From Halopiger xanaduensis SH-6 (GTDB taxonomy: Archaea > Halobacteriota > Halobacteria > Halobacteriales > Natrialbaceae): a stretch of DNA of 64,000 bases. This document shows, one piece after another, positions 1-64,000 of the stretch. A program made the translations under genes and the position numbers. The DNA lies in the NCBI RefSeq assembly GCF_000217715.1, contig NC_015666.1, positions 384,270-448,269 on the forward strand, written 5' to 3'. The stretch's first letter is position 1, and the number at the start of each line of letters is the position of its first letter. The notes under the pieces are model-generated. The model searched no databases, was not told where the DNA came from, and worked only from the letters and a program-made list of their open reading frames with translations.

Positions 1-14
1 TGGCCCCTCCGGAT

Positions 15-635
15 ATGGACCGCCGCACGCTCGTTCGGATCGCACCCGGCGTCGGACTCGGATTCCTCGCGGGCTGTCTCGGCGCCGCCGACGACTCGTC
101 GGACGGCGACGGCGAGACCGCGGGGAACGAAACGGCGGAGACGGAAAGCGAGACGGGCACAGAGACCGCGAATGAGACTGAAACGGACGGGGGCGACGAC
201 GTGCTCGAGGACGACGCGGAACTGACTTTCGAGACGCTCGAGGTCGGTCCGTTCGAGGCGATTACCACGACGGCGCTCGACGACTCGGCTGACAAAGGGG
301 ACGGTGAGAAGGCGGCCGACGAGGAGCCGGTCGACGAGGGGGCGACCGTCTACCACCGCATCACGATCGAGAACGCGTCGAATCGGGATCGGGAGCTCTC
401 GATTCGAATCGATCGCGACGGGACCACCGTCCTCGAGGGAACGAACGAACTGTCCCCCGAGACGGCCCTCGAGATCGTCATCGGGGAGCCGGGAACCTAC
501 GAGACGACGCTCGAGGCCGGCGGGATCCGAAACACGTCGTCGATCTCGCGGTCGGGAACGCCCTGCGAGGAGTCGCGGACGGTCGTCTCGTTTACCGACG
601 GCGGGATCGAGACGAACACGACGACGTCCTGTTGA
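15..635 (+). CDS. Secreted haloarchaeal lipoprotein, function unknown
   Basis: This 206-residue protein starts with a short signal sequence holding a twin arginine (R3-R4) and a lipobox whose Cys is residue 21 (LAGC), so it is probably Tat-exported and lipid-anchored outside the cell. Residues 22-75 are a Ser/Thr/Asp/Glu-rich linker typical of haloarchaeal surface proteins. The rest alternates charged beta-like segments and has two Cys near the end (in TPCEES and at the last position), which could form a disulfide. I do not recognise a domain. It converges on the next gene. The start lies only 15 bases into the window, so an upstream start cannot be excluded. Confidence 0.8.
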   Translation: MDRRTLVRIAPGVGLGFLAGCLGAADDSSDGDGETAGNETAETESETGTETANETETDGGDDVLEDDAELTFETLEVGPFEAITTTALDDSADKGDGEKAADEEPVDEGATVYHRITIENASNRDRELSIRIDRDGTTVLEGTNELSPETALEIVIGEPGTYETTLEAGGIRNTSSISRSGTPCEESRTVVSFTDGGIETNTTTSC

Positions 636-747
636 CCCCGGCGTCCCGTCGGTTCGCTCGAGTTCCGGACCGCATTCGCATCTTGTACGCACTGGCGAGC
701 CGCTCTCGAGGAGAACCCAACGCTCGAGGAGCAGGGCGGAGCGGACC

Positions 748-1506
748 CTACCCGTCGGCGTCTTCGTCCGCCGGGTCGGCGTCGCCGCGGTGTTCGGCAA
801 GCGCCTCGTCGATCGTCAACTCGCCGACCGCGACCCGGCGGGCGAGTACCTCGTCGATCGCGCGGTTGTGCTCGCTCTGCTCGCGCGAGCGGTCCTTGAT
901 CCGCTGGAGTTCGCCGGCGGTCGGTTCGATCTCCCGCGTGTCGACCACCTCGCCCTCGAGGCGCGCGATGTTGACCGCCGCGAGGACGTCCTCCATCCCG
1001 CGCGCACCCGTGCCGAGGTACGGCGTCGTGCCGGTCTCGTCGACGAGTTCGACCCGGACATCCTCGAGGTCGTTGACGAGTTTGGCACTCTGGAGGCGGG
1101 AGCCGTCGCCGATTCGGACGACCGGATCGGCGGCCTCGCCGGCCTCGCGCTTGATCACCGCGACGGCGTCGGCCAGCGGCACCTGGAAGGCGGCGACGAC
1201 CATCTCGCCGGCGAGGACGGCGATGCCGGGTTTGCGGCCCGGATCGACGCCGATGATCGTCCGACCGTCGTCGCCCCGGACCGCGGTCAGCGCCTGGTCG
1301 ACGGCGCGTCGCGGGTCGTCGGGGTCGGCGACGATCGTGGTGACGTCCGGGAAGTCGTCGGCGTGGTCGGCGCCGGTGACGACGACGGCGGTCCGCTCGG
1401 GCAAGGCCTCGTCGGGTTCGACGGTCGTGAACTCGGTCCCGCGGTCGCGAAGCTCGTTGACGACCCCGTGGTACACCTCGAAGTCCGACGTTGCGACGAC
1501 GATCAC
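748..1506 (-). CDS. RuvC/RNase H-fold protein (predicted nuclease-like)
   Basis: This 252-residue protein starts at a GTG (1504-1506). A TATA-like TTTATT (minus strand, about 1531-1537) lies 25-30 nt before it, so the transcript is probably leaderless; longer upstream reading in this frame is antisense to radB and was discarded. Residues 1-80 form a small alpha/beta region. A segment IIGVDPGRKPG follows (Asp88), the typical first strand of RuvC/YqgF RNase H-like domains. The C-terminal 60 residues are charged and helical. The family is known for archaeal members without assigned function. It is divergent from radB across 156 bp, which suggests a link to DNA metabolism (inference). Nuclease activity is not shown. 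Confidence 0.75.
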   Translation of the reverse strand: MIVVATSDFEVYHGVVNELRDRGTEFTTVEPDEALPERTAVVVTGADHADDFPDVTTIVADPDDPRRAVDQALTAVRGDDGRTIIGVDPGRKPGIAVLAGEMVVAAFQVPLADAVAVIKREAGEAADPVVRIGDGSRLQSAKLVNDLEDVRVELVDETGTTPYLGTGARGMEDVLAAVNIARLEGEVVDTREIEPTAGELQRIKDRSREQSEHNRAIDEVLARRVAVGELTIDEALAEHRGDADPADEDADG

Positions 1507-1530
1507 GGGTCGGCTTTCGTGACCGGTCCG

Positions 1531-1537
1531 AATAAAC
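1531..1537 (-). promoter_or_regulatory. TATA box for the RuvC-like gene
   Basis: Read on the minus strand the sequence is CGTTTATTCGG; the TATA element is 25-30 nt ahead of the GTG at 1506, the spacing expected for a leaderless haloarchaeal transcript. Confidence 0.5.
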
Positions 1538-1662
1538 GTGTACGTGTCCAGATTGGACCGAGCGGGCCGTCTCAAGCGCCAGCTATCCCGACGACGGCGG
1601 GCGTTTCTCGCGGCGCCGACGGGTTTCGGGGGGTTTTTGCGCCGACCGCTCCAAGGACGCCC

Positions 1663-2430
1663 GTGAACGAGGAGGCGATTCCGACCGGCTGTGGCCCGGT
1701 CGACGAGCTGCTCGGCGGGGGGTTCGAACGCGGGACGGTCACGCAGGTGTACGGGCCGCCGGCCGCGGGGAAGACGAACCTCGCGCTCTCGGCGGCCGTC
1801 GAGACGGCCGTCGCCGACGGGACGGCGGTCTACATCGACACCGAGGGCGTCTCGGTCGACCGATTTGAACAACTGCTCTCGGCTCGCGTCGAGGGCGAGT
1901 CTGCGACCGCGCGGTCCGACGGTTCGGATTCGGGAGCCGGCGACACCGACACCAACGTCGACGTCGAAACCGTCGCCTCGAGAATTGTCATCGAGGACGC
2001 GCTCGACTTCGAGGAACAGGCCGAAGCGGTCCGCGACGCCGAGGAGTTCGCCGAGCGGGCGGACCTGATCGTCGTAGACAGCGCGACCGGCTTCTACCGC
2101 CTCGAGCGCACCGGCGCCGGCGACGAGGGCGAGGCGCTGCGCACGGTCGCACGACAGGTGACCCACCTGCTCTCGCTCGCGCGCAAGTACGACCTCGCGG
2201 TCGTGCTGACGAATCAGGTCTTCTCCGACCCCGATTCCGACCGAACGCGGCCGCTGGGCGGCAACACCTTGGAGCACTGGACCGGCGTCGTCCTCCGCCT
2301 CGAGCGGTTCCGCGGCGGCAACCGGCGCGCGACCCTCGAGAAACACCGATCGAAACCCGCCGGCGAGTCCGTCCAGTTCCGGATCACGGATCGCGGCCTC
2401 GAGGGCGGCGAGGAGAGCCCGCAACTCTGA
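1663..2430 (+). CDS. radB: DNA repair and recombination protein RadB
   Basis: RadB is the archaeal RecA/Rad51 paralogue that assists RadA during homologous recombination. The 255-residue product has the expected order: an N-terminal IPTGCGPVDELLGGG segment, Walker A GPPAAGKT at residues 31-38, a Walker B-like LIVVDSATG, and a late TNQVFSDP plus PLGG region typical of RadA/RadB. There is no N-terminal helix-hairpin-helix domain, which separates it from RadA. An acidic, low-complexity insert (about residues 75-100) makes it slightly longer than usual. The GTG at 1663 was chosen because the motif-bearing domain starts there; a longer in-frame extension is Arg-rich and antisense to the neighbouring gene. 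Confidence 0.9.
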   Translation: MNEEAIPTGCGPVDELLGGGFERGTVTQVYGPPAAGKTNLALSAAVETAVADGTAVYIDTEGVSVDRFEQLLSARVEGESATARSDGSDSGAGDTDTNVDVETVASRIVIEDALDFEEQAEAVRDAEEFAERADLIVVDSATGFYRLERTGAGDEGEALRTVARQVTHLLSLARKYDLAVVLTNQVFSDPDSDRTRPLGGNTLEHWTGVVLRLERFRGGNRRATLEKHRSKPAGESVQFRITDRGLEGGEESPQL

Positions 2431-2500
2431 AACGGACGCCGATCCGTCCCGGACGCCACGCCAATCTGTAAGTCGCTCCGCCGTCTAGAGGTATGTAACC

Positions 2501-3193
2501 GTGTCACAGGGAAACAACCCCGACGATACGGTCGTCGAAGTCGAGTTCACGGTTACCGATCCCCGGTATCCGCTCGTCGCCATGTCGGCGGCAACCGGCG
2601 GCGACGTGACGCTCATCCAGCTGCTGCCGCGCAGCGACGGTGCCTACACGATCTTCCATCGCGTTTCCGGCGCGCCGCCGGAGCGGTTTCTCGCGGTGAT
2701 CGAGGAGTACGAGGGGATCGAGGGCCGCGTCGTGAGCGGCGGCGAGGACGCCATCATCGAGGTTCGAATCGAGACGGCGGGCGAATTTTTTACGATCGGA
2801 TTAACCGATACCGGAGCCATTCCGACGGAGTTGAGCAGTCACGACGGAACGGCTCGGATCGTCGCGGAGATTCCGTCGATCTACTCCGCCTCGGAGGTGA
2901 TCGACGAGTTTCAGGCGGCGTACCCGGAGGTGGAGATCGTCGCTCGGCGCCAGAAGTCGTACGCCGTTCCGCTGTTTCAGCAGCGGGAGCTCTACGAGAC
3001 GGTCCTGGGAATGCTGACGTCTCGCCAGCACGAGGCGCTCCTGCTGGCGTACGTGAACGGGTTTTACGACTGGCCGCGGAAAACGACGGGAGAAGAACTG
3101 GCCGCCGAGATGGACGTGTCGGCGACGACCTTCCACGAACACCTGCGGTCGGCCGAGCGGAAACTGTTATCGTTGCTGTTTAGCGCCCGGTAG
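2501..3193 (+). CDS. Bat-like transcriptional regulator with HTH_10 domain
   Basis: This 230-residue protein starts with GTG and ends in the haloarchaeal HTH_10 (bacterioopsin-activator-type) helix-turn-helix: LTSRQHEALLLAYVNGFYDWPR followed by GEELAAEMDVSATTFHEHLRSAERKLL, about residues 168-226. The N-terminal 150 residues resemble the alpha/beta sensor part of Bat proteins but contain no recognisable PAS or GAF motif. Proteins of this family are DNA-binding regulators; the target is unknown. It is a single gene downstream of radB and convergent with the CBS-domain gene. Confidence 0.85.
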   Translation: MSQGNNPDDTVVEVEFTVTDPRYPLVAMSAATGGDVTLIQLLPRSDGAYTIFHRVSGAPPERFLAVIEEYEGIEGRVVSGGEDAIIEVRIETAGEFFTIGLTDTGAIPTELSSHDGTARIVAEIPSIYSASEVIDEFQAAYPEVEIVARRQKSYAVPLFQQRELYETVLGMLTSRQHEALLLAYVNGFYDWPRKTTGEELAAEMDVSATTFHEHLRSAERKLLSLLFSAR

Positions 3194-3217
3194 CGTCTGG
3201 TCGCGGGGGTCGAACCG

Positions 3218-4375
3218 TTACAGTTCGTTCAGCTTCCGGAGGAGCTGGCCGCGGTACTCCTCGTCGCTCGCGACGCCTTTCATCTCTAAGACGTTGCGCT
3301 CGAGTTTCTCGAGTGCCACCCGGAACGCGCTCTCGGCGCCGTAACCTTCGCCGGTGCCGGCGACCTGGTCCTTGTTCGTGCGCAGGCGGATCTGACAGTG
3401 GACCAGCGGGGTGCCGCGGAGTTTCTCCTTGTGTTCCTTGAAGCGGACGTGGGCGTGGTGGACCTGCATGTCCTGGTACTTGTCTGCGACCTCCTCGATG
3501 CCCTCGACGACTCCCTCCCGGGTGATGGTGTCGAGCATCGAGATGTTGGTGATCTGGACGTCCATGCGCTCCTCCTCGGTGAAGGTCAGCGCCCGGAGGA
3601 CGTCCGTCTTGGTGATGACGCCGATGACGACGCGGTCGTCGTCCTCGGGCGTGACGATCAGCCCCGCGTAGTCCTTCTCGAGCATGACCTCGACGGCGTC
3701 TTTCGCGGTGGCGTCGAGGTTGATCGTCTCGACGGGGCTGTTCATGATGTCGTAGACCGGTACGTCGAGCATTCGATCGGTGTCGCCGACCCGGTCGCCG
3801 GTCGTCGTCGAGTGGCTCTCGCGAATGACGAAGTCGGCGATGTCGTGGGTCGTCACGACGCCGGTGAGGTAGCCGTTCTCGTTGAGTACCGGCAGTCGAG
3901 AGATGCCGTTCTCCCGGAGGTAGTTGATCGCCCGGCCGATGCCGTCGTCCTCCTCGATCGTGACCGGATCGGCGGTGTAGATGTCCTCGACGGTCAGCGT
4001 ATCGAGGTTGTCGATGACCGCCTCGAGGATGGCGTCGTCGGTGATGACGCCCCAGAGCTCGCCGTTCTGGAAGACCGGCGCGACCTTCGCGTTGCTCTCG
4101 ATGAGGACCCGGGCGGTCTCGCGGACGTCTTCCTCGCGGTCGACCTTCGGGGCCGGCGCGTTCCGGCTCGGCTTCGTCAGCGCCTTCACCTTGGCGTCGT
4201 CCTCGACGTGCGACTGGAGGACCTCCCGCTCGCTGATGACGCCCTCGTACTCCCCGTCGTTAGTGACGATGATTCCTTTGGGGTTGCCGTCCTCGAACAT
4301 AGAACGGACCTTCCCCATGCGCGTGCCGACGTCGACTTCGATGTACTCCTGGGTGGCGATATCAGCGATATTCAT
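3218..4375 (-). CDS. Four-CBS-domain protein with possible HPF-like C-terminal domain
   Basis: The 385-residue protein starts at ATG 4375; a TTAAATAC TATA box sits about 37 nt upstream and GAAGG just before the start can serve as ribosome binding site. Residues 1-270 contain four CBS motifs in two pairs (for example MFEDGNPKGIIVTNDGEYEG, NGISRLPVLNENGYLTGVV and DYAGLIVTPEDD), the module that binds adenine nucleotides. The last 90-100 residues (VHHAHVRFKEHKEKL, then a strand and a long helix) resemble ribosome-hibernation factors of the HPF/RaiA type. CBS-domain hibernation factors are known in other archaea; that this is one is inference. Alternatively it is a metabolic sensor. Confidence 0.8.
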   Translation of the reverse strand: MNIADIATQEYIEVDVGTRMGKVRSMFEDGNPKGIIVTNDGEYEGVISEREVLQSHVEDDAKVKALTKPSRNAPAPKVDREEDVRETARVLIESNAKVAPVFQNGELWGVITDDAILEAVIDNLDTLTVEDIYTADPVTIEEDDGIGRAINYLRENGISRLPVLNENGYLTGVVTTHDIADFVIRESHSTTTGDRVGDTDRMLDVPVYDIMNSPVETINLDATAKDAVEVMLEKDYAGLIVTPEDDDRVVIGVITKTDVLRALTFTEEERMDVQITNISMLDTITREGVVEGIEEVADKYQDMQVHHAHVRFKEHKEKLRGTPLVHCQIRLRTNKDQVAGTGEGYGAESAFRVALEKLERNVLEMKGVASDEEYRGQLLRKLNEL

Positions 4376-4483
4376 CCTTCTGGATATACGTACTATCGCC
4401 GAGGTATTTAACGTGCTGCCCGTTTTATCCAAGCGGCGATCGGTACGGGGGTTTTTGGCGTCGGCGTTGAAGCCGGGAGCGTG

Positions 4484-4789
4484 ATGGTCGACATCAGCGT
4501 CTTCGGCCGCTACACCTACCTCGCGACCGAACTGTTCTGGGGGGCCGTCGCCGCCCTCTTGCTGCACCGAGCGAACGCCCTCCGGAGGGCCGCGGTCACG
4601 ATCCTCGCACTGTATCCGATCGCGTACGTCTGGGACCGCTACACCCTCGCCGTCGGCGTCTTCGACATCAAACTCCGGACCGGCGTCGAGATCGCCGGCA
4701 TCCCGCTCGAGGAGCACCTCTTCATGGCCGTCGTCCCGGGGCTCGTGATCGGGATCCACGAGACGATCTTCGGCACCGGCGAGGCGTAG
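4484..4789 (+). CDS. Half-size lycopene cyclase domain membrane protein
   Basis: This 101-residue protein has three predicted membrane helices and the diagnostic IPLEEHLFMAVVP segment (about residues 75-88) of the CrtYcd/CarR-type lycopene cyclase domain. Full haloarchaeal cyclases carry two such domains in about 250 residues, so this is a single-domain form that would need a partner or dimer to act on lycopene. A GTG directly precedes the ATG at 4484 and could also be used. It is divergent from the CBS gene, with no other carotenoid gene in the window. Whether it cyclises lycopene is not known. Confidence 0.75.
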   Translation: MVDISVFGRYTYLATELFWGAVAALLLHRANALRRAAVTILALYPIAYVWDRYTLAVGVFDIKLRTGVEIAGIPLEEHLFMAVVPGLVIGIHETIFGTGEA

Positions 4790-4891
4790 GTAGCGCACCA
4801 CGACGCGGAACAGCACGCACCGCTGCTTATCACGCGCTGCAACCGACCGCGGGTGTCTTATGCCGATTCGTGATGGATTCACGTAGTCACG

Positions 4892-5680
4892 ATGGACCGG
4901 CGAGACCCGTCGACGCGGCCGAGCGGCGCGGACGCCGACCGGCATGACGACACCGACCGCGCGCTCCTGCGGGGCCTGTTCAATCTCGCCGTCGTCATCC
5001 TGCTGATCGGCACGCTCGCCGTCGGCACGCTGCTGGTCTCGCCGATCACCCTCGAGGACCTCGAGGATCCCGACGACATCCGGATCGAGGGCGTCCCGGG
5101 CTCGGCGCCGAGTCCCAGCTCCGAGCCGCCGCCGCCGGCCGGCGAACGCAACCCCGAGGTGACGGATCCCGACGATCCCGGCGTCTCGAGTTACGAGACC
5201 AACGTCGAGACGATCGACTCGGCGACCGTCGAGGACTTCGTCCACGCCGAGGTCAACGAGCGCCGGGCCGAACACGGCCTCGAGCCGCTGGCGTGGGACG
5301 GAACCGTCGCCTCGGTCGGTCGCGCTCACAGCGCCGACATGGCCCGGCGGGACTACTTCGCGCACACGAACCCCGACGGCCAGGGTCCGCACGACCGCTT
5401 TACCGAGGTCGACGACTACTGTCGCGCCTACGGCGAGAACATCGCGCTGACGTGGGTCGACAGACCGGTCGAACGACCCGGCGGTAACGAAGTCGTCGAG
5501 TACCAGACCGCCGAACGGCTCGCGACCGGGCTGGTCAACCAGTGGATGAACTCCACCGCCCACCGGGAGGCCATCCTCGAGGAGCACGGCGATCACGGCT
5601 GGGACCGGGGCGGCGTCGGCGTCTACGTCGGCGACGACGGCGCGGTCTACGCGTCGCACAACTTCTGTCTCACGTGGTGA
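4892..5680 (+). CDS. Membrane-anchored CAP/SCP-family protein
   Basis: The 262-residue product has a cytoplasmic start, one membrane helix (about residues 28-50, FNLAVVILLIGTLAVGTLLV), a Pro/Ser-rich linker, and an extracellular CAP domain from about residue 110. CAP hallmarks are visible: VNERRAEHGLEPLAWD, SADMARRDYFAHTNPDG, YGENIALTW and NQWMNSTAHREAIL. These domains are widespread as secreted proteins, with lipid-binding or protease-like roles suggested in other organisms. The two Cys in the domain (DDYCRAYGE and HNFCLTW) could pair. The substrate is unknown. The next gene lies 93 bp downstream on the same strand. Confidence 0.88.
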   Translation: MDRRDPSTRPSGADADRHDDTDRALLRGLFNLAVVILLIGTLAVGTLLVSPITLEDLEDPDDIRIEGVPGSAPSPSSEPPPPAGERNPEVTDPDDPGVSSYETNVETIDSATVEDFVHAEVNERRAEHGLEPLAWDGTVASVGRAHSADMARRDYFAHTNPDGQGPHDRFTEVDDYCRAYGENIALTWVDRPVERPGGNEVVEYQTAERLATGLVNQWMNSTAHREAILEEHGDHGWDRGGVGVYVGDDGAVYASHNFCLTW

Positions 5681-5773
5681 TGGTCGGCCGTCGGCGAGCG
5701 GCCGTCTCGAGTACACTCGCTGCGAACGAGTCCGAGGTTCTTTGGGCTGCCCTCCGTAGTCGGTGACATCGAC

Positions 5774-6556
5774 ATGGACGCGAGGGAGACACTCACCGCG
5801 ATCTACCGGACGGCGAGCGACCGCGATATCACCTTTCTCGCGGCGGGCTTCGCCTACTACGCGTTCGTTTCGCTGATTCCCATGGTGTTGCTCGCGCTCG
5901 TCGTCGGCTCGCTGGTCGGCGGGGAGAACGCGGCCGAACGCCTGATCTTGGTCGCCGGCGATTTCCTGCCGGAGGCCGGCGAAACGCTCGTCGTCGACGC
6001 CCTCTCGGCCGAATCGGGGCGCGCTGAGGCGACCGTCGTCGCGCTCGTCGTCGCAACCTGGGGTGCGCTCAAGGTCTTTCGCGGACTCAGTCTCGCCTTC
6101 GACATGGTCTACGACGAGGTCGCGGACGACTCGCTGCTCGATCAAATCCGCGACGGCCTCACGGTGATCCTCGCGGGCACGGGCGCGCTCGCGCTGATGG
6201 TCGCGATCGGTGCCGTGCTCAGCGTCGCGGCCGACGCCGTCCCCTTCGCCGGCACGCTGAGCTGGGTGACGCTGTTGCTCGGGCTCGTCTTGGTCTTTCT
6301 GCCGATCTACTACGTGTTGCCGCCGGTCCCGGTCGCAGTCGGCGAGGTCTGGCCGGGAGCGGTCTTCGCGGCCGTCGGCTGGACGATCCTCCAGATCGGG
6401 TTTCAGATCTACGCGGCCAACGCCGGCCAGTACCAGGCCTACGGCGCCGTCGGCGCCGTGTTGCTGTTCGTCACCTGGCTCTACTTCGCCGGCATCATCC
6501 TCCTCGTGGGCGCCGTACTCAACGTCGTTCGGGCGCGGCCGTCCCTGGCCGAGTGA
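5774..6556 (+). CDS. YihY/BrkB-family membrane protein
   Basis: This 260-residue integral membrane protein has about six hydrophobic helices and the family features FLAAGFAYYAFVSLIPMVLL near the start, WGALKVFRGLSLAFDMVYDE in the middle and YGAVGAVLLFVTWLYFAGIILLVGA near the end. It was once mis-called ribonuclease BN in bacteria; the true role of the family is unknown. Length is typical. It follows the CAP gene on the same strand and may be cotranscribed. Confidence 0.88.
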   Translation: MDARETLTAIYRTASDRDITFLAAGFAYYAFVSLIPMVLLALVVGSLVGGENAAERLILVAGDFLPEAGETLVVDALSAESGRAEATVVALVVATWGALKVFRGLSLAFDMVYDEVADDSLLDQIRDGLTVILAGTGALALMVAIGAVLSVAADAVPFAGTLSWVTLLLGLVLVFLPIYYVLPPVPVAVGEVWPGAVFAAVGWTILQIGFQIYAANAGQYQAYGAVGAVLLFVTWLYFAGIILLVGAVLNVVRARPSLAE

Positions 6557-6646
6557 CCCCGACCGCCGATCCCGCGAGACACGTCGACTCGTTTTCACGC
6601 ACCCACGGGAGAAAGATTATGGTCTCGGCACCGCCAGACCCTCACA

Positions 6647-7468
6647 ATGAGCAACGAGCAATCACACCCGTCAGGGGACGACGAACCGGACCCTGACGGC
6701 GATAGAGACGGGGACGAGCGGGGACACGTCGACGAGAACGACAGTCTCGAGCCCGGCGGCGGTCCCCGCCGCGTCGTCTCGGACAAGAGCGTCGACGACA
6801 TTCTCGCGTCGCTCGACGATACCGACGCCGAGTCGGAGGGCGGGCCCGATACCGAATCGTCGGATGCCAGTTCGGACGCGAGCGGGACGACCGTCACCAC
6901 CACGACCGTCGAATCCGACTCGGATCCCCTCGAGTCGGTCGCGGCCGAGTTCGACGAGGACGACGTCCCGGCGCCGCAGACCGAGACTGAAACCGCAGTG
7001 CCGGATTCCGCGTCTGAGGCCGACGAGACGACCGCGGAGACTGGCGCCGGCGACGAGGCGGCTGTAACTGCCGAATCGACGACGACCGACGACTCGAGTA
7101 CAACGCCGATCCAGGACGCGGAGCCGGCGTCGGCCGAAGACGACGAAGACGCGGAAGACCTCGCCGCCCGCATCGAGCGCGGCGACGTCACCGGCGCCGA
7201 CGTCCGGGCCGCGGAAGCCGGCGAAGGGCGCGAGTCTACGCCCGAAATCGACGACGTCGATCTCTCGATGGACGACCTCGAGACCGGTGCGGCGGAAGTC
7301 AGCGGAGCTGCGACGAGTTCCGCCGCCGGCCCACTGGCCGGGTCGATCGACGGCGGCAACGAGGCGGCCGTCGACGGGACTGACGGCTCGAGCGGCACGG
7401 ACAACGGTACCGATAACGAGCAGAACGAAGGCGGCATTCTCGGTCGTCTCAAGCGGTTCTTCTCATAG
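6647..7468 (+). CDS. Highly acidic disordered protein with conserved DILASLD motif
   Basis: This 273-residue protein is dominated by Asp, Glu, Ser and Thr and is probably mostly disordered. Two ordered pieces stand out: VSDKSVDDILASLDD near residues 43-58 and a basic amphipathic tail, GGILGRLKRFFS, at the very end that could touch a membrane or partner protein. Another short helix is EDLAARIERGDVTGADVRAAE (about residues 165-185). I recognise the layout as a haloarchaeal conserved hypothetical but no function. The long open frame on the opposite strand is a composition shadow. Confidence 0.75.
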   Translation: MSNEQSHPSGDDEPDPDGDRDGDERGHVDENDSLEPGGGPRRVVSDKSVDDILASLDDTDAESEGGPDTESSDASSDASGTTVTTTTVESDSDPLESVAAEFDEDDVPAPQTETETAVPDSASEADETTAETGAGDEAAVTAESTTTDDSSTTPIQDAEPASAEDDEDAEDLAARIERGDVTGADVRAAEAGEGRESTPEIDDVDLSMDDLETGAAEVSGAATSSAAGPLAGSIDGGNEAAVDGTDGSSGTDNGTDNEQNEGGILGRLKRFFS

Positions 7469-7587
7469 ACGCTGCTCCAGCCGGCGCGCTCTTCTCGCGG
7501 TTTTGTCTCCGGATCAGGGGACCGAGACCGATCGGTAAAATTCGTCGCCGGTTCGCCTCGAGCCCGGAGAATCCACCAGTTCGCTCG

Positions 7588-8496
7588 TCAGCCGACGAGC
7601 GTAATCAAGACGAACAGCGTCGCGATCGAGACCAGCGTCGTCAGGAAGACGTTCAGCGACGCGAACTCCTTGTCGCCGCCGAGTTCGGTCGCGAAGACGA
7701 ACGTCGAGACTGCTGACGGCGTCCCGAGCATCACGACGGTCGCCGTAAGCGTCGTCGCGTCGACGGCGAGCGCGGAGAAGACGAACCACGCGATGACGGG
7801 CATGCAGACGATCTTGAGCGCGATCACGGACCCCGTCGCGCCGAGGTCGATCGACGGCAGATCGACCTGCAGCGAGGCGCCGACGCAGAGCAGCGCCAGC
7901 GGTAGCGAGAGCATCCCGAGCACGTCCAGTCCCGACGCCACCGGGGCGGGGATCGAGACGCCGACGGAACCGATCGCGAGGCCGCCGATCAGCGCCGCGA
8001 GAACGGGGTTGGTTGCAAGCCCGCGGATTTCGTCGCCGATCGCGGCCCCCGCGCCGTTGAGCGTCGAGAGGACGATGATGGTCAGCGGCAACTGCGTCAG
8101 CGTGACGACGCCGAGGACGACGCTGGCGATCGCGGTCACGTCGTCGTTGAACGTCGCGGCCACCAGCGGGAGCCCGAGGTAGCCGAGGTTCGAGTGGTAG
8201 GACTGGACGATCGCCACGCTGCGCCGCGGCGTCGACGACCGATTGCGGTGGACGAGCCAGGCGATCCCTGCGGTCGCGAAGAGGACGAAGAGCAATCCGC
8301 CGAACAGCGCCGGCGACAGCAGCTCGCCGATATCGCGGTCGTACGTCGAGACGAAGATCAGCGCCGGCAGCGCCACGTAGTACGCGACGGCGTTCAACGT
8401 GGCCGTCCGCGTCGTGTTCAGGACGCCGGTCGTTCGCAGGCCCGTTCCGAGCAGCAACAACACGAGCAGCGCCAGTAACCGGCTTACGACCTCCAT
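7588..8496 (-). CDS. AEC-family (auxin efflux carrier type) transporter
   Basis: This 302-residue protein contains about ten membrane helices with the two-half layout of AEC/BASS-like carriers: LLLGTGLRTTGVL near the start, YHSNLGYLGLPLV in helix 4, NPVLAALIGGLAIGSVG mid-protein, and PLALLCVGASLQVD plus LGTPSAVSTFVFATELGGD in the second half. Archaeal members are annotated as permeases, possibly for organic acids; the substrate is unknown. Start at ATG 8496. It converges on the acidic-protein gene. Confidence 0.87.
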   Translation of the reverse strand: MEVVSRLLALLVLLLLGTGLRTTGVLNTTRTATLNAVAYYVALPALIFVSTYDRDIGELLSPALFGGLLFVLFATAGIAWLVHRNRSSTPRRSVAIVQSYHSNLGYLGLPLVAATFNDDVTAIASVVLGVVTLTQLPLTIIVLSTLNGAGAAIGDEIRGLATNPVLAALIGGLAIGSVGVSIPAPVASGLDVLGMLSLPLALLCVGASLQVDLPSIDLGATGSVIALKIVCMPVIAWFVFSALAVDATTLTATVVMLGTPSAVSTFVFATELGGDKEFASLNVFLTTLVSIATLFVLITLVG

Positions 8497-8689
8497 ACAC
8501 CGGACCAGTCGACTCGGCTTTTTCTACTGTTCGGTCGCGGAGAGCCATGTGTTCCCATCACAGAGCCGGTTCCCCAGTGGACGCTGGACGGCATCACCGC
8601 CTCGAGAAGGGTGACTCGAGAGACCAGAGAGAACGCTTCGAAGCCGAAAATCGGGCTGTCGCTCACGGATTTGTTCGCGACAGAAGTAG

Positions 8690-8710
8690 TGGGTTGGGGC
8701 AGATTTGAAC
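8690..8710 (-). repeat. Partial copy of tRNA-Val 3' end (att-like direct repeat)
   Basis: These 21 bases are identical to 8824-8844, the 3' end of tRNA-Val including the discriminator base and half of the T arm, and lie 134 bp away in the same orientation. Such partial copies are what a site-specific integration at a tRNA gene leaves behind. No integrase gene is present between the copies. Confidence 0.75.
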
Positions 8711-8759
8711 CACGCCGAGACGTGCTCGCATCGCTGCGCGCGTCTCGTCTGGTTCAAAT
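8703..8759. repeat. Long inverted repeat between tRNA-Val copies
   Basis: Arms ATTTGAACCA (8703-8712) and TGGTTCAAAT (8750-8759) are perfect complements, and inner arms CGAGACG (8716-8722) and CGTCTCG (8741-8747) extend the stem. It includes part of the copied tRNA end. Confidence 0.8.
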
Positions 8760-8773
8760 TACCCGTACAATTG

Positions 8774-8820
8774 TTGACGACACGAACTCCTCGCTCCGCT
8801 CGTCAATATTGTGTCGTCAA
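8774..8820. repeat. Second inverted repeat next to tRNA-Val
   Basis: TTGACGACAC (8774-8783) and GTGTCGTCAA (8811-8820) are perfect 10-bp arms around a 27-nt spacer, ending 3 bp from the tRNA-Val 3' end. It could act as transcription terminator or recombinase-binding core. Confidence 0.7.
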
Positions 8821-8823
8821 AAA

Positions 8824-8898
8824 TGGGTTGGGGCAGATTTGAACTGCCGGCCTCCTCCATGTCAAGGAGGTGTCATAACCAGACTAGACCACCAACCC
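8824..8898 (-). tRNA. tRNA-Val (GAC)
   Basis: On the minus strand a full cloverleaf can be drawn: acceptor GGGTTGG pairing with CCAACCC, anticodon stem CCTCC/GGAGG around loop TTGACAT giving anticodon GAC, and T arm GGCAG-TTCAAAT-CTGCC. CCA is not encoded. Length 75 nt. Its 3' end is duplicated at 8690-8710. Confidence 0.95.
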
Positions 8899-9030
8899 GC
8901 CTGGTTTCGCTTGCACCGTGGCGCGTCGCCACGTCGTCTGCACTCAATCGTTGCCGGCCACCGTAATTGAAGGTTTCGAATCAGTCGCCGTACGGGAGTC
9001 GGCCCCACGCAACCCGCGCCTCCGACACGC

Positions 9031-9076
9031 TTAAGTTGATGTACTTATTTGGGCATTGTAAGACAACTACGTACAT
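9031..9076 (+). promoter_or_regulatory. trpDFEG promoter with possible operator
   Basis: CTTAAG or ACTTATTT can act as TATA element ahead of trpD. The half-sites ATGTAC (9039-9044) and GTACAT (9071-9076) are exact complements, and TTGT-AAG-ACAA (9056-9066) lies between them. A repressor binding here would block initiation; TGTAC resembles the TGTACA core recalled for the archaeal TrpY repressor. The role is inference. Confidence 0.4.
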
Positions 9077-9087
9077 TGGTGTCCACT

Positions 9088-10116
9088 ATGAAGGAGTACG
9101 TCGAACGCGTGACCGAGGGCGAGGATCTGACACAGGAAGACGCTCGAGCGGCTTCGACGGCCGTCTTCGAGGACGCGACGGAGGCCCAGATCGGCGCACT
9201 GCTGGCGGCGCTGCGCGCGAAGGGCGAGACGGAAGCCGAAATCGCGGGCTTTGCGCAGGGAATGCGCGAGGCCGCGCGGACGATTTCGCCCGACCGCGAG
9301 CCGCTGGTCGACACCTGCGGCACGGGCGGGGACGACTACGACACGATCAACGTCTCGACGACGAGCGCGATCGTCGCCGCCGGCGCGGGCGTGCCGGTCG
9401 CCAAGCACGGCAACTATTCCGTGTCGTCGTCGTCCGGCAGCGCGGACGTGCTCGAGGAGGTCGGCGTCAACGTCGGGGCCGAGCCGCCGGCCGTCGAGGA
9501 GGCCATCGAGGACGACGGGATCGGCTTCATGCTCGCGCCCGTCTTCCACCCGGCGATGAAGGCCGTCATCGGCCCGCGCAAGGAACTGGGGATGCGGACG
9601 ATCTTCAACGTCCTCGGGCCGCTGACGAACCCGGCCGGCGCGGACGCGCAGGTCGTCGGCGTCTACGACCCCGACCTCGTCCCCGTGCTCGCGGACGCGC
9701 TCTCGCGGATGGACGTCGAGCGCGCGCTGGTCGTCCACGGCGCCGGCACCGACGAGATCGCCATCCACGGCGAAACCCGCGTCGCGGAGGTCGACGGCGA
9801 GGCCGTCGAGGAATACGCGCTCGAGCCCGCGGATCTCGGCCTCTCGGAGCACGACATCGAGGATATCGCGGGCGGTTCCCCCGAGGAGAACGCCGACGAC
9901 ATGCGGGGCATCGTCGAGGGCGACGTGACCGGTGCGAAGCAGGACGTGATCCTCGCAAACGCCGGCGCGGCGATCTACGTCGCCGGGGAGGCCGACTCGC
10001 TCGAGGCGGGCGCCAACGCCGCGCTCGAGGCCATCGAGTCGGGTGACGCGGCGGCGAAACTCGAGGACCTCTGCAGCGGCGCCGAGCCCGAGCCGGAAGC
10101 GGAACCGGAGGCCTGA
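9088..10116 (+). CDS. trpD: Anthranilate phosphoribosyltransferase
   Basis: TrpD joins anthranilate to phosphoribosyl pyrophosphate, the second step of tryptophan synthesis. The 342-residue product shows the family signature: DTCGTGGDDYDTINVSTT (phosphate and PRPP binding, about residues 75-92), VAKHGNYSVSSSSGSADVLE, and LGPLTNPAGAD. ATG 9088 fits the usual N-terminus MKEYVERV; an in-frame GTG lies 7 bp upstream. The C-terminal tail PEPEAEPEA is haloarchaeal. It is the first gene of a trpD-trpF-trpE-trpG operon; 4 bp separate it from trpF. Confidence 0.96.
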   Translation: MKEYVERVTEGEDLTQEDARAASTAVFEDATEAQIGALLAALRAKGETEAEIAGFAQGMREAARTISPDREPLVDTCGTGGDDYDTINVSTTSAIVAAGAGVPVAKHGNYSVSSSSGSADVLEEVGVNVGAEPPAVEEAIEDDGIGFMLAPVFHPAMKAVIGPRKELGMRTIFNVLGPLTNPAGADAQVVGVYDPDLVPVLADALSRMDVERALVVHGAGTDEIAIHGETRVAEVDGEAVEEYALEPADLGLSEHDIEDIAGGSPEENADDMRGIVEGDVTGAKQDVILANAGAAIYVAGEADSLEAGANAALEAIESGDAAAKLEDLCSGAEPEPEAEPEA

Positions 10117-10120
10117 ATCG

Positions 10121-10795
10121 ATGCCCGCGACGCGCGTGAAGGTCTGCGGCCTCACGAACGAGGCCGACCTCGAGACGGCCGTCGACGCCGGCGCCGACGC
10201 CGTCGGCGTCATCTGCGACGTGCCGGTCGACACGCCGCGGGAGGTGTCTGTCGAGCGAGCCCGCGATCTCGTCTCGAGCGTCCCGCCGTTCGCGACGACG
10301 GTGCTCGTGACGATGGCCTCGGACCCGGACCGCGCCGTCGAACTGGTGGAGCGAGTCGGTCCCGACGCGATCCAGCTCCACGGCGACGCAGACCGGGACG
10401 TGCTCGAGCGCCTGCGGTCGGACACCGGCGTCGACGTGTTGCTCGCGATCGATTCCGACGAGGTCGCGGCCGCCGAACGCTACGACAGACTCGTCGACGG
10501 CCTGCTCGTCGATACGGTCGACGAGTCGGGCGGCGGCGGCACCGGCGAGACCCACGACTGGGACCGAACGAAAGCGGCCGCCGCCGACCTCGAGTCGCCG
10601 CTAATCCTCGCGGGCGGGCTCACGCCCGAGAACGTCGCCGAGGCGGTGCGGACGGTCGAGCCGTTCGCGGTCGACGTGGCCAGCGGGGTCGAAGCCGAGG
10701 GCGGCGTCAAGGATCCCGAAGCCGTCCGATCGTTCGTGGACCGAGCGAAGAACGCGACGCAGCCGACGGAACTCGAACCGGAACCGGAGCCGTGA
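10121..10795 (+). CDS. trpF: Phosphoribosylanthranilate isomerase
   Basis: TrpF isomerises phosphoribosyl-anthranilate in tryptophan synthesis. The 224-residue TIM-barrel protein has the catalytic Cys in VKVCGLTNEADL (residue 8), the IQLHGD segment, the catalytic Asp region LLVDTVDESGGGGTG, and phosphate-binding ILAGGLTPENV and DVASGVEAEGGVKD. Usual length with an acidic C-terminal tail. It follows trpD by 4 bp and precedes trpE by 3 bp, so the genes are surely cotranscribed. Confidence 0.95.
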   Translation: MPATRVKVCGLTNEADLETAVDAGADAVGVICDVPVDTPREVSVERARDLVSSVPPFATTVLVTMASDPDRAVELVERVGPDAIQLHGDADRDVLERLRSDTGVDVLLAIDSDEVAAAERYDRLVDGLLVDTVDESGGGGTGETHDWDRTKAAAADLESPLILAGGLTPENVAEAVRTVEPFAVDVASGVEAEGGVKDPEAVRSFVDRAKNATQPTELEPEPEP

Positions 10796-10798
10796 CGC

Positions 10799-12469
10799 AT
10801 GAGTGACTCAGCCTCCACCCCCGACCCCGACCGATCAGACGTACCGACCTTCGACCTCGAGCGGGAGGCCTTCCGCGAGCACGCCGACGGCGACGCGCCG
10901 ACCGTCGTGCGAACGGTCGCAACCCTCGAGGTCGAGACGACGCCGCTCGCCGCCTACGCCGCGCTGACCGGCCGCTCGGCGGGCAGCGATCGCGACCGAT
11001 CGTCCTACGCCTTCCTGCTCGAGAGCGCCGAGAAGACGGCCTCGAGCGACCCCGACGGCGCCTTCCGGCCGAGTTCGGCGGAGGCCGACCGTCACGCGCG
11101 ATTCTCCTACGTCGGCTACGACCCCGAGGCCGTCGTGACGGTCGAGTCCGGCGAGGCGAGCGTTGAAACGCTGGCCGAGGACGCTTCCCTCACCGGTGTC
11201 GACACCGCTCCCGACGGCGACACCGTCGACGCGCTCCGGGCCGCCATGCCGGACGTCGAACTGGCGAACTTCCCCGAGCACGACCGCCAGCACCTGGAGG
11301 GCGGGCTCGTCGGTTTCCTCGCCTACGACGCGGTCTACGACCTCTGGATCGAGGAGGTCGGCCTCGAGCGGCCCGAGTCGCGGTTCCCGGACGCCCAGTT
11401 CGTGCTGACGACGAAGACGATCGCGTTCGACGAGCGCGACGGGACGGTTTCGCTGGTCTTTACGCCGATCCTCGAGAGCGACGACGACCCGGACGCGGTC
11501 TACGACGCGCTCCGGGAGGAAGCCGCCGCGGTCGCTGAAACGCTGCGCGACGCCGAGCAACCCGAAACCGGCGGCTTCGTCAAAGACGGCGAGACCGCGG
11601 GCCCCAAGGCCGACTACGAAGAGAGCGTCCGAAAGGCGAAGGAGCACGTCCTCGACGGCGACATCTACCAAGGCGTCATCTCCCGGAAACGCGAACTCTG
11701 CGGCGACGTCGACCCCCTCGGCTTCTACGAGGCAATGCGCGACGTGAATCCGTCGCCGTACATGTACCTGCTCGAGCACGACGACCTGACCGTCGTCGGC
11801 GCGAGTCCGGAGACGCTGATCTCCGTGCGCGGGCGCGAGGTCATGTCGAATCCGATCGCCGGCACCTGCGACCGCGGCTCGAGCCCCGTCGAGGATCGAC
11901 GCCTCGCGGGCGAGATGCTGGCCGACGAGAAGGAGCGAGCCGAGCACACGATGCTGGTCGACCTGGCGCGCAACGACGTGCGCCGCGTGTCGGAGGCGGG
12001 TTCGGTCCGGGTCGACGAGTTCATGAACGTCCTCAAGTACAGCCACGTCCAGCACATCGAGTCGACGGTGACGGGCCGGCTAGCCGCCGACGCCGATGCG
12101 TTCGACGCGACCCGCGCGTCGTTCCCCGCCGGAACTCTCTCGGGCGCCCCCAAAATCCGCGCGATGGAGATCATCGACGACCTCGAGGCCCAGCCGCGCG
12201 GCCTCTACGGCGGCGGCGTCGGCTACTACTCGTGGACGGGCGACGCGGATTTCGCGATCGTGATCCGGACGGCAACGGTTGAAGACGACGGTGAGCGGGA
12301 TCGGATCACCGTCCAGGCCGGCGCCGGCCTCGTCGCCGACAGCGATCCCAAATCCGAGTACGAGGAGACGGAGAAGAAGATGGGCGGCGTGCTCGCTGCC
12401 CTCGAGGAGATCGAGTTGCCGGCCGACGCGGCCGATAGTCGCGAGACGACGCCGGGGGTGAGCCAATGA
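10799..12469 (+). CDS. trpE: Anthranilate synthase component I
   Basis: TrpE turns chorismate plus ammonia (supplied by TrpG) into anthranilate. The 556-residue protein shows the chorismate-binding core in its second half: NPSPYMYLLEHDDLTVVGASPE, NPIAGTCDRG, DEKERAEHTMLVDLARND, FMNVLKYSHVQHIES and SFPAGTLSGAPK. The N-terminal region carries the family's regulatory tryptophan site region. Its stop overlaps the start of trpG by 4 bp, implying translational coupling of the two subunits. Confidence 0.96.
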   Translation: MSDSASTPDPDRSDVPTFDLEREAFREHADGDAPTVVRTVATLEVETTPLAAYAALTGRSAGSDRDRSSYAFLLESAEKTASSDPDGAFRPSSAEADRHARFSYVGYDPEAVVTVESGEASVETLAEDASLTGVDTAPDGDTVDALRAAMPDVELANFPEHDRQHLEGGLVGFLAYDAVYDLWIEEVGLERPESRFPDAQFVLTTKTIAFDERDGTVSLVFTPILESDDDPDAVYDALREEAAAVAETLRDAEQPETGGFVKDGETAGPKADYEESVRKAKEHVLDGDIYQGVISRKRELCGDVDPLGFYEAMRDVNPSPYMYLLEHDDLTVVGASPETLISVRGREVMSNPIAGTCDRGSSPVEDRRLAGEMLADEKERAEHTMLVDLARNDVRRVSEAGSVRVDEFMNVLKYSHVQHIESTVTGRLAADADAFDATRASFPAGTLSGAPKIRAMEIIDDLEAQPRGLYGGGVGYYSWTGDADFAIVIRTATVEDDGERDRITVQAGAGLVADSDPKSEYEETEKKMGGVLAALEEIELPADAADSRETTPGVSQ

Positions 12470-13107
12470 GTGCGACCGCGACCGACGAGGGAACCGACGG
12501 AGACGCGGACGCGGACGCGGAGACGACCCGCGTCCTGTTCGTCGACAACTACGATTCGTTCACGTACAACCTCGTCGAGTACGTCAGCCAACTTCCCGAC
12601 ACCGAGACCGCAGTGCTGAAAAACACCGCCTCGCTCGAGGATATCCGCTCCGTCGAGCCGGACGCGATTATCATCAGTCCCGGCCCCGGCCACCCGAAGA
12701 ACGACCGCGACGTCGGCGTCACGATGGACGTACTGCGGGAGGTCAGCCCCGAGGTGCCGACCCTGGGCGTCTGCCTCGGCCTCGAGGCCGCCGTCTACGA
12801 GTACGGCGGCACGATCGGCCGCGCTCCCGAGCCGATCCACGGGAAGGCCTCATCTGTCGACCACGACGGTTCGGGCGTCTTCGACGGCCTCGAACAAGGG
12901 TTCCGGGCCGGGCGCTACCACTCGCTGATCGCGACTGAGGTGCCCGACTGCTTCGAAGTGACGGCGACGGCGGACCACGCTGATGAGACGCTCGTGATGG
13001 GCGTGCGCCACCGCGAGTATCCGATCGAAGCCGTGCAGTTCCACCCGGAGAGCGTTCTGACGGCGGTCGGCCACGATGTGATCGAGAACTTCCTTGCGGA
13101 GTGCTGA
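12466..13107 (+). CDS. trpG: Anthranilate synthase glutamine amidotransferase subunit
   Basis: TrpG hydrolyses glutamine and passes ammonia to TrpE. The 213-residue class-I amidotransferase contains FVDNYDSFTYNLVEYV, the oxyanion motif SPGPGHPKN, the nucleophile Cys in LGVCLGLEAA, and the His-Glu pair in VQFHPESVLT. An acidic 20-residue extension precedes the domain. The residues after the nucleophile are LE where most families show HQ. Translation is coupled to trpE through a 4-bp overlap; it closes the operon. Confidence 0.94.
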   Translation: MSATATDEGTDGDADADAETTRVLFVDNYDSFTYNLVEYVSQLPDTETAVLKNTASLEDIRSVEPDAIIISPGPGHPKNDRDVGVTMDVLREVSPEVPTLGVCLGLEAAVYEYGGTIGRAPEPIHGKASSVDHDGSGVFDGLEQGFRAGRYHSLIATEVPDCFEVTATADHADETLVMGVRHREYPIEAVQFHPESVLTAVGHDVIENFLAEC

Positions 13108-13233
13108 GTGCTACTCACTACTCGCTACTCGAACTGATTTCGACTCCGTGCTCGAGACCACGAGACGTCAGTAGAATTGAGAGCGATCGAACGAACTCGA
13201 GACGACTGTTCTTGACGAAAGTGAGATCCCAGT

Positions 13234-13416
13234 TTAGACGCCGGGGATGACGCCGAGCGAACCGGTTGCGTACAGCGCCGCGAGGACGACGGCGGCGACG
13301 ATACCGACGCGGACGGCGAGTTTGATTGCGATGCGGATTGCGATGACGGCGACCGCAAAGGCGGCGAGCGCTGCGAGGGCGAGGAGGACGGTCGACCCAG
13401 TGAATGGTTCGGGCAT
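13234..13416 (-). CDS. Small two-helix membrane protein
   Basis: This 60-residue protein begins MPEPFTGSTVLLALAALAAF and is almost entirely hydrophobic apart from a central IRIAIKLAVR stretch, so it probably spans the membrane twice. It has its own ATG and stop, and codon bias favours this frame. Function unknown. It is convergent with trpG. Confidence 0.6.
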   Translation of the reverse strand: MPEPFTGSTVLLALAALAAFAVAVIAIRIAIKLAVRVGIVAAVVLAALYATGSLGVIPGV

Positions 13417-13842
13417 ACGCGAGACCCCGTGCTGCAGGGACGTAATCTTTCTGGATAGCGTGACAGACAGGTGTTCGTGAACGAACGGTTCCGCGGACGG
13501 ATCCGGCGGCGACTGAAAGAGGAAATCGCCCGATAGGAGCGGGTAATTACGTCGATCCGATCCACTTTCAGGTCGGTCTGAAAATCGTTAAGACGGAGGC
13601 TCCCGTAGCCGTTGATAGGCGCACTCGCGGCCGTTTCAACGGTCGTGTCGGAACGAAATCAGACAGTACAGAGACATCTATACAACTATAATTGCACTAC
13701 TACAAGAAAAGTAGCGCAACAACACTACCATTTATGAGGGAGGCATGAATACTGAACCTTCGTCACGAATGATGAGAGCCAGGACTCGGATTCACGCCAG
13801 AATCGACGCGCGGCGGCGGCACAGCGACGAGGTGGTGCGCGC
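13417..13842. other. Intergenic region upstream of ribonucleotide reductase
   Basis: No gene is visible here. The 13660-13740 part is AT-rich relative to its surroundings and holds an inverted repeat CTACT (13697-13701)/AGTAG (13710-13714) and a TATA-like CCATTTATGAG (13728-13738), suggesting a regulated promoter with a leader of about 90 nt. I see no cobalamin-riboswitch B12 box. Confidence 0.5.
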
Positions 13843-16800
13843 ATGAGCGAGCACGAACTCACCGCGGAAGAACTGACCCTGCCGATCAAGCGAACCGAGG
13901 GCGACACGCTCGAGGATCGCTTGACCGACAACGCCTACCACAACATTCTCCCCGCCCGCTACCTCCGCAAGGACGCGGACGGCGAGCTGATCGAGGAGCA
14001 GGAGGACCTCTTCGAGCGCGTCGGCAAGAACATCGCGCTCGCGGAGGCCGTCTTCGAGGCGCGCAAGCGCGACGCCGAGATCACGGTCACGCCCGACCAG
14101 CTCAAGCCCGACCACCCGCGGCGCGACGAACTCGCCGAGGAGGTCTTCGGTGCGGGTACGACCGCGGAAGACGAGGACGAAACCACGCTGTCTATCTACA
14201 ACATCAACAAGTTCGCCTACGACACCGTCGTCCCCGAACTCCCCGACGAGATCCGCGATCACGTCGAGGACGTCGCAGACGAGTTCCAGGGCATGATGGA
14301 GAACCTCGACTTCATGCCGAACTCGCCGACCCTGATGAACGCCGGCGACGAGCTTCAGCAGCTCTCGGCGTGTTTCGTCGACTCCCCCGAGGACGACATC
14401 GACGATATCCACCAGACCGCCAAGGAGGCCGCGCAGGTCTTCCAGAGCGGCGGCGGCATGGGCTACGCCTTCTGGCGGCTGCGCCCCTACGGCGACGCGG
14501 TCGGCTCGACCGGCGGCATCGCTAGCGGCCCGATCACGTTCATGCGCACGTACGACCAGATGTGCGAGACGATCGCCCAGGGCGGCGCCCGACGGGGCGC
14601 CCAGATGGGCGTCATGCGCGTCTCCCACCCGGACGTCATCCAGTTCATTCACGCCAAGAACAAGGACGTCTCGCTGGCCGAGACGCTGCGCCTGAACGAC
14701 CCCGACGACTTCACGCACAACTCCTTCCAGGAAGCCCTCGAGGAAGCGCGCGAACTCATCGACGACGAGGGCCGCGTGCCGAAGCACCTCCGCAACGCCG
14801 TCGAGGGCCACCTCTCTAACTTCAACATCTCCGTCGGCATCACCGACGACTTCATGGAGGCCCTGCAGAACGACGAGGAGTTCACGTTCACCAACCCGCG
14901 AACGGGCGAACCCCACATCGCCACCGAGGAGACGAAGGAACTCTACGACATGTTCGGTCTCGGCGAGCACGTCGAGGTCGGCGAGGAACTGTCGATCCCG
15001 GCCGAGGAACTCTGGGACGACATCGTCGAGGGCGCCCACGAGAACGGCGAACCCGGCGTTATCTACCTCGAGCGCGTCAACAAACAGCACTCCTTCGACA
15101 TCGAGAAACACCCCGACCACCGCATCCTCGCGACCAACCCCTGCGGCGAGCAACCCCTCGAGGAGTACGAGGCCTGTAACCTCGGCCACATCAACCTCTC
15201 GACGCTCGCGGATCTCGAGGCGCCGGACTGGCGCGTCTGGTACGACGAGCACGGCGACGAGTACGACTCGATCGAGGCCGCCGTCGACGCCTTCCTCGAG
15301 GAGGCCGTCGACTTCGAGGAGTTCGACCGCCGCATCGAGATGGGCACGCGGTTCCTCGAGAACGTCGTCACGATGAGCGACTTCCCGGTCGAGAAGATCG
15401 AGCAGAAGGTCCGGGAGATGCGCAAGATCGGCCTCGGGATCATGGGACTAGCGCAGCTGTACATCCAGCTGGGCATGGAGTACGGCAGCGAGGCCTCCAA
15501 CGAGGTCGCGCGCCAGCTGATGACCCACATCAACCACAGCGCGAAGTGGACGTCCCACGAACTCGCCGAGGAGCGCGGCAGCTTCGACGAGTGGGACAAG
15601 TCCAAGTACGCGAACCCGACCGAGTACCGCGAGTGGTTCGAGAAACAGACCGGACTGGACGCCGACGACTGGGAAGACGGCTTCCCGATCCGCAACCACA
15701 ACGTGACGACCATCGCCCCGACGGGCACCACGAGTATGGTCGGCAACACCACCGGCGGCTGCGAGCCGATCTACAACGTCGCCTACTACAAGAACGTCTC
15801 CGACGACGTGCAGGGCGACGAGATGCTCGTCGAGTTCGACGACTACTTCCTGCGCGTGCTGGAGGACAACGACATCGACGTCGAGGCCGTCAAGGAGGAG
15901 GCCCAAGAGCAGATGGCCACCAACCAGTTCAACGGCGTCGAGGGCCTCTCGACGGTGCCCGACGCCATCGGCGAACTGTTCGTCACCACCGGCGACCTCT
16001 CGGCGAAGGACCACGCCGGCGTGCAGGTCGCCTGCCAGCAGGGCGTCGACTCCGCCATCTCGAAGACCGTCAACGCGCCCAACGACTCCACCCTCGAGGA
16101 CGCCAAGGACGTCTTCGAGTACATCTACGAGCACGGCGGCAAGGGCGTCACCTACTACCGCGACGGCACCCGCAGCAAGCAGGTGCTGACGACCCGCGCG
16201 AAGAACACCGACTTCGCCGACGAGACCGAAGCCGCGGAGGCGCTGGTCGAACAGATCGAGGAGGTCTTCGGCGGCTTAGAGCAGTTCCTCGAGAACGAAG
16301 ACGTCCAGGACGTCCTCGCGGAGGACGTCGGTTCGCTGGCCGACGACGCCGAAGAACCGATTCGAGTCGACTTCACCGAAAAGCGCGAGCGCCCAGACGC
16401 TCTTCAGGGCGTCAGCCAGCGCATCGACACCGGCTACGGCAAGGTCTACGTGACGATCAACGAGGACCCCGAGACCGGCCAGCCGTTCGAGCTGTTCGCC
16501 AACATCGGCCACTCCGGCGGCTTCACGAACTCCTTCACCGAGGCGCTGGCGAAGGTCATCTCGACCTCGCTGCGCTCGGGCGTCGACCCCGAGGAGATCG
16601 TCGACGAACTCTGCGGGACTCGCAGTCCGAAGGTCGCCTGGGACAAGGGCGAACAAATCCAGTCCATCCCGGACGCCATCGGCACCGCGATGCGCCGCTA
16701 CCTTGAAGACGAGATCGACAAGCCGTACCCGACGCAGGCGACGCTCGAGGAGTCGACCGATGCGGACGCAGAGACGGAAGCGACCTACGACGGGCCCAAG

Positions 16801-16968
16801 ACCGACGGCGGCGCGGCCGCCAAGAGCGGGTCCGGCGCCGACGACGATGCGACCCAGGACCTCATCGACGCCGGTGAGTCCCCCGAGTGCCCCGACTGCG
16901 GTTCGCTGTCGCTGTACTACTCCGAAGGCTGCAAGACCTGCGAGTCCTGCGGCTGGAGCGAGTGTTAA
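13843..16968 (+). CDS. nrdJ: Class II (B12-dependent) ribonucleoside reductase
   Basis: This 1041-residue enzyme makes deoxyribonucleotides with adenosylcobalamin. It shows the class II core: MPNSPTLMNAGDELQQLSACFV (first redox Cys), FQSGGGMGYAF, the active-site finger NPCGEQPLEEYEACNLGHINLS with radical Cys and Glu, and TIAPTGTTSMVGNTTGGCEP. The last 30 residues form a zinc-ribbon-like tail, CPDCGSLSLYYSEGCKTCESCGW, which in the family holds the redox Cys pair. A 70-residue acidic linker precedes it. ATG 13843 was preferred; the leader region lacks a better start. It works without oxygen requirement. Confidence 0.95.
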   Translation: MSEHELTAEELTLPIKRTEGDTLEDRLTDNAYHNILPARYLRKDADGELIEEQEDLFERVGKNIALAEAVFEARKRDAEITVTPDQLKPDHPRRDELAEEVFGAGTTAEDEDETTLSIYNINKFAYDTVVPELPDEIRDHVEDVADEFQGMMENLDFMPNSPTLMNAGDELQQLSACFVDSPEDDIDDIHQTAKEAAQVFQSGGGMGYAFWRLRPYGDAVGSTGGIASGPITFMRTYDQMCETIAQGGARRGAQMGVMRVSHPDVIQFIHAKNKDVSLAETLRLNDPDDFTHNSFQEALEEARELIDDEGRVPKHLRNAVEGHLSNFNISVGITDDFMEALQNDEEFTFTNPRTGEPHIATEETKELYDMFGLGEHVEVGEELSIPAEELWDDIVEGAHENGEPGVIYLERVNKQHSFDIEKHPDHRILATNPCGEQPLEEYEACNLGHINLSTLADLEAPDWRVWYDEHGDEYDSIEAAVDAFLEEAVDFEEFDRRIEMGTRFLENVVTMSDFPVEKIEQKVREMRKIGLGIMGLAQLYIQLGMEYGSEASNEVARQLMTHINHSAKWTSHELAEERGSFDEWDKSKYANPTEYREWFEKQTGLDADDWEDGFPIRNHNVTTIAPTGTTSMVGNTTGGCEPIYNVAYYKNVSDDVQGDEMLVEFDDYFLRVLEDNDIDVEAVKEEAQEQMATNQFNGVEGLSTVPDAIGELFVTTGDLSAKDHAGVQVACQQGVDSAISKTVNAPNDSTLEDAKDVFEYIYEHGGKGVTYYRDGTRSKQVLTTRAKNTDFADETEAAEALVEQIEEVFGGLEQFLENEDVQDVLAEDVGSLADDAEEPIRVDFTEKRERPDALQGVSQRIDTGYGKVYVTINEDPETGQPFELFANIGHSGGFTNSFTEALAKVISTSLRSGVDPEEIVDELCGTRSPKVAWDKGEQIQSIPDAIGTAMRRYLEDEIDKPYPTQATLEESTDADAETEATYDGPKTDGGAAAKSGSGADDDATQDLIDAGESPECPDCGSLSLYYSEGCKTCESCGWSEC

Positions 16969-17087
16969 GGTAACTGACGCACGGTATCGTCGATAGCGGT
17001 CCGATTTTCTTCTATCTCCGCTTGCTCTTGCTGTCTCACTTTTCGCGGACACGAAGCACTTACCTGCTGGCTATCCAACGCGAGCGT

Positions 17088-17234
17088 ATGACAGACGGCA
17101 GCGCGGAGACCAGCAGTGATGAGGTCGGTGGCAGGCCGTGTCCACACTGCGAGCAGCCGATGTACAAGCGCCACTGCAAGTACGTCTGCCCGCAACACGG
17201 CGTTATCTACGACTGTGCGGACACGTTCTGGTAG
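17088..17234 (+). CDS. Zinc-finger microprotein (48 residues)
   Basis: After an acidic start (MTDGSAETSSDEVGG) come CPHC and, 12 residues on, C-KYV-CPQH, four Cys/His clusters that can hold one zinc ion, and the ending DCADTFW. It resembles the haloarchaeal HVO_2523-type zinc-finger family (from memory). Such microproteins are common in haloarchaea and mostly uncharacterised. ATG 17088 removes an unlikely basic extension. It lies 124 bp before the KaiC-like gene. Confidence 0.8.
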   Translation: MTDGSAETSSDEVGGRPCPHCEQPMYKRHCKYVCPQHGVIYDCADTFW

Positions 17235-17327
17235 CCGATACTGCGCGAGTCGCCATGCCGGGAGACGGAAAGATCGAGTGAGTCAACGGCCAGAGCGCTT
17301 AATACGGGCCGGGAGTCTGCCAGAACC

Positions 17328-17335
17328 TATTTATC
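17328..17335 (+). promoter_or_regulatory. TATA box for KaiC-like gene
   Basis: CCTATTTATCC lies 25-30 nt before ATG 17359, the spacing of a leaderless transcript. Confidence 0.5.
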
Positions 17336-17358
17336 CGACACGAACCCTGTGTTCCACG

Positions 17359-18072
17359 ATGCGACTCTCCACGGGCGTCCCGGGTTTCGACGAGTTGGTG
17401 GACGGCGGCCTGTTGCGGGACCGCCTGTACATCGTCAGCGGACCGCCCGGGAGCGGCAAGACGACGTTCTGCTCGCAGTTTCTCACGAAGGGCGTCTTCG
17501 AGGGCGAAACCGCGCTGTACGTGAGCATGCACGAATCCGAACAGGAGCTCGTCAGCGACATGACGAACTTCGAGTTCGGCTTCGACAAGGCGGTGAGCTC
17601 CGGGAAGATGAAGTTCATGGACGTCTTCGAGAGCGAGACGAAACGGTTCTTTTCCTCCTCGTCCGGTCGCGGCAGCGGCGAGGGGCCAGGCAGCGTCGAG
17701 AACCTCTCGAACAAACTCGTCTCGTTCATCGAGTCGAAGGGGATCGATCGGGTCGTCATCGACTCGACGATGCTGCTCGAGTACTACTTCTCCGACGAGG
17801 TCGGCGAGCTCGTCACGTTCCTGACGAAGCTCAAACGCGCCGACGCCACCGTCCTCCTGATCTCGGAGATGACCGATCCGACCTCCTACTCGGACGGCCA
17901 CTACCTCTCCCACGGGGTCATCTTCATGCACAACTACCTCGAGTCGGGCGGGATGACCCGGGGCGTCCAGATCATCAAGATGCGCGGGACGGAGATCGAC
18001 TGCGACATCCGCCCGATCGAGTTCACCGAGCGCGGCCTGCGCGTCGATCCGGACGAGAAGATCCAGTCCTGA
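17359..18072 (+). CDS. KaiC/RadA-like ATPase
   Basis: This 237-residue single-domain RecA-fold ATPase has the KaiC N-terminal signature MRLSTGVPGFDELVDGG, Walker A GPPGSGKTT (residues 28-36), the catalytic Glu region SMHESEQE (about 57-64) and Walker B RVVIDSTMLLEYY. The ending GTEIDCDIRPIEFTERGLRVDP is the KaiC-like C-terminal strand pair. Haloarchaea carry many such proteins; links to signalling, motility and light response are known for some, not for this one. The next gene begins 2 bp after the stop. Confidence 0.88.
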   Translation: MRLSTGVPGFDELVDGGLLRDRLYIVSGPPGSGKTTFCSQFLTKGVFEGETALYVSMHESEQELVSDMTNFEFGFDKAVSSGKMKFMDVFESETKRFFSSSSGRGSGEGPGSVENLSNKLVSFIESKGIDRVVIDSTMLLEYYFSDEVGELVTFLTKLKRADATVLLISEMTDPTSYSDGHYLSHGVIFMHNYLESGGMTRGVQIIKMRGTEIDCDIRPIEFTERGLRVDPDEKIQS

Positions 18073-18074
18073 CC

Positions 18075-18698
18075 ATGTACGAACGCACCTTCGGGACGGA
18101 CTGGGAGACGCTCGAGGACCGGGACGAAGTCCTCTGGCGCGCGTTCGCGCTCGGCGTCGCCGAGGCACTCGGTAAGGACCACCCCGGCGAACTCGAGCGG
18201 ATCAGCGACGCGACCGCCACGAACTACGACCGGAGCTTCGCCGAACTCGCCTACCAGAAGGGACGCCAGCACGTCCGCCAACTCGAGGGCGAAGGGAGTC
18301 CGCGGGAGATCTGGCAGCAACTCGTCACGGAGAAAAACGAACTCGACCTCTGGGCGGATCCGGCCGGCTCGGGTGGGTCGAGCGACGACACCGAACTGGA
18401 CCTCGACGATAAAATCGGCCTTCCCCAATCCTTGCAGGGAATCCGCATCGACACGCTCCCCTCGGACAGTACCGACCGCGTTCGGCGGCCGAGTTTCCTC
18501 GAGAAGGAGAACGCGAAGGACCGCGAGCGGTACGCGGCGAGCGATCGAAGGCGGTCCCGGTCCGACGGACGACGCTCCGCCGAATCGGCCGGGGGCAAAG
18601 ACGGGGACGAAACCGATTCCGACGACGGTGACGGGCCGCCCACGAGCGCCGGGAACGATTCCCGAACGGGATCGCAGTCGGGGTCGGACTCGACGTAA
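18075..18698 (+). CDS. KaiC-partner conserved haloarchaeal protein, unknown function
   Basis: This 207-residue protein has a helical N-terminal region of about 95 residues (DRDEVLWRAFALGVAEALGKDHP, FAELAYQKGRQHVRQLEGEG) and then a charged, low-complexity tail rich in Arg, Asp and Ser. It starts 2 bp after the KaiC-like gene, so the two are cotranscribed and likely act together. I do not recognise a catalytic motif. Confidence 0.78.
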   Translation: MYERTFGTDWETLEDRDEVLWRAFALGVAEALGKDHPGELERISDATATNYDRSFAELAYQKGRQHVRQLEGEGSPREIWQQLVTEKNELDLWADPAGSGGSSDDTELDLDDKIGLPQSLQGIRIDTLPSDSTDRVRRPSFLEKENAKDRERYAASDRRRSRSDGRRSAESAGGKDGDETDSDDGDGPPTSAGNDSRTGSQSGSDST

Positions 18699-18746
18699 CG
18701 TCGGTATGTCTGCGACAGCAGCCGGACAGAAACGAGTACGAGTCGA

Positions 18747-19520
18747 TTAGCCGTTCGCTCGTCCCGTTCCGGAATCCGTGAGTCCAACTCGAGTCCGGAC
18801 GACCCGGTAGAGTGGCCCCGCGAGCAGGAAGAGGGCTGCGAACCCGCATCCGATCGAGAGCCGGAGCCCGAGGTCGCCGAGACCGGCCGTCGTGATCGTC
18901 GCCGCCGAGGCGCCGACGACGACCGCGGCGACCGTCCAGGGGAGTTCGCCGATCGCCGTCCCGACGAGGAACTGGTGGAGTCGAACGTCGCTCGTCGCCG
19001 CGGCGCACGTCGCCGCGTCCGAAGGAATCGGCGCCAGCCGCGAGGCGATCACGCCGCGGGTCGGCCCCGCGGTCTCGTAGTACCGATCGACGGCGGCGTC
19101 GGTCCGGCGGAGTGCCCGCTCGAGCGTGCCGGCCCCGACGGCCTCTCGGTCCGCGTCCGTGTTGGCAGCCGCTTCCGTTGTGCCGTTATCCGATCCCGAA
19201 AGCAGTCGAACGGCCAGAAAGACCGGGAGCACGGTCACGAGAATGCCTGCAAGCGCGATCGGTACGCCGAGGGCGACCCCGTAGCCGTAGCCGACGACGA
19301 CCGACAGCGGCGTGGTCGGCCAGGCGAGCAGCGGTCGAACGAGGTAGACGGCGGCGACGACGAGTCCGAACAGGAACGGGTCGGCGGCCAGCGACTCGAG
19401 CGTCGCGAGCGCCCTCGAAGGAGAGACGAGCACGCCCGCGGTGACGATCGCGGCGGCCGCGAGCAGCCCGAGGATCACCCGGGCGCGGAACGGGGCGGAC
19501 GAGCCGGGCAACGTCGACAT
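18747..19520 (-). CDS. TVP38/TMEM64 (DedA-like) membrane protein
   Basis: The 257-residue protein has about six membrane helices with the SNARE-associated/VTT-type pattern: VYLVRPLLAWPTTPLSVVVGYGYGVALG in the first half and VIASRLAPIPSDAATCAAATSDVRLHQFLVGTAIGELPW in the second. Members of the family are thought to act in lipid scrambling or transport. A Thr/Ala/Asp-rich insert (about residues 115-140) separates the halves. ATG 19520 was chosen over a longer Ser/Arg-rich extension. Confidence 0.82.
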   Translation of the reverse strand: MSTLPGSSAPFRARVILGLLAAAAIVTAGVLVSPSRALATLESLAADPFLFGLVVAAVYLVRPLLAWPTTPLSVVVGYGYGVALGVPIALAGILVTVLPVFLAVRLLSGSDNGTTEAAANTDADREAVGAGTLERALRRTDAAVDRYYETAGPTRGVIASRLAPIPSDAATCAAATSDVRLHQFLVGTAIGELPWTVAAVVVGASAATITTAGLGDLGLRLSIGCGFAALFLLAGPLYRVVRTRVGLTDSGTGRANG

Positions 19521-19620
19521 CGCCTCGAGTTCTCGCGCGAGTATTGAAGCCTTTGTGTCTCCAGTCCAGGGGCGCCGGACGACGCAACGTTTATTCGGCG
19601 CGGCACGGCACCACTCACCG

Positions 19621-20088
19621 ATGGATCGTGACGGCGACCGCGTCGACGACCTCGAGGAGGAAGACGCGAACGCAGACGTGAGTGCGAACGCGGCGGCGGA
19701 CGCGACCGCAGCCGCTACCGAGAACGGCACGGACCGCGACGACCGCGTCGAACTCGGCCTCGCGCTCCTCGAACGCCTCGAGCACGAGTCGCTCTCGCTT
19801 GCCGACGTCGTCGACCGGATCGAAGCGATCACGGCCGATCCGACGGTGACCCGAACGATTCTCGACGAGGCCGAACTTCGCGGGATCATCGAACGCGAGG
19901 ACGGTATCGTCCGGCCGAAGAGCCGCCAGTACGTCAGCTTCGATCAAGATGTGATCACCAAGGAAGGTGATTTCACCTGCCAGCGCTGCGGGTCTGGACT
20001 CTCGACCGGCTACTTCATCGATCTCGAGGCGGGCGAGATAGGGCCGTTCGGCTCCTCGTGCATCCGGAAGGTTACCGGGCGCGAGTGA
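19621..20088 (+). CDS. DUF5830-like zinc-binding haloarchaeal protein
   Basis: This 155-residue protein has an acidic N-terminus, a helical winged-helix-like centre (LGLALLERLEHESLSLADVVDRIEAI, TRTILDEAELRGIIE) and a C-terminal CQRCG...SSCIRKVTG pair of Cys motifs that could hold zinc. The arrangement matches the family I know as DUF5830 (from memory). It may bind nucleic acid; function unknown. Confidence 0.8.
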   Translation: MDRDGDRVDDLEEEDANADVSANAAADATAAATENGTDRDDRVELGLALLERLEHESLSLADVVDRIEAITADPTVTRTILDEAELRGIIEREDGIVRPKSRQYVSFDQDVITKEGDFTCQRCGSGLSTGYFIDLEAGEIGPFGSSCIRKVTGRE

Positions 20089-20134
20089 CCGGTGACTTGC
20101 GCTTCGCACCGAGTGCCGGTGATCGACTCCCCGA

Positions 20135-21421
20135 CTACCGGCCCTGCCGTAATTCCTCGATCAACTGCTCGATCGTCCGTTGCTGCTGTTCGATGACGTC
20201 GCTTTGCCGCTCGACGGCCGCCTCGAGCGCCTCGAGACGCTCGAGGACTTCGGGATCCGTCGCGGTCGATACCGAGTCGCCGGCTGCGGCCTCAGCCGCT
20301 GGATCGTCGGACGGCCACGACTGCGCGGCGGAGTCGCCGCTGGCGTCGATGTCGGTGGTGTCGGCAGACTGGCCCTGGCGACGTTGCGTGGCGGTCGCAT
20401 CGGACGTCGTATCGTCGCTGATCGACTCCGTCGCCTCGACGAACGGATCGGTATCGCCGTCGGCTGCGTCGGACGAGCCCCCGGTCTCAGTGGTTGATTC
20501 GGCGGCGGACCCGCTCGTGTCGTCCCGTCGGTTGGACTGCCCATCGATCGAGTCGGAAACCCCCGACCCGGTCGCATCCGCGTCTGCGCGTGCGTTCGTT
20601 TCGGAACTCGCGTTCGCATCCGCAGCGGCGTCGACCGTCGTTTCGGTCGCACCCGCGTCGGCGGTCGCCGTGCGGGCACCCTCTTGATCGTCGAGTTCCG
20701 GCGGGTCTGCGTTGAGCGGATCCACGCCGGAACCGAACTCCATCGTCCCCCCGCTGTCGCCGCGATCGTCGTCCGCGTCGTCGAGCCCGATCGCCTCGTT
20801 GAGTTCCTCGAGCGAGCCGACGTCGTGGTAGTCGAACAGCGCCCGCTGGAGTCGCTCGCGAAGGTCGTTTGCCTCCTCGTTGGGCGCCTTGATCCGCTGG
20901 GGCCGGCCGTCGACCTCGAGGACGATCTGGGTCGCGACGCTGCCGTCCTCGAACGAGAGGTTCGTCACGTCCTCGTAGTGGTACTCCTCGTAGTCCTCGT
21001 CCCAGACGGCGCTGCCGATGTGTTTGACCAGCCGCTCGCTCGTGACGATCAGCGTCAGTTCGCTGAAACGGTAGGTCTTGGCGACGGTTTCGCCGGGTTC
21101 GGTGATTCCGTTGCCGTTCAGAACGCCCGCGAGAACCGGGTGCAACACCGCGTCGGTCTTACCCGACGGCACCGTGAATTCCTTCGTTCCTTCGAGGGGA
21201 TACTCGAGGGAGAACTTGGTCTTGCGCCGCCCTTCCGAGAGGGTGAGCCGGTCGGCCTCGTGGGGGTATTCGTCGACCGATTCGTCGCGCAGGAGTCCGT
21301 CGGACCGGTAGACGAGTGTACTCGAGGAAGTGATGAAGAGTTCGTCTTCGCTGCCGAGAGAGACTCGCGCCGCGATTTCTTCGTCGCCGAGAGTAGATTG
21401 GACGATACCGGGAACGCTCAT
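20135..21421 (-). CDS. DUF7115-like haloarchaeal protein with coiled-coil tail
   Basis: The 428-residue protein starts MSVPGIVQSTLGDEEIAARV; the first 215 residues form a beta-rich, probably duplicated domain (YRSDGLLRDESVDEYPHEADRL and FSELTLIVTSERLVKHIG look like related PH-type strands). A long Asp/Ser/Thr/Ala-rich disordered stretch follows. The last 45 residues (LERLEALEAAVERQSDVIEQ) are a coiled coil. It resembles a family annotated DUF7115. ATG 21421 fits the domain start. Role unknown; adapter or sensor is plausible. Confidence 0.8.
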   Translation of the reverse strand: MSVPGIVQSTLGDEEIAARVSLGSEDELFITSSSTLVYRSDGLLRDESVDEYPHEADRLTLSEGRRKTKFSLEYPLEGTKEFTVPSGKTDAVLHPVLAGVLNGNGITEPGETVAKTYRFSELTLIVTSERLVKHIGSAVWDEDYEEYHYEDVTNLSFEDGSVATQIVLEVDGRPQRIKAPNEEANDLRERLQRALFDYHDVGSLEELNEAIGLDDADDDRGDSGGTMEFGSGVDPLNADPPELDDQEGARTATADAGATETTVDAAADANASSETNARADADATGSGVSDSIDGQSNRRDDTSGSAAESTTETGGSSDAADGDTDPFVEATESISDDTTSDATATQRRQGQSADTTDIDASGDSAAQSWPSDDPAAEAAAGDSVSTATDPEVLERLEALEAAVERQSDVIEQQQRTIEQLIEELRQGR

Positions 21422-21524
21422 GTCGCGGTAGTTCGTATGGCCCTGTGATAAATCCGTGGGTCCGCGTTGCACGCCGATTTCGAATGAGAAGGTTAAAGAG
21501 AACGACGCCACTACCGGGAAGTGA

Positions 21525-21676
21525 GCCCGGGTGGCTTAGCTGGACATAGCGCCGCACTCATAGGGTTCAGAGATTCGGTGCGGTACGCCTTGGAAGCCTC
21601 CGTGTCCCCCACGAGGACCGCCGAGCCTCGAACCTGGGACATGCGGAGATCGAGGGTTCGGAGCCCTCCCCGGGCA
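21525..21676 (+). tRNA. Elongator tRNA-Met (CAT) with intron
   Basis: Exon 1 is 21525-21562 and exon 2 is 21641-21676; the intron (21563-21640, 78 nt) follows the base 3' of the anticodon, the standard archaeal position. Acceptor GCCCGGG pairs with CCCGGGC, anticodon stem CCGCA pairs with TGCGG around CTCATAA, and the T arm is GAGGG-TTCGGAG-CCCTC. Introns of about 75 nt at this site are known in haloarchaeal tRNA-Met. The mature tRNA is 74 nt; CCA is not encoded. Confidence 0.93.
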
Positions 21677-21914
21677 TGCCATCTTCCTCAGTTGCTGTTA
21701 CGACCACAACGAGTTGTACCGACGGCGTGTCGGTGCTAGCAGCTAGCGATCTCAGCAGTCGCGAGCAGTTAGGATATACTCCAGCAGCCACGGCCGTTCT
21801 CGAGTACACATCGTACTACTGCGACACGTCTGTCAGCCGCACGTCTGCCGCGCGTCTGACGTGCGTCAGAAAACCATCACTGGATTTATGTGTCGATGGC
21901 CAGCAGCATGTCGT

Positions 21915-22217
21915 ATGGAACCGGGGGAGCAACCGAGTGTCCGCGTTGTGGAAGCGATCGCAGCTGCGGAAGGTGTCGATCCGGCGGCCCTCGAGCCACC
22001 GTTGTACGACGTGCTCGATCCTGACGCACTCGATACGCTGACGGACTCGCTGTGTCGCGGTGCCGACCAGTTCGACGACGCCGCTGCGAGGGTCGAGTTC
22101 ACGTATCGGACGTATCGAGTCGAAGTCGAGATCGGGGACGAGGTCGACGTGACCGTGACGGAACGGCCGTCCGACTCGTCGATTGACCCGACACCGGATT
22201 CGCGGGTTCTCGAGTGA
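21915..22217 (+). CDS. HalOD1 output-domain protein
   Basis: This 100-residue protein matches the haloarchaeal HalOD1 domain: SVRVVEAIAAAEGVDPAALE near the start, PPLYDVLDPDALDTL, and the strand pair VEFTYRTYRVEVEIGDEVDV. The domain occurs alone or at the end of signalling proteins, as a proposed output module; its ligand is unknown. ATG 21915 follows an AT-rich leader. It stands alone, downstream of tRNA-Met. Confidence 0.8.
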   Translation: MEPGEQPSVRVVEAIAAAEGVDPAALEPPLYDVLDPDALDTLTDSLCRGADQFDDAAARVEFTYRTYRVEVEIGDEVDVTVTERPSDSSIDPTPDSRVLE

Positions 22218-22404
22218 GTCGGCGGCGGACGTCCATCGACAGCACCCCAGCAGCGCTCGGCGATACCTGGCGACGCCGCCTCGCGCGCGTAGACGAAGTC
22301 CCAACGTACTGACGGTGACGATCGCGAAACGTTGCCGCGACGTCACTACTCGAGAGGCAAGGTCAGAAGGGACGGGCCAGTGACAGCGAAAAGAAGGAAT
22401 TTGT

Positions 22405-23469
22405 TCACTCCAGCGACAGCGGTTCGTGTATCGCGCGGTAGTCGCCGCCGTCGTCGGCCTCGAGCGCCTCGATCTCGGTGATCTCCCGCAGTCGGATGTT
22501 CCGCTCCATCTTCGTCACGACCGGCGTGTCGTAGTGTTCGGCGTCGTAGTCGAAGGTCGAGCCGTCCGCGCGGCGTTGGCTGACGAACTCGCGGTGGCGC
22601 TCCAGGCGCGTTCGGCCGACCGACCGTGACAGCGCCGGGACATCGGCGAGCTGGTTTTCGAACCGCTCGAGGAAGGCCGCCTCGAGTTCGTAGCCGATCG
22701 AGTCCCGGCCCGCACACAGCGCCGCCAGCGTCGTCGTGCCGGTCCCCCAGAACGGATCGAGCACGGTGTCGCCGTAGGCCGAGTACATACAGATCAGTCG
22801 GTAGGGAATCTCGAGGGGGTAGGCCGCCGACCGCTCCCGCAGGTCGTCGTCGGGCGACTCGAGGGCCTGCAGTTCGCCTCGCACCTCGGTCCAGACGTCG
22901 GAGAACCAGCGGTTGCGCTCCTCCCAGAAGTAGGCGGCTTCGTAGCGACGGTCGGCGCCGGGTTCGAACTCCCGGCTTTCTCCGCCCTTACGGAAGACGA
23001 GGATGTACTCGTGTTCGAGCGTGACGTAGGCGTTGGGCGGGATCATCCCGCTGCCCATAAACTTGGCCGCGCTGTTGGCCGGCTTGCGCCAGAGCACGTC
23101 CGGCAGCGGATCGAAGCCGCGGGACTCGAAGGCCTCGAGCACCCGCGCGTGGTTGGGGTAGACGCGGAAGCTGCCGTCGACCGAGCGGGTGGCGTCGCCG
23201 ACGTTGACGCAGGCGATGCCGCCGTCGACGAGGACGCGCTCGAGTTCGTCCCAGACCCGGTCGAGCTGGGCGTGCATCGCCTCGAAGGCACGGCGGCCGT
23301 CGCCGGCCTCGAGGGCGTCCGCGACGGCGGGATCGAGATCCGCGAAGAGGTCGTCCCACATCTCGATCATGGGATACGGGGGCGAGGTGACGACGAGTTC
23401 GATCGACTCGTCGTCGACGGCCGACAGATCGCGCGCATCACCGACGAAGACGCGGTGGGTCGTCTCCAT
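22405..23469 (-). CDS. Orphan type II DNA methyltransferase (beta class)
   Basis: The 354-residue protein carries the catalytic TSPPYP (residues 28-33) before the SAM-binding VLDPFWGTGTTTLAA (about residue 240), the beta-class order used by amino-methyltransferases (N4-cytosine or N6-adenine). No restriction gene is adjacent. Haloarchaea widely hold an orphan CTAG m4C methylase (Zim); size and motifs fit, so this may be it, but sequence alone does not prove the site. ATG 23469 was preferred to a GTG 9 bp upstream. Confidence 0.85.
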   Translation of the reverse strand: METTHRVFVGDARDLSAVDDESIELVVTSPPYPMIEMWDDLFADLDPAVADALEAGDGRRAFEAMHAQLDRVWDELERVLVDGGIACVNVGDATRSVDGSFRVYPNHARVLEAFESRGFDPLPDVLWRKPANSAAKFMGSGMIPPNAYVTLEHEYILVFRKGGESREFEPGADRRYEAAYFWEERNRWFSDVWTEVRGELQALESPDDDLRERSAAYPLEIPYRLICMYSAYGDTVLDPFWGTGTTTLAALCAGRDSIGYELEAAFLERFENQLADVPALSRSVGRTRLERHREFVSQRRADGSTFDYDAEHYDTPVVTKMERNIRLREITEIEALEADDGGDYRAIHEPLSLE

Positions 23470-23587
23470 TGCGTTCACACTGTCGGCGTCGCCCCCTTAG
23501 CTCCTTCGTCACCGACGAACTGTCTCCCTCGCGTTCAAAAGTAGTAACTGCGCGAGCGCGAGACCGAGAGCGAAAGCGGCTGTCGCG

Positions 23588-24157
23588 TTATTCTTCTTCC
23601 TCTTCCTCTTCGGCTTCCTCGGTCTCGTCGCCTTCCTCCTCAGCTTCCGCTTCGTCGCTTTCGTCCTCGGCGTCTTCCTCACCGCTTGTCGCCGGTTCGA
23701 ACTCCTCGATCGGCTCCCACTCCTCTTCCTCCTCGCCGCCCATCCGGCGGCGCAGGAAGACGGCGCCGGCGACGACGCCCAGCGCGAGTAGCAACTGGGG
23801 GAGACGGGATCCGGATCCGCCCTCCATCTCCTCGCTTTCCATCTCTGTCTCGGTTTCATCGCTCGCCATCTGGGACTCGGCGCGTTCCGTCACGTCTTCG
23901 ATGATCTCCGGTTCCTCGATGTCTTCGAGCGGGGACTCCTCGAGTTCCGTCGACTGCCGCCCCGCGAGGAAGCCGAGCGCCGCACCCAGACCGAAGACGG
24001 CGCCGGCGAGCGGGAATCGGCCGCCGCCTCGGCCGCCGTCAGCCTCTTCGACGGCCTCGAGAATAGAGTCTCGAAGGGGAGAGTCCAGCCCCTTCCCGAC
24101 CGCTTCCTTAACGACGATCTCCGACAGCGACTTGTCCTGTTGCTCCGTTTCGGGCAT
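23588..24157 (-). CDS. Two-helix membrane protein with Glu-rich tail
   Basis: This 189-residue protein opens with a conserved-looking soluble part (SLSEIVVKEAVGKGLDSPLRDSILEAVEEAD), then a membrane helix (PLAGAVFGLGAALGFLAG), an acidic loop, a second helix (LPQLLLALGVVAGAVFLRRR) and a tail of almost only Glu, Asp and Ala. I know no function for this haloarchaeal type. The start is ATG 24157. Confidence 0.75.
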   Translation of the reverse strand: MPETEQQDKSLSEIVVKEAVGKGLDSPLRDSILEAVEEADGGRGGGRFPLAGAVFGLGAALGFLAGRQSTELEESPLEDIEEPEIIEDVTERAESQMASDETETEMESEEMEGGSGSRLPQLLLALGVVAGAVFLRRRMGGEEEEEWEPIEEFEPATSGEEDAEDESDEAEAEEEGDETEEAEEEEEEE

Positions 24158-24581
24158 AATCACCCACGACCACACCGCCGTACATAATTCTACCCAACGT
24201 TTCAACGATTTTGAGTGCCTAACGAGCAGTTACGAGTCTGCTACGCGAACGACCGGCGCTCGTAACCGACCGATAACGAGTCGGGACGACGATACTGTGC
24301 CTCACTGAACGATCGCCGGTTCGGGCTCTCGGGCGAGAAGACCAACGCGCGTCACGAGTGAACGACCGTGTACGACCGACCGCGCGTAATCAGTGCAGAG
24401 GTGACAACAATGCTACCGAACGGGCGAGCAGCGCAGTCGACGTTCCCGATCGAACGGCGGGTCGGCGTGCTTAGAGCGTCGCCGTCAGTCACCCACCCAC
24501 TCGCCGCTCGAGGCGAACTGGTCAGGTAAACGTCGTATTTCTGCCCTATAAATTCGTAAACGCTGACCGTTCGGTCCAGTA
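24158..24581. other. 424-bp intergenic region
   Basis: No gene or structured RNA is visible on either strand. A TATA-like CTATAAATTC (24546-24555) sits about 30 nt before ATG 24582 and probably serves that gene. Confidence 0.6.
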
Positions 24582-25274
24582 ATGAGTCGCATAACGAAAC
24601 CCGACGTCGCTGAGTGGCTGGGTATGAGCGTCATTCGCCAGCCCGGCGTGCTCGGGCGGACCACCCGCCAGCGCGTCGTGGGGATCACCGCAGCCCTGTC
24701 GGCCGCGGCGCTGGAAACGCTCGCCGTCGGGCTCTGGTTCGGCCTCGTCGCCGGCTCTCGGACGACTTCGACGGCACTCGCCGGTCTGGGGATCCTCTTC
24801 TGCGGCGCCCTGCTCAGGGCGAGCGTCTTCGGAGCGACGGTCAACCACCTGCAGGATCTACTCGAGCCGCGGCGCCTCGGCGCCGCGACGCTACTGACGG
24901 CGTGCTGGGTCCTCTGGCTGCTCGTTGCGGACCGCATTGGGGGGCAGGCCGGGCTCGTGCTCGCGACCGGGGCGCTCACCGTCCTGCTCACCTGCCAGTT
25001 CACGTTCGAACGGCGGGCGTTCGGGCGGCGGTCGATCCGTCACTGCTCGTTCGTGCCGATCGTCCCGGCCGCGCTGCTGGCGATCGGCGCGTCGGCGCTG
25101 CTCTCGGCCGCCTGGTTCGTCGACTGGTCGGTTACGTCGCCCCCGCTATCGGTCGAATTTGCAACGTTGATCGTCCGGATCGAGGCGGTCCAGCTCGGCG
25201 GCGTCGTCTTCGGTCTCTTCGCGTTCCTCGCCCACCAGCGCCGGTTCCAGCGACTGCTCGAGCGCTGCCCCTGA
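24582..25274 (+). CDS. Polytopic membrane protein, unknown function
   Basis: The 230-residue protein has about six hydrophobic helices (for example TALAGLGILFCGALLRASVFGATV and GLVLATGALTVLLTCQF) and a short conserved-looking start, PDVAEWLGMSVIRQPGVLGR. No transporter signature was recognised. It converges on the FMN reductase gene with no gap. Confidence 0.72.
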   Translation: MSRITKPDVAEWLGMSVIRQPGVLGRTTRQRVVGITAALSAAALETLAVGLWFGLVAGSRTTSTALAGLGILFCGALLRASVFGATVNHLQDLLEPRRLGAATLLTACWVLWLLVADRIGGQAGLVLATGALTVLLTCQFTFERRAFGRRSIRHCSFVPIVPAALLAIGASALLSAAWFVDWSVTSPPLSVEFATLIVRIEAVQLGGVVFGLFAFLAHQRRFQRLLERCP

Positions 25275-25865
25275 CTATTTCCCCTCGGCGCCGACGTTCT
25301 GGTCGCCTTCGAAGGAATCCGGATCCGGTTCGATCGTCGCGTACTGGACCGCGCGCCGGCCGAGCGTCGCGGTTCGTTCCTCGAGACTCGGATCGACGAA
25401 TTCCCCGTCCTCGAAGCCCGAGTGGGACTTCGGGATCGCGACCTCGTGGGGGAGCACCCACGCGTTCAGCGCTCGACAGACCGAGCGCAGGTGCTCGAGG
25501 GCCGTCACCGGAAACGCCCCGCCGGAGACCGCGAGGAGGCCGACGGTCTTGTCCCGGAACTCGTCGAACCCCGAGTAGTCGAGCGCGGCCTTCAGCGGCG
25601 ACGAGTAGGAGCCGTGGTACATCGGCGTTCCGAGCACGATCGCGTCGGCCTCGCGGAGTCGCTCGGCGAGCAGTTCGGCGTCGCCGGCGTCCTCGCGGTC
25701 TCGATCCGGGTCGAACGTCGGCAGGTCGTACTCTCGCAAGTCGATCAGTTCGGTCGTCGCGCCGCCCTCGGCTGCGGCCTCGAGGGCGCGCTCGAGGGCG
25801 AGTCGCGTCGCGCTCGCGTCTCGGAGGCTGCCGCAGACGGCGGCGATGTGCACGTCTCTGTCCAT
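25275..25865 (-). CDS. NAD(P)H-dependent FMN reductase family protein
   Basis: This 196-residue flavodoxin-fold protein opens with IAAVCGSLRDASATRLALERAL, the phosphate-binding start of the family, and has LGTPMYHGSYSSPLKAALDYSG and VGLLAVSGGAFPVTALEHLR, which surround the flavin. Such enzymes reduce FMN, quinones or azo compounds; the substrate here is unknown. ATG 25865. Confidence 0.9.
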   Translation of the reverse strand: MDRDVHIAAVCGSLRDASATRLALERALEAAAEGGATTELIDLREYDLPTFDPDRDREDAGDAELLAERLREADAIVLGTPMYHGSYSSPLKAALDYSGFDEFRDKTVGLLAVSGGAFPVTALEHLRSVCRALNAWVLPHEVAIPKSHSGFEDGEFVDPSLEERTATLGRRAVQYATIEPDPDSFEGDQNVGAEGK

Positions 25866-26078
25866 CGTAGCCGGACCAATGCGAGCGAGGGTGAAATATA
25901 CCGGTGTCGATCGGCGCCGCGGTCGCGGACCAACCGGAAGACGGTCTGTACCGTCGGGCGGAGCCGACCTGATGAGACCGGGCGATCACCCGCCGTTGAA
26001 CGACGGCTACTCGCAGGGCTGGCAGCCGTCGCCAGCCCCGCGTGCTCGAGGACCACGGTTGAAGGAGTCGAACGCCGT

Positions 26079-27179
26079 ATGAACCGTATGGGATCGAAGC
26101 GAGCGGACGGCGCCGCTCGAGGCAGCGACGACGGAACGAGCGATCAGACCGACGCCGCACCCGCCGACGCTCGGGGAGTGCCGGCGATCGACGTCGACCA
26201 CCTGCAGTTGGTCTACGCCGACGGGACTGCGGCCGTCCGCGGCGTCGACCTGACCGTTCCCCAGGGCGAGTTCTTCGGCTTTCTGGGGCCGAACGGCGCG
26301 GGGAAGACGACGACGATCAAGGTGTTCGCGACGCTGCTCTCGCCGACCGACGGCGAGGTCCGCGTCAACGGGTTCGACGTGCAGTCCGCCCCCGGGAAGA
26401 TACGGGAATCGATCGGCTACATGGCCCAGGAGACGAGTGTCGATCCCGAACTCACCGCCGAGGAGAACCTGCGGTTCGCCTGCGAGGCCTACGGCGTTCC
26501 CCGCGGAGAGCGAGCCGACCGCGTCGCCGAACTGCTCGACCTCGTCGAACTCGCCGACGTGGCCGACAAGCGAGCCGACGAGTTCTCCGGCGGGATGAAA
26601 AAGCGCCTCGATGCGGCGACGGCGCTGGTCCACCGACCGCCGCTCGTCTTCCTCGACGAGCCGACGACCGGGCTCGACCCAAAGGCGCGAAACCGTCTCT
26701 GGGACTACTTCCGGGACATCAACGACCGAGGGACGACCATCTTCCTGACGACCCAGTACCTGGAGGAGGCCGACCAGCTCTGCGACCGACTGGCGGTCAT
26801 CCTGAACGGCGAAATCGTCGCCGACGGGAGCCCGGCGGCGCTGAAGCGCCGGGTGGGCGGCGAAGTGCTCGACCTGGAACTGGACGGCGGCCGCCCGGCG
26901 CGGGACCGGGCCGCCGAGATCGCTCGCGAGTTCGACGGCTTCGAGGACGCGACCGTGTCGGTGACCGACGAGGGCGTCAGCGTGACCGCCGAGGCGGCCC
27001 GCCAGCGCGGGACGGACCTGCTGGTCGCGCTCCGGGACGCGGGACTGACCGTCACCGGATTCAACGTCCGGTCGCCGACGCTCGACGACGTGTTCCTCGC
27101 GATCACCGGCGAGGGACTCGAGGCAAGGACGGAGGCGGACGCGGGAGCAGAGACCGCCCCCGAGGAGGTGTCGCGGTGA
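26079..27179 (+). CDS. ABC transporter ATP-binding protein (DrrA-like)
   Basis: The 366-residue ATPase has Walker A GPNGAGKTT, a Q-loop in GYMAQETSVDPELT, the signature FSGGMKKRLD, and Walker B LVFLDEPTTGLDP, followed by the 100-residue C-terminal extension of the drug-export (DrrA/CcmA) type. A 30-residue acidic leader precedes the domain. GAAGGAG lies about 12 nt upstream; a second in-frame ATG is at 26088. It overlaps the permease gene by 4 bp, so both form one exporter. Confidence 0.92.
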   Translation: MNRMGSKRADGAARGSDDGTSDQTDAAPADARGVPAIDVDHLQLVYADGTAAVRGVDLTVPQGEFFGFLGPNGAGKTTTIKVFATLLSPTDGEVRVNGFDVQSAPGKIRESIGYMAQETSVDPELTAEENLRFACEAYGVPRGERADRVAELLDLVELADVADKRADEFSGGMKKRLDAATALVHRPPLVFLDEPTTGLDPKARNRLWDYFRDINDRGTTIFLTTQYLEEADQLCDRLAVILNGEIVADGSPAALKRRVGGEVLDLELDGGRPARDRAAEIAREFDGFEDATVSVTDEGVSVTAEAARQRGTDLLVALRDAGLTVTGFNVRSPTLDDVFLAITGEGLEARTEADAGAETAPEEVSR

Positions 27180-28114
27180 GTCCGCCGGACTCCGGCGGGG
27201 CGGAATCGAGGGATGCGGCGGCGACCGCCGACGTCGCCGAAACGGGCGGTCCAACCGAAACTGGACGCGGTACTGTCGACCGCACCGCGAACACGTTCCT
27301 CGGCGACGTCTGGGTGAATTTCAAGCGGTGGAATCTCAAGGCCGTCCGCAACCCGTTCGTCCTCGTGGTCTCGCTCGTCCAGCCGATCATCTTCCTCGTC
27401 CTGTTCACCGAGGTGTTCGGCAACGTCGCCGGCGACGCGGTCAACCGCGGCATTCCAGGTATCGGCTACGAGACGTACCTGGTGCCCGCGATCGCGATCC
27501 AGGTCGCCCTCGCCGCCGCGGTCACCTCCGGCATCGGGCTGGTCAACGACATCGAGAACGGGATGTTCGAGAAGGTGCTGGTCTCCCCGATGAACCGCAC
27601 CGCGGTGTTCGTCGGGAAGACCGCGGCCGAAGTGTTCCGGATCGCGGTACAGGTCGCGATCATCCTCGGCCTCGGCGTCCTACTTGGCGCGGAGATTGCG
27701 ACGGGACTCGCCGGCGCCCTCGGGATCGTCGCCGTCGGCGTCCTGTTCTCGCTGTGGTTCATCGCGTTCTCGAACGCTCTGGCGATCCTCACCCGCGATC
27801 AGGAGTCGACGATCATCGGCGCGAACCTCCTCCAGTTCCCGCTGTTGTTCCTCTCGAGCGCCTTCCTCCCGCTCGAGACGCTGCCCGGCTGGATCCGGAC
27901 GTTCGCCCGGTTCAACCCCGTCACCTACGGCGTCGACGCCGCGCGGTCGCTCATGCTCGATCAGGACGTGATGACGGTCGTCGAGGTCGCCTGGTTCGAC
28001 GGGGCGTTAAACGGCGTCGTCCCCGGCGCGCTCGTCCTCGGCGGGATCGACCTCGCGCTCGGGCTCGTCGCGGTGTACCTGCTCTCGCGGGCCTCGAGTT
28101 CGGACGTTCGGTGA
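27176..28114 (+). CDS. ABC-2 type transporter permease
   Basis: The 312-residue protein has six membrane helices in its ABC-2 domain, starting VLVVSLVQPIIFLVLFTEVFG and including the family stretch GIGLVNDIENGMFEKVLVSPMNRT and LLFLSSAFLPLETLPGWIRTFARFNPVTYGVDAAR. The N-terminal 40 residues are hydrophilic. It starts at GTG with a GTGA overlap with the ATPase gene, so translation is coupled. The exported substrate is unknown. Confidence 0.92.
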   Translation: MSPPDSGGAESRDAAATADVAETGGPTETGRGTVDRTANTFLGDVWVNFKRWNLKAVRNPFVLVVSLVQPIIFLVLFTEVFGNVAGDAVNRGIPGIGYETYLVPAIAIQVALAAAVTSGIGLVNDIENGMFEKVLVSPMNRTAVFVGKTAAEVFRIAVQVAIILGLGVLLGAEIATGLAGALGIVAVGVLFSLWFIAFSNALAILTRDQESTIIGANLLQFPLLFLSSAFLPLETLPGWIRTFARFNPVTYGVDAARSLMLDQDVMTVVEVAWFDGALNGVVPGALVLGGIDLALGLVAVYLLSRASSSDVR

Positions 28115-28132
28115 CCGAATCGCGGAACCGAG

Positions 28133-29068
28133 CTACCGCCGGAGGCGGGCTACGAACTCGTCGTCCTCGTCCCGTTCATCGGTCTCGACGAGCCCGTCGT
28201 CCTCGAGATCCGAGAGCAGCCCCTCGAGCCACTCGCGCCCGTACTCGCCGTCCGGCGCGTAGTCGACGCGGATCCGGTGGCCGAGCGCGTCGAGCTCGAG
28301 TTCGTCGTACTCCCGCAGGGTGCCGATGACGCGCCCGCGGAACTGCCGGCGGCTCCCCTCGAAGGACGGCTGCGTGGGGACGTCCGGGGCCGTGAAGTCG
28401 CCGCTGGCGTACGCGTCGCACCACTCGCGCCACGGACAGCCCGCCCCGTCGCACTTCGGCGTCTGTTCGCAGGCGACGCCGCCCAGTTCCATGATCGCGT
28501 TGTTCCAGACCCGCGAGCGGCCCTCGGGCATGAGTTCCTGCGCAGCCTCCTCGAAGGCCTCGTCGTCGTCCGGCACGTCGAACGCGCGGTAGAGAACCCG
28601 CTTGACGTTCGTATCGACAACCGCGTCGCCGTTGTTGAAGGCGAAGCTCGCGACCGCGTTCGCGGTGTAGGGACCGACGCCCATCAGCTCCTGCAGTTCG
28701 TCGGGCGTCTCCGGGAAGTCGCCGCCGTACTCCGACTCCACTTGCCGGGCCGCCTCGTGGAGGTACTTCGCCCGATTGTTGTAGCCGAGACTGTGGTCGG
28801 TCCAGAAGCCGACGACGTCCGCCCGGTCGGCGGCCGCGAGATCGGCGGTCGTCGGCCAACGCTCGAGGAACTCCTCCCAGGCCGCGACGACGCGATCGAG
28901 TTGCGTCTGCTGGCTCATCACCTCGCTGACGAGGATCTCGTAGGGGTCGTCGGTTCGGCGCCAGGGGTAGTCGCGGTGGTCGTCCTCGTACCACTCGATC
29001 AGCGCCGCGCGGACGGCCTCGCGGTCGTCGGGGAGGCGCCACGCCGAGTCCGCCGCCGTATCACTCAT
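28133..29068 (-). CDS. mutY: A/G-specific adenine glycosylase
   Basis: MutY removes adenine mispaired with 8-oxoguanine. The 311-residue protein has the catalytic Glu region LVSEVMSQQTQLDRV (about residues 45-59), the helix-hairpin-helix-GPD part LMGVGPYTANAVASFAFNNGDAVVDTNVKR with the catalytic Asp, and four Cys for a 4Fe-4S cluster in CEQTPKCDGAGCPWREWC; spacing differs slightly from the bacterial C-x6-C-x2-C-x5-C. It is divergent from the CitG-like gene (129 bp). Confidence 0.93.
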   Translation of the reverse strand: MSDTAADSAWRLPDDREAVRAALIEWYEDDHRDYPWRRTDDPYEILVSEVMSQQTQLDRVVAAWEEFLERWPTTADLAAADRADVVGFWTDHSLGYNNRAKYLHEAARQVESEYGGDFPETPDELQELMGVGPYTANAVASFAFNNGDAVVDTNVKRVLYRAFDVPDDDEAFEEAAQELMPEGRSRVWNNAIMELGGVACEQTPKCDGAGCPWREWCDAYASGDFTAPDVPTQPSFEGSRRQFRGRVIGTLREYDELELDALGHRIRVDYAPDGEYGREWLEGLLSDLEDDGLVETDERDEDDEFVARLRR

Positions 29069-29197
29069 CGCCGGCACTTGGGCGAGCGCCGGTTTAGGGG
29101 CAGTGATCCGGGAGCGGACGCGGCATCGATCCGCGAGTCTGCGCGGCCGAACCGTAACCCTAAGCCACCGGACCTCCACGTGGCGGGTATACGACAC

Positions 29198-30055
29198 ATG
29201 CAAACGCGAACGCCAGCCCAGCACGCCCGACTGGCGCTCCTGCTCGAGGTCGCGGGCACGCCAAAGCCCGGGAACGTCGACCGCCGCCGCGACCTCGCGG
29301 ACCTGCGGTTCGACCACTTCCTCGCGGGAACCGTCGGCGCCCAGCGCGGCCTCGAGATGGCGGCCGACGGCGCGGGGGTCGGCCCGGCCTTCGAACGCGC
29401 CGTCGAGGGGATGTCCGCGCAGGGCGGCGGCAACACCCAGTTCGGCGCGCTGTTGTTGCTCGTTCCGCTGACCCGCGCCGCGAGGGACGACCTCTCCCAG
29501 CCGGTCGTCGAAGCCGTCGTCGAGGACACCACCGTCGCGGACGCCGCGGCCTTCTACCGCGCGTTCGAACACGTCGACGTCTTCGTCGCCGATCCGCCGG
29601 AAGACATGGCACCGCTCGACGTCCGCCGCGGCGCCGACGCGGTGCCGGCGCTCGAGGAACGGGGGCTGACGCTGCTGGATGTGATGGCGGGGAGCGTCCC
29701 CGGCGACGACGTCGCCCGGGAGTGGGTAACGGGGTTCGAGCGCTCCTTCGGGGCAGCCGAGCGACTGGCCGAGGCCGAGGGTCCGCCGCTCGATCGGGCC
29801 GCGGCCGTCTTCCTCTCCCTGCTCGCCGAACGTCCCGACACGCTCGTCGCGGACAAACACGGTGAGGACGTGGCGCGAGAAGTCCAGGAGCGCGCCGTGG
29901 AGCTTCATGAACGCCGAGCCGTCGAGACCGACCGCGAGGCCGTCGAAGCTTTCGCGGACGACCTCGTCGACCGCGGAATCAACCCCGGCACGACCGCCGA
30001 CATTACGGCGGCGGGGCTGTTCATCGCGCTCGAGCGCGGGGTGCTCGAGGTATGA
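29198..30055 (+). CDS. CitG/MdcB-like (triphosphoribosyl-dephospho-CoA synthase family) protein
   Basis: The 285-residue all-helical protein shows the family features EVAGTPKPGNVDRRRD near residue 17, GGGNTQFGALLLLVPL near residue 76 and the end NPGTTADITAAGLFIAL. Bacterial members build the prosthetic group of citrate lyase or malonate decarboxylase; neither enzyme is here. Archaeal members lie next to DUF447 genes, as here, and methylotroph homologues have been tied to tetrahydromethanopterin synthesis (from memory). The cofactor role in a haloarchaeon is open. It overlaps the next gene by 4 bp. Confidence 0.85.
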   Translation: MQTRTPAQHARLALLLEVAGTPKPGNVDRRRDLADLRFDHFLAGTVGAQRGLEMAADGAGVGPAFERAVEGMSAQGGGNTQFGALLLLVPLTRAARDDLSQPVVEAVVEDTTVADAAAFYRAFEHVDVFVADPPEDMAPLDVRRGADAVPALEERGLTLLDVMAGSVPGDDVAREWVTGFERSFGAAERLAEAEGPPLDRAAAVFLSLLAERPDTLVADKHGEDVAREVQERAVELHERRAVETDREAVEAFADDLVDRGINPGTTADITAAGLFIALERGVLEV

Positions 30056-30702
30056 GCGACGAGACGGCGGAGGGAGATGAGGAGAACGGCACATCGACAA
30101 CGTGGCCCGTCGAACTAACCGGCGTCACCGAAACCGTCGTGACGACGCTCGGACCGAACGGTCGCTGGAACGCGGCTGCGCTGGGAGTGTTCGCCGGTGA
30201 TAGCGACAGTAGCGGCGACTGTTCGGACAACACCGACAGTCGCGTCACCGCAACCACCTGGGGCAGGACTCGTACCCGCGGCAACTTCCACCGCGAGGGA
30301 GAGGGGTACGTCCAGTTCGTCGACGACCCCGTCGTCTTCGTCGACGCCGCGCTCTCGATCCTCGAACGCGACGACCCGATCCTCGAGTCGGCTGCCGCCT
30401 GGGTTCGGGTGGCCGTCGAGCCCATCGAACGCGGAACCGAGAACGGCACCGAGTGGGAGAAATGGGAACTGCAGCCGCTTGCGGCCACCGTCGAGCGAAC
30501 GACGGTGCCGACGATCAACCGCGGGTTCGGCGCCGTCGTCGAAGCCACCGTAGCCGCGTCGCGGCTCGACGTTCCCGGCTACGACGAGGAGACGCTTCGC
30601 GACCGACTCGCGTACTACGACTCGGTCGTCGAACGCGCCGGTGGCCCGCGAGAGCGGGAAGCGCTCGAGCGCGCTCGAGCGCACTCCGACGCCGATTGGT
30701 GA
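30052..30702 (+). CDS. DUF447-like flavin-binding-fold protein
   Basis: The 216-residue product has the DUF447 pattern ETVVTTLGPNGRWNAAALGV (about 25-45), GNFHREGEGYVQFVDDPVVFVDAAL (split-barrel FMN-binding-like) and PTINRGFGAVVEATVAASRLD. Structural relatives bind FMN. A Ser/Asp-rich insert with unusual Cys (near residue 57) breaks the first half. ATGA overlap with the CitG-like gene indicates coupled translation and a shared pathway. Confidence 0.83.
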   Translation: MSDETAEGDEENGTSTTWPVELTGVTETVVTTLGPNGRWNAAALGVFAGDSDSSGDCSDNTDSRVTATTWGRTRTRGNFHREGEGYVQFVDDPVVFVDAALSILERDDPILESAAAWVRVAVEPIERGTENGTEWEKWELQPLAATVERTTVPTINRGFGAVVEATVAASRLDVPGYDEETLRDRLAYYDSVVERAGGPREREALERARAHSDADW

Positions 30703-30737
30703 AGTAGAAGTCCTCCGGACCGGACCGTCCTTCGGTA

Positions 30738-31745
30738 TTAGTCGGCCGGCTCGGGAGTCTCGGGCGCGCCGCCGGAGCCCGACGATTCGTCGCCGAGCGG
30801 CGCGTTGTTTTCGGCCTTCGTCACGACCTCCGAAAACCGCTCAGAGTGCCCCTCGAGCCACTCCGTCGTCTCGCTGTCAGGCGTCTCGTCGCGCTGTTCG
30901 ATGAGGAAGGTCGTCACGACGACCGTCTTCACCCACGGCTTGACGAGGCCGGTGTGGACGACGGCGACCATCCCGCCGACGAGCGACCACGAAATCATCT
31001 CGAGCGACGTCGGGAGGAAGTCGAGCGCAACGGACACCGGCGCCAGAAGCGTCAGCAGAACGAACGACAGAACGTACATTCCGCCGACGATCAACAGGGT
31101 CGAACCGAGGACCATTTTCCAGGTCTTGGCATACAAGACGAGCCCGTCGCGGGCCGACTGCCACCGGTTCTCGTTACGATCGACGAACATGTACGCGATG
31201 ATCGCGTTATCGAGGTATCGGACCGCCAGGACGATCGACTTCTGGACGATCGAGATCAGCGTCTGCAACTGCTGCGGGATCGGGACCGGAATCATCTCCT
31301 CGATCCTCGCGACCGCCTTGTTGAACTGCTTGAGCACCGCGTCGATCACTTCACTGACGACCCACAGTGCGCTTGCGGACTCGAAGTAATCACCGACCTG
31401 CTTCACGCCGTATTTGATCTGGTTCTCCGGCACCTCGTCCTCCTCGACGATGTGTGCGATGACGGCAATATGGCCGGTTTTGACCATGTAGAGGGCGTAC
31501 CTCTGTATTAACCGCCACACGTACGCGAAAGACGCCAGTGCGATCAGCATCACCAGCGCAACGATGAGCAGACTCGTGCCGCCGTCGCCCCACAGGAATC
31601 TGGCACCCAGCCACGCGACGAGGCTGAGGTAAATGATCCCGAAGAGTGCGAACACGACGCCGATACCGAACTGCAGGAGGACGTACGGGAGCGTCTTCCT
31701 GTACACGCTCGTTGCTTCCTTGAAGTGTAAGACCATCGACCCCAT
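30738..31745 (-). CDS. Multi-pass membrane protein, unknown function
   Basis: The 335-residue protein has an amphipathic start (MVLHFKEATSVYRKTLPYVLLQFGIG), two N-terminal membrane helices, a soluble helical middle with KYGVKQVGDYFESASALWVV, two or three more helices in the second half and an acidic tail. Low charge for a haloarchaeon is explained by its membrane nature. The layout resembles a conserved archaeal family without function. It converges on the DUF447 gene. Confidence 0.75.
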   Translation of the reverse strand: MGSMVLHFKEATSVYRKTLPYVLLQFGIGVVFALFGIIYLSLVAWLGARFLWGDGGTSLLIVALVMLIALASFAYVWRLIQRYALYMVKTGHIAVIAHIVEEDEVPENQIKYGVKQVGDYFESASALWVVSEVIDAVLKQFNKAVARIEEMIPVPIPQQLQTLISIVQKSIVLAVRYLDNAIIAYMFVDRNENRWQSARDGLVLYAKTWKMVLGSTLLIVGGMYVLSFVLLTLLAPVSVALDFLPTSLEMISWSLVGGMVAVVHTGLVKPWVKTVVVTTFLIEQRDETPDSETTEWLEGHSERFSEVVTKAENNAPLGDESSGSGGAPETPEPAD

Positions 31746-31761
31746 TTCCCGGCCTATCCTA

Positions 31762-31768
31762 TTTAAAT
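31762..31768 (-). promoter_or_regulatory. TATA box for membrane-protein gene
   Basis: Minus-strand TTTAAAT is a near-perfect haloarchaeal TATA box 22-25 nt before ATG 31745, so transcription likely starts at or next to the start codon. Confidence 0.7.
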
Positions 31769-32009
31769 TCGGACACTACTGTTCGTGTTCGAACGGGCCC
31801 TGGCAAGAAAATATCCGAGCGGCGGCCGGCGTCAGTACACGACTCGCACCGAGCGGCCGGGTTCAGACTCGAGAGGGGCGCATCACGGCCGCAGACGAGA
31901 CCGGGGTATCGCGAGTCCCGTGAGCCGTCGGGAGGACGGGCTCCGCGGACGAACAACCGCGGACGAACAAGAGAAAGGGATTAAGAGCCTCTGGACGGAA
32001 CCTCCCCAC

Positions 32010-32201
32010 ATGGCAATCAAACCGGCCTACGTCAAGAAGACCGGGAACCTCCTCCTGGAGCGGTACCCGGACGCGTTCACGACCGACTTCGAACAGAACA
32101 AGGACAGCGTCGAGAAGCTCACGAACGTCGAATCCAAGGGCGTTCGGAACCGCATAGCGGGCTACGTGACGCGAAAGAAGGGTTCGCAGGCGACCGCGTA
32201 A
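32010..32201 (+). CDS. rps17e: Ribosomal protein S17e
   Basis: This 63-residue archaeal/eukaryotic small-subunit protein has the whole S17e pattern: [37 protein letters not shown] and [14 protein letters not shown]. It is short, as in other archaea. A TATA-like GGATTAAGAG (31979-31988) about 25-30 nt upstream suggests a leaderless transcript. It stands alone rather than in a ribosomal operon. Confidence 0.96.
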
Positions 32202-32438
32202 GTCGGCTATTTGTCTCGTCTCGAGTTCACCAGCACCACCAGTTCGACCTCGAGCAACTGGTGAGCCGATCGTCTGTCGCTTGTCCGTTCTCACGAGCGC
32301 GGCTCGAACGCATCCGCTTCCACTAGCGGAGCTATCACCGTCTCGAGCGTGCAGCGATGAGGATAGCGAGTGCGTCGAAACCGAGCAGGAAAACGGAACG
32401 GCGAGCGAGACCGAAAGCGAGCGGCGGTCGAGAACGGA

Positions 32439-32696
32439 TCAGTGATCGAAACCGGGTTCCATGTAGATCGCGGCGAACAGCGCGATCACGCCGAAGAACG
32501 CGGTGATCATGAGGCCGGCCATACCGGTGACGATGTTGAGTTCCGTCCCGGCGACCGGAAGCGTCCCGCCCTGATAGCCGGTCCACGCCATGAAGATCCC
32601 AAGGAGGAAGCACAGCAGGGAAACGACGGCCGCGCCGATACTAAAGGGCGTATCGAACAGCCCCGAGTCGGCCGAACTCGCGGTCGCGCTCGTCAT
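32439..32696 (-). CDS. Small membrane protein (85 residues)
   Basis: After a Ser/Ala-rich start the protein has two hydrophobic helices, FSIGAAVVSLLCFLLGIFMAW and IVTGMAGLMITAFFGVIALFAAIY, with a Gly-rich loop between. It ends MEPGFDH. ATG 32696 was chosen because translation upstream in this frame is Arg-rich and implausible. Function unknown. Confidence 0.7.
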   Translation of the reverse strand: MTSATASSADSGLFDTPFSIGAAVVSLLCFLLGIFMAWTGYQGGTLPVAGTELNIVTGMAGLMITAFFGVIALFAAIYMEPGFDH

Positions 32697-32984
32697 CGGG
32701 ACCACCCCGCCGATCGGCGGTCGGTGGAGGTCGAAGTCGAGATCGAGACCCGGCTGTGCCTCGAGGGGCAGTCGGCCGGCCGTCCAACGGCGGTTCCGGA
32801 CTGGGCCTGTCGGTGATGCATTTGTTCGTCGGTGGCGCTCCGTTTTCTTAATTTCTTCTATACGCTCCGGTGACGGCGGCGAACGGCGCCGTCCGGAGAG
32901 TTCGGATCTCGAACCTGATATTCGATCATGGGAATGAGACGAAAACCCAAACGGTTTTGCGGACTCAACCCGGAATACGGGGAA

Positions 32985-34019
32985 ATGGCAGTACGAGTAG
33001 GCGTACTCGGCGCAACCGGTGCCGTCGGACAACGACTGATTCAGCTTCTCGATCCCCACCCGGACTTCGAAATCGCCGCGCTGACCGCGAGCGAATCCAG
33101 TGCCGGGAAGACGTACAGACAGGCCGCCAAGTGGCGCGTCGACAGTCCCATTCCCGAAGACGTCGCGGAGATGACCGTCCGGGAGACCGATCCTGACGAC
33201 GTCCCCAACGACGTCGACCTCATCTTCTCGTCGCTCCCCTCGAGCGTCGGCGCCGAGGTCGAGCCGCCGTTCTGCGAGGCCGGCTACGTCGTCTCCTCGA
33301 ACTCCTCGAACGGCCGCATGGACGACGACATCCCGCTGGTCATCCCGGAGGTCAACGCCGAACACCTCGACCTGCTCGAGGTCCAGCGCGACGAGCGCGG
33401 CTGGGACGGCGCGATGGTCAAGAACCCCAACTGCTCGACGATCACCTTCGTCCCCACCCTCGCGGCCCTCGCGGAGTACGGTCTCGAGAAGGTCCACGTC
33501 TCGACGCTGCAGGCCGTCTCCGGCGCGGGCTACGACGGCGTCACCTCGATGGAGATCATCGACAACGCCATCCCCTTCATCGGCAGCGAAGAGGACAAAC
33601 TCGAGACCGAGTCCCGAAAGCTGCTGGGCGACTTCGACGGCGCCGAACTCTCCCACAACAGCATGCAAGTGTCGGCCTCCTGTAACCGCATCCCGACCAT
33701 CGACGGCCACCTCGAGAACGTCTGGGTCGAGACCGAGGAGGACCTGACCGCGGACGCGGTCGCCGAGGCCATGCGCGAGTACCCCTCGCTCGACCTGCGC
33801 TCCTCGCCCGACCCGCTCATCCACGTCTTCGAGGTGCCCGATCGGCCCCAGCCCCGGATGGACCGCACGCTCGGCGACGGGATGGCCATCGCCGCCGGCG
33901 GCCTCCAGGAGTCGCCCTTCGGCCTGCAGTACAACTGCCTCGCGCACAACACCATCCGCGGCGCCGCCGGCGCCAGCGTCCTGAACGGCGAACTGCTGCT
34001 CGAGAACGGCTACATCTAA
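32985..34019 (+). CDS. asd: Aspartate-semialdehyde dehydrogenase
   Basis: Asd reduces aspartyl phosphate in the Lys/Thr/Met pathway. The 344-residue protein starts VRVGVLGATGAVGQRL (NADP-binding fold), holds the catalytic Cys in MVKNPNCSTITFVPTLAAL, the SGAGYDG loop and the substrate-binding SCNRIPTIDGHLENVWVE with its His. It is of the archaeal/fungal type in length. ATG 32985 is preferred to an upstream ATG at 32934 whose extension is basic. Confidence 0.95.
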   Translation: MAVRVGVLGATGAVGQRLIQLLDPHPDFEIAALTASESSAGKTYRQAAKWRVDSPIPEDVAEMTVRETDPDDVPNDVDLIFSSLPSSVGAEVEPPFCEAGYVVSSNSSNGRMDDDIPLVIPEVNAEHLDLLEVQRDERGWDGAMVKNPNCSTITFVPTLAALAEYGLEKVHVSTLQAVSGAGYDGVTSMEIIDNAIPFIGSEEDKLETESRKLLGDFDGAELSHNSMQVSASCNRIPTIDGHLENVWVETEEDLTADAVAEAMREYPSLDLRSSPDPLIHVFEVPDRPQPRMDRTLGDGMAIAAGGLQESPFGLQYNCLAHNTIRGAAGASVLNGELLLENGYI

Positions 34020-34177
34020 CGCGTTCGAGAGCCGACGCGGCCAGCCGCAGTTTCGGGGCTTTCGTCCTCTTTTGCCCGTCTTTCCCCGCCCGTCGAACCA
34101 ATTCGAGTAGTCGACGCCGTCGACGACCCTGCACACTTTGGCGGCGGGCACAAGTACGAACCCACCCAACAGCAGGT

Positions 34178-34627
34178 ATGATCCCCGTGGTTTCCGACCC
34201 CGAATCCCTGTCGACACCTGGTGCCGACGCTGACGCTGCTGTTTCCGACGGCGCCGAACTCGACGAGACAGGTGAGACGGAGTCGTTCGGCGCACTCGCC
34301 GACCCACACCGCCGCGCCGTCCTCCGATATCTGGCCGATAACGAGTCGCCGGTTGCGGTCGCCGAGCTCGCCGACCACCTGACGATCGAACGCGAGGACG
34401 ACGATCCCGACACGGCGCGCTCGAGCAGCCGGATCGCCGACTGGGGCGACGCGCTCCTCGGGACGCGTCGACGCGTCCAGATCTCGCTTCGCCACGTTCA
34501 CATCCCGAAGTTGGCGGACGCCGGCGCCGTCGACTTCGACATCGACGCCAACACCGTCTCCCTCCGCGACCGGGGTTCGGAACTGCTGGCTCAGACGAGG
34601 TCGCTCGAGAACGCCAACGTGGCGTAA
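34178..34627 (+). CDS. Winged-helix protein (haloarchaeal DUF7344-like)
   Basis: This 149-residue protein has an acidic start, then FGALADPHRRAVLRYLADNESPVAVAELADHL (a winged helix, about residues 37-68) and a second helical block, RVQISLRHVHIPKLADAGAVDFD, where recognition of DNA or a dimer partner would lie. The form is that of many haloarchaeal one-domain transcription regulators; the target is unknown. Confidence 0.8.
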   Translation: MIPVVSDPESLSTPGADADAAVSDGAELDETGETESFGALADPHRRAVLRYLADNESPVAVAELADHLTIEREDDDPDTARSSSRIADWGDALLGTRRRVQISLRHVHIPKLADAGAVDFDIDANTVSLRDRGSELLAQTRSLENANVA

Positions 34628-34654
34628 CCCGAGACCGTCGACGGTACTCTTCCG

Positions 34655-35092
34655 CTAGTTTTCGGACGCTTCGCGAGGCAGCGCGACGACCGGCATCGAC
34701 GCCTCCTTCACCAGCCGACGAGCCACACCGCCGGTCAACAACTCGACGAAGCGGTTTCCCTCGCGCGGAACGAAGACGACGGCGTCGGCGTTCCGATCCG
34801 TCGCTTCCGCGAAGATACGGTCGACGACGTCGGTACCGTACAGGATTGCCGTCTCGACGGACGCCGGCGATTCCGCGAGCGGGTCTCGCGTGCGCTCGAA
34901 TATCTCCTCGGCGTACTCCTCGCGCTGTTCCGTCGACGCCTTGTCGGGCGCTCCCCCGGCCTTCTCGATCACGTTGACGACGACGACGGTGCTCGTCGGC
35001 TCGAGGTAGGGGGCAAGCGCCGCCGCGGTCCGCTCTCCGTCGTCGGGATCGCCGACCGGGACGACGATCGTCCCGTCGAACGAGAGCGTCAT
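34655..35092 (-). CDS. Universal stress protein family protein
   Basis: The 145-residue protein has the UspA fold: DGTIVVPVGDPDDGERTAAAL at the start, VVVVNVIEK as second strand and GGVARRLVKEASMPVVAL near the end. The last region normally has G-x2-G-x9-G(S/T) for ATP; here GNRFVELLTGGVARRL is a partial match, so ATP binding is uncertain. It converges on the HTH gene. Confidence 0.83.
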   Translation of the reverse strand: MTLSFDGTIVVPVGDPDDGERTAAALAPYLEPTSTVVVVNVIEKAGGAPDKASTEQREEYAEEIFERTRDPLAESPASVETAILYGTDVVDRIFAEATDRNADAVVFVPREGNRFVELLTGGVARRLVKEASMPVVALPREASEN

Positions 35093-35256
35093 CGACGATC
35101 CGCCTCCCGCATCGTCGTCTCGTCAGTCGTCGTCGATCCACGAGCGAAATCGGGTTCCGGTGTCATACCGGCGCTTGGCGGTGCGGCGTCAAAAAGGTAC
35201 ACGCGAGACCGGTGCCGTATCCCGGTAATCCGGTCGCAGTCGCGCACCCGCTTCGC

Positions 35257-36264
35257 TCAGGAACTGAAGTTAACCTGATTCTCGAGGTCCGCGTCCGACC
35301 CCGCCTCGCCGAACCGGCGGGCGTTCTCGGCGACGATATCGGCCAACCGATCGTAGTACCTCGGGGTGTGTCCGGCGTTGTGCGGCGTGATCTGGACGTT
35401 ACCGAAGTTCCAGAGCGGATGGTCCTCCGGCAGGGGCTCGGGGTCGGTGACGTCCAGCGACGCCCCGCGAATCTGATTCCCGCGCAGCGCCTCGACGAGC
35501 GCATCGGTGTCGACGACCGGCCCCCGAGCGACGTTGACCAGCACCGCCTCGGGATCGATCGTCACGAACGCCTCGCGATCGACCAGCCCGCGGGTCGTTT
35601 CGGTCAGCGGGCAGGCCAGCACGAGGTAGTCCGTCCGCGCCAGTGCGTCGTGGAACGCGTCGCCCTCGAACCCGATCACGTCGTCCGTCGGTCCGCCCTT
35701 CTCGGGCGTGTAGCGGACGCCGATCGTGTCGACGCCGAAGGGCTCGAGGCGCTCGGCGACCGATCGGCCGATCGCTCCGAGACCGACGATCGTCACGGTC
35801 GACCCCTGGAGTTCGTGGGCCTGGTAGTGGCGCCACTCCCGGCGGCGCTGCCGGCGCTCCGCGACGTGGAACCGCCGGGTGAAGTGGAGGATCGCGCCCA
35901 ATACGTGCTCGCCGATGTTCGGCCCGTGGACGCCCGACGCGTTCGTCACCGTCACGCCCCGCTCCTCGAGTCGATCCATCGGCAGGTGGCCGGTGCCCGC
36001 GTAGGCGCAGGCGAACACCTCGAGGTTCTCCGCGGCCTCGAGGAGATCTTCCTCGAGGGTCATGCCGGTGACGTACTCGGCGCCGCGGATCGCCTCGCGC
36101 TCCTCGGCCGGCGTTCGTGCGAGCTGTACGGTTTGGCCGGGAAGCCGCTCGCGGATCGCCGCGGCGTACTGTTCGACCGGGACGCCGTGCGTTCCCCGCC
36201 GGAGGACGAGCACGTCGGCGTCGCTACTGCGGTCACCGTCACCATCGCTGTCGCGTTCGCTCAT
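35257..36264 (-). CDS. D-2-hydroxyacid dehydrogenase family protein
   Basis: The 335-residue enzyme has the NAD-binding GLGAIGRSVAERL, the catalytic Arg in VNVARGPVVDTDAL, Glu in DVTDPEPLPEDHPLW and His in ITPHNAGHTPRY. Members oxidise or reduce D-2-hydroxyacids; the acid here is unknown. ATG 36264 (MSERDSD) was chosen; a further in-frame ATG lies at 36306. It is divergent from the reductase gene at 36421. Confidence 0.9.
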   Translation of the reverse strand: MSERDSDGDGDRSSDADVLVLRRGTHGVPVEQYAAAIRERLPGQTVQLARTPAEEREAIRGAEYVTGMTLEEDLLEAAENLEVFACAYAGTGHLPMDRLEERGVTVTNASGVHGPNIGEHVLGAILHFTRRFHVAERRQRRREWRHYQAHELQGSTVTIVGLGAIGRSVAERLEPFGVDTIGVRYTPEKGGPTDDVIGFEGDAFHDALARTDYLVLACPLTETTRGLVDREAFVTIDPEAVLVNVARGPVVDTDALVEALRGNQIRGASLDVTDPEPLPEDHPLWNFGNVQITPHNAGHTPRYYDRLADIVAENARRFGEAGSDADLENQVNFSS

Positions 36265-36389
36265 CTCTAGATCGTGGTCTCGAGGGGAATCATCAAAAAC
36301 GTTCATCTCAGATACGACGTTCTCCGGACGGCAGACCGAACGCAATCGCAAGCTGATCGAAATTCCACGTCGCCGCGAATTTCATGCGG

Positions 36390-36397
36390 TTTAATAC
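36390..36397 (+). promoter_or_regulatory. TATA box for reductase gene
   Basis: TTTAATAC begins 31 nt before ATG 36421, giving a predicted start at or beside the start codon (leaderless). Confidence 0.6.
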
Positions 36398-36420
36398 GCC
36401 CCACTGAGTGCCACTGGTGT

Positions 36421-37812
36421 ATGGAACGCGTTGATGTCGCGATCGTCGGCGGTGGCCCCGCGGGCGCGTCCGCAGCCGAGCGGGCCGCCGCCCACGGCGC
36501 CGAGACGGTGCTCTTCGAACAGGGCGTCCCGCGGGAGGACCGCGAGGACCTCGGCCCCGACTCCACCGACGCCGCCGGCATGCTCGACTACTGGATCGAC
36601 ATCATGGACTTCGACTACCGGGAGATCCCCGACGACGTCATCCTCCGGGAACTCGAGGGGACCGAGTTCATCGGCCCCAACAGCGCCGTCGAGATCTCGA
36701 CGACGGGGATGGACGCCACCTACCCGGAGTTCGGCTACACCTTCCACCGCGCCCGGATGGACGACTGGCTCTACGAGCGCGCCGAAGACGCCGGCGCTGA
36801 CCTGCGCGTCGGGACCAGCGTCACGGACCTCGAGACCGACCTCCGCGCCTCGAGTCCGAAGGGACCGACCCACACGCTGACGCTCTCGAACGGCGACCAA
36901 CTCGAGGCCCAGTACGTCGTCCTCGCGGACGGCCCGCAGCGACGGATCACCCTCGACGCACTCGATCAGTTCACGGCCCCCGGCCGCAGCGTCTCGGACT
37001 ACCTCTCGCCGCCTGAGGCCAACCACATCGCTTACCAGGAGTATCGGAACTTCCCCGAAGAACTGTTCGAGGAATTCGAAGACCGACTCAAATTCTGGTG
37101 GGGCTACATGCCCGGCGAAACCGCCTACCCCTGGGTCTTCCCCAACGACGGCACGGTCGCCCGCGTCGGCCTGACGATGCCCATCGGCATGGAACTCGAG
37201 GACGTCGAGAACCCCGCGGCCTACAAACTGCTCGACAGCGACGACGACCAGCTCCCCTCGGGATCGGAGTACATCCGCCGCTTGCTCGAGCGCGAGTACG
37301 GCGACGAGTACGATATCGAGGAGGACATCCCGATCGTCGAGGACCGCGGCAAATCGAAGGGCACCGAAACCTATCCGATCTCCTCGACGCGGCCGATCGA
37401 CTCCCCCGTCGGCGCCAACATCGCCGTCGCCGGCGGCGCGATGGGCACAACCTCTGCCTTCCACGAGGGCGGCTACCACGTCGCCGTCCGCACCGGCAAG
37501 ATCGCCGGTCGACTCGCCGGCACCGACTCGCTCGAGCACTATAACGACATCTGGAAGCGCGCTATCGGCGACGAAATCCTGCGTAACGTCGCCTTCGCGG
37601 ATATCGTCGAAGACTATCAGCCCGACGACTGGGATCGGGCTTTCAACATTATCAACCAGATGCAAGGGACGAACGGTACCGACTCGCTGTTCTCTCGAAC
37701 CTACTCCGCCGGATTCGACGCTACGAAACTGCTCGCGAGCTACAAGAAGCGCAAGTTCCAGTACCGCGACGGCCGATACGTCCAACTTACCGAAGACGAG
37801 TACTTCTACTAA
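36421..37812 (+). CDS. Geranylgeranyl-reductase-family flavoprotein
   Basis: The 463-residue FAD protein starts VDVAIVGGGPAGASAAERAAAHGAETVLFEQ (Rossmann FAD site), has the YVVLADGPQRR strand and a second FAD-contact region, VGANIAVAGGAMGTTSAFHEGGYHVAV. Such enzymes saturate isoprenoid chains of archaeal lipids, quinones or other polyprenyls; long length (463) and acidic loops differ from the short lipid enzyme. The exact substrate is not determined. It stands alone. Confidence 0.85.
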   Translation: MERVDVAIVGGGPAGASAAERAAAHGAETVLFEQGVPREDREDLGPDSTDAAGMLDYWIDIMDFDYREIPDDVILRELEGTEFIGPNSAVEISTTGMDATYPEFGYTFHRARMDDWLYERAEDAGADLRVGTSVTDLETDLRASSPKGPTHTLTLSNGDQLEAQYVVLADGPQRRITLDALDQFTAPGRSVSDYLSPPEANHIAYQEYRNFPEELFEEFEDRLKFWWGYMPGETAYPWVFPNDGTVARVGLTMPIGMELEDVENPAAYKLLDSDDDQLPSGSEYIRRLLEREYGDEYDIEEDIPIVEDRGKSKGTETYPISSTRPIDSPVGANIAVAGGAMGTTSAFHEGGYHVAVRTGKIAGRLAGTDSLEHYNDIWKRAIGDEILRNVAFADIVEDYQPDDWDRAFNIINQMQGTNGTDSLFSRTYSAGFDATKLLASYKKRKFQYRDGRYVQLTEDEYFY

Positions 37813-37961
37813 CTCCCGTTAGCAGCCGCATCCGGCTCTCTCCTTCGGTCTTCGATTCGGTCTCAGCTCTCGGTCAGTCACACTATCTTCAGCCAGTTCA
37901 CTTTCGAGGACCGAAACGCTCCGTATTGAACGTGGACGAGAGCAATCACTCGCAGAAAACG

Positions 37962-37968
37962 TTTAAAC
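37962..37968 (+). promoter_or_regulatory. TATA box ahead of structured RNA candidate
   Basis: GTTTAAAC, preceded by an A-rich CAGAAAAC element like a BRE, is a strong archaeal promoter. The core is palindromic, so by itself it could work either way; the structured region 25 nt to the right favours the + direction, with a start near 37989. Confidence 0.55.
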
Positions 37969-37988
37969 GACGTGCAGCCCTAGCACGA

Positions 37989-38192
37989 GTGCGTGCCTTT
38001 GTCCCCGACCGAGTGAACCCATCCGGGTGCGATGACAGTACGGCGAACCCGGGCACGCAATATGCCGGAACGATCACATCGTTCCACCGACCGGTGATGG
38101 CTCACAGCCATCCGCCCGGCACGAGGGTTAGCCAGCTGACGCGGCACGCCGCCACGGGATGAGGCTGGACGTTAGTGTTCCGGGCGACATTT
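37989..38192 (+). ncRNA. Candidate structured non-coding RNA
   Basis: About 25 nt after a strong TATA box begins a hairpin-rich stretch. TGCGTGCC (37990-37997) pairs with GGCACGCA (38052-38059). A compact four-way junction follows: outer helix TGCCG (38063-38067)/CGGCA (38117-38121); GAACGAT-CAC-ATCGTTC (38068-38084); CACC-GACC-GGTG (38085-38096); ATGGCT-CAC-AGCCAT (38097-38111). GCGGC-AC-GCCGC lies at 38141-38152. The end is set loosely at a T-run near 38190. It is not SRP or RNase P RNA by any motif I know. An alternative is a leaderless GTG frame (37989-38162, 57 residues), but that peptide is His-rich and not acidic, unlike its neighbours. Confidence 0.45.
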
Positions 38193-38298
38193 TCGGTACA
38201 CGATTGAGTCGAACAGGAACAACTGTCGGATGGTGTAGTTGCACTATTGGTGTGAGTATGATAAAGTTCGAATAGCCGCTGCGCTCTGCGTATGAAAG

Positions 38299-38346
38299 AC
38301 GAAAAGCCCCGCCGAACAACAGCAGCGCTGTCGCTCGACGAGGCTT
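38299..38346 (-). terminator. rRNA operon terminator hairpin
   Basis: On the minus strand after 5S, AGCCTCGTCGAGCGACA pairs with TGTTGTTCGGCGGGGCT (some G-T pairs) around GCGCTGC, followed by TTTTCG. The long hairpin with a T-run ends the rRNA transcript. Confidence 0.65.
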
Positions 38347-38369
38347 GTTGATGCGTATGAGAGTATGAG

Positions 38370-38491
38370 TGGGGGCGGCGAATCGACGTTCCCAGAGGGT
38401 CGCCCACTCCAGTAATTGCCGATACGCAGGCGAGCTTATCTTCCGTGTTCGGGATGGGTACGGGAGGAACCTCGCCGCTGTGGCCGCCTAA
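38370..38491 (-). rRNA. rrf: 5S ribosomal RNA
   Basis: The minus strand reads TTAGGCGGCCACAGCGGCGA at the 5' end and contains the haloarchaeal core CCCGTACCCATCCCGAACAC, GAAGATAAGC and TACTGGAGTGGGCGA; its ends pair as GGCGGC/GCCGCC. Length 122 nt. It lies about 120 nt after 23S. Ends are accurate to a few bases. Confidence 0.93.
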
Positions 38492-38538
38492 CGCCGATTC
38501 ACGGAATCGAACCGTGATCATGCCAATATCGGTGGAAT

Positions 38539-38591
38539 GACCGTCATGTACGTGTAGTCCAGTTCGCGCCTGGACCCGTTCGATGGGTCAC
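38539..38591 (-). other. 23S processing stem, 3' half
   Basis: This trailer segment is complementary over about 50 bases to the leader segment 41569-41620 (shared blocks GTACGTGTAGTCCAG and TGGACCCGTT). Together they loop out the 23S rRNA for cleavage by the splicing endonuclease at bulge-helix-bulge sites. Confidence 0.75.
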
Positions 38592-38614
38592 AGATCCAAA
38601 TGCGTGTCTCAGTT

Positions 38615-41530
<2,916 letters not shown>

Positions 41531-41544
41531 TTCATCGGATCGGC

Positions 41545-41563
41545 GTGACACCAGAGGTGTCAC
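41545..41563 (-). repeat. Perfect hairpin in 23S leader
   Basis: GTGACACC-AGA-GGTGTCAC is a perfect 8-bp stem with a 3-nt loop between the 23S 5' end and the processing stem. It may guide processing or folding. Confidence 0.7.
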
Positions 41564-41568
41564 GTTAT

Positions 41569-41620
41569 GTGACCCGGGAACGGGTCCAGTGGACGCCTGG
41601 ACTACACGTACACACGGTCG
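41569..41620 (-). other. 23S processing stem, 5' half
   Basis: This segment between tRNA-Ala and 23S pairs with 38539-38591 and closes the 23S loop in the precursor. Confidence 0.75.
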
Positions 41621-41761
41621 CATCTGCAGGCCAGTAGACGGCTGGCTGCATTGACCCTTCCCACCCACGTTTGCACGGGGTGGTGCATCGGTTTGCGTTC
41701 GGATTGAATCGAAGTGGTCGGCCCCACTTAAGGGGCACGATCCTCGATTCGCTCCGAGACA

Positions 41762-41833
41762 TGGACCCACTGGGATTCGAACCCAGGGCATCCTCCTTGC
41801 AAAGGAGGCACTCTCCCACTGAGCTATGGGCCC
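41762..41833 (-). tRNA. tRNA-Ala (TGC) in rRNA spacer
   Basis: A full minus-strand cloverleaf is present: acceptor GGGCCCA/TGGGTCC, anticodon stem CTCCT/AGGAG around TTGCA giving TGC, T arm CTGGG-TTCGAAT-CCCAG. Length 72 nt with no encoded CCA. Placement between 16S and 23S is normal for euryarchaea. Confidence 0.96.
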
Positions 41834-41857
41834 ACCCCCTCGAAACGAGGGGAACGA

Positions 41858-41876
41858 GGTGTGAGCCTTGGTAGTT
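41858..41876 (-). other. 16S processing stem, 3' half
   Basis: GTGTGAGCCTTGGTAGTTC here is the complement of leader bases 43549-43567, so the two sides close a stem around 16S rRNA for precursor cleavage. Confidence 0.8.
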
Positions 41877-41966
41877 CAAAGGTGCCCGATCGGCCCGAAC
41901 GAGTGGGACGACGAGCGCGGCGAAATGGACCGCTTGTGGGCCGGGGCAGCGCCCCGGTCCCGGTCT

Positions 41967-43438
<1,472 letters not shown>

Positions 43439-43548
43439 GTCTCTCCCCTCAAGGGGGAGGGTTGGCGGTGAATGTTGATACACACTCACACTATGGGTCC
43501 AGTTCGGCGCGCACGTCGACCCACGGCGTGGACCGGTCGAGCGTCACC

Positions 43549-43567
43549 GAACTACCAAGGCTCACAT
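43549..43567 (-). other. 16S processing stem, 5' half
   Basis: GAACTACCAAGGCTCACAT (+ strand) pairs with 41858-41876 in the precursor; together they bracket 16S. Confidence 0.8.
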
Positions 43568-43743
43568 CAGATCCCATCTGTACGGAAGACCGCAGGGGTG
43601 GAATCCTCATCTCCTTCGGACATATTCGTAATCCGCGTAGGGTACATAACCCCTTCGGACCACGGATCGCGAATCGTCCGAGATGACGACCCGAGTTGAA
43701 CGGGTCGTCGATCACTGTTGCGTTGCAATCCATCCGAATCCCC

Positions 43744-43765
43744 GTATACACTTAAGGGCAACGGA
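43744..43765 (-). promoter_or_regulatory. rRNA promoter (proximal)
   Basis: Minus-strand TCCGTTGCCCTTAAGTGTATAC. The block TCCGTTGCCCTTA is repeated 81 bp upstream at the next promoter. Confidence 0.55.
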
Positions 43766-43828
43766 TCGCCGCCGCGCCGGAATTCGAAGCCGGCGAGGCA
43801 ATGCGCGACCGTTTGTGAACGCCCGACA

Positions 43829-43846
43829 GTGTATAAGGGCAACGGA
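43829..43846 (-). promoter_or_regulatory. rRNA promoter (middle)
   Basis: Minus-strand TCCGTTGCCCTTATACAC, sharing 13 bases with the proximal promoter, has a TATA-like TTATAC. Confidence 0.55.
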
Positions 43847-43931
43847 CGAGATTCCTGCCTCCGTGCCGGGTTCCGGCCGGAGGGAACGCGGCGCACTGCG
43901 CCACGTCGTTTGCATTCCTATCGAAGACCGG

Positions 43932-43955
43932 GTGGACATATAAGACCGTCGAACC
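43932..43955 (-). promoter_or_regulatory. rRNA promoter (distal)
   Basis: Minus-strand GGTTCGACGGTCTTATATG resembles the TTCGACGG-TTATG promoter block known before haloarchaeal rRNA operons. Confidence 0.6.
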
Positions 43956-44070
43956 AGAATCGTCTCGGAACCCGCTACCATGCCACGGTTTTCCACCGGT
44001 CAGTCACTGAATCTACACTAATAAATACCGGACTCGAGGAGCTGCTAACTGTCGCAGTGTCGCAGGAATA

Positions 44071-44175
44071 TCACGCGGGCGGAGGCCGGCTAGTCATCCC
44101 GTCCTTGCAGATGCGGTCGAACCGGATGATACCCGCGTGGTCGCACTCGAGCGTGTACGCGCAAGAAAGTTCGGT
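44071..44175 (-). pseudogene. Zinc-finger-like open fragment without start
   Basis: Read on the minus strand, 34 codons give a protein-like segment with Cys at LSCAYTLECDH and DRICKDG, ending SRPPPA. It directly follows an in-frame stop at 44176-44178 and has no start codon before the CKDGM Met, so it is probably a decayed or mis-framed gene. I do not recognise the family. Confidence 0.3.
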
Positions 44176-44325
44176 TTAGAGTTTGTTCTGGAGTCGCACC
44201 AGGTGATACGTGAAGAGCACGGTGACGGTTAGGGACGAACACGTTCGGAAATCGGAGCGCTGTCGGGTCGGACCGCCGATGCGCATCGATGCGAATAAAC
44301 CACGTGCGTCGTAACGGTCGTACGA

Positions 44326-44703
44326 ATGGTCCGGGACCCGATCGCCTCGGAGTCGACGCCGTCGGCGGAGGAGATCTGCGCTGCGCTTGACGATCCCGAC
44401 TGTCGAGAAATTATCCGGAACCTCGAGGAGCCGATGACGGCGTCGGAGCTGACGGACCGATGCGAGATCCCGCAATCGACGCTGTATCGGAAGCTCGAGT
44501 TGCTGACCGAATCGACGCTGCTCGAGGAATCGACCGAAATCAGGCGTGACGGCCACCACGCGAGCAAGTACTCGATCGCGTTCGAGGAGATTACGCTGTC
44601 GCTGGACGAGGAGCGCCGGCTGACGGTGCAGATCGATCGGCCGGCGCGGACGGCGGACGAGCGGCTCGCCGAGCTGTGGTCGGAGGTGCGAAAGGAGACA
44701 TGA
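44326..44703 (+). CDS. Winged-helix transcription regulator
   Basis: This 125-residue protein shows a full winged helix: SAEEICAALDDPDCREIIRNL, MTASELTDRCEIPQSTLYRKLELLTESTLLEE (recognition helix about residues 50-70) and a beta wing, RRDGHHASKYSIAFEEITLSL. ATAAAC lies about 30 nt before the ATG. Its stop overlaps the start of the membrane-protein gene, so the two are translationally coupled. Targets unknown. Confidence 0.85.
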   Translation: MVRDPIASESTPSAEEICAALDDPDCREIIRNLEEPMTASELTDRCEIPQSTLYRKLELLTESTLLEESTEIRRDGHHASKYSIAFEEITLSLDEERRLTVQIDRPARTADERLAELWSEVRKET

Positions 44704-44990
44704 CAGGAGAATCAACGATCGAAATCGCAGTCGCCCTGGCGGTCGTCAAGACGATCATACTCGTCGTCGGGGGAATCATTACGTATTTCGCGTTCAAGGC
44801 GTATCGGCGGACGAGACAGCGGGCGCTCGGGTACCTTGCGGTAGGATTCGGGCTCGTGACGCTCGGCTTCGTCCTCGCGGGGATGTTCGACCTGCTTCTC
44901 GACGTCGAGTTGGTGTTGGGAGTGCTCCTCGAGAGCCTGCTCGTGCTCGCGGGCTTTCTCGTGATCGCGTACTCGTTGTACGTCCAGTAG
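44700..44990 (+). CDS. Three-helix membrane protein paired with HTH regulator (DUF7521-like)
   Basis: The 96-residue protein has three hydrophobic helices: VALAVVKTIILVVGGIITYFAF, LGYLAVGFGLVTLGFVLAGMF and LLESLLVLAGFLVIAYSLYV, with basic residues (KAYRRTRQRA) after the first. The family, which I know as DUF7521, is commonly placed beside HTH genes. It starts inside the end of the HTH gene (ATGA). It may sense the membrane state and hold or release the regulator (inference). Confidence 0.8.
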   Translation: MTGESTIEIAVALAVVKTIILVVGGIITYFAFKAYRRTRQRALGYLAVGFGLVTLGFVLAGMFDLLLDVELVLGVLLESLLVLAGFLVIAYSLYVQ

Positions 44991-45155
44991 CGGTCGGCGT
45001 TTCGTCGTCTTCTCGTCGTCTCTCGAGACGGTAATCCGGATGTGAGACGCGGTAAAATCGTGTTACGCCACGAAACAAGCCAACGGGTGCGGCACGTTCG
45101 AAACGCCGAGTACTAACAGACAGTAAAATACCGGTCGGGGGCCGTACGCGGTGAG

Positions 45156-46328
45156 TTACGCTTCGTATCCGGCGTCGTCCATGACCTCGGTGAACTCGTC
45201 GGTTTCCATCGCGTCCTCGTAGACGATGGCGGTCGCCATGCCGCCGGGGTAGGCGCCGTCGGTGGTGACGTGGTCGACCTTGTGGCAGTGGACGGGGTAG
45301 ATGCCGGGTTCGGAGTCCGCTTCGAACTCGAGGGTGACGCGCTCGGCAGGGGCGATGCCGACGACGTCCTCCTGGTACCGTGCGGCCTCCGGGATCGGGC
45401 TGCCGTCCTTCTCGACGACGGTGAAGCGGTGGCCGTGGGTGTGGAACGCGTGCTGTTCGTAGCCCGCGTTGACGACGTGGACGCGCACGGTGTCGCCGGC
45501 GCCGACCACGAGCGGCGAGCCGAGTTCGGGGTTGAAGGTCGCGGGGGCGCTCCGCCCGTTGACGGTGTAGAGGTTCGGGGACCGGTCGCCCGCGTCGTAG
45601 TCGGCGTCGCCGCCGGCTTCCCGCTCGTGGAGCCGGCTATCCCACTCACGGAGCGTCAGGAAGTACTCCTGGTCCGGCGGCGTGTAGCCTTCGGGGTCGA
45701 CCCGGAGGATGCCGTACATCCCCATGTCCAGGTGGTTGTGGGTCTGGACGTGGCAGTGGTAGAAGTGCGTTCCGGGGACGTCGCCCTCGAGTTCGTAGGT
45801 GTGGCTCTCGCCGGGCTGTACGTCGATCCGGGTCGAGATCGGGGCGCCGTCGTCGCGCCAGGATTTGCCGACCCCGTGGACGTGGACGGTGTGCGGGCGG
45901 TCGTGTTCGGTGTTCTCGAAGGAGAGTTCGAACGTCTCGCCCTCCTGCATGCGGTAGATCGGACCGGGGACGCTCGGCTCGAGGTCGTCGGCCTGCCAGG
46001 CCCAGACCTCGGGGAGTTCCACGGGGCCGCCCTTCGCCTCGTCGGTGACGAGCTGGTGGCGCGCGGGGACGGTCCGGAGCGTCGACTGGTGATCCTGTTC
46101 GGCGAGGTCGACGATCTGCGGCGGTGCGGTGTACTCGTAGTCGGTCAGCGGCGCGTCCTCGTCGGACGTGTCGTCGGTATCGTTAGATTCCGGCTCGTCA
46201 CCGCCGGCGGCGTCGCCGCTCGAGAGCGCAGAGAGACAGCCCGCGAGCGATCCGAGCGCACCTGTACCCGCGATCGAAAGCACGGCTCGGCGTCGCAGTC
46301 CGGAAGCGGAGGGTGTGTTAGACGTCAT
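45156..46328 (-). CDS. Multicopper oxidase, exported
   Basis: The 390-residue protein has a Tat signal (LRRRAVLSIAGTGALGSLAGCLS, with a lipobox Cys near residue 31) and four copper-binding His clusters: VHVHGVGKSW, HFYHCHVQTHNHLDMGMYG, HAFHTHGHRF and PVHCHKVDHVTTDGAYPGGM. The type 1 and trinuclear sites are thus complete. Laccase, bilirubin-oxidase or nitrite-reductase-like activity cannot be told apart by eye. The promoter carries a palindrome at 46377-46393. Confidence 0.9.
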   Translation of the reverse strand: MTSNTPSASGLRRRAVLSIAGTGALGSLAGCLSALSSGDAAGGDEPESNDTDDTSDEDAPLTDYEYTAPPQIVDLAEQDHQSTLRTVPARHQLVTDEAKGGPVELPEVWAWQADDLEPSVPGPIYRMQEGETFELSFENTEHDRPHTVHVHGVGKSWRDDGAPISTRIDVQPGESHTYELEGDVPGTHFYHCHVQTHNHLDMGMYGILRVDPEGYTPPDQEYFLTLREWDSRLHEREAGGDADYDAGDRSPNLYTVNGRSAPATFNPELGSPLVVGAGDTVRVHVVNAGYEQHAFHTHGHRFTVVEKDGSPIPEAARYQEDVVGIAPAERVTLEFEADSEPGIYPVHCHKVDHVTTDGAYPGGMATAIVYEDAMETDEFTEVMDDAGYEA

Positions 46329-46376
46329 TGTCTTACTCGAAGAGAAGGGACGCCTACTGAAGGCGTGATACCCTAT

Positions 46377-46393
46377 TTCCCAGGGGGTGGGAA
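46377..46393. promoter_or_regulatory. Inverted repeat at multicopper oxidase promoter
   Basis: TTCCC-AGGGGGT-GGGAA lies just downstream of a minus-strand TATA (CTTAAG, 46394-46399) about 50-60 nt before ATG 46328, where a bound regulator would block RNA polymerase. Confidence 0.5.
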
Positions 46394-46486
46394 CTTAAGT
46401 AACCGTACGAACGTCTTCGGAGAGAAACCGGGTGAGACCGACGAGTTAGAAGGACGGACGGCGGGCCGTCGGCGGTGGGTCGCCGA

Positions 46487-47977
46487 TCAGCGATTGAGCG
46501 TATGAATCGCACGACCGAGCGCGTTCTCGGCGGCCTCCATGACCGATTCGGAGAGGGTCGGATGGGCGTGGACCGTCGAGGCGACGTCCTCGAGCGTCGC
46601 GCCGAGTTCGACTGCGAGGCCGAGTTCGCCGACGAGTTCGGACGCCTCGGGGCCGACGATGGAGGCGCCGAGCAGGTAGCCGTCGTCGGATTCGGCGACG
46701 ACCTTGACGAAGCCGTCGCTCTCGCCGGTCGTCAGCGCGCGACCGCTGGCCCGGAAGGGGAACACGCCGGTAACGGGGTCGAATCCGGCTTCTTCCGCGT
46801 CGGATTCGGTCATCCCGACGGTCGCGATCTCGGGATCGGTGAAGACGACGGCGGGCATCGCCTGGTGGTCGATCGCCGCGGGTTCGCCGGCGATGACCGC
46901 GGCGGCGACCTGTCCCTCCGCGCTGCCCTTGTGGGCGAGCATCGGTTCGCCGGCGACGTCGCCGACGGCGAAGATGTGCTCGACGTTCGTCCGCGCCTGC
47001 GAGTCGGTGTCGATGAAGCCGCGGTCGTCGGTCTCGACGCCCGCTTCGGCAAGGTCGAGCGTATCGGAGACGGGTTCTCGGCCGACCGCGACGAGCACCT
47101 TCTCGGCGTCGAGCTCGAGGGGCTCGGCTTCGGCGTCCGTGTCCGCGTCCGTCTCACCGGCTGCAGCGCCGCCGTCGGCGGCGGCCCGATCTGCCGGTTC
47201 GGCGACGACCCGAATGCCGTCGCCGTCGTCTCGCTCGGTCCACTCAGAGGCCGTGTAGCCGAACTCGAACTCGATTCCCAGGTCCTCGGCCCGCTGTTTC
47301 ACCGGGCGCTTGAGGTCGTCGTCGTATCCGGGGAGAATCGAGTCGAGCATCTCGATCACGGTCACGTCGGTCCCGAGCTTGGCGAAGACGCTGGCCAGTT
47401 CCATCCCGATGTAGCCGGCGCCGACGACGACCAGCGAGTCCGGAACCGACTCGAGCGCCAGCGCCTGCCTCGAGTTCAACACGGGTTCGTCGCCGTACTC
47501 GAAGTTCGGAATCTCGATCGGGCGCGAACCGGTGGCGACGACGGCGTGTTCGAACTCGAGGGTTTCAGAGCCCTGGCCCTCGCCGCTGTGGGAGACGCGG
47601 ACCGTGTTCTCGCCTGTGAAGGTCGCTGTGCCCTCGAGCAGGTTAACGCCGTTGGCCTTGCAGAGCTTCTCGACGCCGCCGGTGAGTTGGTCGACGACGT
47701 CGTCCTTCCAGCCGACCATGCCCGCGAGGTCGATCGCAGGGTCGGCGTGGATCCCCATCTCCTCGGCGTGGCGGGCCTCGTGGGCGATGTCGGTCGCGGT
47801 GATCAGCGCCTTCGAAGGGATGCAGCCGTAGTTCAGGCAGGTGCCGCCGTAGGCGTCCTTCTCGACGAGCGTGACGTCCTGGTCCAGTTGGCCGGCCCGG
47901 ATCGCGGCCACGTAGCCCGCCGGGCCGGCGCCGATTACCAGGACGTCAGTTCCGGTGGTGACGTCTCCGACGACCAT
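46487..47977 (-). CDS. lpdA: Dihydrolipoyl dehydrogenase (E3)
   Basis: E3 re-oxidises the lipoyl groups of 2-oxoacid dehydrogenase complexes with FAD and NAD. The 496-residue protein has VLVIGAGPAGYVAAIRAGQL, the redox pair in GGTCLNYGCIPSK, a second dinucleotide fold VVVGAGYIGMELASVF, the FAD loop IFAVGDVAGEP and the catalytic base in HAHPTLSESV. An Asp/Ala-rich insert lies mid-protein. It is the last gene of the E1a-E1b-E2-E3 operon, 75 bp after E2. Confidence 0.95.
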   Translation of the reverse strand: MVVGDVTTGTDVLVIGAGPAGYVAAIRAGQLDQDVTLVEKDAYGGTCLNYGCIPSKALITATDIAHEARHAEEMGIHADPAIDLAGMVGWKDDVVDQLTGGVEKLCKANGVNLLEGTATFTGENTVRVSHSGEGQGSETLEFEHAVVATGSRPIEIPNFEYGDEPVLNSRQALALESVPDSLVVVGAGYIGMELASVFAKLGTDVTVIEMLDSILPGYDDDLKRPVKQRAEDLGIEFEFGYTASEWTERDDGDGIRVVAEPADRAAADGGAAAGETDADTDAEAEPLELDAEKVLVAVGREPVSDTLDLAEAGVETDDRGFIDTDSQARTNVEHIFAVGDVAGEPMLAHKGSAEGQVAAAVIAGEPAAIDHQAMPAVVFTDPEIATVGMTESDAEEAGFDPVTGVFPFRASGRALTTGESDGFVKVVAESDDGYLLGASIVGPEASELVGELGLAVELGATLEDVASTVHAHPTLSESVMEAAENALGRAIHTLNR

Positions 47978-48052
47978 CAGTGTGATCCTCCGTGCGATTC
48001 GGATTCGGGTACGGTGGTGATGACTGGTTCCATGATATATCGTCTCGTACGA

Positions 48053-49699
48053 TCACTCGAGCAATAGTAGCTGGGGGTTCTCGAGGTACTCCATGACGGT
48101 GTTCGTAAACCGCGCGGCGATCGCGCCGTCGATCAGCCGGTGGTCAAACGACAGCGACAGCGTCAGCACGGACCGGGGTTCGATCGACTCCTGCCCGTCT
48201 CGCTCGACGACGCGGGGTCGGCGCTTGATCTCGCCGATCGCGAGGATACCCGCCTCGGGGTAGTTGATGATCGGCGTCGCGTACTCGCCGCCGATCGCGC
48301 CGACGTTGGTGATCGTGAACGTCGAGCCCCGCAGTTCGCCGGGGCTGATCGAGCGCTCGCGGGCCTTCTGAACCAACTCGTTCATCTCCGAGGAGAGTTG
48401 CAGCAGCCCCTTCTCGTCGGCGTCCTCGAGGACGGGGACCATCAGTCCGACGTCGGTCGCCGTGGCGACGCCGATGTTGTAGTAGTCGCGGTAGACGATC
48501 TCGTCGTTCTCCTCGTCGATGACCGCGTTCATCTCGGGGTACTCCTGCAGGGCCGCGACGACTGCCTTCATGATGAAGGGCATGTAGGTCAGCCGGATGC
48601 CGCGCTCCTCGGCGCGGGGTTTGAGTTCCTCGCGCGCCTCGACGAGTTCGGTCACGTCGACCTCGTCGTGGTGGGTGACGTGGGGCGCGCTGTACTTCGA
48701 CTCGACCATCGCCTCGGCGATTCGCTTGCGGACGCCGCGGAACGGCTCGCGGCGCTCGCGCTCGCCCTCGGCGAATTGGGTTCCCTTCGTTCCGGCAGTC
48801 TCGCCTCTCCCACCGGCCTCGAGCGCCTCGCGATCCGCTTCCTGCGCTCGCTGCTGGGCCTCGGCGTATTCCCGGACGGCCTCGGGCGTGACGAACGCCT
48901 CGCCGTCCCGCTCTTCGACCGCGGGGACGGCGTCGATGTCGACGCCCTGCTCCTGGGCGATCCGGCGGGTTGCGGGCGCCGCGAGGGTTCGATCCCGATC
49001 CGCCGACTCGACCGTCGACGGCGCCTCGGTAGGCCCTGCGCTCGAGGATGCACCCGCTTCGGCGGTCTCGGTCGCGGATTCGGTTCCGACCGCGGTACCG
49101 CCGGTCGAATCCGTCGTCTCCGCTTCGGCCGACGCATCCGCCCCTTCGGTCGACTCGACCTGCGCGGCACCCTCGAGCGAGCCGCCGCGGACGGCGGCTT
49201 CGACATCAGCCGCCGTGATCCGACCGCCGGGGCCGCTGCCCTCGAGTTGTGCGAGGTCGATACCCTCTTCGCGGGCCATCCGGCGGACCCGCGGCGGGGC
49301 GAAGATGCGATCCTCGGGCGTGGCCGGCGTCTCGGCCTCGTCGATTTCGGCGACCTCAGTGCCGGGGCTGCCGGACTCGGCTGCGGTTTCGGCGTCGCCA
49401 CCGGCGGCCGCTTCGCCCCCTGCCGATTCGGGCTCGAGTTCAGCCGCTTCGGGCTCTTCTCCCTCAACGTCGAACGAGATAATCACCGTCCCGACGTCGA
49501 CGACTTCGCCCGCCTCGACGTGTAGCTCTCGCACTGTACCGTTGACCGGTGCAGGAACCTCGACGAGCGCCTTGTCCGTCTCGACCTCGGCCACCGACTG
49601 ATCCTCACTGACTTCGTCGCCCTCCTCGACCAGCCACGAAACCAGTTCGCCCTCCGCGACCCCTTCGCCGACATCCGGGAGTTTGAATTCGCGTACCAT
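48053..49699 (-). CDS. pdhC: Dihydrolipoyl acyltransferase (E2)
   Basis: The 548-residue protein has a lipoyl domain at 1-80 with the lipoylated Lys in VETDKALVEVP, two peripheral-subunit-binding domains (FAPPRVRRMAREEGIDLAQLEGSG near 130-160 and LAAPATRRIAQEQGVDIDAV near 235-255) linked by Ala/Ser/Glu-rich stretches, and the catalytic domain ending in FDHRLIDGA with catalytic His and Asp. Two E1/E3-binding domains are unusual; one is common. Start ATG 49699 is 1 bp after E1b's stop. Confidence 0.94.
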   Translation of the reverse strand: MVREFKLPDVGEGVAEGELVSWLVEEGDEVSEDQSVAEVETDKALVEVPAPVNGTVRELHVEAGEVVDVGTVIISFDVEGEEPEAAELEPESAGGEAAAGGDAETAAESGSPGTEVAEIDEAETPATPEDRIFAPPRVRRMAREEGIDLAQLEGSGPGGRITAADVEAAVRGGSLEGAAQVESTEGADASAEAETTDSTGGTAVGTESATETAEAGASSSAGPTEAPSTVESADRDRTLAAPATRRIAQEQGVDIDAVPAVEERDGEAFVTPEAVREYAEAQQRAQEADREALEAGGRGETAGTKGTQFAEGERERREPFRGVRKRIAEAMVESKYSAPHVTHHDEVDVTELVEAREELKPRAEERGIRLTYMPFIMKAVVAALQEYPEMNAVIDEENDEIVYRDYYNIGVATATDVGLMVPVLEDADEKGLLQLSSEMNELVQKARERSISPGELRGSTFTITNVGAIGGEYATPIINYPEAGILAIGEIKRRPRVVERDGQESIEPRSVLTLSLSFDHRLIDGAIAARFTNTVMEYLENPQLLLLE

Positions 49700-49700
49700 G

Positions 49701-50726
49701 TTAGAACTCCACCGCGTTCCGAATCCCGTCCTCGATGCGCGCCGCCTCGGGGAGGTAGTAGTCCTCGAGCGCGTACAGCGGGAACGGGGTATCGAAGCCA
49801 GTGATACGTTCCACCGGCGCCTCCTGATACAGTAGTGCTTCCTCCTGCAGGGTGGCTATGATTTCCGCGCCCAGCCCGCCCGTCTTGGGCGCCTCGTGGA
49901 CGACCGCGGCGCGGCCGGTCTTCTCGAAGGAGTCGACGATCGTCTCCTCGTCCAGCGGGGAGAGGCTCCGCAGGTCGACTACCTCGACGTCAATCTCGCC
50001 CGCGAGGTTCTCGGCAGCCTCAAGCGTCGGCCGGGTCATCGCACCCCACGTGTAGACGGAGATGTCCGACCCCTCGCGGCGGACGGCCGCCTCGCCGAGC
50101 GGGATTTCGTAGGATTCCGTGGGTACCTCCTCGCGGAACGCCCGATAGATGAGCTTCGGCTCGAGGAAGATCACGGGGTCCGGCGAGCGGATCGCGCTCG
50201 TCAGCAGCCCCTTCGCGTCGGCGGGCGTCGAGGGAATCGCGACCTTCAGGCCGGGCTGGTGGACGAACATCGCCTCGGTCGACTCCGAGTGGTGTTCGGG
50301 CGCCCGGATGCCGCCGCCGTAGGGGGCGCGGACCACCAAGGGACACGTGTATCGTCCGCGCGAGCGCGTCCGCAGGCGCGCGGCGTGGGAGACGATCTGG
50401 TCGAACGCGGGATAGATGAATCCCATGAACTGCATTTCGGCGACGGGGCGAAGCCCGTAGGCGGCCATTCCGATCGCCGTGCCGACGATGCCCGACTCCG
50501 CGAGCGGCGTGTCGATCACCCGGTTCTCGCCGAACTCGTCGTACAGGCCTTCCGTCGCGCGGAAGACGCCGCCGTTCTTCCCGACGTCCTCGCCCATGAC
50601 GACGACGTCCTCGTCGCGTTCCATCTCGGTGGCCAGGCCGTCCCGAACCGCCTGGACGAGGGTGAGGTTCTCCGTCTCCGATACGTCCGCCGCTGCCGTC
50701 GAATCTGAGTCCTGATGCGTCGCCAT
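49701..50726 (-). CDS. pdhB: 2-oxoacid dehydrogenase E1 beta subunit
   Basis: The 341-residue transketolase-like protein contains VVVMGEDVGKNGGVFRATEGL, FGENRVIDTPLAESGIVGTAIGMA and the C-terminal VVHEAPKTGGLGAEI. With the alpha subunit it binds thiamine diphosphate at their interface. ATG 50726 (MATHQDSD) is close behind the E1a stop at 50728. Substrate (pyruvate, branched-chain or other) cannot be told from these motifs. Confidence 0.94.
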   Translation of the reverse strand: MATHQDSDSTAAADVSETENLTLVQAVRDGLATEMERDEDVVVMGEDVGKNGGVFRATEGLYDEFGENRVIDTPLAESGIVGTAIGMAAYGLRPVAEMQFMGFIYPAFDQIVSHAARLRTRSRGRYTCPLVVRAPYGGGIRAPEHHSESTEAMFVHQPGLKVAIPSTPADAKGLLTSAIRSPDPVIFLEPKLIYRAFREEVPTESYEIPLGEAAVRREGSDISVYTWGAMTRPTLEAAENLAGEIDVEVVDLRSLSPLDEETIVDSFEKTGRAAVVHEAPKTGGLGAEIIATLQEEALLYQEAPVERITGFDTPFPLYALEDYYLPEAARIEDGIRNAVEF

Positions 50727-50727
50727 A

Positions 50728-51837
50728 TTACCCCTCCAGCAGCGCGTCATCGCCGTGTCGGTCGCGAATCGATTCGAAGTACTCGAGTTGCCGCTGCAAT
50801 CGTTTAGGCATCCCCTCGTAGACGTGCGCGAAGATTTCCTCCGGATCCGGTCGCTCGACTGACTCCGCGGTCTCGATGGCGTCGGCCACCGCCTCGCGGA
50901 TCCGCTCGTCGATCGCGTCGACGCGCTCGTCGTCGAGCAGCCCGTTGTTCCGGAGGAACGTCTCCAGCCGCGGGATCGGGTCCTTGCGCTTCCAGCGCTC
51001 GACCTCGTCGTCCTCGCGGTAGACCGACGGATCGTCGGCGGTGGTGTGGGCGCCGAATCGGTACTGGACCGCCTCGATGAGCGTCGGCCGGAGTTCGCCC
51101 TCGCCGGGATCCTTGGTCTTCTCGACGGCGTCGCGGGTGACCTTGTAGACCGCGAGCGGATCCATCCCGTCGACCTGGACCCCCTCGAAGCCGTAGGCCG
51201 TCGCCTTCTGCGCTAAGGTGGCGCTCGCGGTCTGGCGCTCGCGGGGCACCGAGATCGCCCACTGGTTGTTGTTACAGAAGAAGACGGTCGGCGTGTCGAA
51301 GACGCCGGCGAAGTTCAGCCCCTCGTGGAAGTCGCCCTCGGAGGTCGCGCCGTCGCCGAAGTAACAGATGAACGTCTTCTCCTCGTCCTTCAGCTTCGAG
51401 GCCCACGCGGCGCCGGTCGCGTGGGGGATCTGCGTCGCGATCGGCACGGCGACCGAGAACATGTTGACGTCCTCGGGGATGTAGTTGCCCTGCTCGTGGC
51501 CCATCCAGTACAGCAGGGTCCGCTCGAGCGAGAGCCCCCGAACGAGGCCGACGGCGTGCTCCCGGTAGCTGGGGAAGACCCAGTCGTCCTGGTCTAGGGC
51601 GTGGGCGCTGCCCACCTGCGCACCTTCCTGGCCCGACAGGGGCGGATAGGTGCCCATCCGCCCCTGTCGCTGCAGGCTCACCGCCCGCTCGTCGAAGTGG
51701 CGGGCCAGCCGCATCTGCTCGTACATCTCGAGGAGTTCGTCGTCGTCGAGATCGGGGACCTCGGCACCCTCGCGGACCCGCCCGTCCTCGTCGAGTACCT
51801 GTACTCGGTCACGGGCGTCGCGCTGTAACGTACTCAC
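50728..51837 (-). CDS. pdhA: 2-oxoacid dehydrogenase E1 alpha subunit
   Basis: The 369-residue protein carries the thiamine-diphosphate motif [36 protein letters not shown] (GDG to NN), and [13 protein letters not shown] and [13 protein letters not shown] near the substrate. GTG 51837 ([12 protein letters not shown]) was preferred over an ATG at 51897 that would lie within the probable promoter (minus-strand CTTTATCC near 51885). It is the first gene of the operon. Confidence 0.92.
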
Positions 51838-52077
51838 GGGTGAACCCACCTGTGCATACCATAACGAACTATCGCTCGGGATAAAGGAGTTTCCCAAAAT
51901 AGCTTACTTTCGGTGAGATTCTTGCCAGTTCGTCGTCCCATAGCGAGCATATTCGTCAATATCTGGGCGTCAATGGTCAAAGATCGACACTCCGCGCTGT
52001 CCCGGCAACAGGTCGGAGTTCCCGGTCGGGCAGCGACCGCCGATCGGAGTCCGACGGGCGCGAATCCTGCCAATACG

Positions 52078-52083
52078 TTTATG
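52078..52083 (+). promoter_or_regulatory. TATA box for mini SPFH-like gene
   Basis: CGTTTATGA precedes ATG 52108 by 30 nt, consistent with a leaderless transcript; a second in-frame ATG overlaps the box (52081) and is unlikely to start translation. Confidence 0.5.
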
Positions 52084-52107
52084 ATCGGACTCTTTCATAG
52101 GGAATCC

Positions 52108-52383
52108 ATGGTAGCTTTCCTCGTTACCGTCGGGTTTGTACTTCTGGTAATAGTGGCCGCCCTGTACGACAGCGTGCAGACGGTCCGAGAGGGCGAGCTG
52201 AAGGCGCTCCTCGTGTTCGGCGAGATGGAAGCCGTCCTCGAGCCGGGCCTTAACGTCGTTCCGCCGTTCGTGTCGAAGACGTATCCGATCGATCCGCAGA
52301 CGATGACGATAGACGCGGCTGACGACCGAATCGCCGTTCCCTCCGAGTTCGAATCGGACGTACAAGCGGCGGCGGACCGATGA
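52108..52383 (+). CDS. Mini SPFH/stomatin-like membrane protein
   Basis: The 91-residue protein has one membrane helix (AFLVTVGFVLLVIVAALY) followed by VREGELKALLVFGEMEAVLEPGLNVVPPFVSKTYPIDPQTMTID, which matches the beginning of SPFH/Band-7 proteins, then stops. Full stomatins continue for about 200 residues, so this is a truncated or intentionally short form. It is intact as an open frame with its own promoter. Confidence 0.75.
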   Translation: MVAFLVTVGFVLLVIVAALYDSVQTVREGELKALLVFGEMEAVLEPGLNVVPPFVSKTYPIDPQTMTIDAADDRIAVPSEFESDVQAAADR

Positions 52384-52389
52384 AACCGT

Positions 52390-53337
52390 TCACTCCTGCG
52401 TCGGTCGCGCTGCTTTGCGAGCGTCTTCGACGCTCTTGCCCTCCCGGAGGACGGCGTCGACGAACAGTTCGCCCGCCTTGTACGACGAGCGGACCATCGG
52501 CCCGCTGGCGCAGTACAGGAAGCCCAGTTCCTCCTCGGCGACCCGGCGCCACGTCTCGTACTTGTCCGGGTGGTCGTACCGCTGCACCTCGAGGTGGTCC
52601 CGCGAGGGGCGCAAGTACTGCCCGAGCGTCACGATGTCGACGCCCCGCTCCCGGCAGTCCGCGAGCGTTCGGTAGACCTCGTGGTCGTACTCGCCGTGAC
52701 CGAGCATGATCGACGTTTTCGTGTAGATATCGGACTCGCGGTCGACCTGCTCGAGCACCGACAGCGACTGCTCGTACCCTGCCCGCCGATCGCGGACGGG
52801 GTACTGCAGGCGCTCGACGGTCTCGACGTTGTGGGCGATCACGTCCGGCTCGGCGTCGATGATTTTCCGGACGAGTTGCTCCTCGCCCTGGAAGTCGGGG
52901 ATGAGGACTTCGACGAGGATGCCCGGATGGCGGGCCTTGATCTCGCGGATCGTCTCGGCGAAGTGGCCCGCGCCCTGATCCGGCAGGTCGTCCCGGTCGA
53001 CGGAGGTGAGCACGACGTAATCGAGCCCGATCTCGGCGACCGCCTCGGCGACGTTCTCGGGTTCGTCGGGATCGAGCGGCTCCATGCCGCCGGTTTCGAC
53101 GTCGCAGAAGTTGCAGGCTCGAGAGCAGCGATCGCCCATCAGCATGAAGGTCGCGGTGCCGCCCTCGCCGTCGCCGGTTCCTGCGCCGCCGGACCAGCAT
53201 TCGCCCAAATTGGGACAGTTCGCCTCCTCGCAGACCGTGTGGAGGTTTCGATCGCGCAGCGTCTCCCGGATGTCGGTAAACTCCCGGCCCGACGGTGGCC
53301 GCATCTTCAGCCAGTCGGGCTTTCGAGCGCTGCTCAT
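52390..53337 (-). CDS. lipA: Lipoyl synthase
   Basis: LipA is a radical-SAM enzyme that inserts sulfur into octanoyl groups to make lipoate, the cofactor of the E2 subunit encoded nearby. The 315-residue protein shows both iron-sulfur motifs: auxiliary CEEANCPNLGECW (about residues 36-48) and radical-SAM MGDRCSRACNFCDV (C-x3-C-x2-C). The late SSYKAGE near the end supplies the Ser that ligates the auxiliary cluster. Length is standard. Confidence 0.96.
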   Translation of the reverse strand: MSSARKPDWLKMRPPSGREFTDIRETLRDRNLHTVCEEANCPNLGECWSGGAGTGDGEGGTATFMLMGDRCSRACNFCDVETGGMEPLDPDEPENVAEAVAEIGLDYVVLTSVDRDDLPDQGAGHFAETIREIKARHPGILVEVLIPDFQGEEQLVRKIIDAEPDVIAHNVETVERLQYPVRDRRAGYEQSLSVLEQVDRESDIYTKTSIMLGHGEYDHEVYRTLADCRERGVDIVTLGQYLRPSRDHLEVQRYDHPDKYETWRRVAEEELGFLYCASGPMVRSSYKAGELFVDAVLREGKSVEDARKAARPTQE

Positions 53338-53410
53338 GCTCGCATCGACGGCACCGGGAGGGAAAAGTCATTCTGGTGGGCCGCCCCTCGCGGCGAGGAT
53401 TGAAGGAGAG

Positions 53411-53436
53411 AAAACATTTATTTTTATTACTAATAA
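53411..53436 (+). promoter_or_regulatory. MATE promoter with TTATTA-C-TAATAA palindrome
   Basis: An AT-rich block in GC-rich surroundings includes TATA-like ATTTATTTTTATT and the perfect palindrome TTATTA (53424-53429), C, TAATAA (53431-53436), 14 nt before the start codon at 53450. It is well placed for a repressor of the exporter gene. Confidence 0.6.
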
Positions 53437-53449
53437 CCGATGGGCGTAG

Positions 53450-54850
53450 ATGATGGCGCTCGAGCGCGACGAGATCACGAGCGGGCCGATTCCGCGGACG
53501 CTCGCGCTGTTAGCGCTGCCGCTGTTCGTTCAGAACCTCGTTCAGGTGCTCCAGCAGGTGATCGATACGCTCTGGCTCGGGCGCCACAGCCTCGAGGCGG
53601 TCGCCGCGGTCGGGATCAACTTCCCGCTGACCGGCTTGCTCGCCGCCGTTGCGATCGGCGTCGGCGTCGGGACGCAGGTGCTGGTCTCCCAGCGCGTGGG
53701 CGCCGACGAACTCGCAGCGGGGCGCCGGGCCGCGTTCAACGGCACCGTTCTCGGCCTCGTCGTCGGGGCGGGTACCGGCCTCGCGACGTGGGCCGTTGCG
53801 CGCGACGTCGTCGCGCTCTTCGGCGCGGGCGCGGTCGTCACCGAGTACGCCGCCGCCTACCTCGCGGTCTACGCGCTCGTCTTCGCCGTCCTCGCCGCGA
53901 GCGAGGCCCTCGAGGCGGGCTTTATCGGCTGGGGCGATACGCGCGCGGCGCTGTACGTCAACGCCGTCGCCGTCGCGGTCAACGTCGTCGTCGACCCGTT
54001 CCTGATCTTCGGCTGGTGGATCGCCCCCGAACTCGGCGTCGCCGGCGCCGCGGCGGCGACTGGTGTCGGCTACGGTTGCGGACTCGTCGTCGGGATCGCG
54101 ATGGCGCTTCGCGGCCGCGGCGAGTTTTCCCTTTCGCGGGAGGCCTGTACGCTCGAGGTCGCCGACTGGCGTGAAATCGTCGACATCGGCTGGCCGAACG
54201 GCGGGCAGCACGTCTCGAGTCAGTCCGCGCGCGTCGGGATGATCTGGCTCGTCGTGCTCGTCGGCGACGCCGTGGGACTGGCCGCGTTCACGATCGGCGC
54301 GCGCGTTTCGACCGTCGCCTTCGTGCCGGCGATGGGGCTCCAGCAGGCCGCACAGAGTATGATCGGCCAGAGCCTCGGCGCCGAGTTGCCCGAGCGGGCG
54401 CGGCGGACGACCTGGATCGGCGTTGCCATCGCGAGCGCAGGGCTCTGTCTCGTCGGTGCGATCCAGTGGCTGGTGCCCGAACCGCTCTCGGTGCTTTTCG
54501 TCCCCGGTGCGACCGCCGCGGAACTCGAGGTCGCCGCCGAGTACTTGCGGATCCTCGCGTACGGCTACTGGGCGATCGGCGCGACCTACCTGCTGCAGGC
54601 CGGCTTCAACGGGGCCCGACGAACGCGGACGAGCCTCGTCGCGACGCTGCTGCAGTACTGGCTCGTCCGGCTGCCGATCGCCGCCGCGGCCGGCCTCGTT
54701 CTCGGCACTGACGTAACGGGCGTCTTCTGGGCCGTTACCCTGTCGAACGTCGTTGCGGCGATCGGCCTGGGCTGGTACTACCGGTACGAGACCTCGAGCG
54801 GGATGAACGTCCGCGCCGCAGATGCGGCAGCGGTCGAGGCGGCAGGTTGA
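53450..54850 (+). CDS. MATE-family efflux transporter
   Basis: The 466-residue protein has about 12 membrane helices in two homologous halves, with LALLALPLFVQNLVQVLQQVIDTLWLG at the start, LVSQRVGADELAAGRRAA in helix 2-3 and QQAAQSMIGQSLGAELPERARR in the second half, all typical of MATE exporters. They use cation gradients to expel drugs or metabolites; the cargo is unknown. The first two codons are both ATG. A palindrome sits in the promoter. Confidence 0.93.
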   Translation: MMALERDEITSGPIPRTLALLALPLFVQNLVQVLQQVIDTLWLGRHSLEAVAAVGINFPLTGLLAAVAIGVGVGTQVLVSQRVGADELAAGRRAAFNGTVLGLVVGAGTGLATWAVARDVVALFGAGAVVTEYAAAYLAVYALVFAVLAASEALEAGFIGWGDTRAALYVNAVAVAVNVVVDPFLIFGWWIAPELGVAGAAAATGVGYGCGLVVGIAMALRGRGEFSLSREACTLEVADWREIVDIGWPNGGQHVSSQSARVGMIWLVVLVGDAVGLAAFTIGARVSTVAFVPAMGLQQAAQSMIGQSLGAELPERARRTTWIGVAIASAGLCLVGAIQWLVPEPLSVLFVPGATAAELEVAAEYLRILAYGYWAIGATYLLQAGFNGARRTRTSLVATLLQYWLVRLPIAAAAGLVLGTDVTGVFWAVTLSNVVAAIGLGWYYRYETSSGMNVRAADAAAVEAAG

Positions 54851-54892
54851 CGGGGATACCGAGGCGACACGGTGCTCACGGGAACACGATTC

Positions 54893-55603
54893 ATGACACG
54901 CTCCGATCGGGACGGCGGCGTCAAGGAACTCGTCCGGCGCCACTGGAACGGCCGCGCGGCGACGTTCGACGACGCGAGCCACCACGGCATTCACGGCGAC
55001 GAACAGCGCGAGCGGTGGCTGTCGGTGCTCCGCGAGTGGACTGACACCGGCGACGACGCCGGTTCCGGGTCGCAGGACCGCCGCGTCCTCGACGTCGGCT
55101 GCGGCACCGGCGTCGTCTCGCTGCTGCTGGCCGAACTGGGCCACGACGTCACTGGCGTCGACTTCGCCCCCGAAATGCTCGAGCGCGCCCGGACGAAGGC
55201 CCGCGCGGCCGACCGTCCCGACCGTTCAATCGCCTTCTGCCGCGGCGACGCAGAGGCGCTCCCGCTGCCCGACGGCGCGTTCGATGTCGTGACGGCTCGC
55301 CATCTCATCTGGACGCTTCCGAACCCGCAAACGGCGCTCGCGGAGTGGCAACGCGTCCTCGAGCCCGGCGGTCGCCTTGTATTGCTCGAGGGTTACTGGG
55401 ACCACGACGAGCCGTGGGACGAGTACGAAGCCGTCCACGAGGACCTGCCGCTGTACGACGGCCGACCGGCCGACGCGCTCCGCGAGGAACTCGAGCGGGC
55501 GGGACTACGGGATATCGAGCACGAGCCGCTGTCGGATCCGGCGCTGTGGGGACGGGAGCCGCGCCACGAGTACTACGGTATCGCGGGGACGGTTCCCGAG
55601 TGA
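54893..55603 (+). CDS. Class I SAM-dependent methyltransferase
   Basis: The 236-residue protein has the SAM-binding motif I VLDVGCGTGVVSLLLAELG, acidic loop VTGVDFAPEML, motif DAEALPLPDGAFDVVTARHLIWTLPN and VLEPGGRLVLLEG (motifs II-III), as in small-molecule methyltransferases of the UbiE/COQ5-like group. An upstream ATG at 54872 exists; 54893 fits the domain better. It follows the MATE gene by 42 bp and may share its transcript. Confidence 0.88.
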   Translation: MTRSDRDGGVKELVRRHWNGRAATFDDASHHGIHGDEQRERWLSVLREWTDTGDDAGSGSQDRRVLDVGCGTGVVSLLLAELGHDVTGVDFAPEMLERARTKARAADRPDRSIAFCRGDAEALPLPDGAFDVVTARHLIWTLPNPQTALAEWQRVLEPGGRLVLLEGYWDHDEPWDEYEAVHEDLPLYDGRPADALREELERAGLRDIEHEPLSDPALWGREPRHEYYGIAGTVPE

Positions 55604-55750
55604 GGGCCGTTGGTCGGTCCCGGACTGCGTTCTCGAATCCGGCTCGAGCACTGCTCGACCGCGACCCGCGCCACCGCTGCTGGGCGCCGGCCGGAAAGGG
55701 CACCCTACCGCGATAGCTTTACGGCGGAGAGCGGAATACGACGGTCCGAA

Positions 55751-56284
55751 ATGGCCCGCTCGACGCCGGACTGGCTCCACCTCACTGACGACGAAACCGT
55801 CGTCTGGGAGAGTCGTCCCCATCCGATCACGATGGGTGTCAGAGTACCGATCGCCGTCCTGGTCGCCGTCGTCGGAATCGCGCTCATCGTCGTGGACCTC
55901 ACGGGCGCCGACGGCGCGGGGCTCACCGCGCTGCTCGGCGCGCTCCTCGTCCTCGGCGGCGCCGGCGTCGCGCTCGTCCGGTACGCCGTCTGGACGACCA
56001 CCCGCTACGTGATCACCTCCGAGGAACTGTACAAGAAATGCGGCATCGTCTCGCGAGACGTCACCCAGTTTCGGATCGACCGCATCCAGAACACTACGCT
56101 CGAGCAGGACATGCTCGGCCGGCTGCTGGGTTACGGCGACCTGACGATCTACACCGCGGGCTCGGGCGACCCCGAACTGACCTTCGAGCGCACGCCCCGC
56201 CCCGAGCGGGCCAACGGCGCGCTCAACGACCAGCTCGGGGAACTGGTCGAGGCGAAGCGAACGCAGCGACGGCAGCCGACCTGA
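55751..56284 (+). CDS. PH domain (YdbS/bPH2-like) membrane protein
   Basis: The 177-residue protein has two membrane helices (IAVLVAVVGIALIVVDL and LLGALLVLGGAGVALV) followed by a bacterial PH-like domain: TTRYVITSEELYKKCGIVSRDVTQFRIDRIQNTTLEQDMLGRLLGYGDLTIYTAG. In other organisms such proteins occur in membrane complexes of unknown role. Length typical. Confidence 0.88.
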   Translation: MARSTPDWLHLTDDETVVWESRPHPITMGVRVPIAVLVAVVGIALIVVDLTGADGAGLTALLGALLVLGGAGVALVRYAVWTTTRYVITSEELYKKCGIVSRDVTQFRIDRIQNTTLEQDMLGRLLGYGDLTIYTAGSGDPELTFERTPRPERANGALNDQLGELVEAKRTQRRQPT

Positions 56285-56389
56285 GCCGGCTATCGGCCCG
56301 ATCGGGGCCGACTCGCCGCCCGACCGGCACCCGATCGCGAGCGGCCGGGAAGGAAACGCCTTTGACCCGACGCTCCCCCTATCCGTGTG

Positions 56390-58744
56390 ATGGAGGTCGC
56401 CGAGGTTCTCCCCGAATTCGCCGACGCTTTCGCCTTCGAGGAGTTCAACCGGATGCAACGCGAGGCGCTGCCCGCACTGCTCGAGCGCGAGGAAAACGTG
56501 GTCGCGAGCGCCCCGACGGCGTCGGGGAAGACCGCCCTCGCCGAGTTGGCGATCTGTAAGGCCCTGGCCGACGGCGGCACCGCGCTCTTTATCGCGCCGC
56601 TGCGGGCCCTGACCAACGAGAAGGAGGACGACTGGGACCGCTTCGAGAACCTCGACTACTCGGTCTACGTCGTCACGGGCGAGCGCGATCTGAACCCGCG
56701 GCGCGCGCGCCGCGCGGACATCCTCGTGATGACCCCCGAGAAACTCGACTCGGCGACCCGCAAACACGACTCCCGGCGGTACGACTTCGTCACCGACGTC
56801 GACGTCTGCGTCATCGACGAGGTGCACTTGCTGGATGCGGACCGGCGGGGCTCGGTGCTCGAGGTGACGATCTCCCGCCTGCGACGCCTGTGCGATCCCC
56901 GCGTCGTCGCGCTGTCGGCGACGATGCCCAACGTGGACGACGTGGCGGCGTGGCTCGACGCCCCCGAAGAGACGACGTTCGAGTTCGACGAGGAGTACCG
57001 GCCGGTCGACCTCAACGCGGGCGTCAAGACCTACACGCACGGCGAGAACTCCTTCGCGGACAAGTACCGCCGGCTGTACCGCGCCCTCGACCTGGCCGAA
57101 CCGCACCTCCGGGAGGACGGCCAGGCGCTCGTGTTCGTCGCTTCCCGGCAGGACACCGTCCGCGCGGCCGAGAAGGCCCGCGACGAGATCGCCGAGCGGG
57201 ACGTTCCGATGGGCGCCCGCGGCGACTACGATTTTCATACCGAATCGAAAGAACTCGAGAACGACAAACTCCGCAACTCCGTCCTCGACGGGGTCGCGTT
57301 CCACCACGCCGGCCTCTCGAAGAACGACCGCGACCTGATCGAGGAGTGGTTCAAGCAGGGCCACGTCGAACTGCTGTTCTCGACGTCGACGCTGGCCTGG
57401 GGCGTCAACCTCCCCGCACGCTGCGTCGTCATCCGCGATACGAAGCTCCACGACCCGCTCGAGGGCGAGGTGGACATGAGTCCCTTAGACGTCCTCCAGA
57501 TGCTCGGACGCGCGGGGCGACCGGGGTACGACGACGTCGGCTACGGCTGGGTCGTCTGCGACACCGCCGAGGCCGACAAGTACCGCCAACTGCTGCGCGA
57601 CGGCAAGGAGATCGAATCGCGACTCGCGGAGAGCTTAGAGACCCACCTCAACGCCGAGATCGCGATGGGGACGATCACCGATCTCGACGACGTGATGGAC
57701 TGGCTCGAGACGACCTTCTACTACGTGCGCGGCCAGTCCAAGCCCGAGGAGTACGACTTCCCGAATCTCCGCGAACGCGTCCGGGACTGCCTCGAGGAAC
57801 TGGTGGACCGCGGGTTCGTCGAAACCAGCGAGGACCTCTCTATCGAGGCGACGTCCCGCGGCGTGTTGGCGTCCAAGTACTACCTGCGCCTCGAGACGGC
57901 CGCGAAGTTCGCGGAGCTGTGCGATCGGGTCGAGGAGGGACACGACCTCGAGACCGGCGACGTCCTCGAGGCGGTCGCGACCGCCGGCGAGTTCGAGTCC
58001 GTTTCGGCCCGCCAGGACGAACGCGACGCGATCGACGCGGTGCTCGTGGGCCAGGAGTACGGCGACCTCGAGGCCGGCCAGCGGAAGGTGCTGGCGATCC
58101 TCCGGAGCGCGGCCAGCGGGACGACGCCCGCGGAACTGGCCAGCGACGCCTGGGTCATCCGGCGCAACGCGACGCGGCTCGTCTCGGCGCTGGGCGCCTT
58201 CCTCGATCGGTTCGTCGGCCCGCACGCGGCGAATCTCGCTCGCCGGGCCGAGGCTCGGATCGAGAACGGCGTTTCGGCGGACGCTGTGGGGCTAACAGCT
58301 ATCGACGGCGTCGGCCCCGGCCGCGCGAGCAAGTTAGCGAAGGAGGGGCTGTCGACCCCCGGCGACATCGCCGACGCCGGAATCGACGGGCTGATCGACG
58401 CCGGCCTCTCGGAGGGCGTGGCCGAGCGGGTCTACGAGGGCGCCCAGTCGCTGCCCTCGATCGAGATTGACTGGGGGGACTTCCCCGAGACCGTCGCGAC
58501 CGGCGAGAACGAGGTCCGCGAGGTGACCGTCCGGAACGTCGGCGAACCCGCGCGGGCCGGCATCCGGGTGACCGTCAACGGCCGCGAGATGACGAGCACG
58601 AACACCTACCTCCGCGACGCCGACACCGTCCCCGTCGGCGTCTTCGGCGCGGAGACGGACGAACTCGAGTACACCGTGAGCGTCGCGTTCCCCGAGGAGC
58701 CGCTGATTCCGATCGAGGAGACGCGCACGGTTCGGGTCGAATAG
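56390..58744 (+). CDS. Ski2-like superfamily 2 helicase
   Basis: The 784-residue protein contains Walker A APTASGKT (about residues 43-50), DEVH box (VIDEVHLLD), SATMPN (motif III), WGVNLPARCVVI, and QMLGRAGRPGYD (motif VI), then a winged-helix and helical ratchet region and a helix-hairpin-helix (LTAIDGVGPGRASKLAKEGL). A C-terminal beta domain of about 85 residues resembles an immunoglobulin-like fold. Similar to Hel308 but not identical in its C-terminus, so exact role (DNA repair or RNA) is open. GTG at 56387 is an alternative start. Confidence 0.9.
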   Translation: MEVAEVLPEFADAFAFEEFNRMQREALPALLEREENVVASAPTASGKTALAELAICKALADGGTALFIAPLRALTNEKEDDWDRFENLDYSVYVVTGERDLNPRRARRADILVMTPEKLDSATRKHDSRRYDFVTDVDVCVIDEVHLLDADRRGSVLEVTISRLRRLCDPRVVALSATMPNVDDVAAWLDAPEETTFEFDEEYRPVDLNAGVKTYTHGENSFADKYRRLYRALDLAEPHLREDGQALVFVASRQDTVRAAEKARDEIAERDVPMGARGDYDFHTESKELENDKLRNSVLDGVAFHHAGLSKNDRDLIEEWFKQGHVELLFSTSTLAWGVNLPARCVVIRDTKLHDPLEGEVDMSPLDVLQMLGRAGRPGYDDVGYGWVVCDTAEADKYRQLLRDGKEIESRLAESLETHLNAEIAMGTITDLDDVMDWLETTFYYVRGQSKPEEYDFPNLRERVRDCLEELVDRGFVETSEDLSIEATSRGVLASKYYLRLETAAKFAELCDRVEEGHDLETGDVLEAVATAGEFESVSARQDERDAIDAVLVGQEYGDLEAGQRKVLAILRSAASGTTPAELASDAWVIRRNATRLVSALGAFLDRFVGPHAANLARRAEARIENGVSADAVGLTAIDGVGPGRASKLAKEGLSTPGDIADAGIDGLIDAGLSEGVAERVYEGAQSLPSIEIDWGDFPETVATGENEVREVTVRNVGEPARAGIRVTVNGREMTSTNTYLRDADTVPVGVFGAETDELEYTVSVAFPEEPLIPIEETRTVRVE

Positions 58745-58799
58745 GCGGACATCAGTCAGTCTGAATCCGACGCCTCGAGAAGGAGAACCGAAAGCGGCG

Positions 58800-59459
58800 C
58801 TATTCTGTCAGTTCGAGGACCGTCGCCCGCAGTTCGGCCGGCGAATCGACGATTTCGTCGGCCGGCGAGAGGTCGAGGTCGCCGTGGGCGTCGATCCGGT
58901 AGGCGACGACCACCGCACCGGCCCGCGAGCCCGCTTCGACGCCGTTTTCGGAATCTTCGACGACGACGCACTCTTCTGCGGGCACGCCGACCTCGCTCGC
59001 GGCGTACTCGAAGACGTCGGGCTCGGGCTTGCCCGCCGCGTCGATGTCCTCGGCGCTGACGACGTGGTCAAACGAGTCCTCGAGGTCGAACCGCTCGAGG
59101 ACGATATCGATCCAGTCGTGAGGAGAGGACGAGACGAGTGCGCGTTCGACGCCGCGCTCGCCCAGTTCGGCGAGCAGATCGTGGAGGCCGTCGAGGGCCT
59201 CGACGTGCTCGCGGTAGATTTCGCGGGCGGTTTCCTCGAAGCGGTCCTCGAACTCCGCGCGGGAGATGGCAGTTCCGTATTCGGCCTCGAGGTAGTCGTA
59301 GGTCTCGCGGTAGTTCATGCCGGTCACTTCGGCGACGTCGACGTTCGCGTCGGGGACGGCGGCGGGGAGGATATCGTCGGCCTGGAACTCGGTCCAGTAG
59401 TCTTCGCTGTTGACGAGCACGCCGTCCATGTCGAACAAGACTGCCTGCATGTCGGTCAC
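58800..59459 (-). CDS. HAD-family hydrolase (beta-phosphoglucomutase-like)
   Basis: The 219-residue protein starts VLFDMDGVLVNSE (nucleophile Asp and general-base Asp), has SSSPHDW (motif II Ser) , the Lys in GKPEPDVF and VVVEDSENGVEAG (motif IV). The helical cap lies at about residues 15-90. Such enzymes act on sugar phosphates; the substrate is unknown. GTG 59459 or ATG 59450 could start it. Confidence 0.9.
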   Translation of the reverse strand: MTDMQAVLFDMDGVLVNSEDYWTEFQADDILPAAVPDANVDVAEVTGMNYRETYDYLEAEYGTAISRAEFEDRFEETAREIYREHVEALDGLHDLLAELGERGVERALVSSSPHDWIDIVLERFDLEDSFDHVVSAEDIDAAGKPEPDVFEYAASEVGVPAEECVVVEDSENGVEAGSRAGAVVVAYRIDAHGDLDLSPADEIVDSPAELRATVLELTE

Positions 59460-59531
59460 GTGAGTCGGGCTACCCGACGAATCCGTATAGCCGTTTGGTC
59501 AGCGGCCCGCGGTGCCGGTACGCGGCGCCGA

Positions 59532-60224
59532 TCAGTCCGAGGACGTCCGGAACGTCCGGATCGTATCTCGTCGGCCCTCCGTCGCGTCGAGTTCGGTACA
59601 GCCGCGGTCGGTGAAAATCCCGTTCCAGTCGCGGTAGTAGAGCGGAAACTCGTCGTTGACGTAGTTCACGTCGGGATCGCTCGAGGCTGCGCGATCCGGC
59701 GTTCGGTTCGCACTCGAATCGGAACCCGACGAGTCGGGCTCCGAATCCGAATCGGGATCGGCGTTGCCCTCGTTCTCCGCCGTAATGAGTAGCTCCCCGG
59801 CGATTCGCGACAGTTCGTCGAAGACCCACGCCGCGTCCGGGTGGAGGTGCTGGAGCGTCTCGACGGAGTAGACCGCGTCGAACTGATCGTCCTCGAAGTC
59901 CTCCACGGCGTCTTCGATCGCGTCCAGATAGAAGGTCCCGTCGTCGGCGAGGTCGGGATACGCGTCTTCCATGACGTCGAACGCGTGCGCGTTCATCTCG
60001 AGTCCGGCGAGGTTTTCGAACCCGTTGGCGTGGAGGTGGGAGAGGTGGCGACCCGAACTGCACCCGAGCTCGAGCACGGTCGCGTCTCGCCCGCGATCGA
60101 GGTGGCGCTCGAGGCGGCGGCGAATACGCTCGCTCGTCTCGTCGGGGCCGTAGTAGGCGTAGTACTCCGGCGAAAACTCTCCGGAGCGGTGTTTCCACTG
60201 CCGCCGAACGTCGGTAGAATCCAT
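59532..60224 (-). CDS. Class I SAM-dependent methyltransferase
   Basis: The 230-residue protein has motif I VLELGCSSGRHLSHLHANGF, LAGLEMNAHAFDVM, and DQFDAVYSVETLQHLHPDAAWVFDELSRI. A Ser/Asp-rich insert (about residues 155-185) precedes the end NEFPLYYRDWNGIF. The substrate is unknown. The start ATG 60224 follows a leader poor in AT. Confidence 0.85.
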   Translation of the reverse strand: MDSTDVRRQWKHRSGEFSPEYYAYYGPDETSERIRRRLERHLDRGRDATVLELGCSSGRHLSHLHANGFENLAGLEMNAHAFDVMEDAYPDLADDGTFYLDAIEDAVEDFEDDQFDAVYSVETLQHLHPDAAWVFDELSRIAGELLITAENEGNADPDSDSEPDSSGSDSSANRTPDRAASSDPDVNYVNDEFPLYYRDWNGIFTDRGCTELDATEGRRDTIRTFRTSSD

Positions 60225-60409
60225 ACCTAATAGGCGGCGCGGAGACGTAAAGCTCCGTTGCAGACGGTCCCGTCATGGAACAAACGAGAGCTGGTCGGAT
60301 ATCGCCGGCAGAACCCGCGATTCCGCGGAAGGAGAGCGACGTTTCGACGGATCGAACGCTATTCTCGAAATAACCGGCAGTGTGTGGATATTCTTCTACT
60401 ATAGTCGCA

Positions 60410-60428
60410 GTTCGAGATACGTTCGAAC
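60410..60428. repeat. Inverted repeat upstream of cold-shock gene
   Basis: GTTCGA (60410-60415) and TCGAAC (60423-60428) around GATACGT lie about 70 nt before ATG 60497, ahead of the probable TATA; possible regulator site. Confidence 0.4.
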
Positions 60429-60496
60429 ACCGGATTAGGATTTTAGAATACGAATGCGGAACACTTATCCGTGTATCGTGATTTCGTTTAGTCGCA

Positions 60497-60691
60497 ATGG
60501 CAAACGGAACGGTCGACTTCTTTAACGACACAGGCGGCTACGGTTTCATCGAGACTGAGGACTCCGACGACGACGTATTCTTCCACATGGAAGACGTTGG
60601 CGGCGAGGACCTGACGGAAGGAACCGAGATCGAATTCGACATCGAACAGGCCCCCAAGGGCCCCCGCGCGACGAACGTCGTTCGCGCGTAA
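60497..60691 (+). CDS. cspA: Cold shock protein (CspA family)
   Basis: The 64-residue protein has RNA-binding motifs GYGFIE (RNP1) and DVFFHME (RNP2) in a five-strand OB fold. It is acidic, as expected in a halophile. It binds single-stranded RNA or DNA and is common in several copies in haloarchaea; an AT-rich leader of about 100 nt with an inverted repeat precedes it. Confidence 0.95.
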   Translation: MANGTVDFFNDTGGYGFIETEDSDDDVFFHMEDVGGEDLTEGTEIEFDIEQAPKGPRATNVVRA

Positions 60692-60822
60692 TACGGTTCA
60701 CGGCGTCGTCGGAAGACGATAGCGTGTAACTCGTTTCTACTATCCACTGACGACCGGAGAGTTACAACCTCGAGCGAGGCGTCGTCCCCACGTAAGTACA
60801 ACCGAGAGCCGTGGCTGCGACG

Positions 60823-61419
60823 CTACCCGAAGACCGAACCGCGGCGCTCGTGTTCCAACTCTTCGGTGACGGCCGCGGCGATATCCTCGCCGAACTCCCG
60901 CTCGACGAGCCACAGCGCCAGATCGATCCCCGACGTTACTCCGCCGGCGGTCAGCACGTCGCCGTCGTCGACGACCCGCTCGTCGACCACGTTCGCCGCC
61001 GACGCCTCGAGATCCTCGGCCGCGACCTGGTGCGTGGTGGCGGGCCGGCCCTCGAGTAGTCCCGCCTCGGCTAAGATCATCGCGCCGGTACAGACCGAGG
61101 CGACGGTCGCACCCTCGGCGTAGCGCTCGTCGACCGCGTCGGGTAGGACGCCGTCCTCGACGACGGCCCTGACACCCCCGTTCGCCGTCGTCCAGCCGCC
61201 GCCGGGGACGATCAGGAGGTCGGGCCGGCCCAGCGTCCCGTCCGGTTCGACCCGAAGTTCGTGGCTCGCCGTTACCAGGTCGGTCTCCTCGAGCGTTACC
61301 AACTGCACGTCCAGCGACGCGCCGGCGTGGGCGGCGTTCTCGAGGACCTCGTAGGGCCCGATCGCGTCGAGTTCGTCGAAGCCGTCGAAGAGGACGATTT
61401 CGGCTGTGGTGTCGACCAT
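60823..61419 (-). CDS. DJ-1/PfpI family protein
   Basis: The 198-residue protein starts EIVLFDGFDELDAIGPYEVLENAA and has the nucleophile elbow VASVCTGAMILAEAGLLEGRPATTH (Cys about residue 110 with a later His), and the strand VLTAGGVTSGIDLALWLVE. Family members include isonitrile hydratases, glyoxalases and chaperones; the role of this one is unknown. It is not fused to an AraC domain. Confidence 0.9.
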   Translation of the reverse strand: MVDTTAEIVLFDGFDELDAIGPYEVLENAAHAGASLDVQLVTLEETDLVTASHELRVEPDGTLGRPDLLIVPGGGWTTANGGVRAVVEDGVLPDAVDERYAEGATVASVCTGAMILAEAGLLEGRPATTHQVAAEDLEASAANVVDERVVDDGDVLTAGGVTSGIDLALWLVEREFGEDIAAAVTEELEHERRGSVFG

Positions 61420-61719
61420 ATCGGTGGGTGGACCGCGGGCAGGAAAGCGGTTTCCCTGACCGTCCCGGCGGGGCCGCGAACGTGGCTCGTCTCTCGAGTC
61501 ATCCCTCCGGGAGGGAACGCTCGAGCAGGAGCGACGGTCGCGGGCGAAAGGGATTATCGACCACCGGGACGCGACTGTCCGTCGCGGTCGAAACTCGACC
61601 GTTCAATCCGCGTTGAACGACATACAAACCGGCGAAAGCGTCGTTCAAATGGGTTCAAACTCCCGAAAAAAGCGTTGGCGGTATTCCACCTTCATATCGG
61701 TCCGGCCCTCGAGGATCGG
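61420..61719. other. 300-bp intergenic region
   Basis: No gene or repeat was found here. The right side has an AT-rich run (CATACAAACCGG) that may include the promoter of the following secreted protein. Confidence 0.5.
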
Positions 61720-62259
61720 ATGCGAACTATGAACCGAACGACGCTCATCGCAGCCGCGATCGCAGTGCTGGTTGCAACGACCGGTCTCGCCGCCGCCGTT
61801 CCGGGGAACGCACCCGCGTCCCCGGCCGACGAGGCGGACGCGAACGCGACGAACACGCACGAAAACGGAAACGGAAACGAAAGCAACGGAGCCGCGAACG
61901 CAAACGCCGCTGGCTCGGCGAACGCGAACGCTGACGACGACCGCGCCGGAAACGGACAGGGACCGGCCGTCGACCTCCCTGACCGGGTCCCGGACCACGT
62001 CTCCGCGATCCACGACCGTATCTCGTCGTTCCTGAGCGGCGACCTCGAGAACCCGCTCGGTGACGAGATCAGCGACGTGACGCCGGGCGACGATGACGAG
62101 AGTTCCGATGACGACGGCGACGATACAGACGCTGACGATGCAGACGCTGACGAAGACGGCGATGACGACGCCGACGCTAACGAGACCGAGTCCGAAGTCG
62201 ACGACGACTCGACTGACGACGCCGACGACGAGTCGGCGGACGACGAAACCGACGCCTAA
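61720..62259 (+). CDS. Secreted acidic protein, unknown function
   Basis: The 179-residue protein has a Sec-type signal peptide (TLIAAAIAVLVATTGLAAAVPG) and a very acidic, Asn/Asp/Ala-rich mature part with a short ordered island, VDLPDRVPDHVSAIHDRISSFLSGDL (about residues 80-107). The last 50 residues are nearly all Asp, Glu and Ala. ATG 61720 or 61729 starts it. It resembles PGF-like spacer proteins but lacks an anchor. Confidence 0.75.
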   Translation: MRTMNRTTLIAAAIAVLVATTGLAAAVPGNAPASPADEADANATNTHENGNGNESNGAANANAAGSANANADDDRAGNGQGPAVDLPDRVPDHVSAIHDRISSFLSGDLENPLGDEISDVTPGDDDESSDDDGDDTDADDADADEDGDDDADANETESEVDDDSTDDADDESADDETDA

Positions 62260-62463
62260 CGACCGTCACCGTCCCGCTGGGCAGTCAGTTACGGCCGACT
62301 GTCGACGGTCACCGACGCCTTCGGCCCTCCCTCCCGCTGACGGACCGCCCGCTCGCTCCCGCTGGCGGACGTCCTCCCCGTTTCCCGACGGCTTACCCGC
62401 GACGTCGACCGGTCAGTCGGTAGTCGACGGGCGAGCCGCCCCTGTTGACACGGAACTATCATA

Positions 62464-62489
62464 AAATCATGATTTCCGTTCCCTTTAAG
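62464..62489 (+). promoter_or_regulatory. Palindrome AAATCATGATTT with TATA box
   Basis: A perfect 12-bp palindrome (62464-62475) sits 8 nt ahead of TATA CTTTAAGC (62483-62490), which is about 25-29 nt before ATG 62513. The position fits activator or repressor binding next to the basal promoter. Confidence 0.6.
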
Positions 62490-62512
62490 CGATGGTACGA
62501 GCATCGAGCGGT

Positions 62513-63778
62513 ATGAACGGTCGCGTCGGCGTGGCGGTCCTAGTCGTCGCGGCACTGCTCCTCAGTCCCGGTATCGGGGCGGCTGCGGCCGATCCGACGG
62601 ACGGTGAGCCGTCGCTCGCGCTCTCGAGCGGGAGCGCGCAGGCCGACTCCGAATCTGAGCCCGAGTCCGGGGCCGAGACGGCGACCTGGGGAATCGCGCA
62701 GGACCAGAGTCGGATCGACGCCGACGAGGTCCGGATGGACGTCGCGGTCCAACCGAACGGCACCGCCGAGTGGACCCTCGAGTTCTGGATCCGCCTGAAC
62801 GACGAGGAGAGCAGGACGGCGTTCGACTCCCTGCAGTCAGATATCCGGGACGACCCGGACAACTACACGCGCTCGTTCGCCGACCGGATGCGAACGACGG
62901 TCGCCACCGCGAGCGACGCGACCGGCCGCGAGATGCGCGCCGACGGGTTCGCCGTCGAGACGGAGCGGCGTTCGTTCGCCCGCGAGTACGGCGTCGTCAG
63001 GTACGCGTTCCGGTGGCACGGGTTCGTCGCCGTCGAAGACGACGGCACCGTCCTCCGCGCGGGCGACGCCATCGAGGGGCTCTTCCTCGACGACGGCACC
63101 CGGCTGCTCCTCGAGTGGCCGGCGGGCTACGAACTCGAGTCGGCGACGCCCGACCCCGATGAGCGGCGCGAACGGGCCGTCCTCTGGCGGGGCGGCCAGA
63201 CCGACTTCATCACCGGCGAGCCGCAGGTCGTGGTGACTACCGGCGGGCCCAGTACGGCGCTCGTGGCCGCGATCGCGGCCGTCGTCATCGGACTCGGCGC
63301 TGCCGGTGCGTGGCGCTACCGCGACCGACTCCCGACGAGCGGTGGGCGACCATCGGGCGGACGCGAGCCCGACGCCGGTTCGCCGTCAGCGGCAGCGAGC
63401 GACGGTGCGTCACCGACGGCCGCGAGTGCGAGTACGGACGACGGCTCGAGTTCGAATACCAACTCGAGCGACGCCGAGACGCCGAGTTCGGAGGCGGCGC
63501 CGGAATCTATCCCCGCGAGCGACGTCGATCCCGAACTCCTCAGCAACGAGGAGCAGGTCCTCCGGCTCGTCCGCGACCGCGGCGGACGGATGAAACAGCA
63601 GGCGGTCGTCGAGGAACTCGGCTGGACCGACGCGAAGACCAGCAAGGTCGTCAGCGGGCTGCGCGAGGACGACGCGCTCGAGTCGTTCCGGATCGGCCGC
63701 GAGAACGTGCTCGCGCTGCCCGACGCGGTCGATCACGCCGCGGTGAACGGAGGTGACGCCGATACCGATGACTCGTAA
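62513..63778 (+). CDS. Membrane-anchored helix-turn-helix regulator
   Basis: This 421-residue protein has a signal peptide (VGVAVLVVAALLLSPG), an extracytoplasmic beta domain (about 45-245) with MDVAVQPNGTAEWTLEFWIRL and YGVVRYAFRWHGFVAVEDDG, one membrane helix (ALVAAIAAVVIGLGAAGAW), a Ser/Asp-rich linker and a cytoplasmic winged helix at the end: NEEQVLRLVRDRGGRMKQQAVVEELGWTDAKTSKVVSGLRE. It resembles DUF7345 plus DUF7343 proteins, one-component membrane sensors. ATG 62513 fits the promoter; an ATG at 62492 falls between TATA and start. Confidence 0.85.
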   Translation: MNGRVGVAVLVVAALLLSPGIGAAAADPTDGEPSLALSSGSAQADSESEPESGAETATWGIAQDQSRIDADEVRMDVAVQPNGTAEWTLEFWIRLNDEESRTAFDSLQSDIRDDPDNYTRSFADRMRTTVATASDATGREMRADGFAVETERRSFAREYGVVRYAFRWHGFVAVEDDGTVLRAGDAIEGLFLDDGTRLLLEWPAGYELESATPDPDERRERAVLWRGGQTDFITGEPQVVVTTGGPSTALVAAIAAVVIGLGAAGAWRYRDRLPTSGGRPSGGREPDAGSPSAAASDGASPTAASASTDDGSSSNTNSSDAETPSSEAAPESIPASDVDPELLSNEEQVLRLVRDRGGRMKQQAVVEELGWTDAKTSKVVSGLREDDALESFRIGRENVLALPDAVDHAAVNGGDADTDDS

Positions 63779-63913
63779 CCGACTGAGACGACGACGAGAG
63801 CCGCTCGCCGAAGCCGAAGCCGACGGTGCCCCGCCGAAATCGGCGGCAAACGGAACGCATCGTCTCGAGAACCGATTCCGAATCGACTCCCGTACCCGTA
63901 CCCACCCACATCC

Positions 63914-64000
63914 ATGACCGGACTCCCGAACCGACTCACGACGATCACGCTCGCGACGATCCTCGTCGTTGCGATCCTCGCAGCGCCGCTCGGCGGCGCA
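63914..64000 (+). CDS. Partial gene: N-terminus with signal sequence
   Basis: Only the first 29 codons are inside the window: MTGLPNRLTTITLATILVV then a hydrophobic Ala-rich run ending GGA. It looks like a Sec-type signal peptide, resembling the start of the preceding gene's protein, so it may be a paralogue in the same pathway. It continues past the window. Confidence 0.55.
   Translation, partial: MTGLPNRLTTITLATILVVAILAAPLGGA

Follow-up and report, generated by a model that had tools for sequence, protein, structure and literature searches.

Why does the 3' end of the tRNA-Val(GAC) gene of Halopiger xanaduensis SH-6 occur a second time just behind the gene? We analysed a stretch of 64,000 nt around this locus, referred to as the window. 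The tRNA gene, identified by ARAGORN and Rfam, lies on the minus strand at 8824..8898, with its 3' end at 8824. The 21-mer TGGGTTGGGGCAGATTTGAAC is found at 8824-8844, within the tRNA, and at 8690-8710, on the downstream side of the gene. The two copies start 134 nt apart and are separated by 113 bp, and the exact repeat of the tRNA-Val 3' end reported in the first-pass annotation was thus confirmed. It is the sole 21-mer repeated within 1 kb in the 64-kb window. A chance repeat was ruled out, as the expectation for a given 21-mer within 520 nt is only about 1e-10.

All features of the locus were assigned to the minus strand and follow, in the direction of the tRNA, the order tRNA 3' end, TTTTT, hairpin H1, spacer, inverted arm, loop, second tRNA end and a further H1-type hairpin. 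The first repeat copy (core C1, 8824..8844) extends from the T-loop to the tRNA 3' end (G|TTCAAATCTGCCCCAACCCA). The T-run TTTTT, located directly 3' of the tRNA, merges into H1 (8774..8823), the stem of which (8774-8820) consists of 10 perfect base pairs between TTGACGACAC (8774-8783) and GTGTCGTCAA (8811-8820). Next to the spacer CAATTGTACGGGTA (8760..8773), where relatives have a recurring ATTGTTACGG-like motif, lies the inverted arm C2 (ATTTGAA, 8753..8759), the reverse complement of the T-loop TTCAAAT. The hairpin loop (8710..8752) belongs to class B (CCAGACGAGACG...CGTCTCGGCGTGG; the class letters are our own) and has an unpaired G near its right foot. The second tRNA 3'-end copy (core C3, 8690..8710) starts exactly at the T-loop, G|TTCAAAT, extends to the discriminator and ends the unit. 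An inverted repeat of 10 bp, ATTTGAACCA (8703-8712) with TGGTTCAAAT (8750-8759), overlaps the copied end; this repeat and the perfect one in H1 had both been described correctly at first pass. The adjoining hairpin CTACTTCTGTCGCGAACAAATCCGTGAGCGACAG (8656..8689) is of the type that starts other units, and is probably the head of a second, lost unit. Rfam 15, applied at the gathering threshold to the whole window, matched only LSU, SSU, 5S and tRNA, leaving the unit without a family match. The rRNA genes are archaeal, in line with a haloarchaeal window, and the BLAST neighbours point to the family Natrialbaceae. An open frame spans the tRNA and the unit (8611-8970), and similar frames may be annotated as haloarchaeal hypothetical proteins.

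Judging from sequence comparison, the stretch 8690-8844 is one unit of a large haloarchaeal family of approximately 100-150-bp tRNA-anchored hairpin cassettes, which share the plan tRNA 3' end, T-run, hairpin, inverted T-loop arm, class-specific hairpin loop and G|TTCRANN copy. In the genome of H. xanaduensis (G000), 17 of 43 tRNA genes have a copy of their own 3' end within 520 nt downstream; the upstream side and a reversed control each gave 1 of 43. The corresponding values for its congener (G001) are 18, 1 and 1 of 43; one prediction per genome was skipped in these tallies, and a few of the Asp copies represent a neighbouring tRNA-Asp gene. A stricter script detected 15 units behind 10 of the 43 tRNAs of H. 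xanaduensis. BLAST searches of both genomes with parts of the units gave matches in tRNA-gene loci, except for L017, which lies behind a displaced tRNA-Trp end. A MITE dispersed anywhere in the genome was ruled out by this confinement.

We scanned a wider set of genomes with sequence patterns. The pattern GAACNAGN{15,45}GTNGTTCRAAT was present in 160 of 242 Halobacteria genomes (reversed control, single matches in two genomes), and the class A loop GAATCAGGGAGN{5,35}CGACCGTGGTTC, fixed at its ends and variable in length and sequence at its tip, was present in 134 of the 242 (control, 0), related genomes not being independent samples. A longer class A pattern was searched in 84,980 bacterial and archaeal species and yielded 72 records, all titled archaea and nearly all haloarchaea. 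The one non-haloarchaeal title is a metagenome genome, 'Euryarchaeota archaeon' (two records); the record 'Actinarchaeum halophilum' is placed by taxonomy as Halocatena halophila, class Halobacteria. A same-strand tRNA gene was located 33-233 nt upstream of 68 of 74 class A matches, representing 23 tRNA species, and no match was inverted. Five of the others have too little upstream sequence to tell, and one (L436) lies behind a displaced tRNA-Trp end. The 18-nt copy was identical to its own tRNA in 53 of the 68 units, with nine bases preset by the pattern. Tandem arrays contain up to four units. Many units come from loci chosen by unit patterns, and prevalence was taken only from the two Halopiger genomes and from a survey of Val(GAC) loci given below; loci L215-L334, obtained with a looser pattern for which chance matches are expected, are outside the unit tallies.

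The first-pass annotation had interpreted the repeat as an integration scar, in other words what is left when a classical integrated virus or plasmid is lost or suffers an internal deletion. A direct repeat of the tRNA 3' end does flank the site, starting at the T-loop and including the tRNA 3' end; these tRNAs are indeed targets of integrase elements, and at L093 a 1.2-kb segment with a gene lies between two copies. That no integrase is left was also correct: none of the 12 Phage_integrase matches (PF00589) of the genome is inside the window, and no integrase or remnant was present in the 113 bp between the repeats. However, the recurrence of units largely refutes the scar reading. A unit was found in 35 of 53 Natrialbaceae Val(GAC) loci (54 given), with no element inside, and scars predict neither recurrence with conserved loop ends behind at least 23 tRNA species nor tandem arrays of up to four; size and layout are also uniform across many tRNAs. 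The repeats of real elements start further upstream (tRNA positions 40-53) and have no snap-back, whereas most unit copies start at 54/55; one row with unit-like spacing starts at position 52. At tRNA-Val(CAC), for example, we found two elements with an integrase, one of 3.1 kb in G002 and one of 6.0 kb in G009, as well as more element-sized repeats in G111 and G157. The element repeats at this tRNA take in the T-stem (GGCAG|TTC...), begin upstream of the T-loop and differ in this from the unit copy, with no adjoining snap-back. In 2.9 million viral contigs, the class A and H1 patterns had no match, and no relevant phage record was found. We consider a scar very improbable. The first-pass annotation is probably right that recombination takes place at the 3' end of the tRNA, and both filled and empty sites were observed, but the reading as a remnant of an integrative element, whether scar or vestige, is not supported.

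A viral origin of the units was also rejected: a class C-like pattern matched nine viral contigs, none with a hairpin or tRNA context, and class A and H1 matched none. Phage and plasmid searches gave no carrier of the units.

Several arrangements near integrated elements were observed in addition. An integrative element of approximately 16 kb is located at tRNA-Trp of H. xanaduensis, outside the window (G000:C3:631726-647728; L066 and L067; integrase at L066:11649-12701), and has displaced the older hairpin unit L017 from the tRNA. A similar arrangement is found at L436 (Natrarchaeobius chitinivorans), where the unit adjoins an apparent integrase C-terminus. At displaced tRNA-Val ends (L093/L116, near 1198 nt behind tRNA-Val; L388; L389), approximately 70-105 bp with hairpins lie exactly between GGCAG and TTCAAATC, and the GCAG|TGAG junction in two of the three suggests a microhomology deletion. 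A gene for a 236-aa protein, endonuclease/exonuclease/phosphatase-like by eye, lies between tRNA-Val and the distal copy in G003 (L116:791-1501) and is the only candidate cargo seen. Two haloarchaeal megaplasmid records, filed as plasmids (L019 and L020; 828 and 987 kb; Natronorubrum bangense and Natrinema thermotolerans), contain tRNA-Val sequence, which in L019 is a tRNA-Val(CAC) with a unit. At L365 (G185:C1:1471935-1472462), a class A hairpin of 50 bp is repeated eleven times in tandem, with no tRNA gene in the 2-kb stretch.

We evaluated whether the inverted arm follows the T-loop of its own tRNA. Arms were placed by a tRNA-blind rule (NNTYGAA), which kept 159 of 188 distinct units and dropped 29; it superseded permutations on best-match arms, which are biased. 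Position 4 of the copy was complementary to the inverted arm in 144 of the 159 units, against a mean of 97.3 and a maximum of 115 in 2000 permutations. Positions 6 (148; mean 129.4), 9 (103; 62.1), 10 (75; 53.9) and 11 (90; 54.3) also lay above every permutation, and positions 7, 8 and 12 showed no excess over the permutations in these units. Where the tRNA does not contain TTCAAAT, 27 of 39 arms exactly matched their own T-loop and two were ATTTGAA. The T-loop of Val(GAC) in G027 is TTCAATT and the arm AATTGAA; that of Lys in G149 is TTCAACT and the arm AGTTGAA. A tandem terminator, the alternative named in the first-pass annotation, could account for H1 but leaves the tRNA-matched arms unexplained.

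Comparison of homologous tRNA loci indicates that the units are gained, lost, inverted and re-ordered as modules. The units behind Val(TAC) are in the order alpha-beta-gamma in H. xanaduensis and beta-alpha in the congener, with identities of 94.9% for alpha and 85.4% for beta, 58.7 and 62.4% for the cross-pairs, and 62.9% for the last flank. The single Leu(TAG) unit of H. xanaduensis has its counterpart in unit 3 of the congener, counted from the tRNA (44/48 in the H1 part; whole-unit identity only 60.7%, due to a loop-tip insertion), and two more units lie there on the tRNA-proximal side; the 14-nt rule then gave a fourth, 24-nt piece in the congener, and the alignment of the downstream flank is weak. 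At Val(GAC) of G026 (genus g26), the unit in common with G175 (loops 49/51) is separated from the tRNA by an extra unit of class A. Filled and empty sites were observed between the two Halopiger genomes at Arg(GCG), Tyr and Trp, with flank identities of 83.3% at Arg(GCG) and 52.1% over 120 nt at Tyr, where it is good only for the first bases behind the unit; in these two-genome comparisons, precise loss is as likely as precise gain. The His loops of the two genomes are 94.1% identical only when one is inverted, and 57.6% otherwise. Module edges coincide with G|TTC. Loop classes A, B, D and E/F are found with both H1 types at a single tRNA, where the loop class switches between genera.

Such turnover might require no dedicated enzyme: an old palindromic repeat behind tRNA genes could have been reshaped by slippage during replication, by template switches at the hairpin and by gene conversion, both from one 20-bp repeat to the other and between tRNA loci. 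We regard this as unlikely and rank it as the strongest rival, followed by a role as RNA. Perfect tandem copies at G030 L089 and G180 L366 agree with it, direct-repeat deletion gives precise empty sites, the G034/G214 pair resembles an imprecise snap-back deletion, and hairpins are known to produce inverted loops during replication. However, at least 23 tRNA species, in more than one family, are followed by loop classes with conserved ends, and yet the arms are tRNA-specific; conversion would have to swap a 30-60-bp loop through a common arm of approximately 7-10 bp.

We compared the folding of the two strands. With DNA parameters, 123 of 139 distinct loops folded better as the tRNA-sense strand, among them 44 of 44 in class A. 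The mean difference was −2.26 (se 0.17) versus −0.74 (se 0.07) for dinucleotide-shuffled sequences, and −4.64 versus −1.86 with RNA parameters; H1 had no strand bias with DNA parameters (0.03). Purine-purine mismatches in the stems were more frequent than pyrimidine-pyrimidine mismatches (497 versus 77), an extra G on the copy side was the commonest bulge (158 cases), and G-T pairs exceeded A-C pairs on the tRNA-sense strand (106 and 64). One strand seems to be the working form, as RNA or single-stranded DNA; the asymmetry does not choose between them. If the unit were a functional RNA, it would be transcribed as a 3' trailer of the tRNA for processing, termination or regulation, and the arms would pair in the RNA. 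The better-folding tRNA-sense strand, the G-A mismatches, the excess of G-T over A-C pairs, which would also suit an RNA, and the position of class A loops 33-233 nt behind the tRNA are consistent with this. Nevertheless, the T-run directly after the tRNA is expected to end transcription, units are missing behind over half of the tRNA genes in one genome, array sizes range from 0 to 4, the loop class is exchanged between genera at one tRNA, the 20-nt tRNA-end copy is hard to motivate, and no Rfam family matches. An RNA function therefore appears rather improbable to us.

Our best explanation is tentative, a little short of an even chance: a folded strand would undergo site-specific recombination at the T-loop, in the manner of integron attC or CTXphi attP. 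We favor it because the arms follow the tRNA, the modules are edged by G|TTC, filled and empty sites occur and a loop is inverted, and because the fold is strand-specific, class A lies behind a tRNA in 68 of 74 cases with none inverted, and H1 types and loop classes combine freely. The analysis shows where the units lie, that their arms match the tRNA, that modules are gained or lost and re-ordered, and that a loop is inverted; recombination as the mechanism is what we infer. The putative enzyme, of the tyrosine-recombinase type, would act at the T-loop core, and its partner site would be the tRNA-sense strand folded as a hairpin whose stem imitates the T-arm region of the tRNA. Each unit starts behind the tRNA and finishes with a copy of the same tRNA 3' end, and insertion at G|TTCRANN would always leave a whole tRNA. 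As the tRNA 3' end that closes every unit is complete, recombination at G|TTCRANN would restore the tRNA, which would also explain why only tRNA-matching units survive in the tRNA-proximal position. The T-arm would serve as an attI-like anchor, with the newest unit next to the tRNA. Several points weigh against recombination of this kind. The direct repeats of 20 bp could recombine homologously, which would delete or duplicate units and in this way change their order, and hairpin loops can invert when the DNA is replicated. The units contain no genes, neither a recombinase for their movement nor a circular intermediate was seen, and no mobile carrier was found among the viral contigs. The wider proposal, that Halobacteria possess a gene-less integron-like system in which the T-arm of each tRNA gene is the anchor and the mobile sites are folded single-strand hairpins with stems that copy the T-loop and 3' end of that tRNA, so that tRNA genes are class-wide cassette arrays with the tRNA intact, is possible and more doubtful.

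Mobile DNA lands at tRNA genes more often than at any other site. Haloarchaeal tRNA-targeting integrative elements (SNJ2-type and others) resemble the units in using tRNA 3' ends and in leaving filled and empty sites. As described in the available parts of PMC8371274 and PMC7911831, they bear integrases and are kilobases long, with pleolipovirus-type att sites of approximately 13 bp at the tRNA 3' end, and the att sites that we examined have no snap-back. The PATEs/MITEs of Haloquadratum are likewise short and gene-less with palindromes near their ends, but a tie to tRNA genes is not described in the available part of PMC3119063. Repetitive hairpin elements of sponge mitochondria also invade intergenic DNA as repeated hairpins, but belong to another organelle and domain, and tRNA-matched arms are not stated in the accessible part of PMC2800124. 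The accessible main text of a paper on archaeal integrons (PMC9668308) has 0 occurrences of tRNA, haloarchae- and Halobacteri-. We found no description of tRNA-templated hairpin modules in open-access PubMed Central, including the accessible parts of PMC8371274, PMC3402447, PMC3119063, PMC9668308 and PMC7911831. Throughout an archaeal class, mobile-looking hairpin modules templated by the tRNA appear to make up the DNA just behind tRNA genes, and repeats of tRNA ends in haloarchaea should not be taken for scars of proviruses or for borders of integration.

The folded attP of CTXphi has a hairpin stem of two inverted copies that imitate the chromosomal target dif. The inverted arms of the units similarly copy their chromosomal target; the target here is the tRNA T-loop instead of dif, no phage is involved, and the enzyme is putative. 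Integron attC sites have the core GTTRRRY and the inverse core RYYYAAC. The units resemble attC sites and cassettes in their tandem arrangement, the G|TT edge, the imperfect palindrome with conserved ends and a variable tip, the unpaired base near the foot, the single orientation and, in two resolved cases, the anchor-proximal extra units. In contrast, the unit cores are GTTCRAN and its inverse, not the integron consensus GTTRRRY; the anchor is a tRNA gene and the arms change with the tRNA; the units are short and gene-less, except for L093 (1.2 kb, one gene); and no integron integrase was found in the PF00589 search of the H. xanaduensis genome. We keep the units apart from integrons because the core differs and genes are absent. 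If their movement is enzymatic, they would represent a new folded-DNA recombination system outside the known integrons, and would offer a clean test of how the target specificity of single-strand sites evolves, as the same hairpin occurs with dozens of different, matched arms.

Follow-up and report, generated by a model that had tools for sequence, protein, structure and literature searches.

Identity of the RNA

The 64,000-nt stretch of Halopiger xanaduensis SH-6 DNA analysed here (the window) contains a segment that faces a convergent rRNA operon, and the question was what this segment encodes. A sequence-only reading had proposed a structured, unannotated, non-coding RNA with its own promoter, neither SRP RNA nor RNase P RNA, with a four-way junction as its core; an Rfam search and an alignment across haloarchaea for compensatory base changes were suggested as checks. 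We find that positions 37990-38189 (+) are an unannotated double-hairpin box H/ACA guide sRNA. The structured-RNA proposal was thus borne out in each of these respects except the fold, which had been misread, since the core consists of two H/ACA hairpins with pockets and not of a four-way junction. For the guide-RNA account as a whole (a two-hairpin H/ACA sRNA, its promoter, predicted 23S rRNA targets, RNP and linker role) we estimate a probability of about 0.96. The features are listed in Table 1.

In both hairpins, HP1 and HP2, an internal loop separates the lower from the upper stem. Their sizes and ends are close to those of H/ACA hairpins (about 65-75 nt, ending in ANA/ACA), HP1 being 73 nt long with ATA and HP2 77 nt long with ACA, and both boxes are kept in relatives at the hairpin ends. 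The stem TGCGTGCC/GGCACGCA noticed earlier is present in HP1, where 37990-37997 pairs with 38052-38059. For the exact RNA 37990-38192, the best predicted fold has an energy of -85.2 kcal/mol and consists of HP1, the three hairpins of the linker and HP2; the whole 231-nt span folded only mildly better than its shuffles (z -1.92).

In Rfam 15, no family reached its gathering score with the window RNA or with the loci of 20 relatives, and relaxing the search to E 5 yielded nothing relevant for the window RNA. The SRP RNA and RNase P RNA models had no match at the locus in the window or in the same 20 relatives, as the sequence-only reading had anticipated. Weak minus-strand matches to Actino-pnp (E 0.14) and mir-5985 (E 0.86) were dismissed as irrelevant.

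Table 1. Features of the guide RNA locus and its predicted target sites, in window positions
Feature	Position	Strand	Remarks
Promoter, BRE-like A-run	37956-37959	+	A at -32
Promoter, TATA box TTTAAA	37962-37967	+	within TATA-like GTTTAAAC (37961-37968)
TA inside CTAG, about -9/-8	37981-37982	+	conserved upstream position
HP1 hairpin	37990-38062	+	alignment and covariation; model R2 places HP1 upstream of HP2 in haloarchaeal loci
HP1 lower stem	37990-37998 with 38051-38059	+	alignment and covariation
HP1 5' guide GUC	38001-38003	+	pairs GAC beyond target UA; GTC(CCC) near-invariant in relatives
HP1 3' guide AACCC	38046-38050	+	pairs GGGUU ahead of target U; ATA box 14 nt away
HP1 box ATA	38060-38062	+	hairpin end, kept in relatives
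Variable linker, 50 nt, three simple hairpins	38063-38112	+	hairpins 38068-38084, 38085-38096, 38097-38111
HP2 hairpin	38113-38189	+	alignment and covariation; model R1 matches 122/125 family genomes
HP2 lower stem CGCCCGG/CCGGGCG, 5' arm CGCCCGG	38113-38119	+	
HP2 5' guide GAGGGUUA	38123-38130	+	pairs UGACCCUC of 23S helix 69
HP2 3' guide GUUAGU	38171-38176	+	GUUA serves U1949, UAGU serves U1951
HP2 box ACA	38187-38189	+	hairpin end, kept in relatives
HP1 predicted target U2614, own 23S rRNA (GGGUU-U-A-GACC)	38921	-	guide pairing
HP2 predicted targets U1949 and U1951, own 23S rRNA helix 69 loop	39584-39586	-	

Conservation of HP1 and HP2

A BLAST search with 37930-38240 hit 35 of the 41 haloarchaeal relatives, and the matches form a pair of conserved blocks on either side of a variable middle. 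In the extracted loci the first block corresponds to HP1, the second to HP2, and the middle to a linker of variable length. The HP2 covariance model found normally one copy per matched genome of the family. It also matched other families of the order strongly and other Halobacteriota weakly (E 1e-5 to 1e-2), and the HP1 model placed HP1 just upstream of HP2 in matched loci. Outside the haloarchaea, HP1 and HP2 lie 4-7 nt apart in those Halobacteriota where both were found. A pattern scan of named genomes returned at least 120 records, the listed ones all from haloarchaea, and an HP1-like hairpin preceded HP2 in all 116 listed records with enough upstream sequence. Named orthologues occur in Haloarcula, Natrinema and Halorubrum among the matches listed. 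Although almost every haloarchaeal genome searched has HP2, the RNA is absent from Rfam; annotation pipelines could find it with a covariance model built for HP1 and HP2.

Copy number departed from one in a few genomes. One (G094) has two intact-looking HP2 copies (L036 and L157), each with HP1 upstream. HP2 was not matched in G092 and G103, both of them family genomes that are nearly complete, possibly through assembly breaks near rRNA operons.

The suggested alignment did reveal compensatory changes, of the kind expected of H/ACA stems, in both hairpins. RNAalifold consensus structures were built from 26 HP1 and 23 HP2 sequences, giving 23 and 20 pairs, respectively. For HP1, 97.5% of cells were paired and 7 pairs had changed on both sides; its covariation scored 0.201, where shuffles averaged 0.140. 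For HP2 the corresponding values were 99.6%, 4 pairs, and 0.136 against 0.089. None of 500 shuffles reached the observed score in either case. Sliding the pair partners abolished pairing, and the sliding controls fell far below both hairpins, although this control favours these structures because the same alignments served to derive them.

Predicted targets and proposed working

In an archaeal H/ACA sRNA the internal loop should pair on both sides of an unpaired target UN, which should lie 14-16 nt from the box (PMC3608112); this distance was found for all three uridines assigned here. In the HP2 pocket, U1949 lies unpaired between the duplexes formed by GAGGGUUA and GUUA (8+4 bp), 16 nt from ACA. 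U1951 lies between those formed by GAGGGU and UAGU (6+4 bp, 14 nt from ACA). A pairing search scored 23S U831 slightly above U1949, at a non-canonical distance of 18 nt from ACA; it was rejected as a target because it falls outside the 14-16 nt rule. The HP1 pocket fits U2614 of the genome's own 23S rRNA (7+3 bp, 14 nt from the ATA box), which is one of two sites in 23S and 16S rRNA with the required pairing.

The guide elements of both pockets are almost invariant across about 158 loci. In HP2, the 5' guide keeps GAGGGTT in every one of 158 loci with A or T as its final base, and the 3' guide GTTAGTG is present in 158/158; in HP1, AACCC is present in 157 of 158 haloarchaeal loci. The 5' guide duplex of HP1 comprises only 3 bp in haloarchaea, compared with 4 bp (GGUC) in other Halobacteriota, so the assignment of U2614 leans partly on published work. 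We take U2614 to correspond to Psi2621 of Haloarcula, and U1949 and U1951 of helix 69 occupy the Haloarcula Psi1956 and Psi1958 positions (PMC2584109).

HP2 contains a k-turn-like CUGA...GAUGA, and GATGA is kept in both hairpins, as a sequence-level match. The genome encodes TruB/Cbf5 and Nop10, both scoring above cut-off, and has a weak match to Gar1 (24.5 bits against a Pfam cut-off of 29.3). We propose that the TATA/-10 promoter would drive a transcript from about 37990, that L7Ae would bind the k-turn of each hairpin, and that Cbf5-Nop10-Gar1 would dock at the ACA or ATA box of each. The HP1 pocket would then offer U2614, and the HP2 pocket U1949 and U1951 in two registers shifted by 2 nt, for conversion to pseudouridine by Cbf5. 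The three self-contained hairpins of the 50-nt linker may hold the catalytic hairpins apart and prevent mispairing of the linker.

Eukaryotic two-hairpin H/ACA snoRNAs have a short hinge with a true H box (ANANNA); to our knowledge, they do not require an L7Ae-type k-turn and have no linker made of a hairpin array. As reported in PMC2584109, the eukaryotic U19 and snR191 resemble HP2 in that a single RNA guides both helix 69 pseudouridines. According to the same text, stems II and III of Pyrococcus Pf7 are homologues of HP1 and HP2, and stem III likewise guides the Psi1956 equivalent, but Pf7 has three hairpins set side by side without a long linker. Pab40 and Afu4 of Pyrococcus and Archaeoglobus differ in that the Psi1958 equivalent was not formed in vitro, again as given there.

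The closest counterpart is the haloarchaeal sRNA of Grosjean et al. (2008), who assign HP1 to Psi2621 and HP2 to Psi1956/Psi1958; a long spacer separates the two in halobacteria, and conservation is haloarchaea-wide (PMC2584109). In a later classification the hairpins are called Hvo1 and Hvo2a/b, and validation by experiment in H. volcanii is cited, Blaby et al. 2011 being among the references (PMC4652768). The window RNA agrees with the published sRNA in hairpin order, spacer and predicted targets and, given those published assignments, is by sequence comparison the orthologue of HP1/HP2 (Hvo1/Hvo2), differing as a separate copy with a 50-nt, three-hairpin linker. The kind of RNA is already known from haloarchaea (PMC2584109), and the window copy is an ordinary member. 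What is gained at this locus is an identity, with predicted rRNA targets, for a guide RNA that had no annotation.

The linker and its hairpins

The three small stem-loops pointed out earlier, GAACGAT-CAC-ATCGTTC, CACC-GACC-GGTG and ATGGCT-CAC-AGCCAT, are present and make up most of the linker, whose fold is more stable than those of dinucleotide-shuffled versions (z about -4). Over 159 loci the linker ranges from 0 to 183 nt, with 130 distinct sequences. The 121 distinct linkers of at least 12 nt had a mean z of -2.83, and nearly all linkers fold as simple hairpins. In a comparison with flanks of the same length, linkers had a mean z of -2.85, whereas the flanks had -0.10 (Mann-Whitney p about 1e-31) and -0.28 (p about 1e-27). 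Covariation supports the hairpin in a group of 22 related linkers with one hairpin each (0/500 shuffles). The linker hairpins are not due to chance.

The number of hairpins per linker varies from 0 to 7 and differs within genera (0 or 1; 0, 1 or 2; 2 or 4). Three named Haloarcula species, among the matches listed, have linkers of 41 nt (L260), 91 nt (L232) and 144 nt (L211), the longer two sharing the start of the shortest and carrying one or two extra blocks of about 50 nt. The series has the appearance of two-hairpin modules of that size being added or lost one at a time. Another linker (L164) holds a 62-nt direct repeat of a two-hairpin unit, 92% identical at a spacing of 100. In our reading, hairpin modules appear to come and go whole, self-folding being the property that is retained. 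Of the long linkers, one was searched against 10 genomes and another against 7, and each was matched in full solely at its own locus; the next-best matches (E 3e-9 and 5e-9) were the same locus in other genomes, and beyond that position only short weak palindromes appeared. The linker was thus rejected as a dispersed mobile repeat.

These data bear on whether the linker hairpins form a separate functional domain, added in haloarchaea, either as a protein-binding array or as a spacer selected for more than separation. Such a domain would be compatible with the H/ACA assignment, and the excess folding, the covarying group and the apparent whole-module changes inside genera speak for it. Hairpin number, however, varies even inside a genus, several species have hairpin-free linkers of 2-7 nt, and the loops and stems of the linker are not conserved, which makes a specific ligand unlikely; the same data are also explained by self-folding insulation or by tolerated growth of inverted repeats. 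We consider a separate domain doubtful. Only tentatively, as a rather unlikely refinement, do we suggest a fast-evolving modular domain of two-hairpin units of about 50 nt selected for self-folding, with a function beyond that of a tether. If so, the linker might space two Cbf5 units, help to keep the RNA stable in high salt, or bind protein.

The main texts of earlier work, in their accessible parts, term the linker just "a long spacer" and leave its hairpins and modular growth undescribed, although a supplement may show folds. Relative to those texts, the modular hairpin linker is a modest new observation. The range from adjacent to separated hairpins across the phylum offers a natural series on the limits of H/ACA spacing and on the evolution of structured spacers.

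The supposed four-way junction is this linker between HP1 and HP2. A new structured RNA with a junction core closed by TGCCG/CGGCA would account for the three stem-loops and for a fold that beats shuffles, but the closing stem does not hold: its 3' arm (38117-38121) shares bases with the HP2 lower stem, on the 5' side, and forcing it costs about 8 kcal/mol (-77.3 kcal/mol, against the best fold without it). Of 151 haloarchaeal loci, just 1, that of the window, keeps all its pairs; the nearest relative, of the same genus, already breaks 2 of the 5, and relatives' linkers span the whole range of length and hairpin number given above. Energy and the loss in 150 of 151 loci rule out the junction as a conserved feature, and we regard this fold as highly improbable.

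Promoter, transcript ends and coding potential

That the locus is instead a gene for a small protein with a His-rich frame, an alternative raised beforehand, draws on a 78-codon TTG frame open over 37926-38162, but locus lengths modulo 3 change freely across classes among relatives (59/59/40) and conservation tracks stems and pockets rather than codons, so that this is the least credible reading of all.

The guide RNA has upstream signals of its own, including the TATA element claimed from the sequence. When 157 distinct upstream regions were aligned at the first base of HP1, A at -32 was conserved in 90%, T at -27/-26 in 89/87% and A at -25 in 76%, with TTAA at -27 to -24. At -9/-8, T and A were conserved in 70% and 73%; we take this TA to be the haloarchaeal -10 (WW) promoter element. 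The 4 nt just after the ACA box are rich in T in the aligned loci. The arrangement fits a transcript running from about 37990, which is probably the true 5' end, to a few nucleotides past the ACA box, and the end at 38192 proposed earlier is about right.

Neighbouring sequence

Directly upstream of the sRNA, 36274-37812 (+) encodes what we take, from the protein, to be a geranylgeranyl reductase-type, FAD-dependent oxidoreductase. A similar reductase C-terminus was found upstream in 4 of 76 relatives' loci by a crude motif, and synteny with the reductase was set aside as a marker of the locus. The interval from the stop codon of the reductase to the promoter of the sRNA holds an 11-bp inverted repeat, TTCGGTCCTCGA...TCGAAGACCGAA, at 37844-37915 (-). 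Its Actino-pnp match (E 0.14) is far below the gathering score, so the repeat is probably a chance or terminator-like element.
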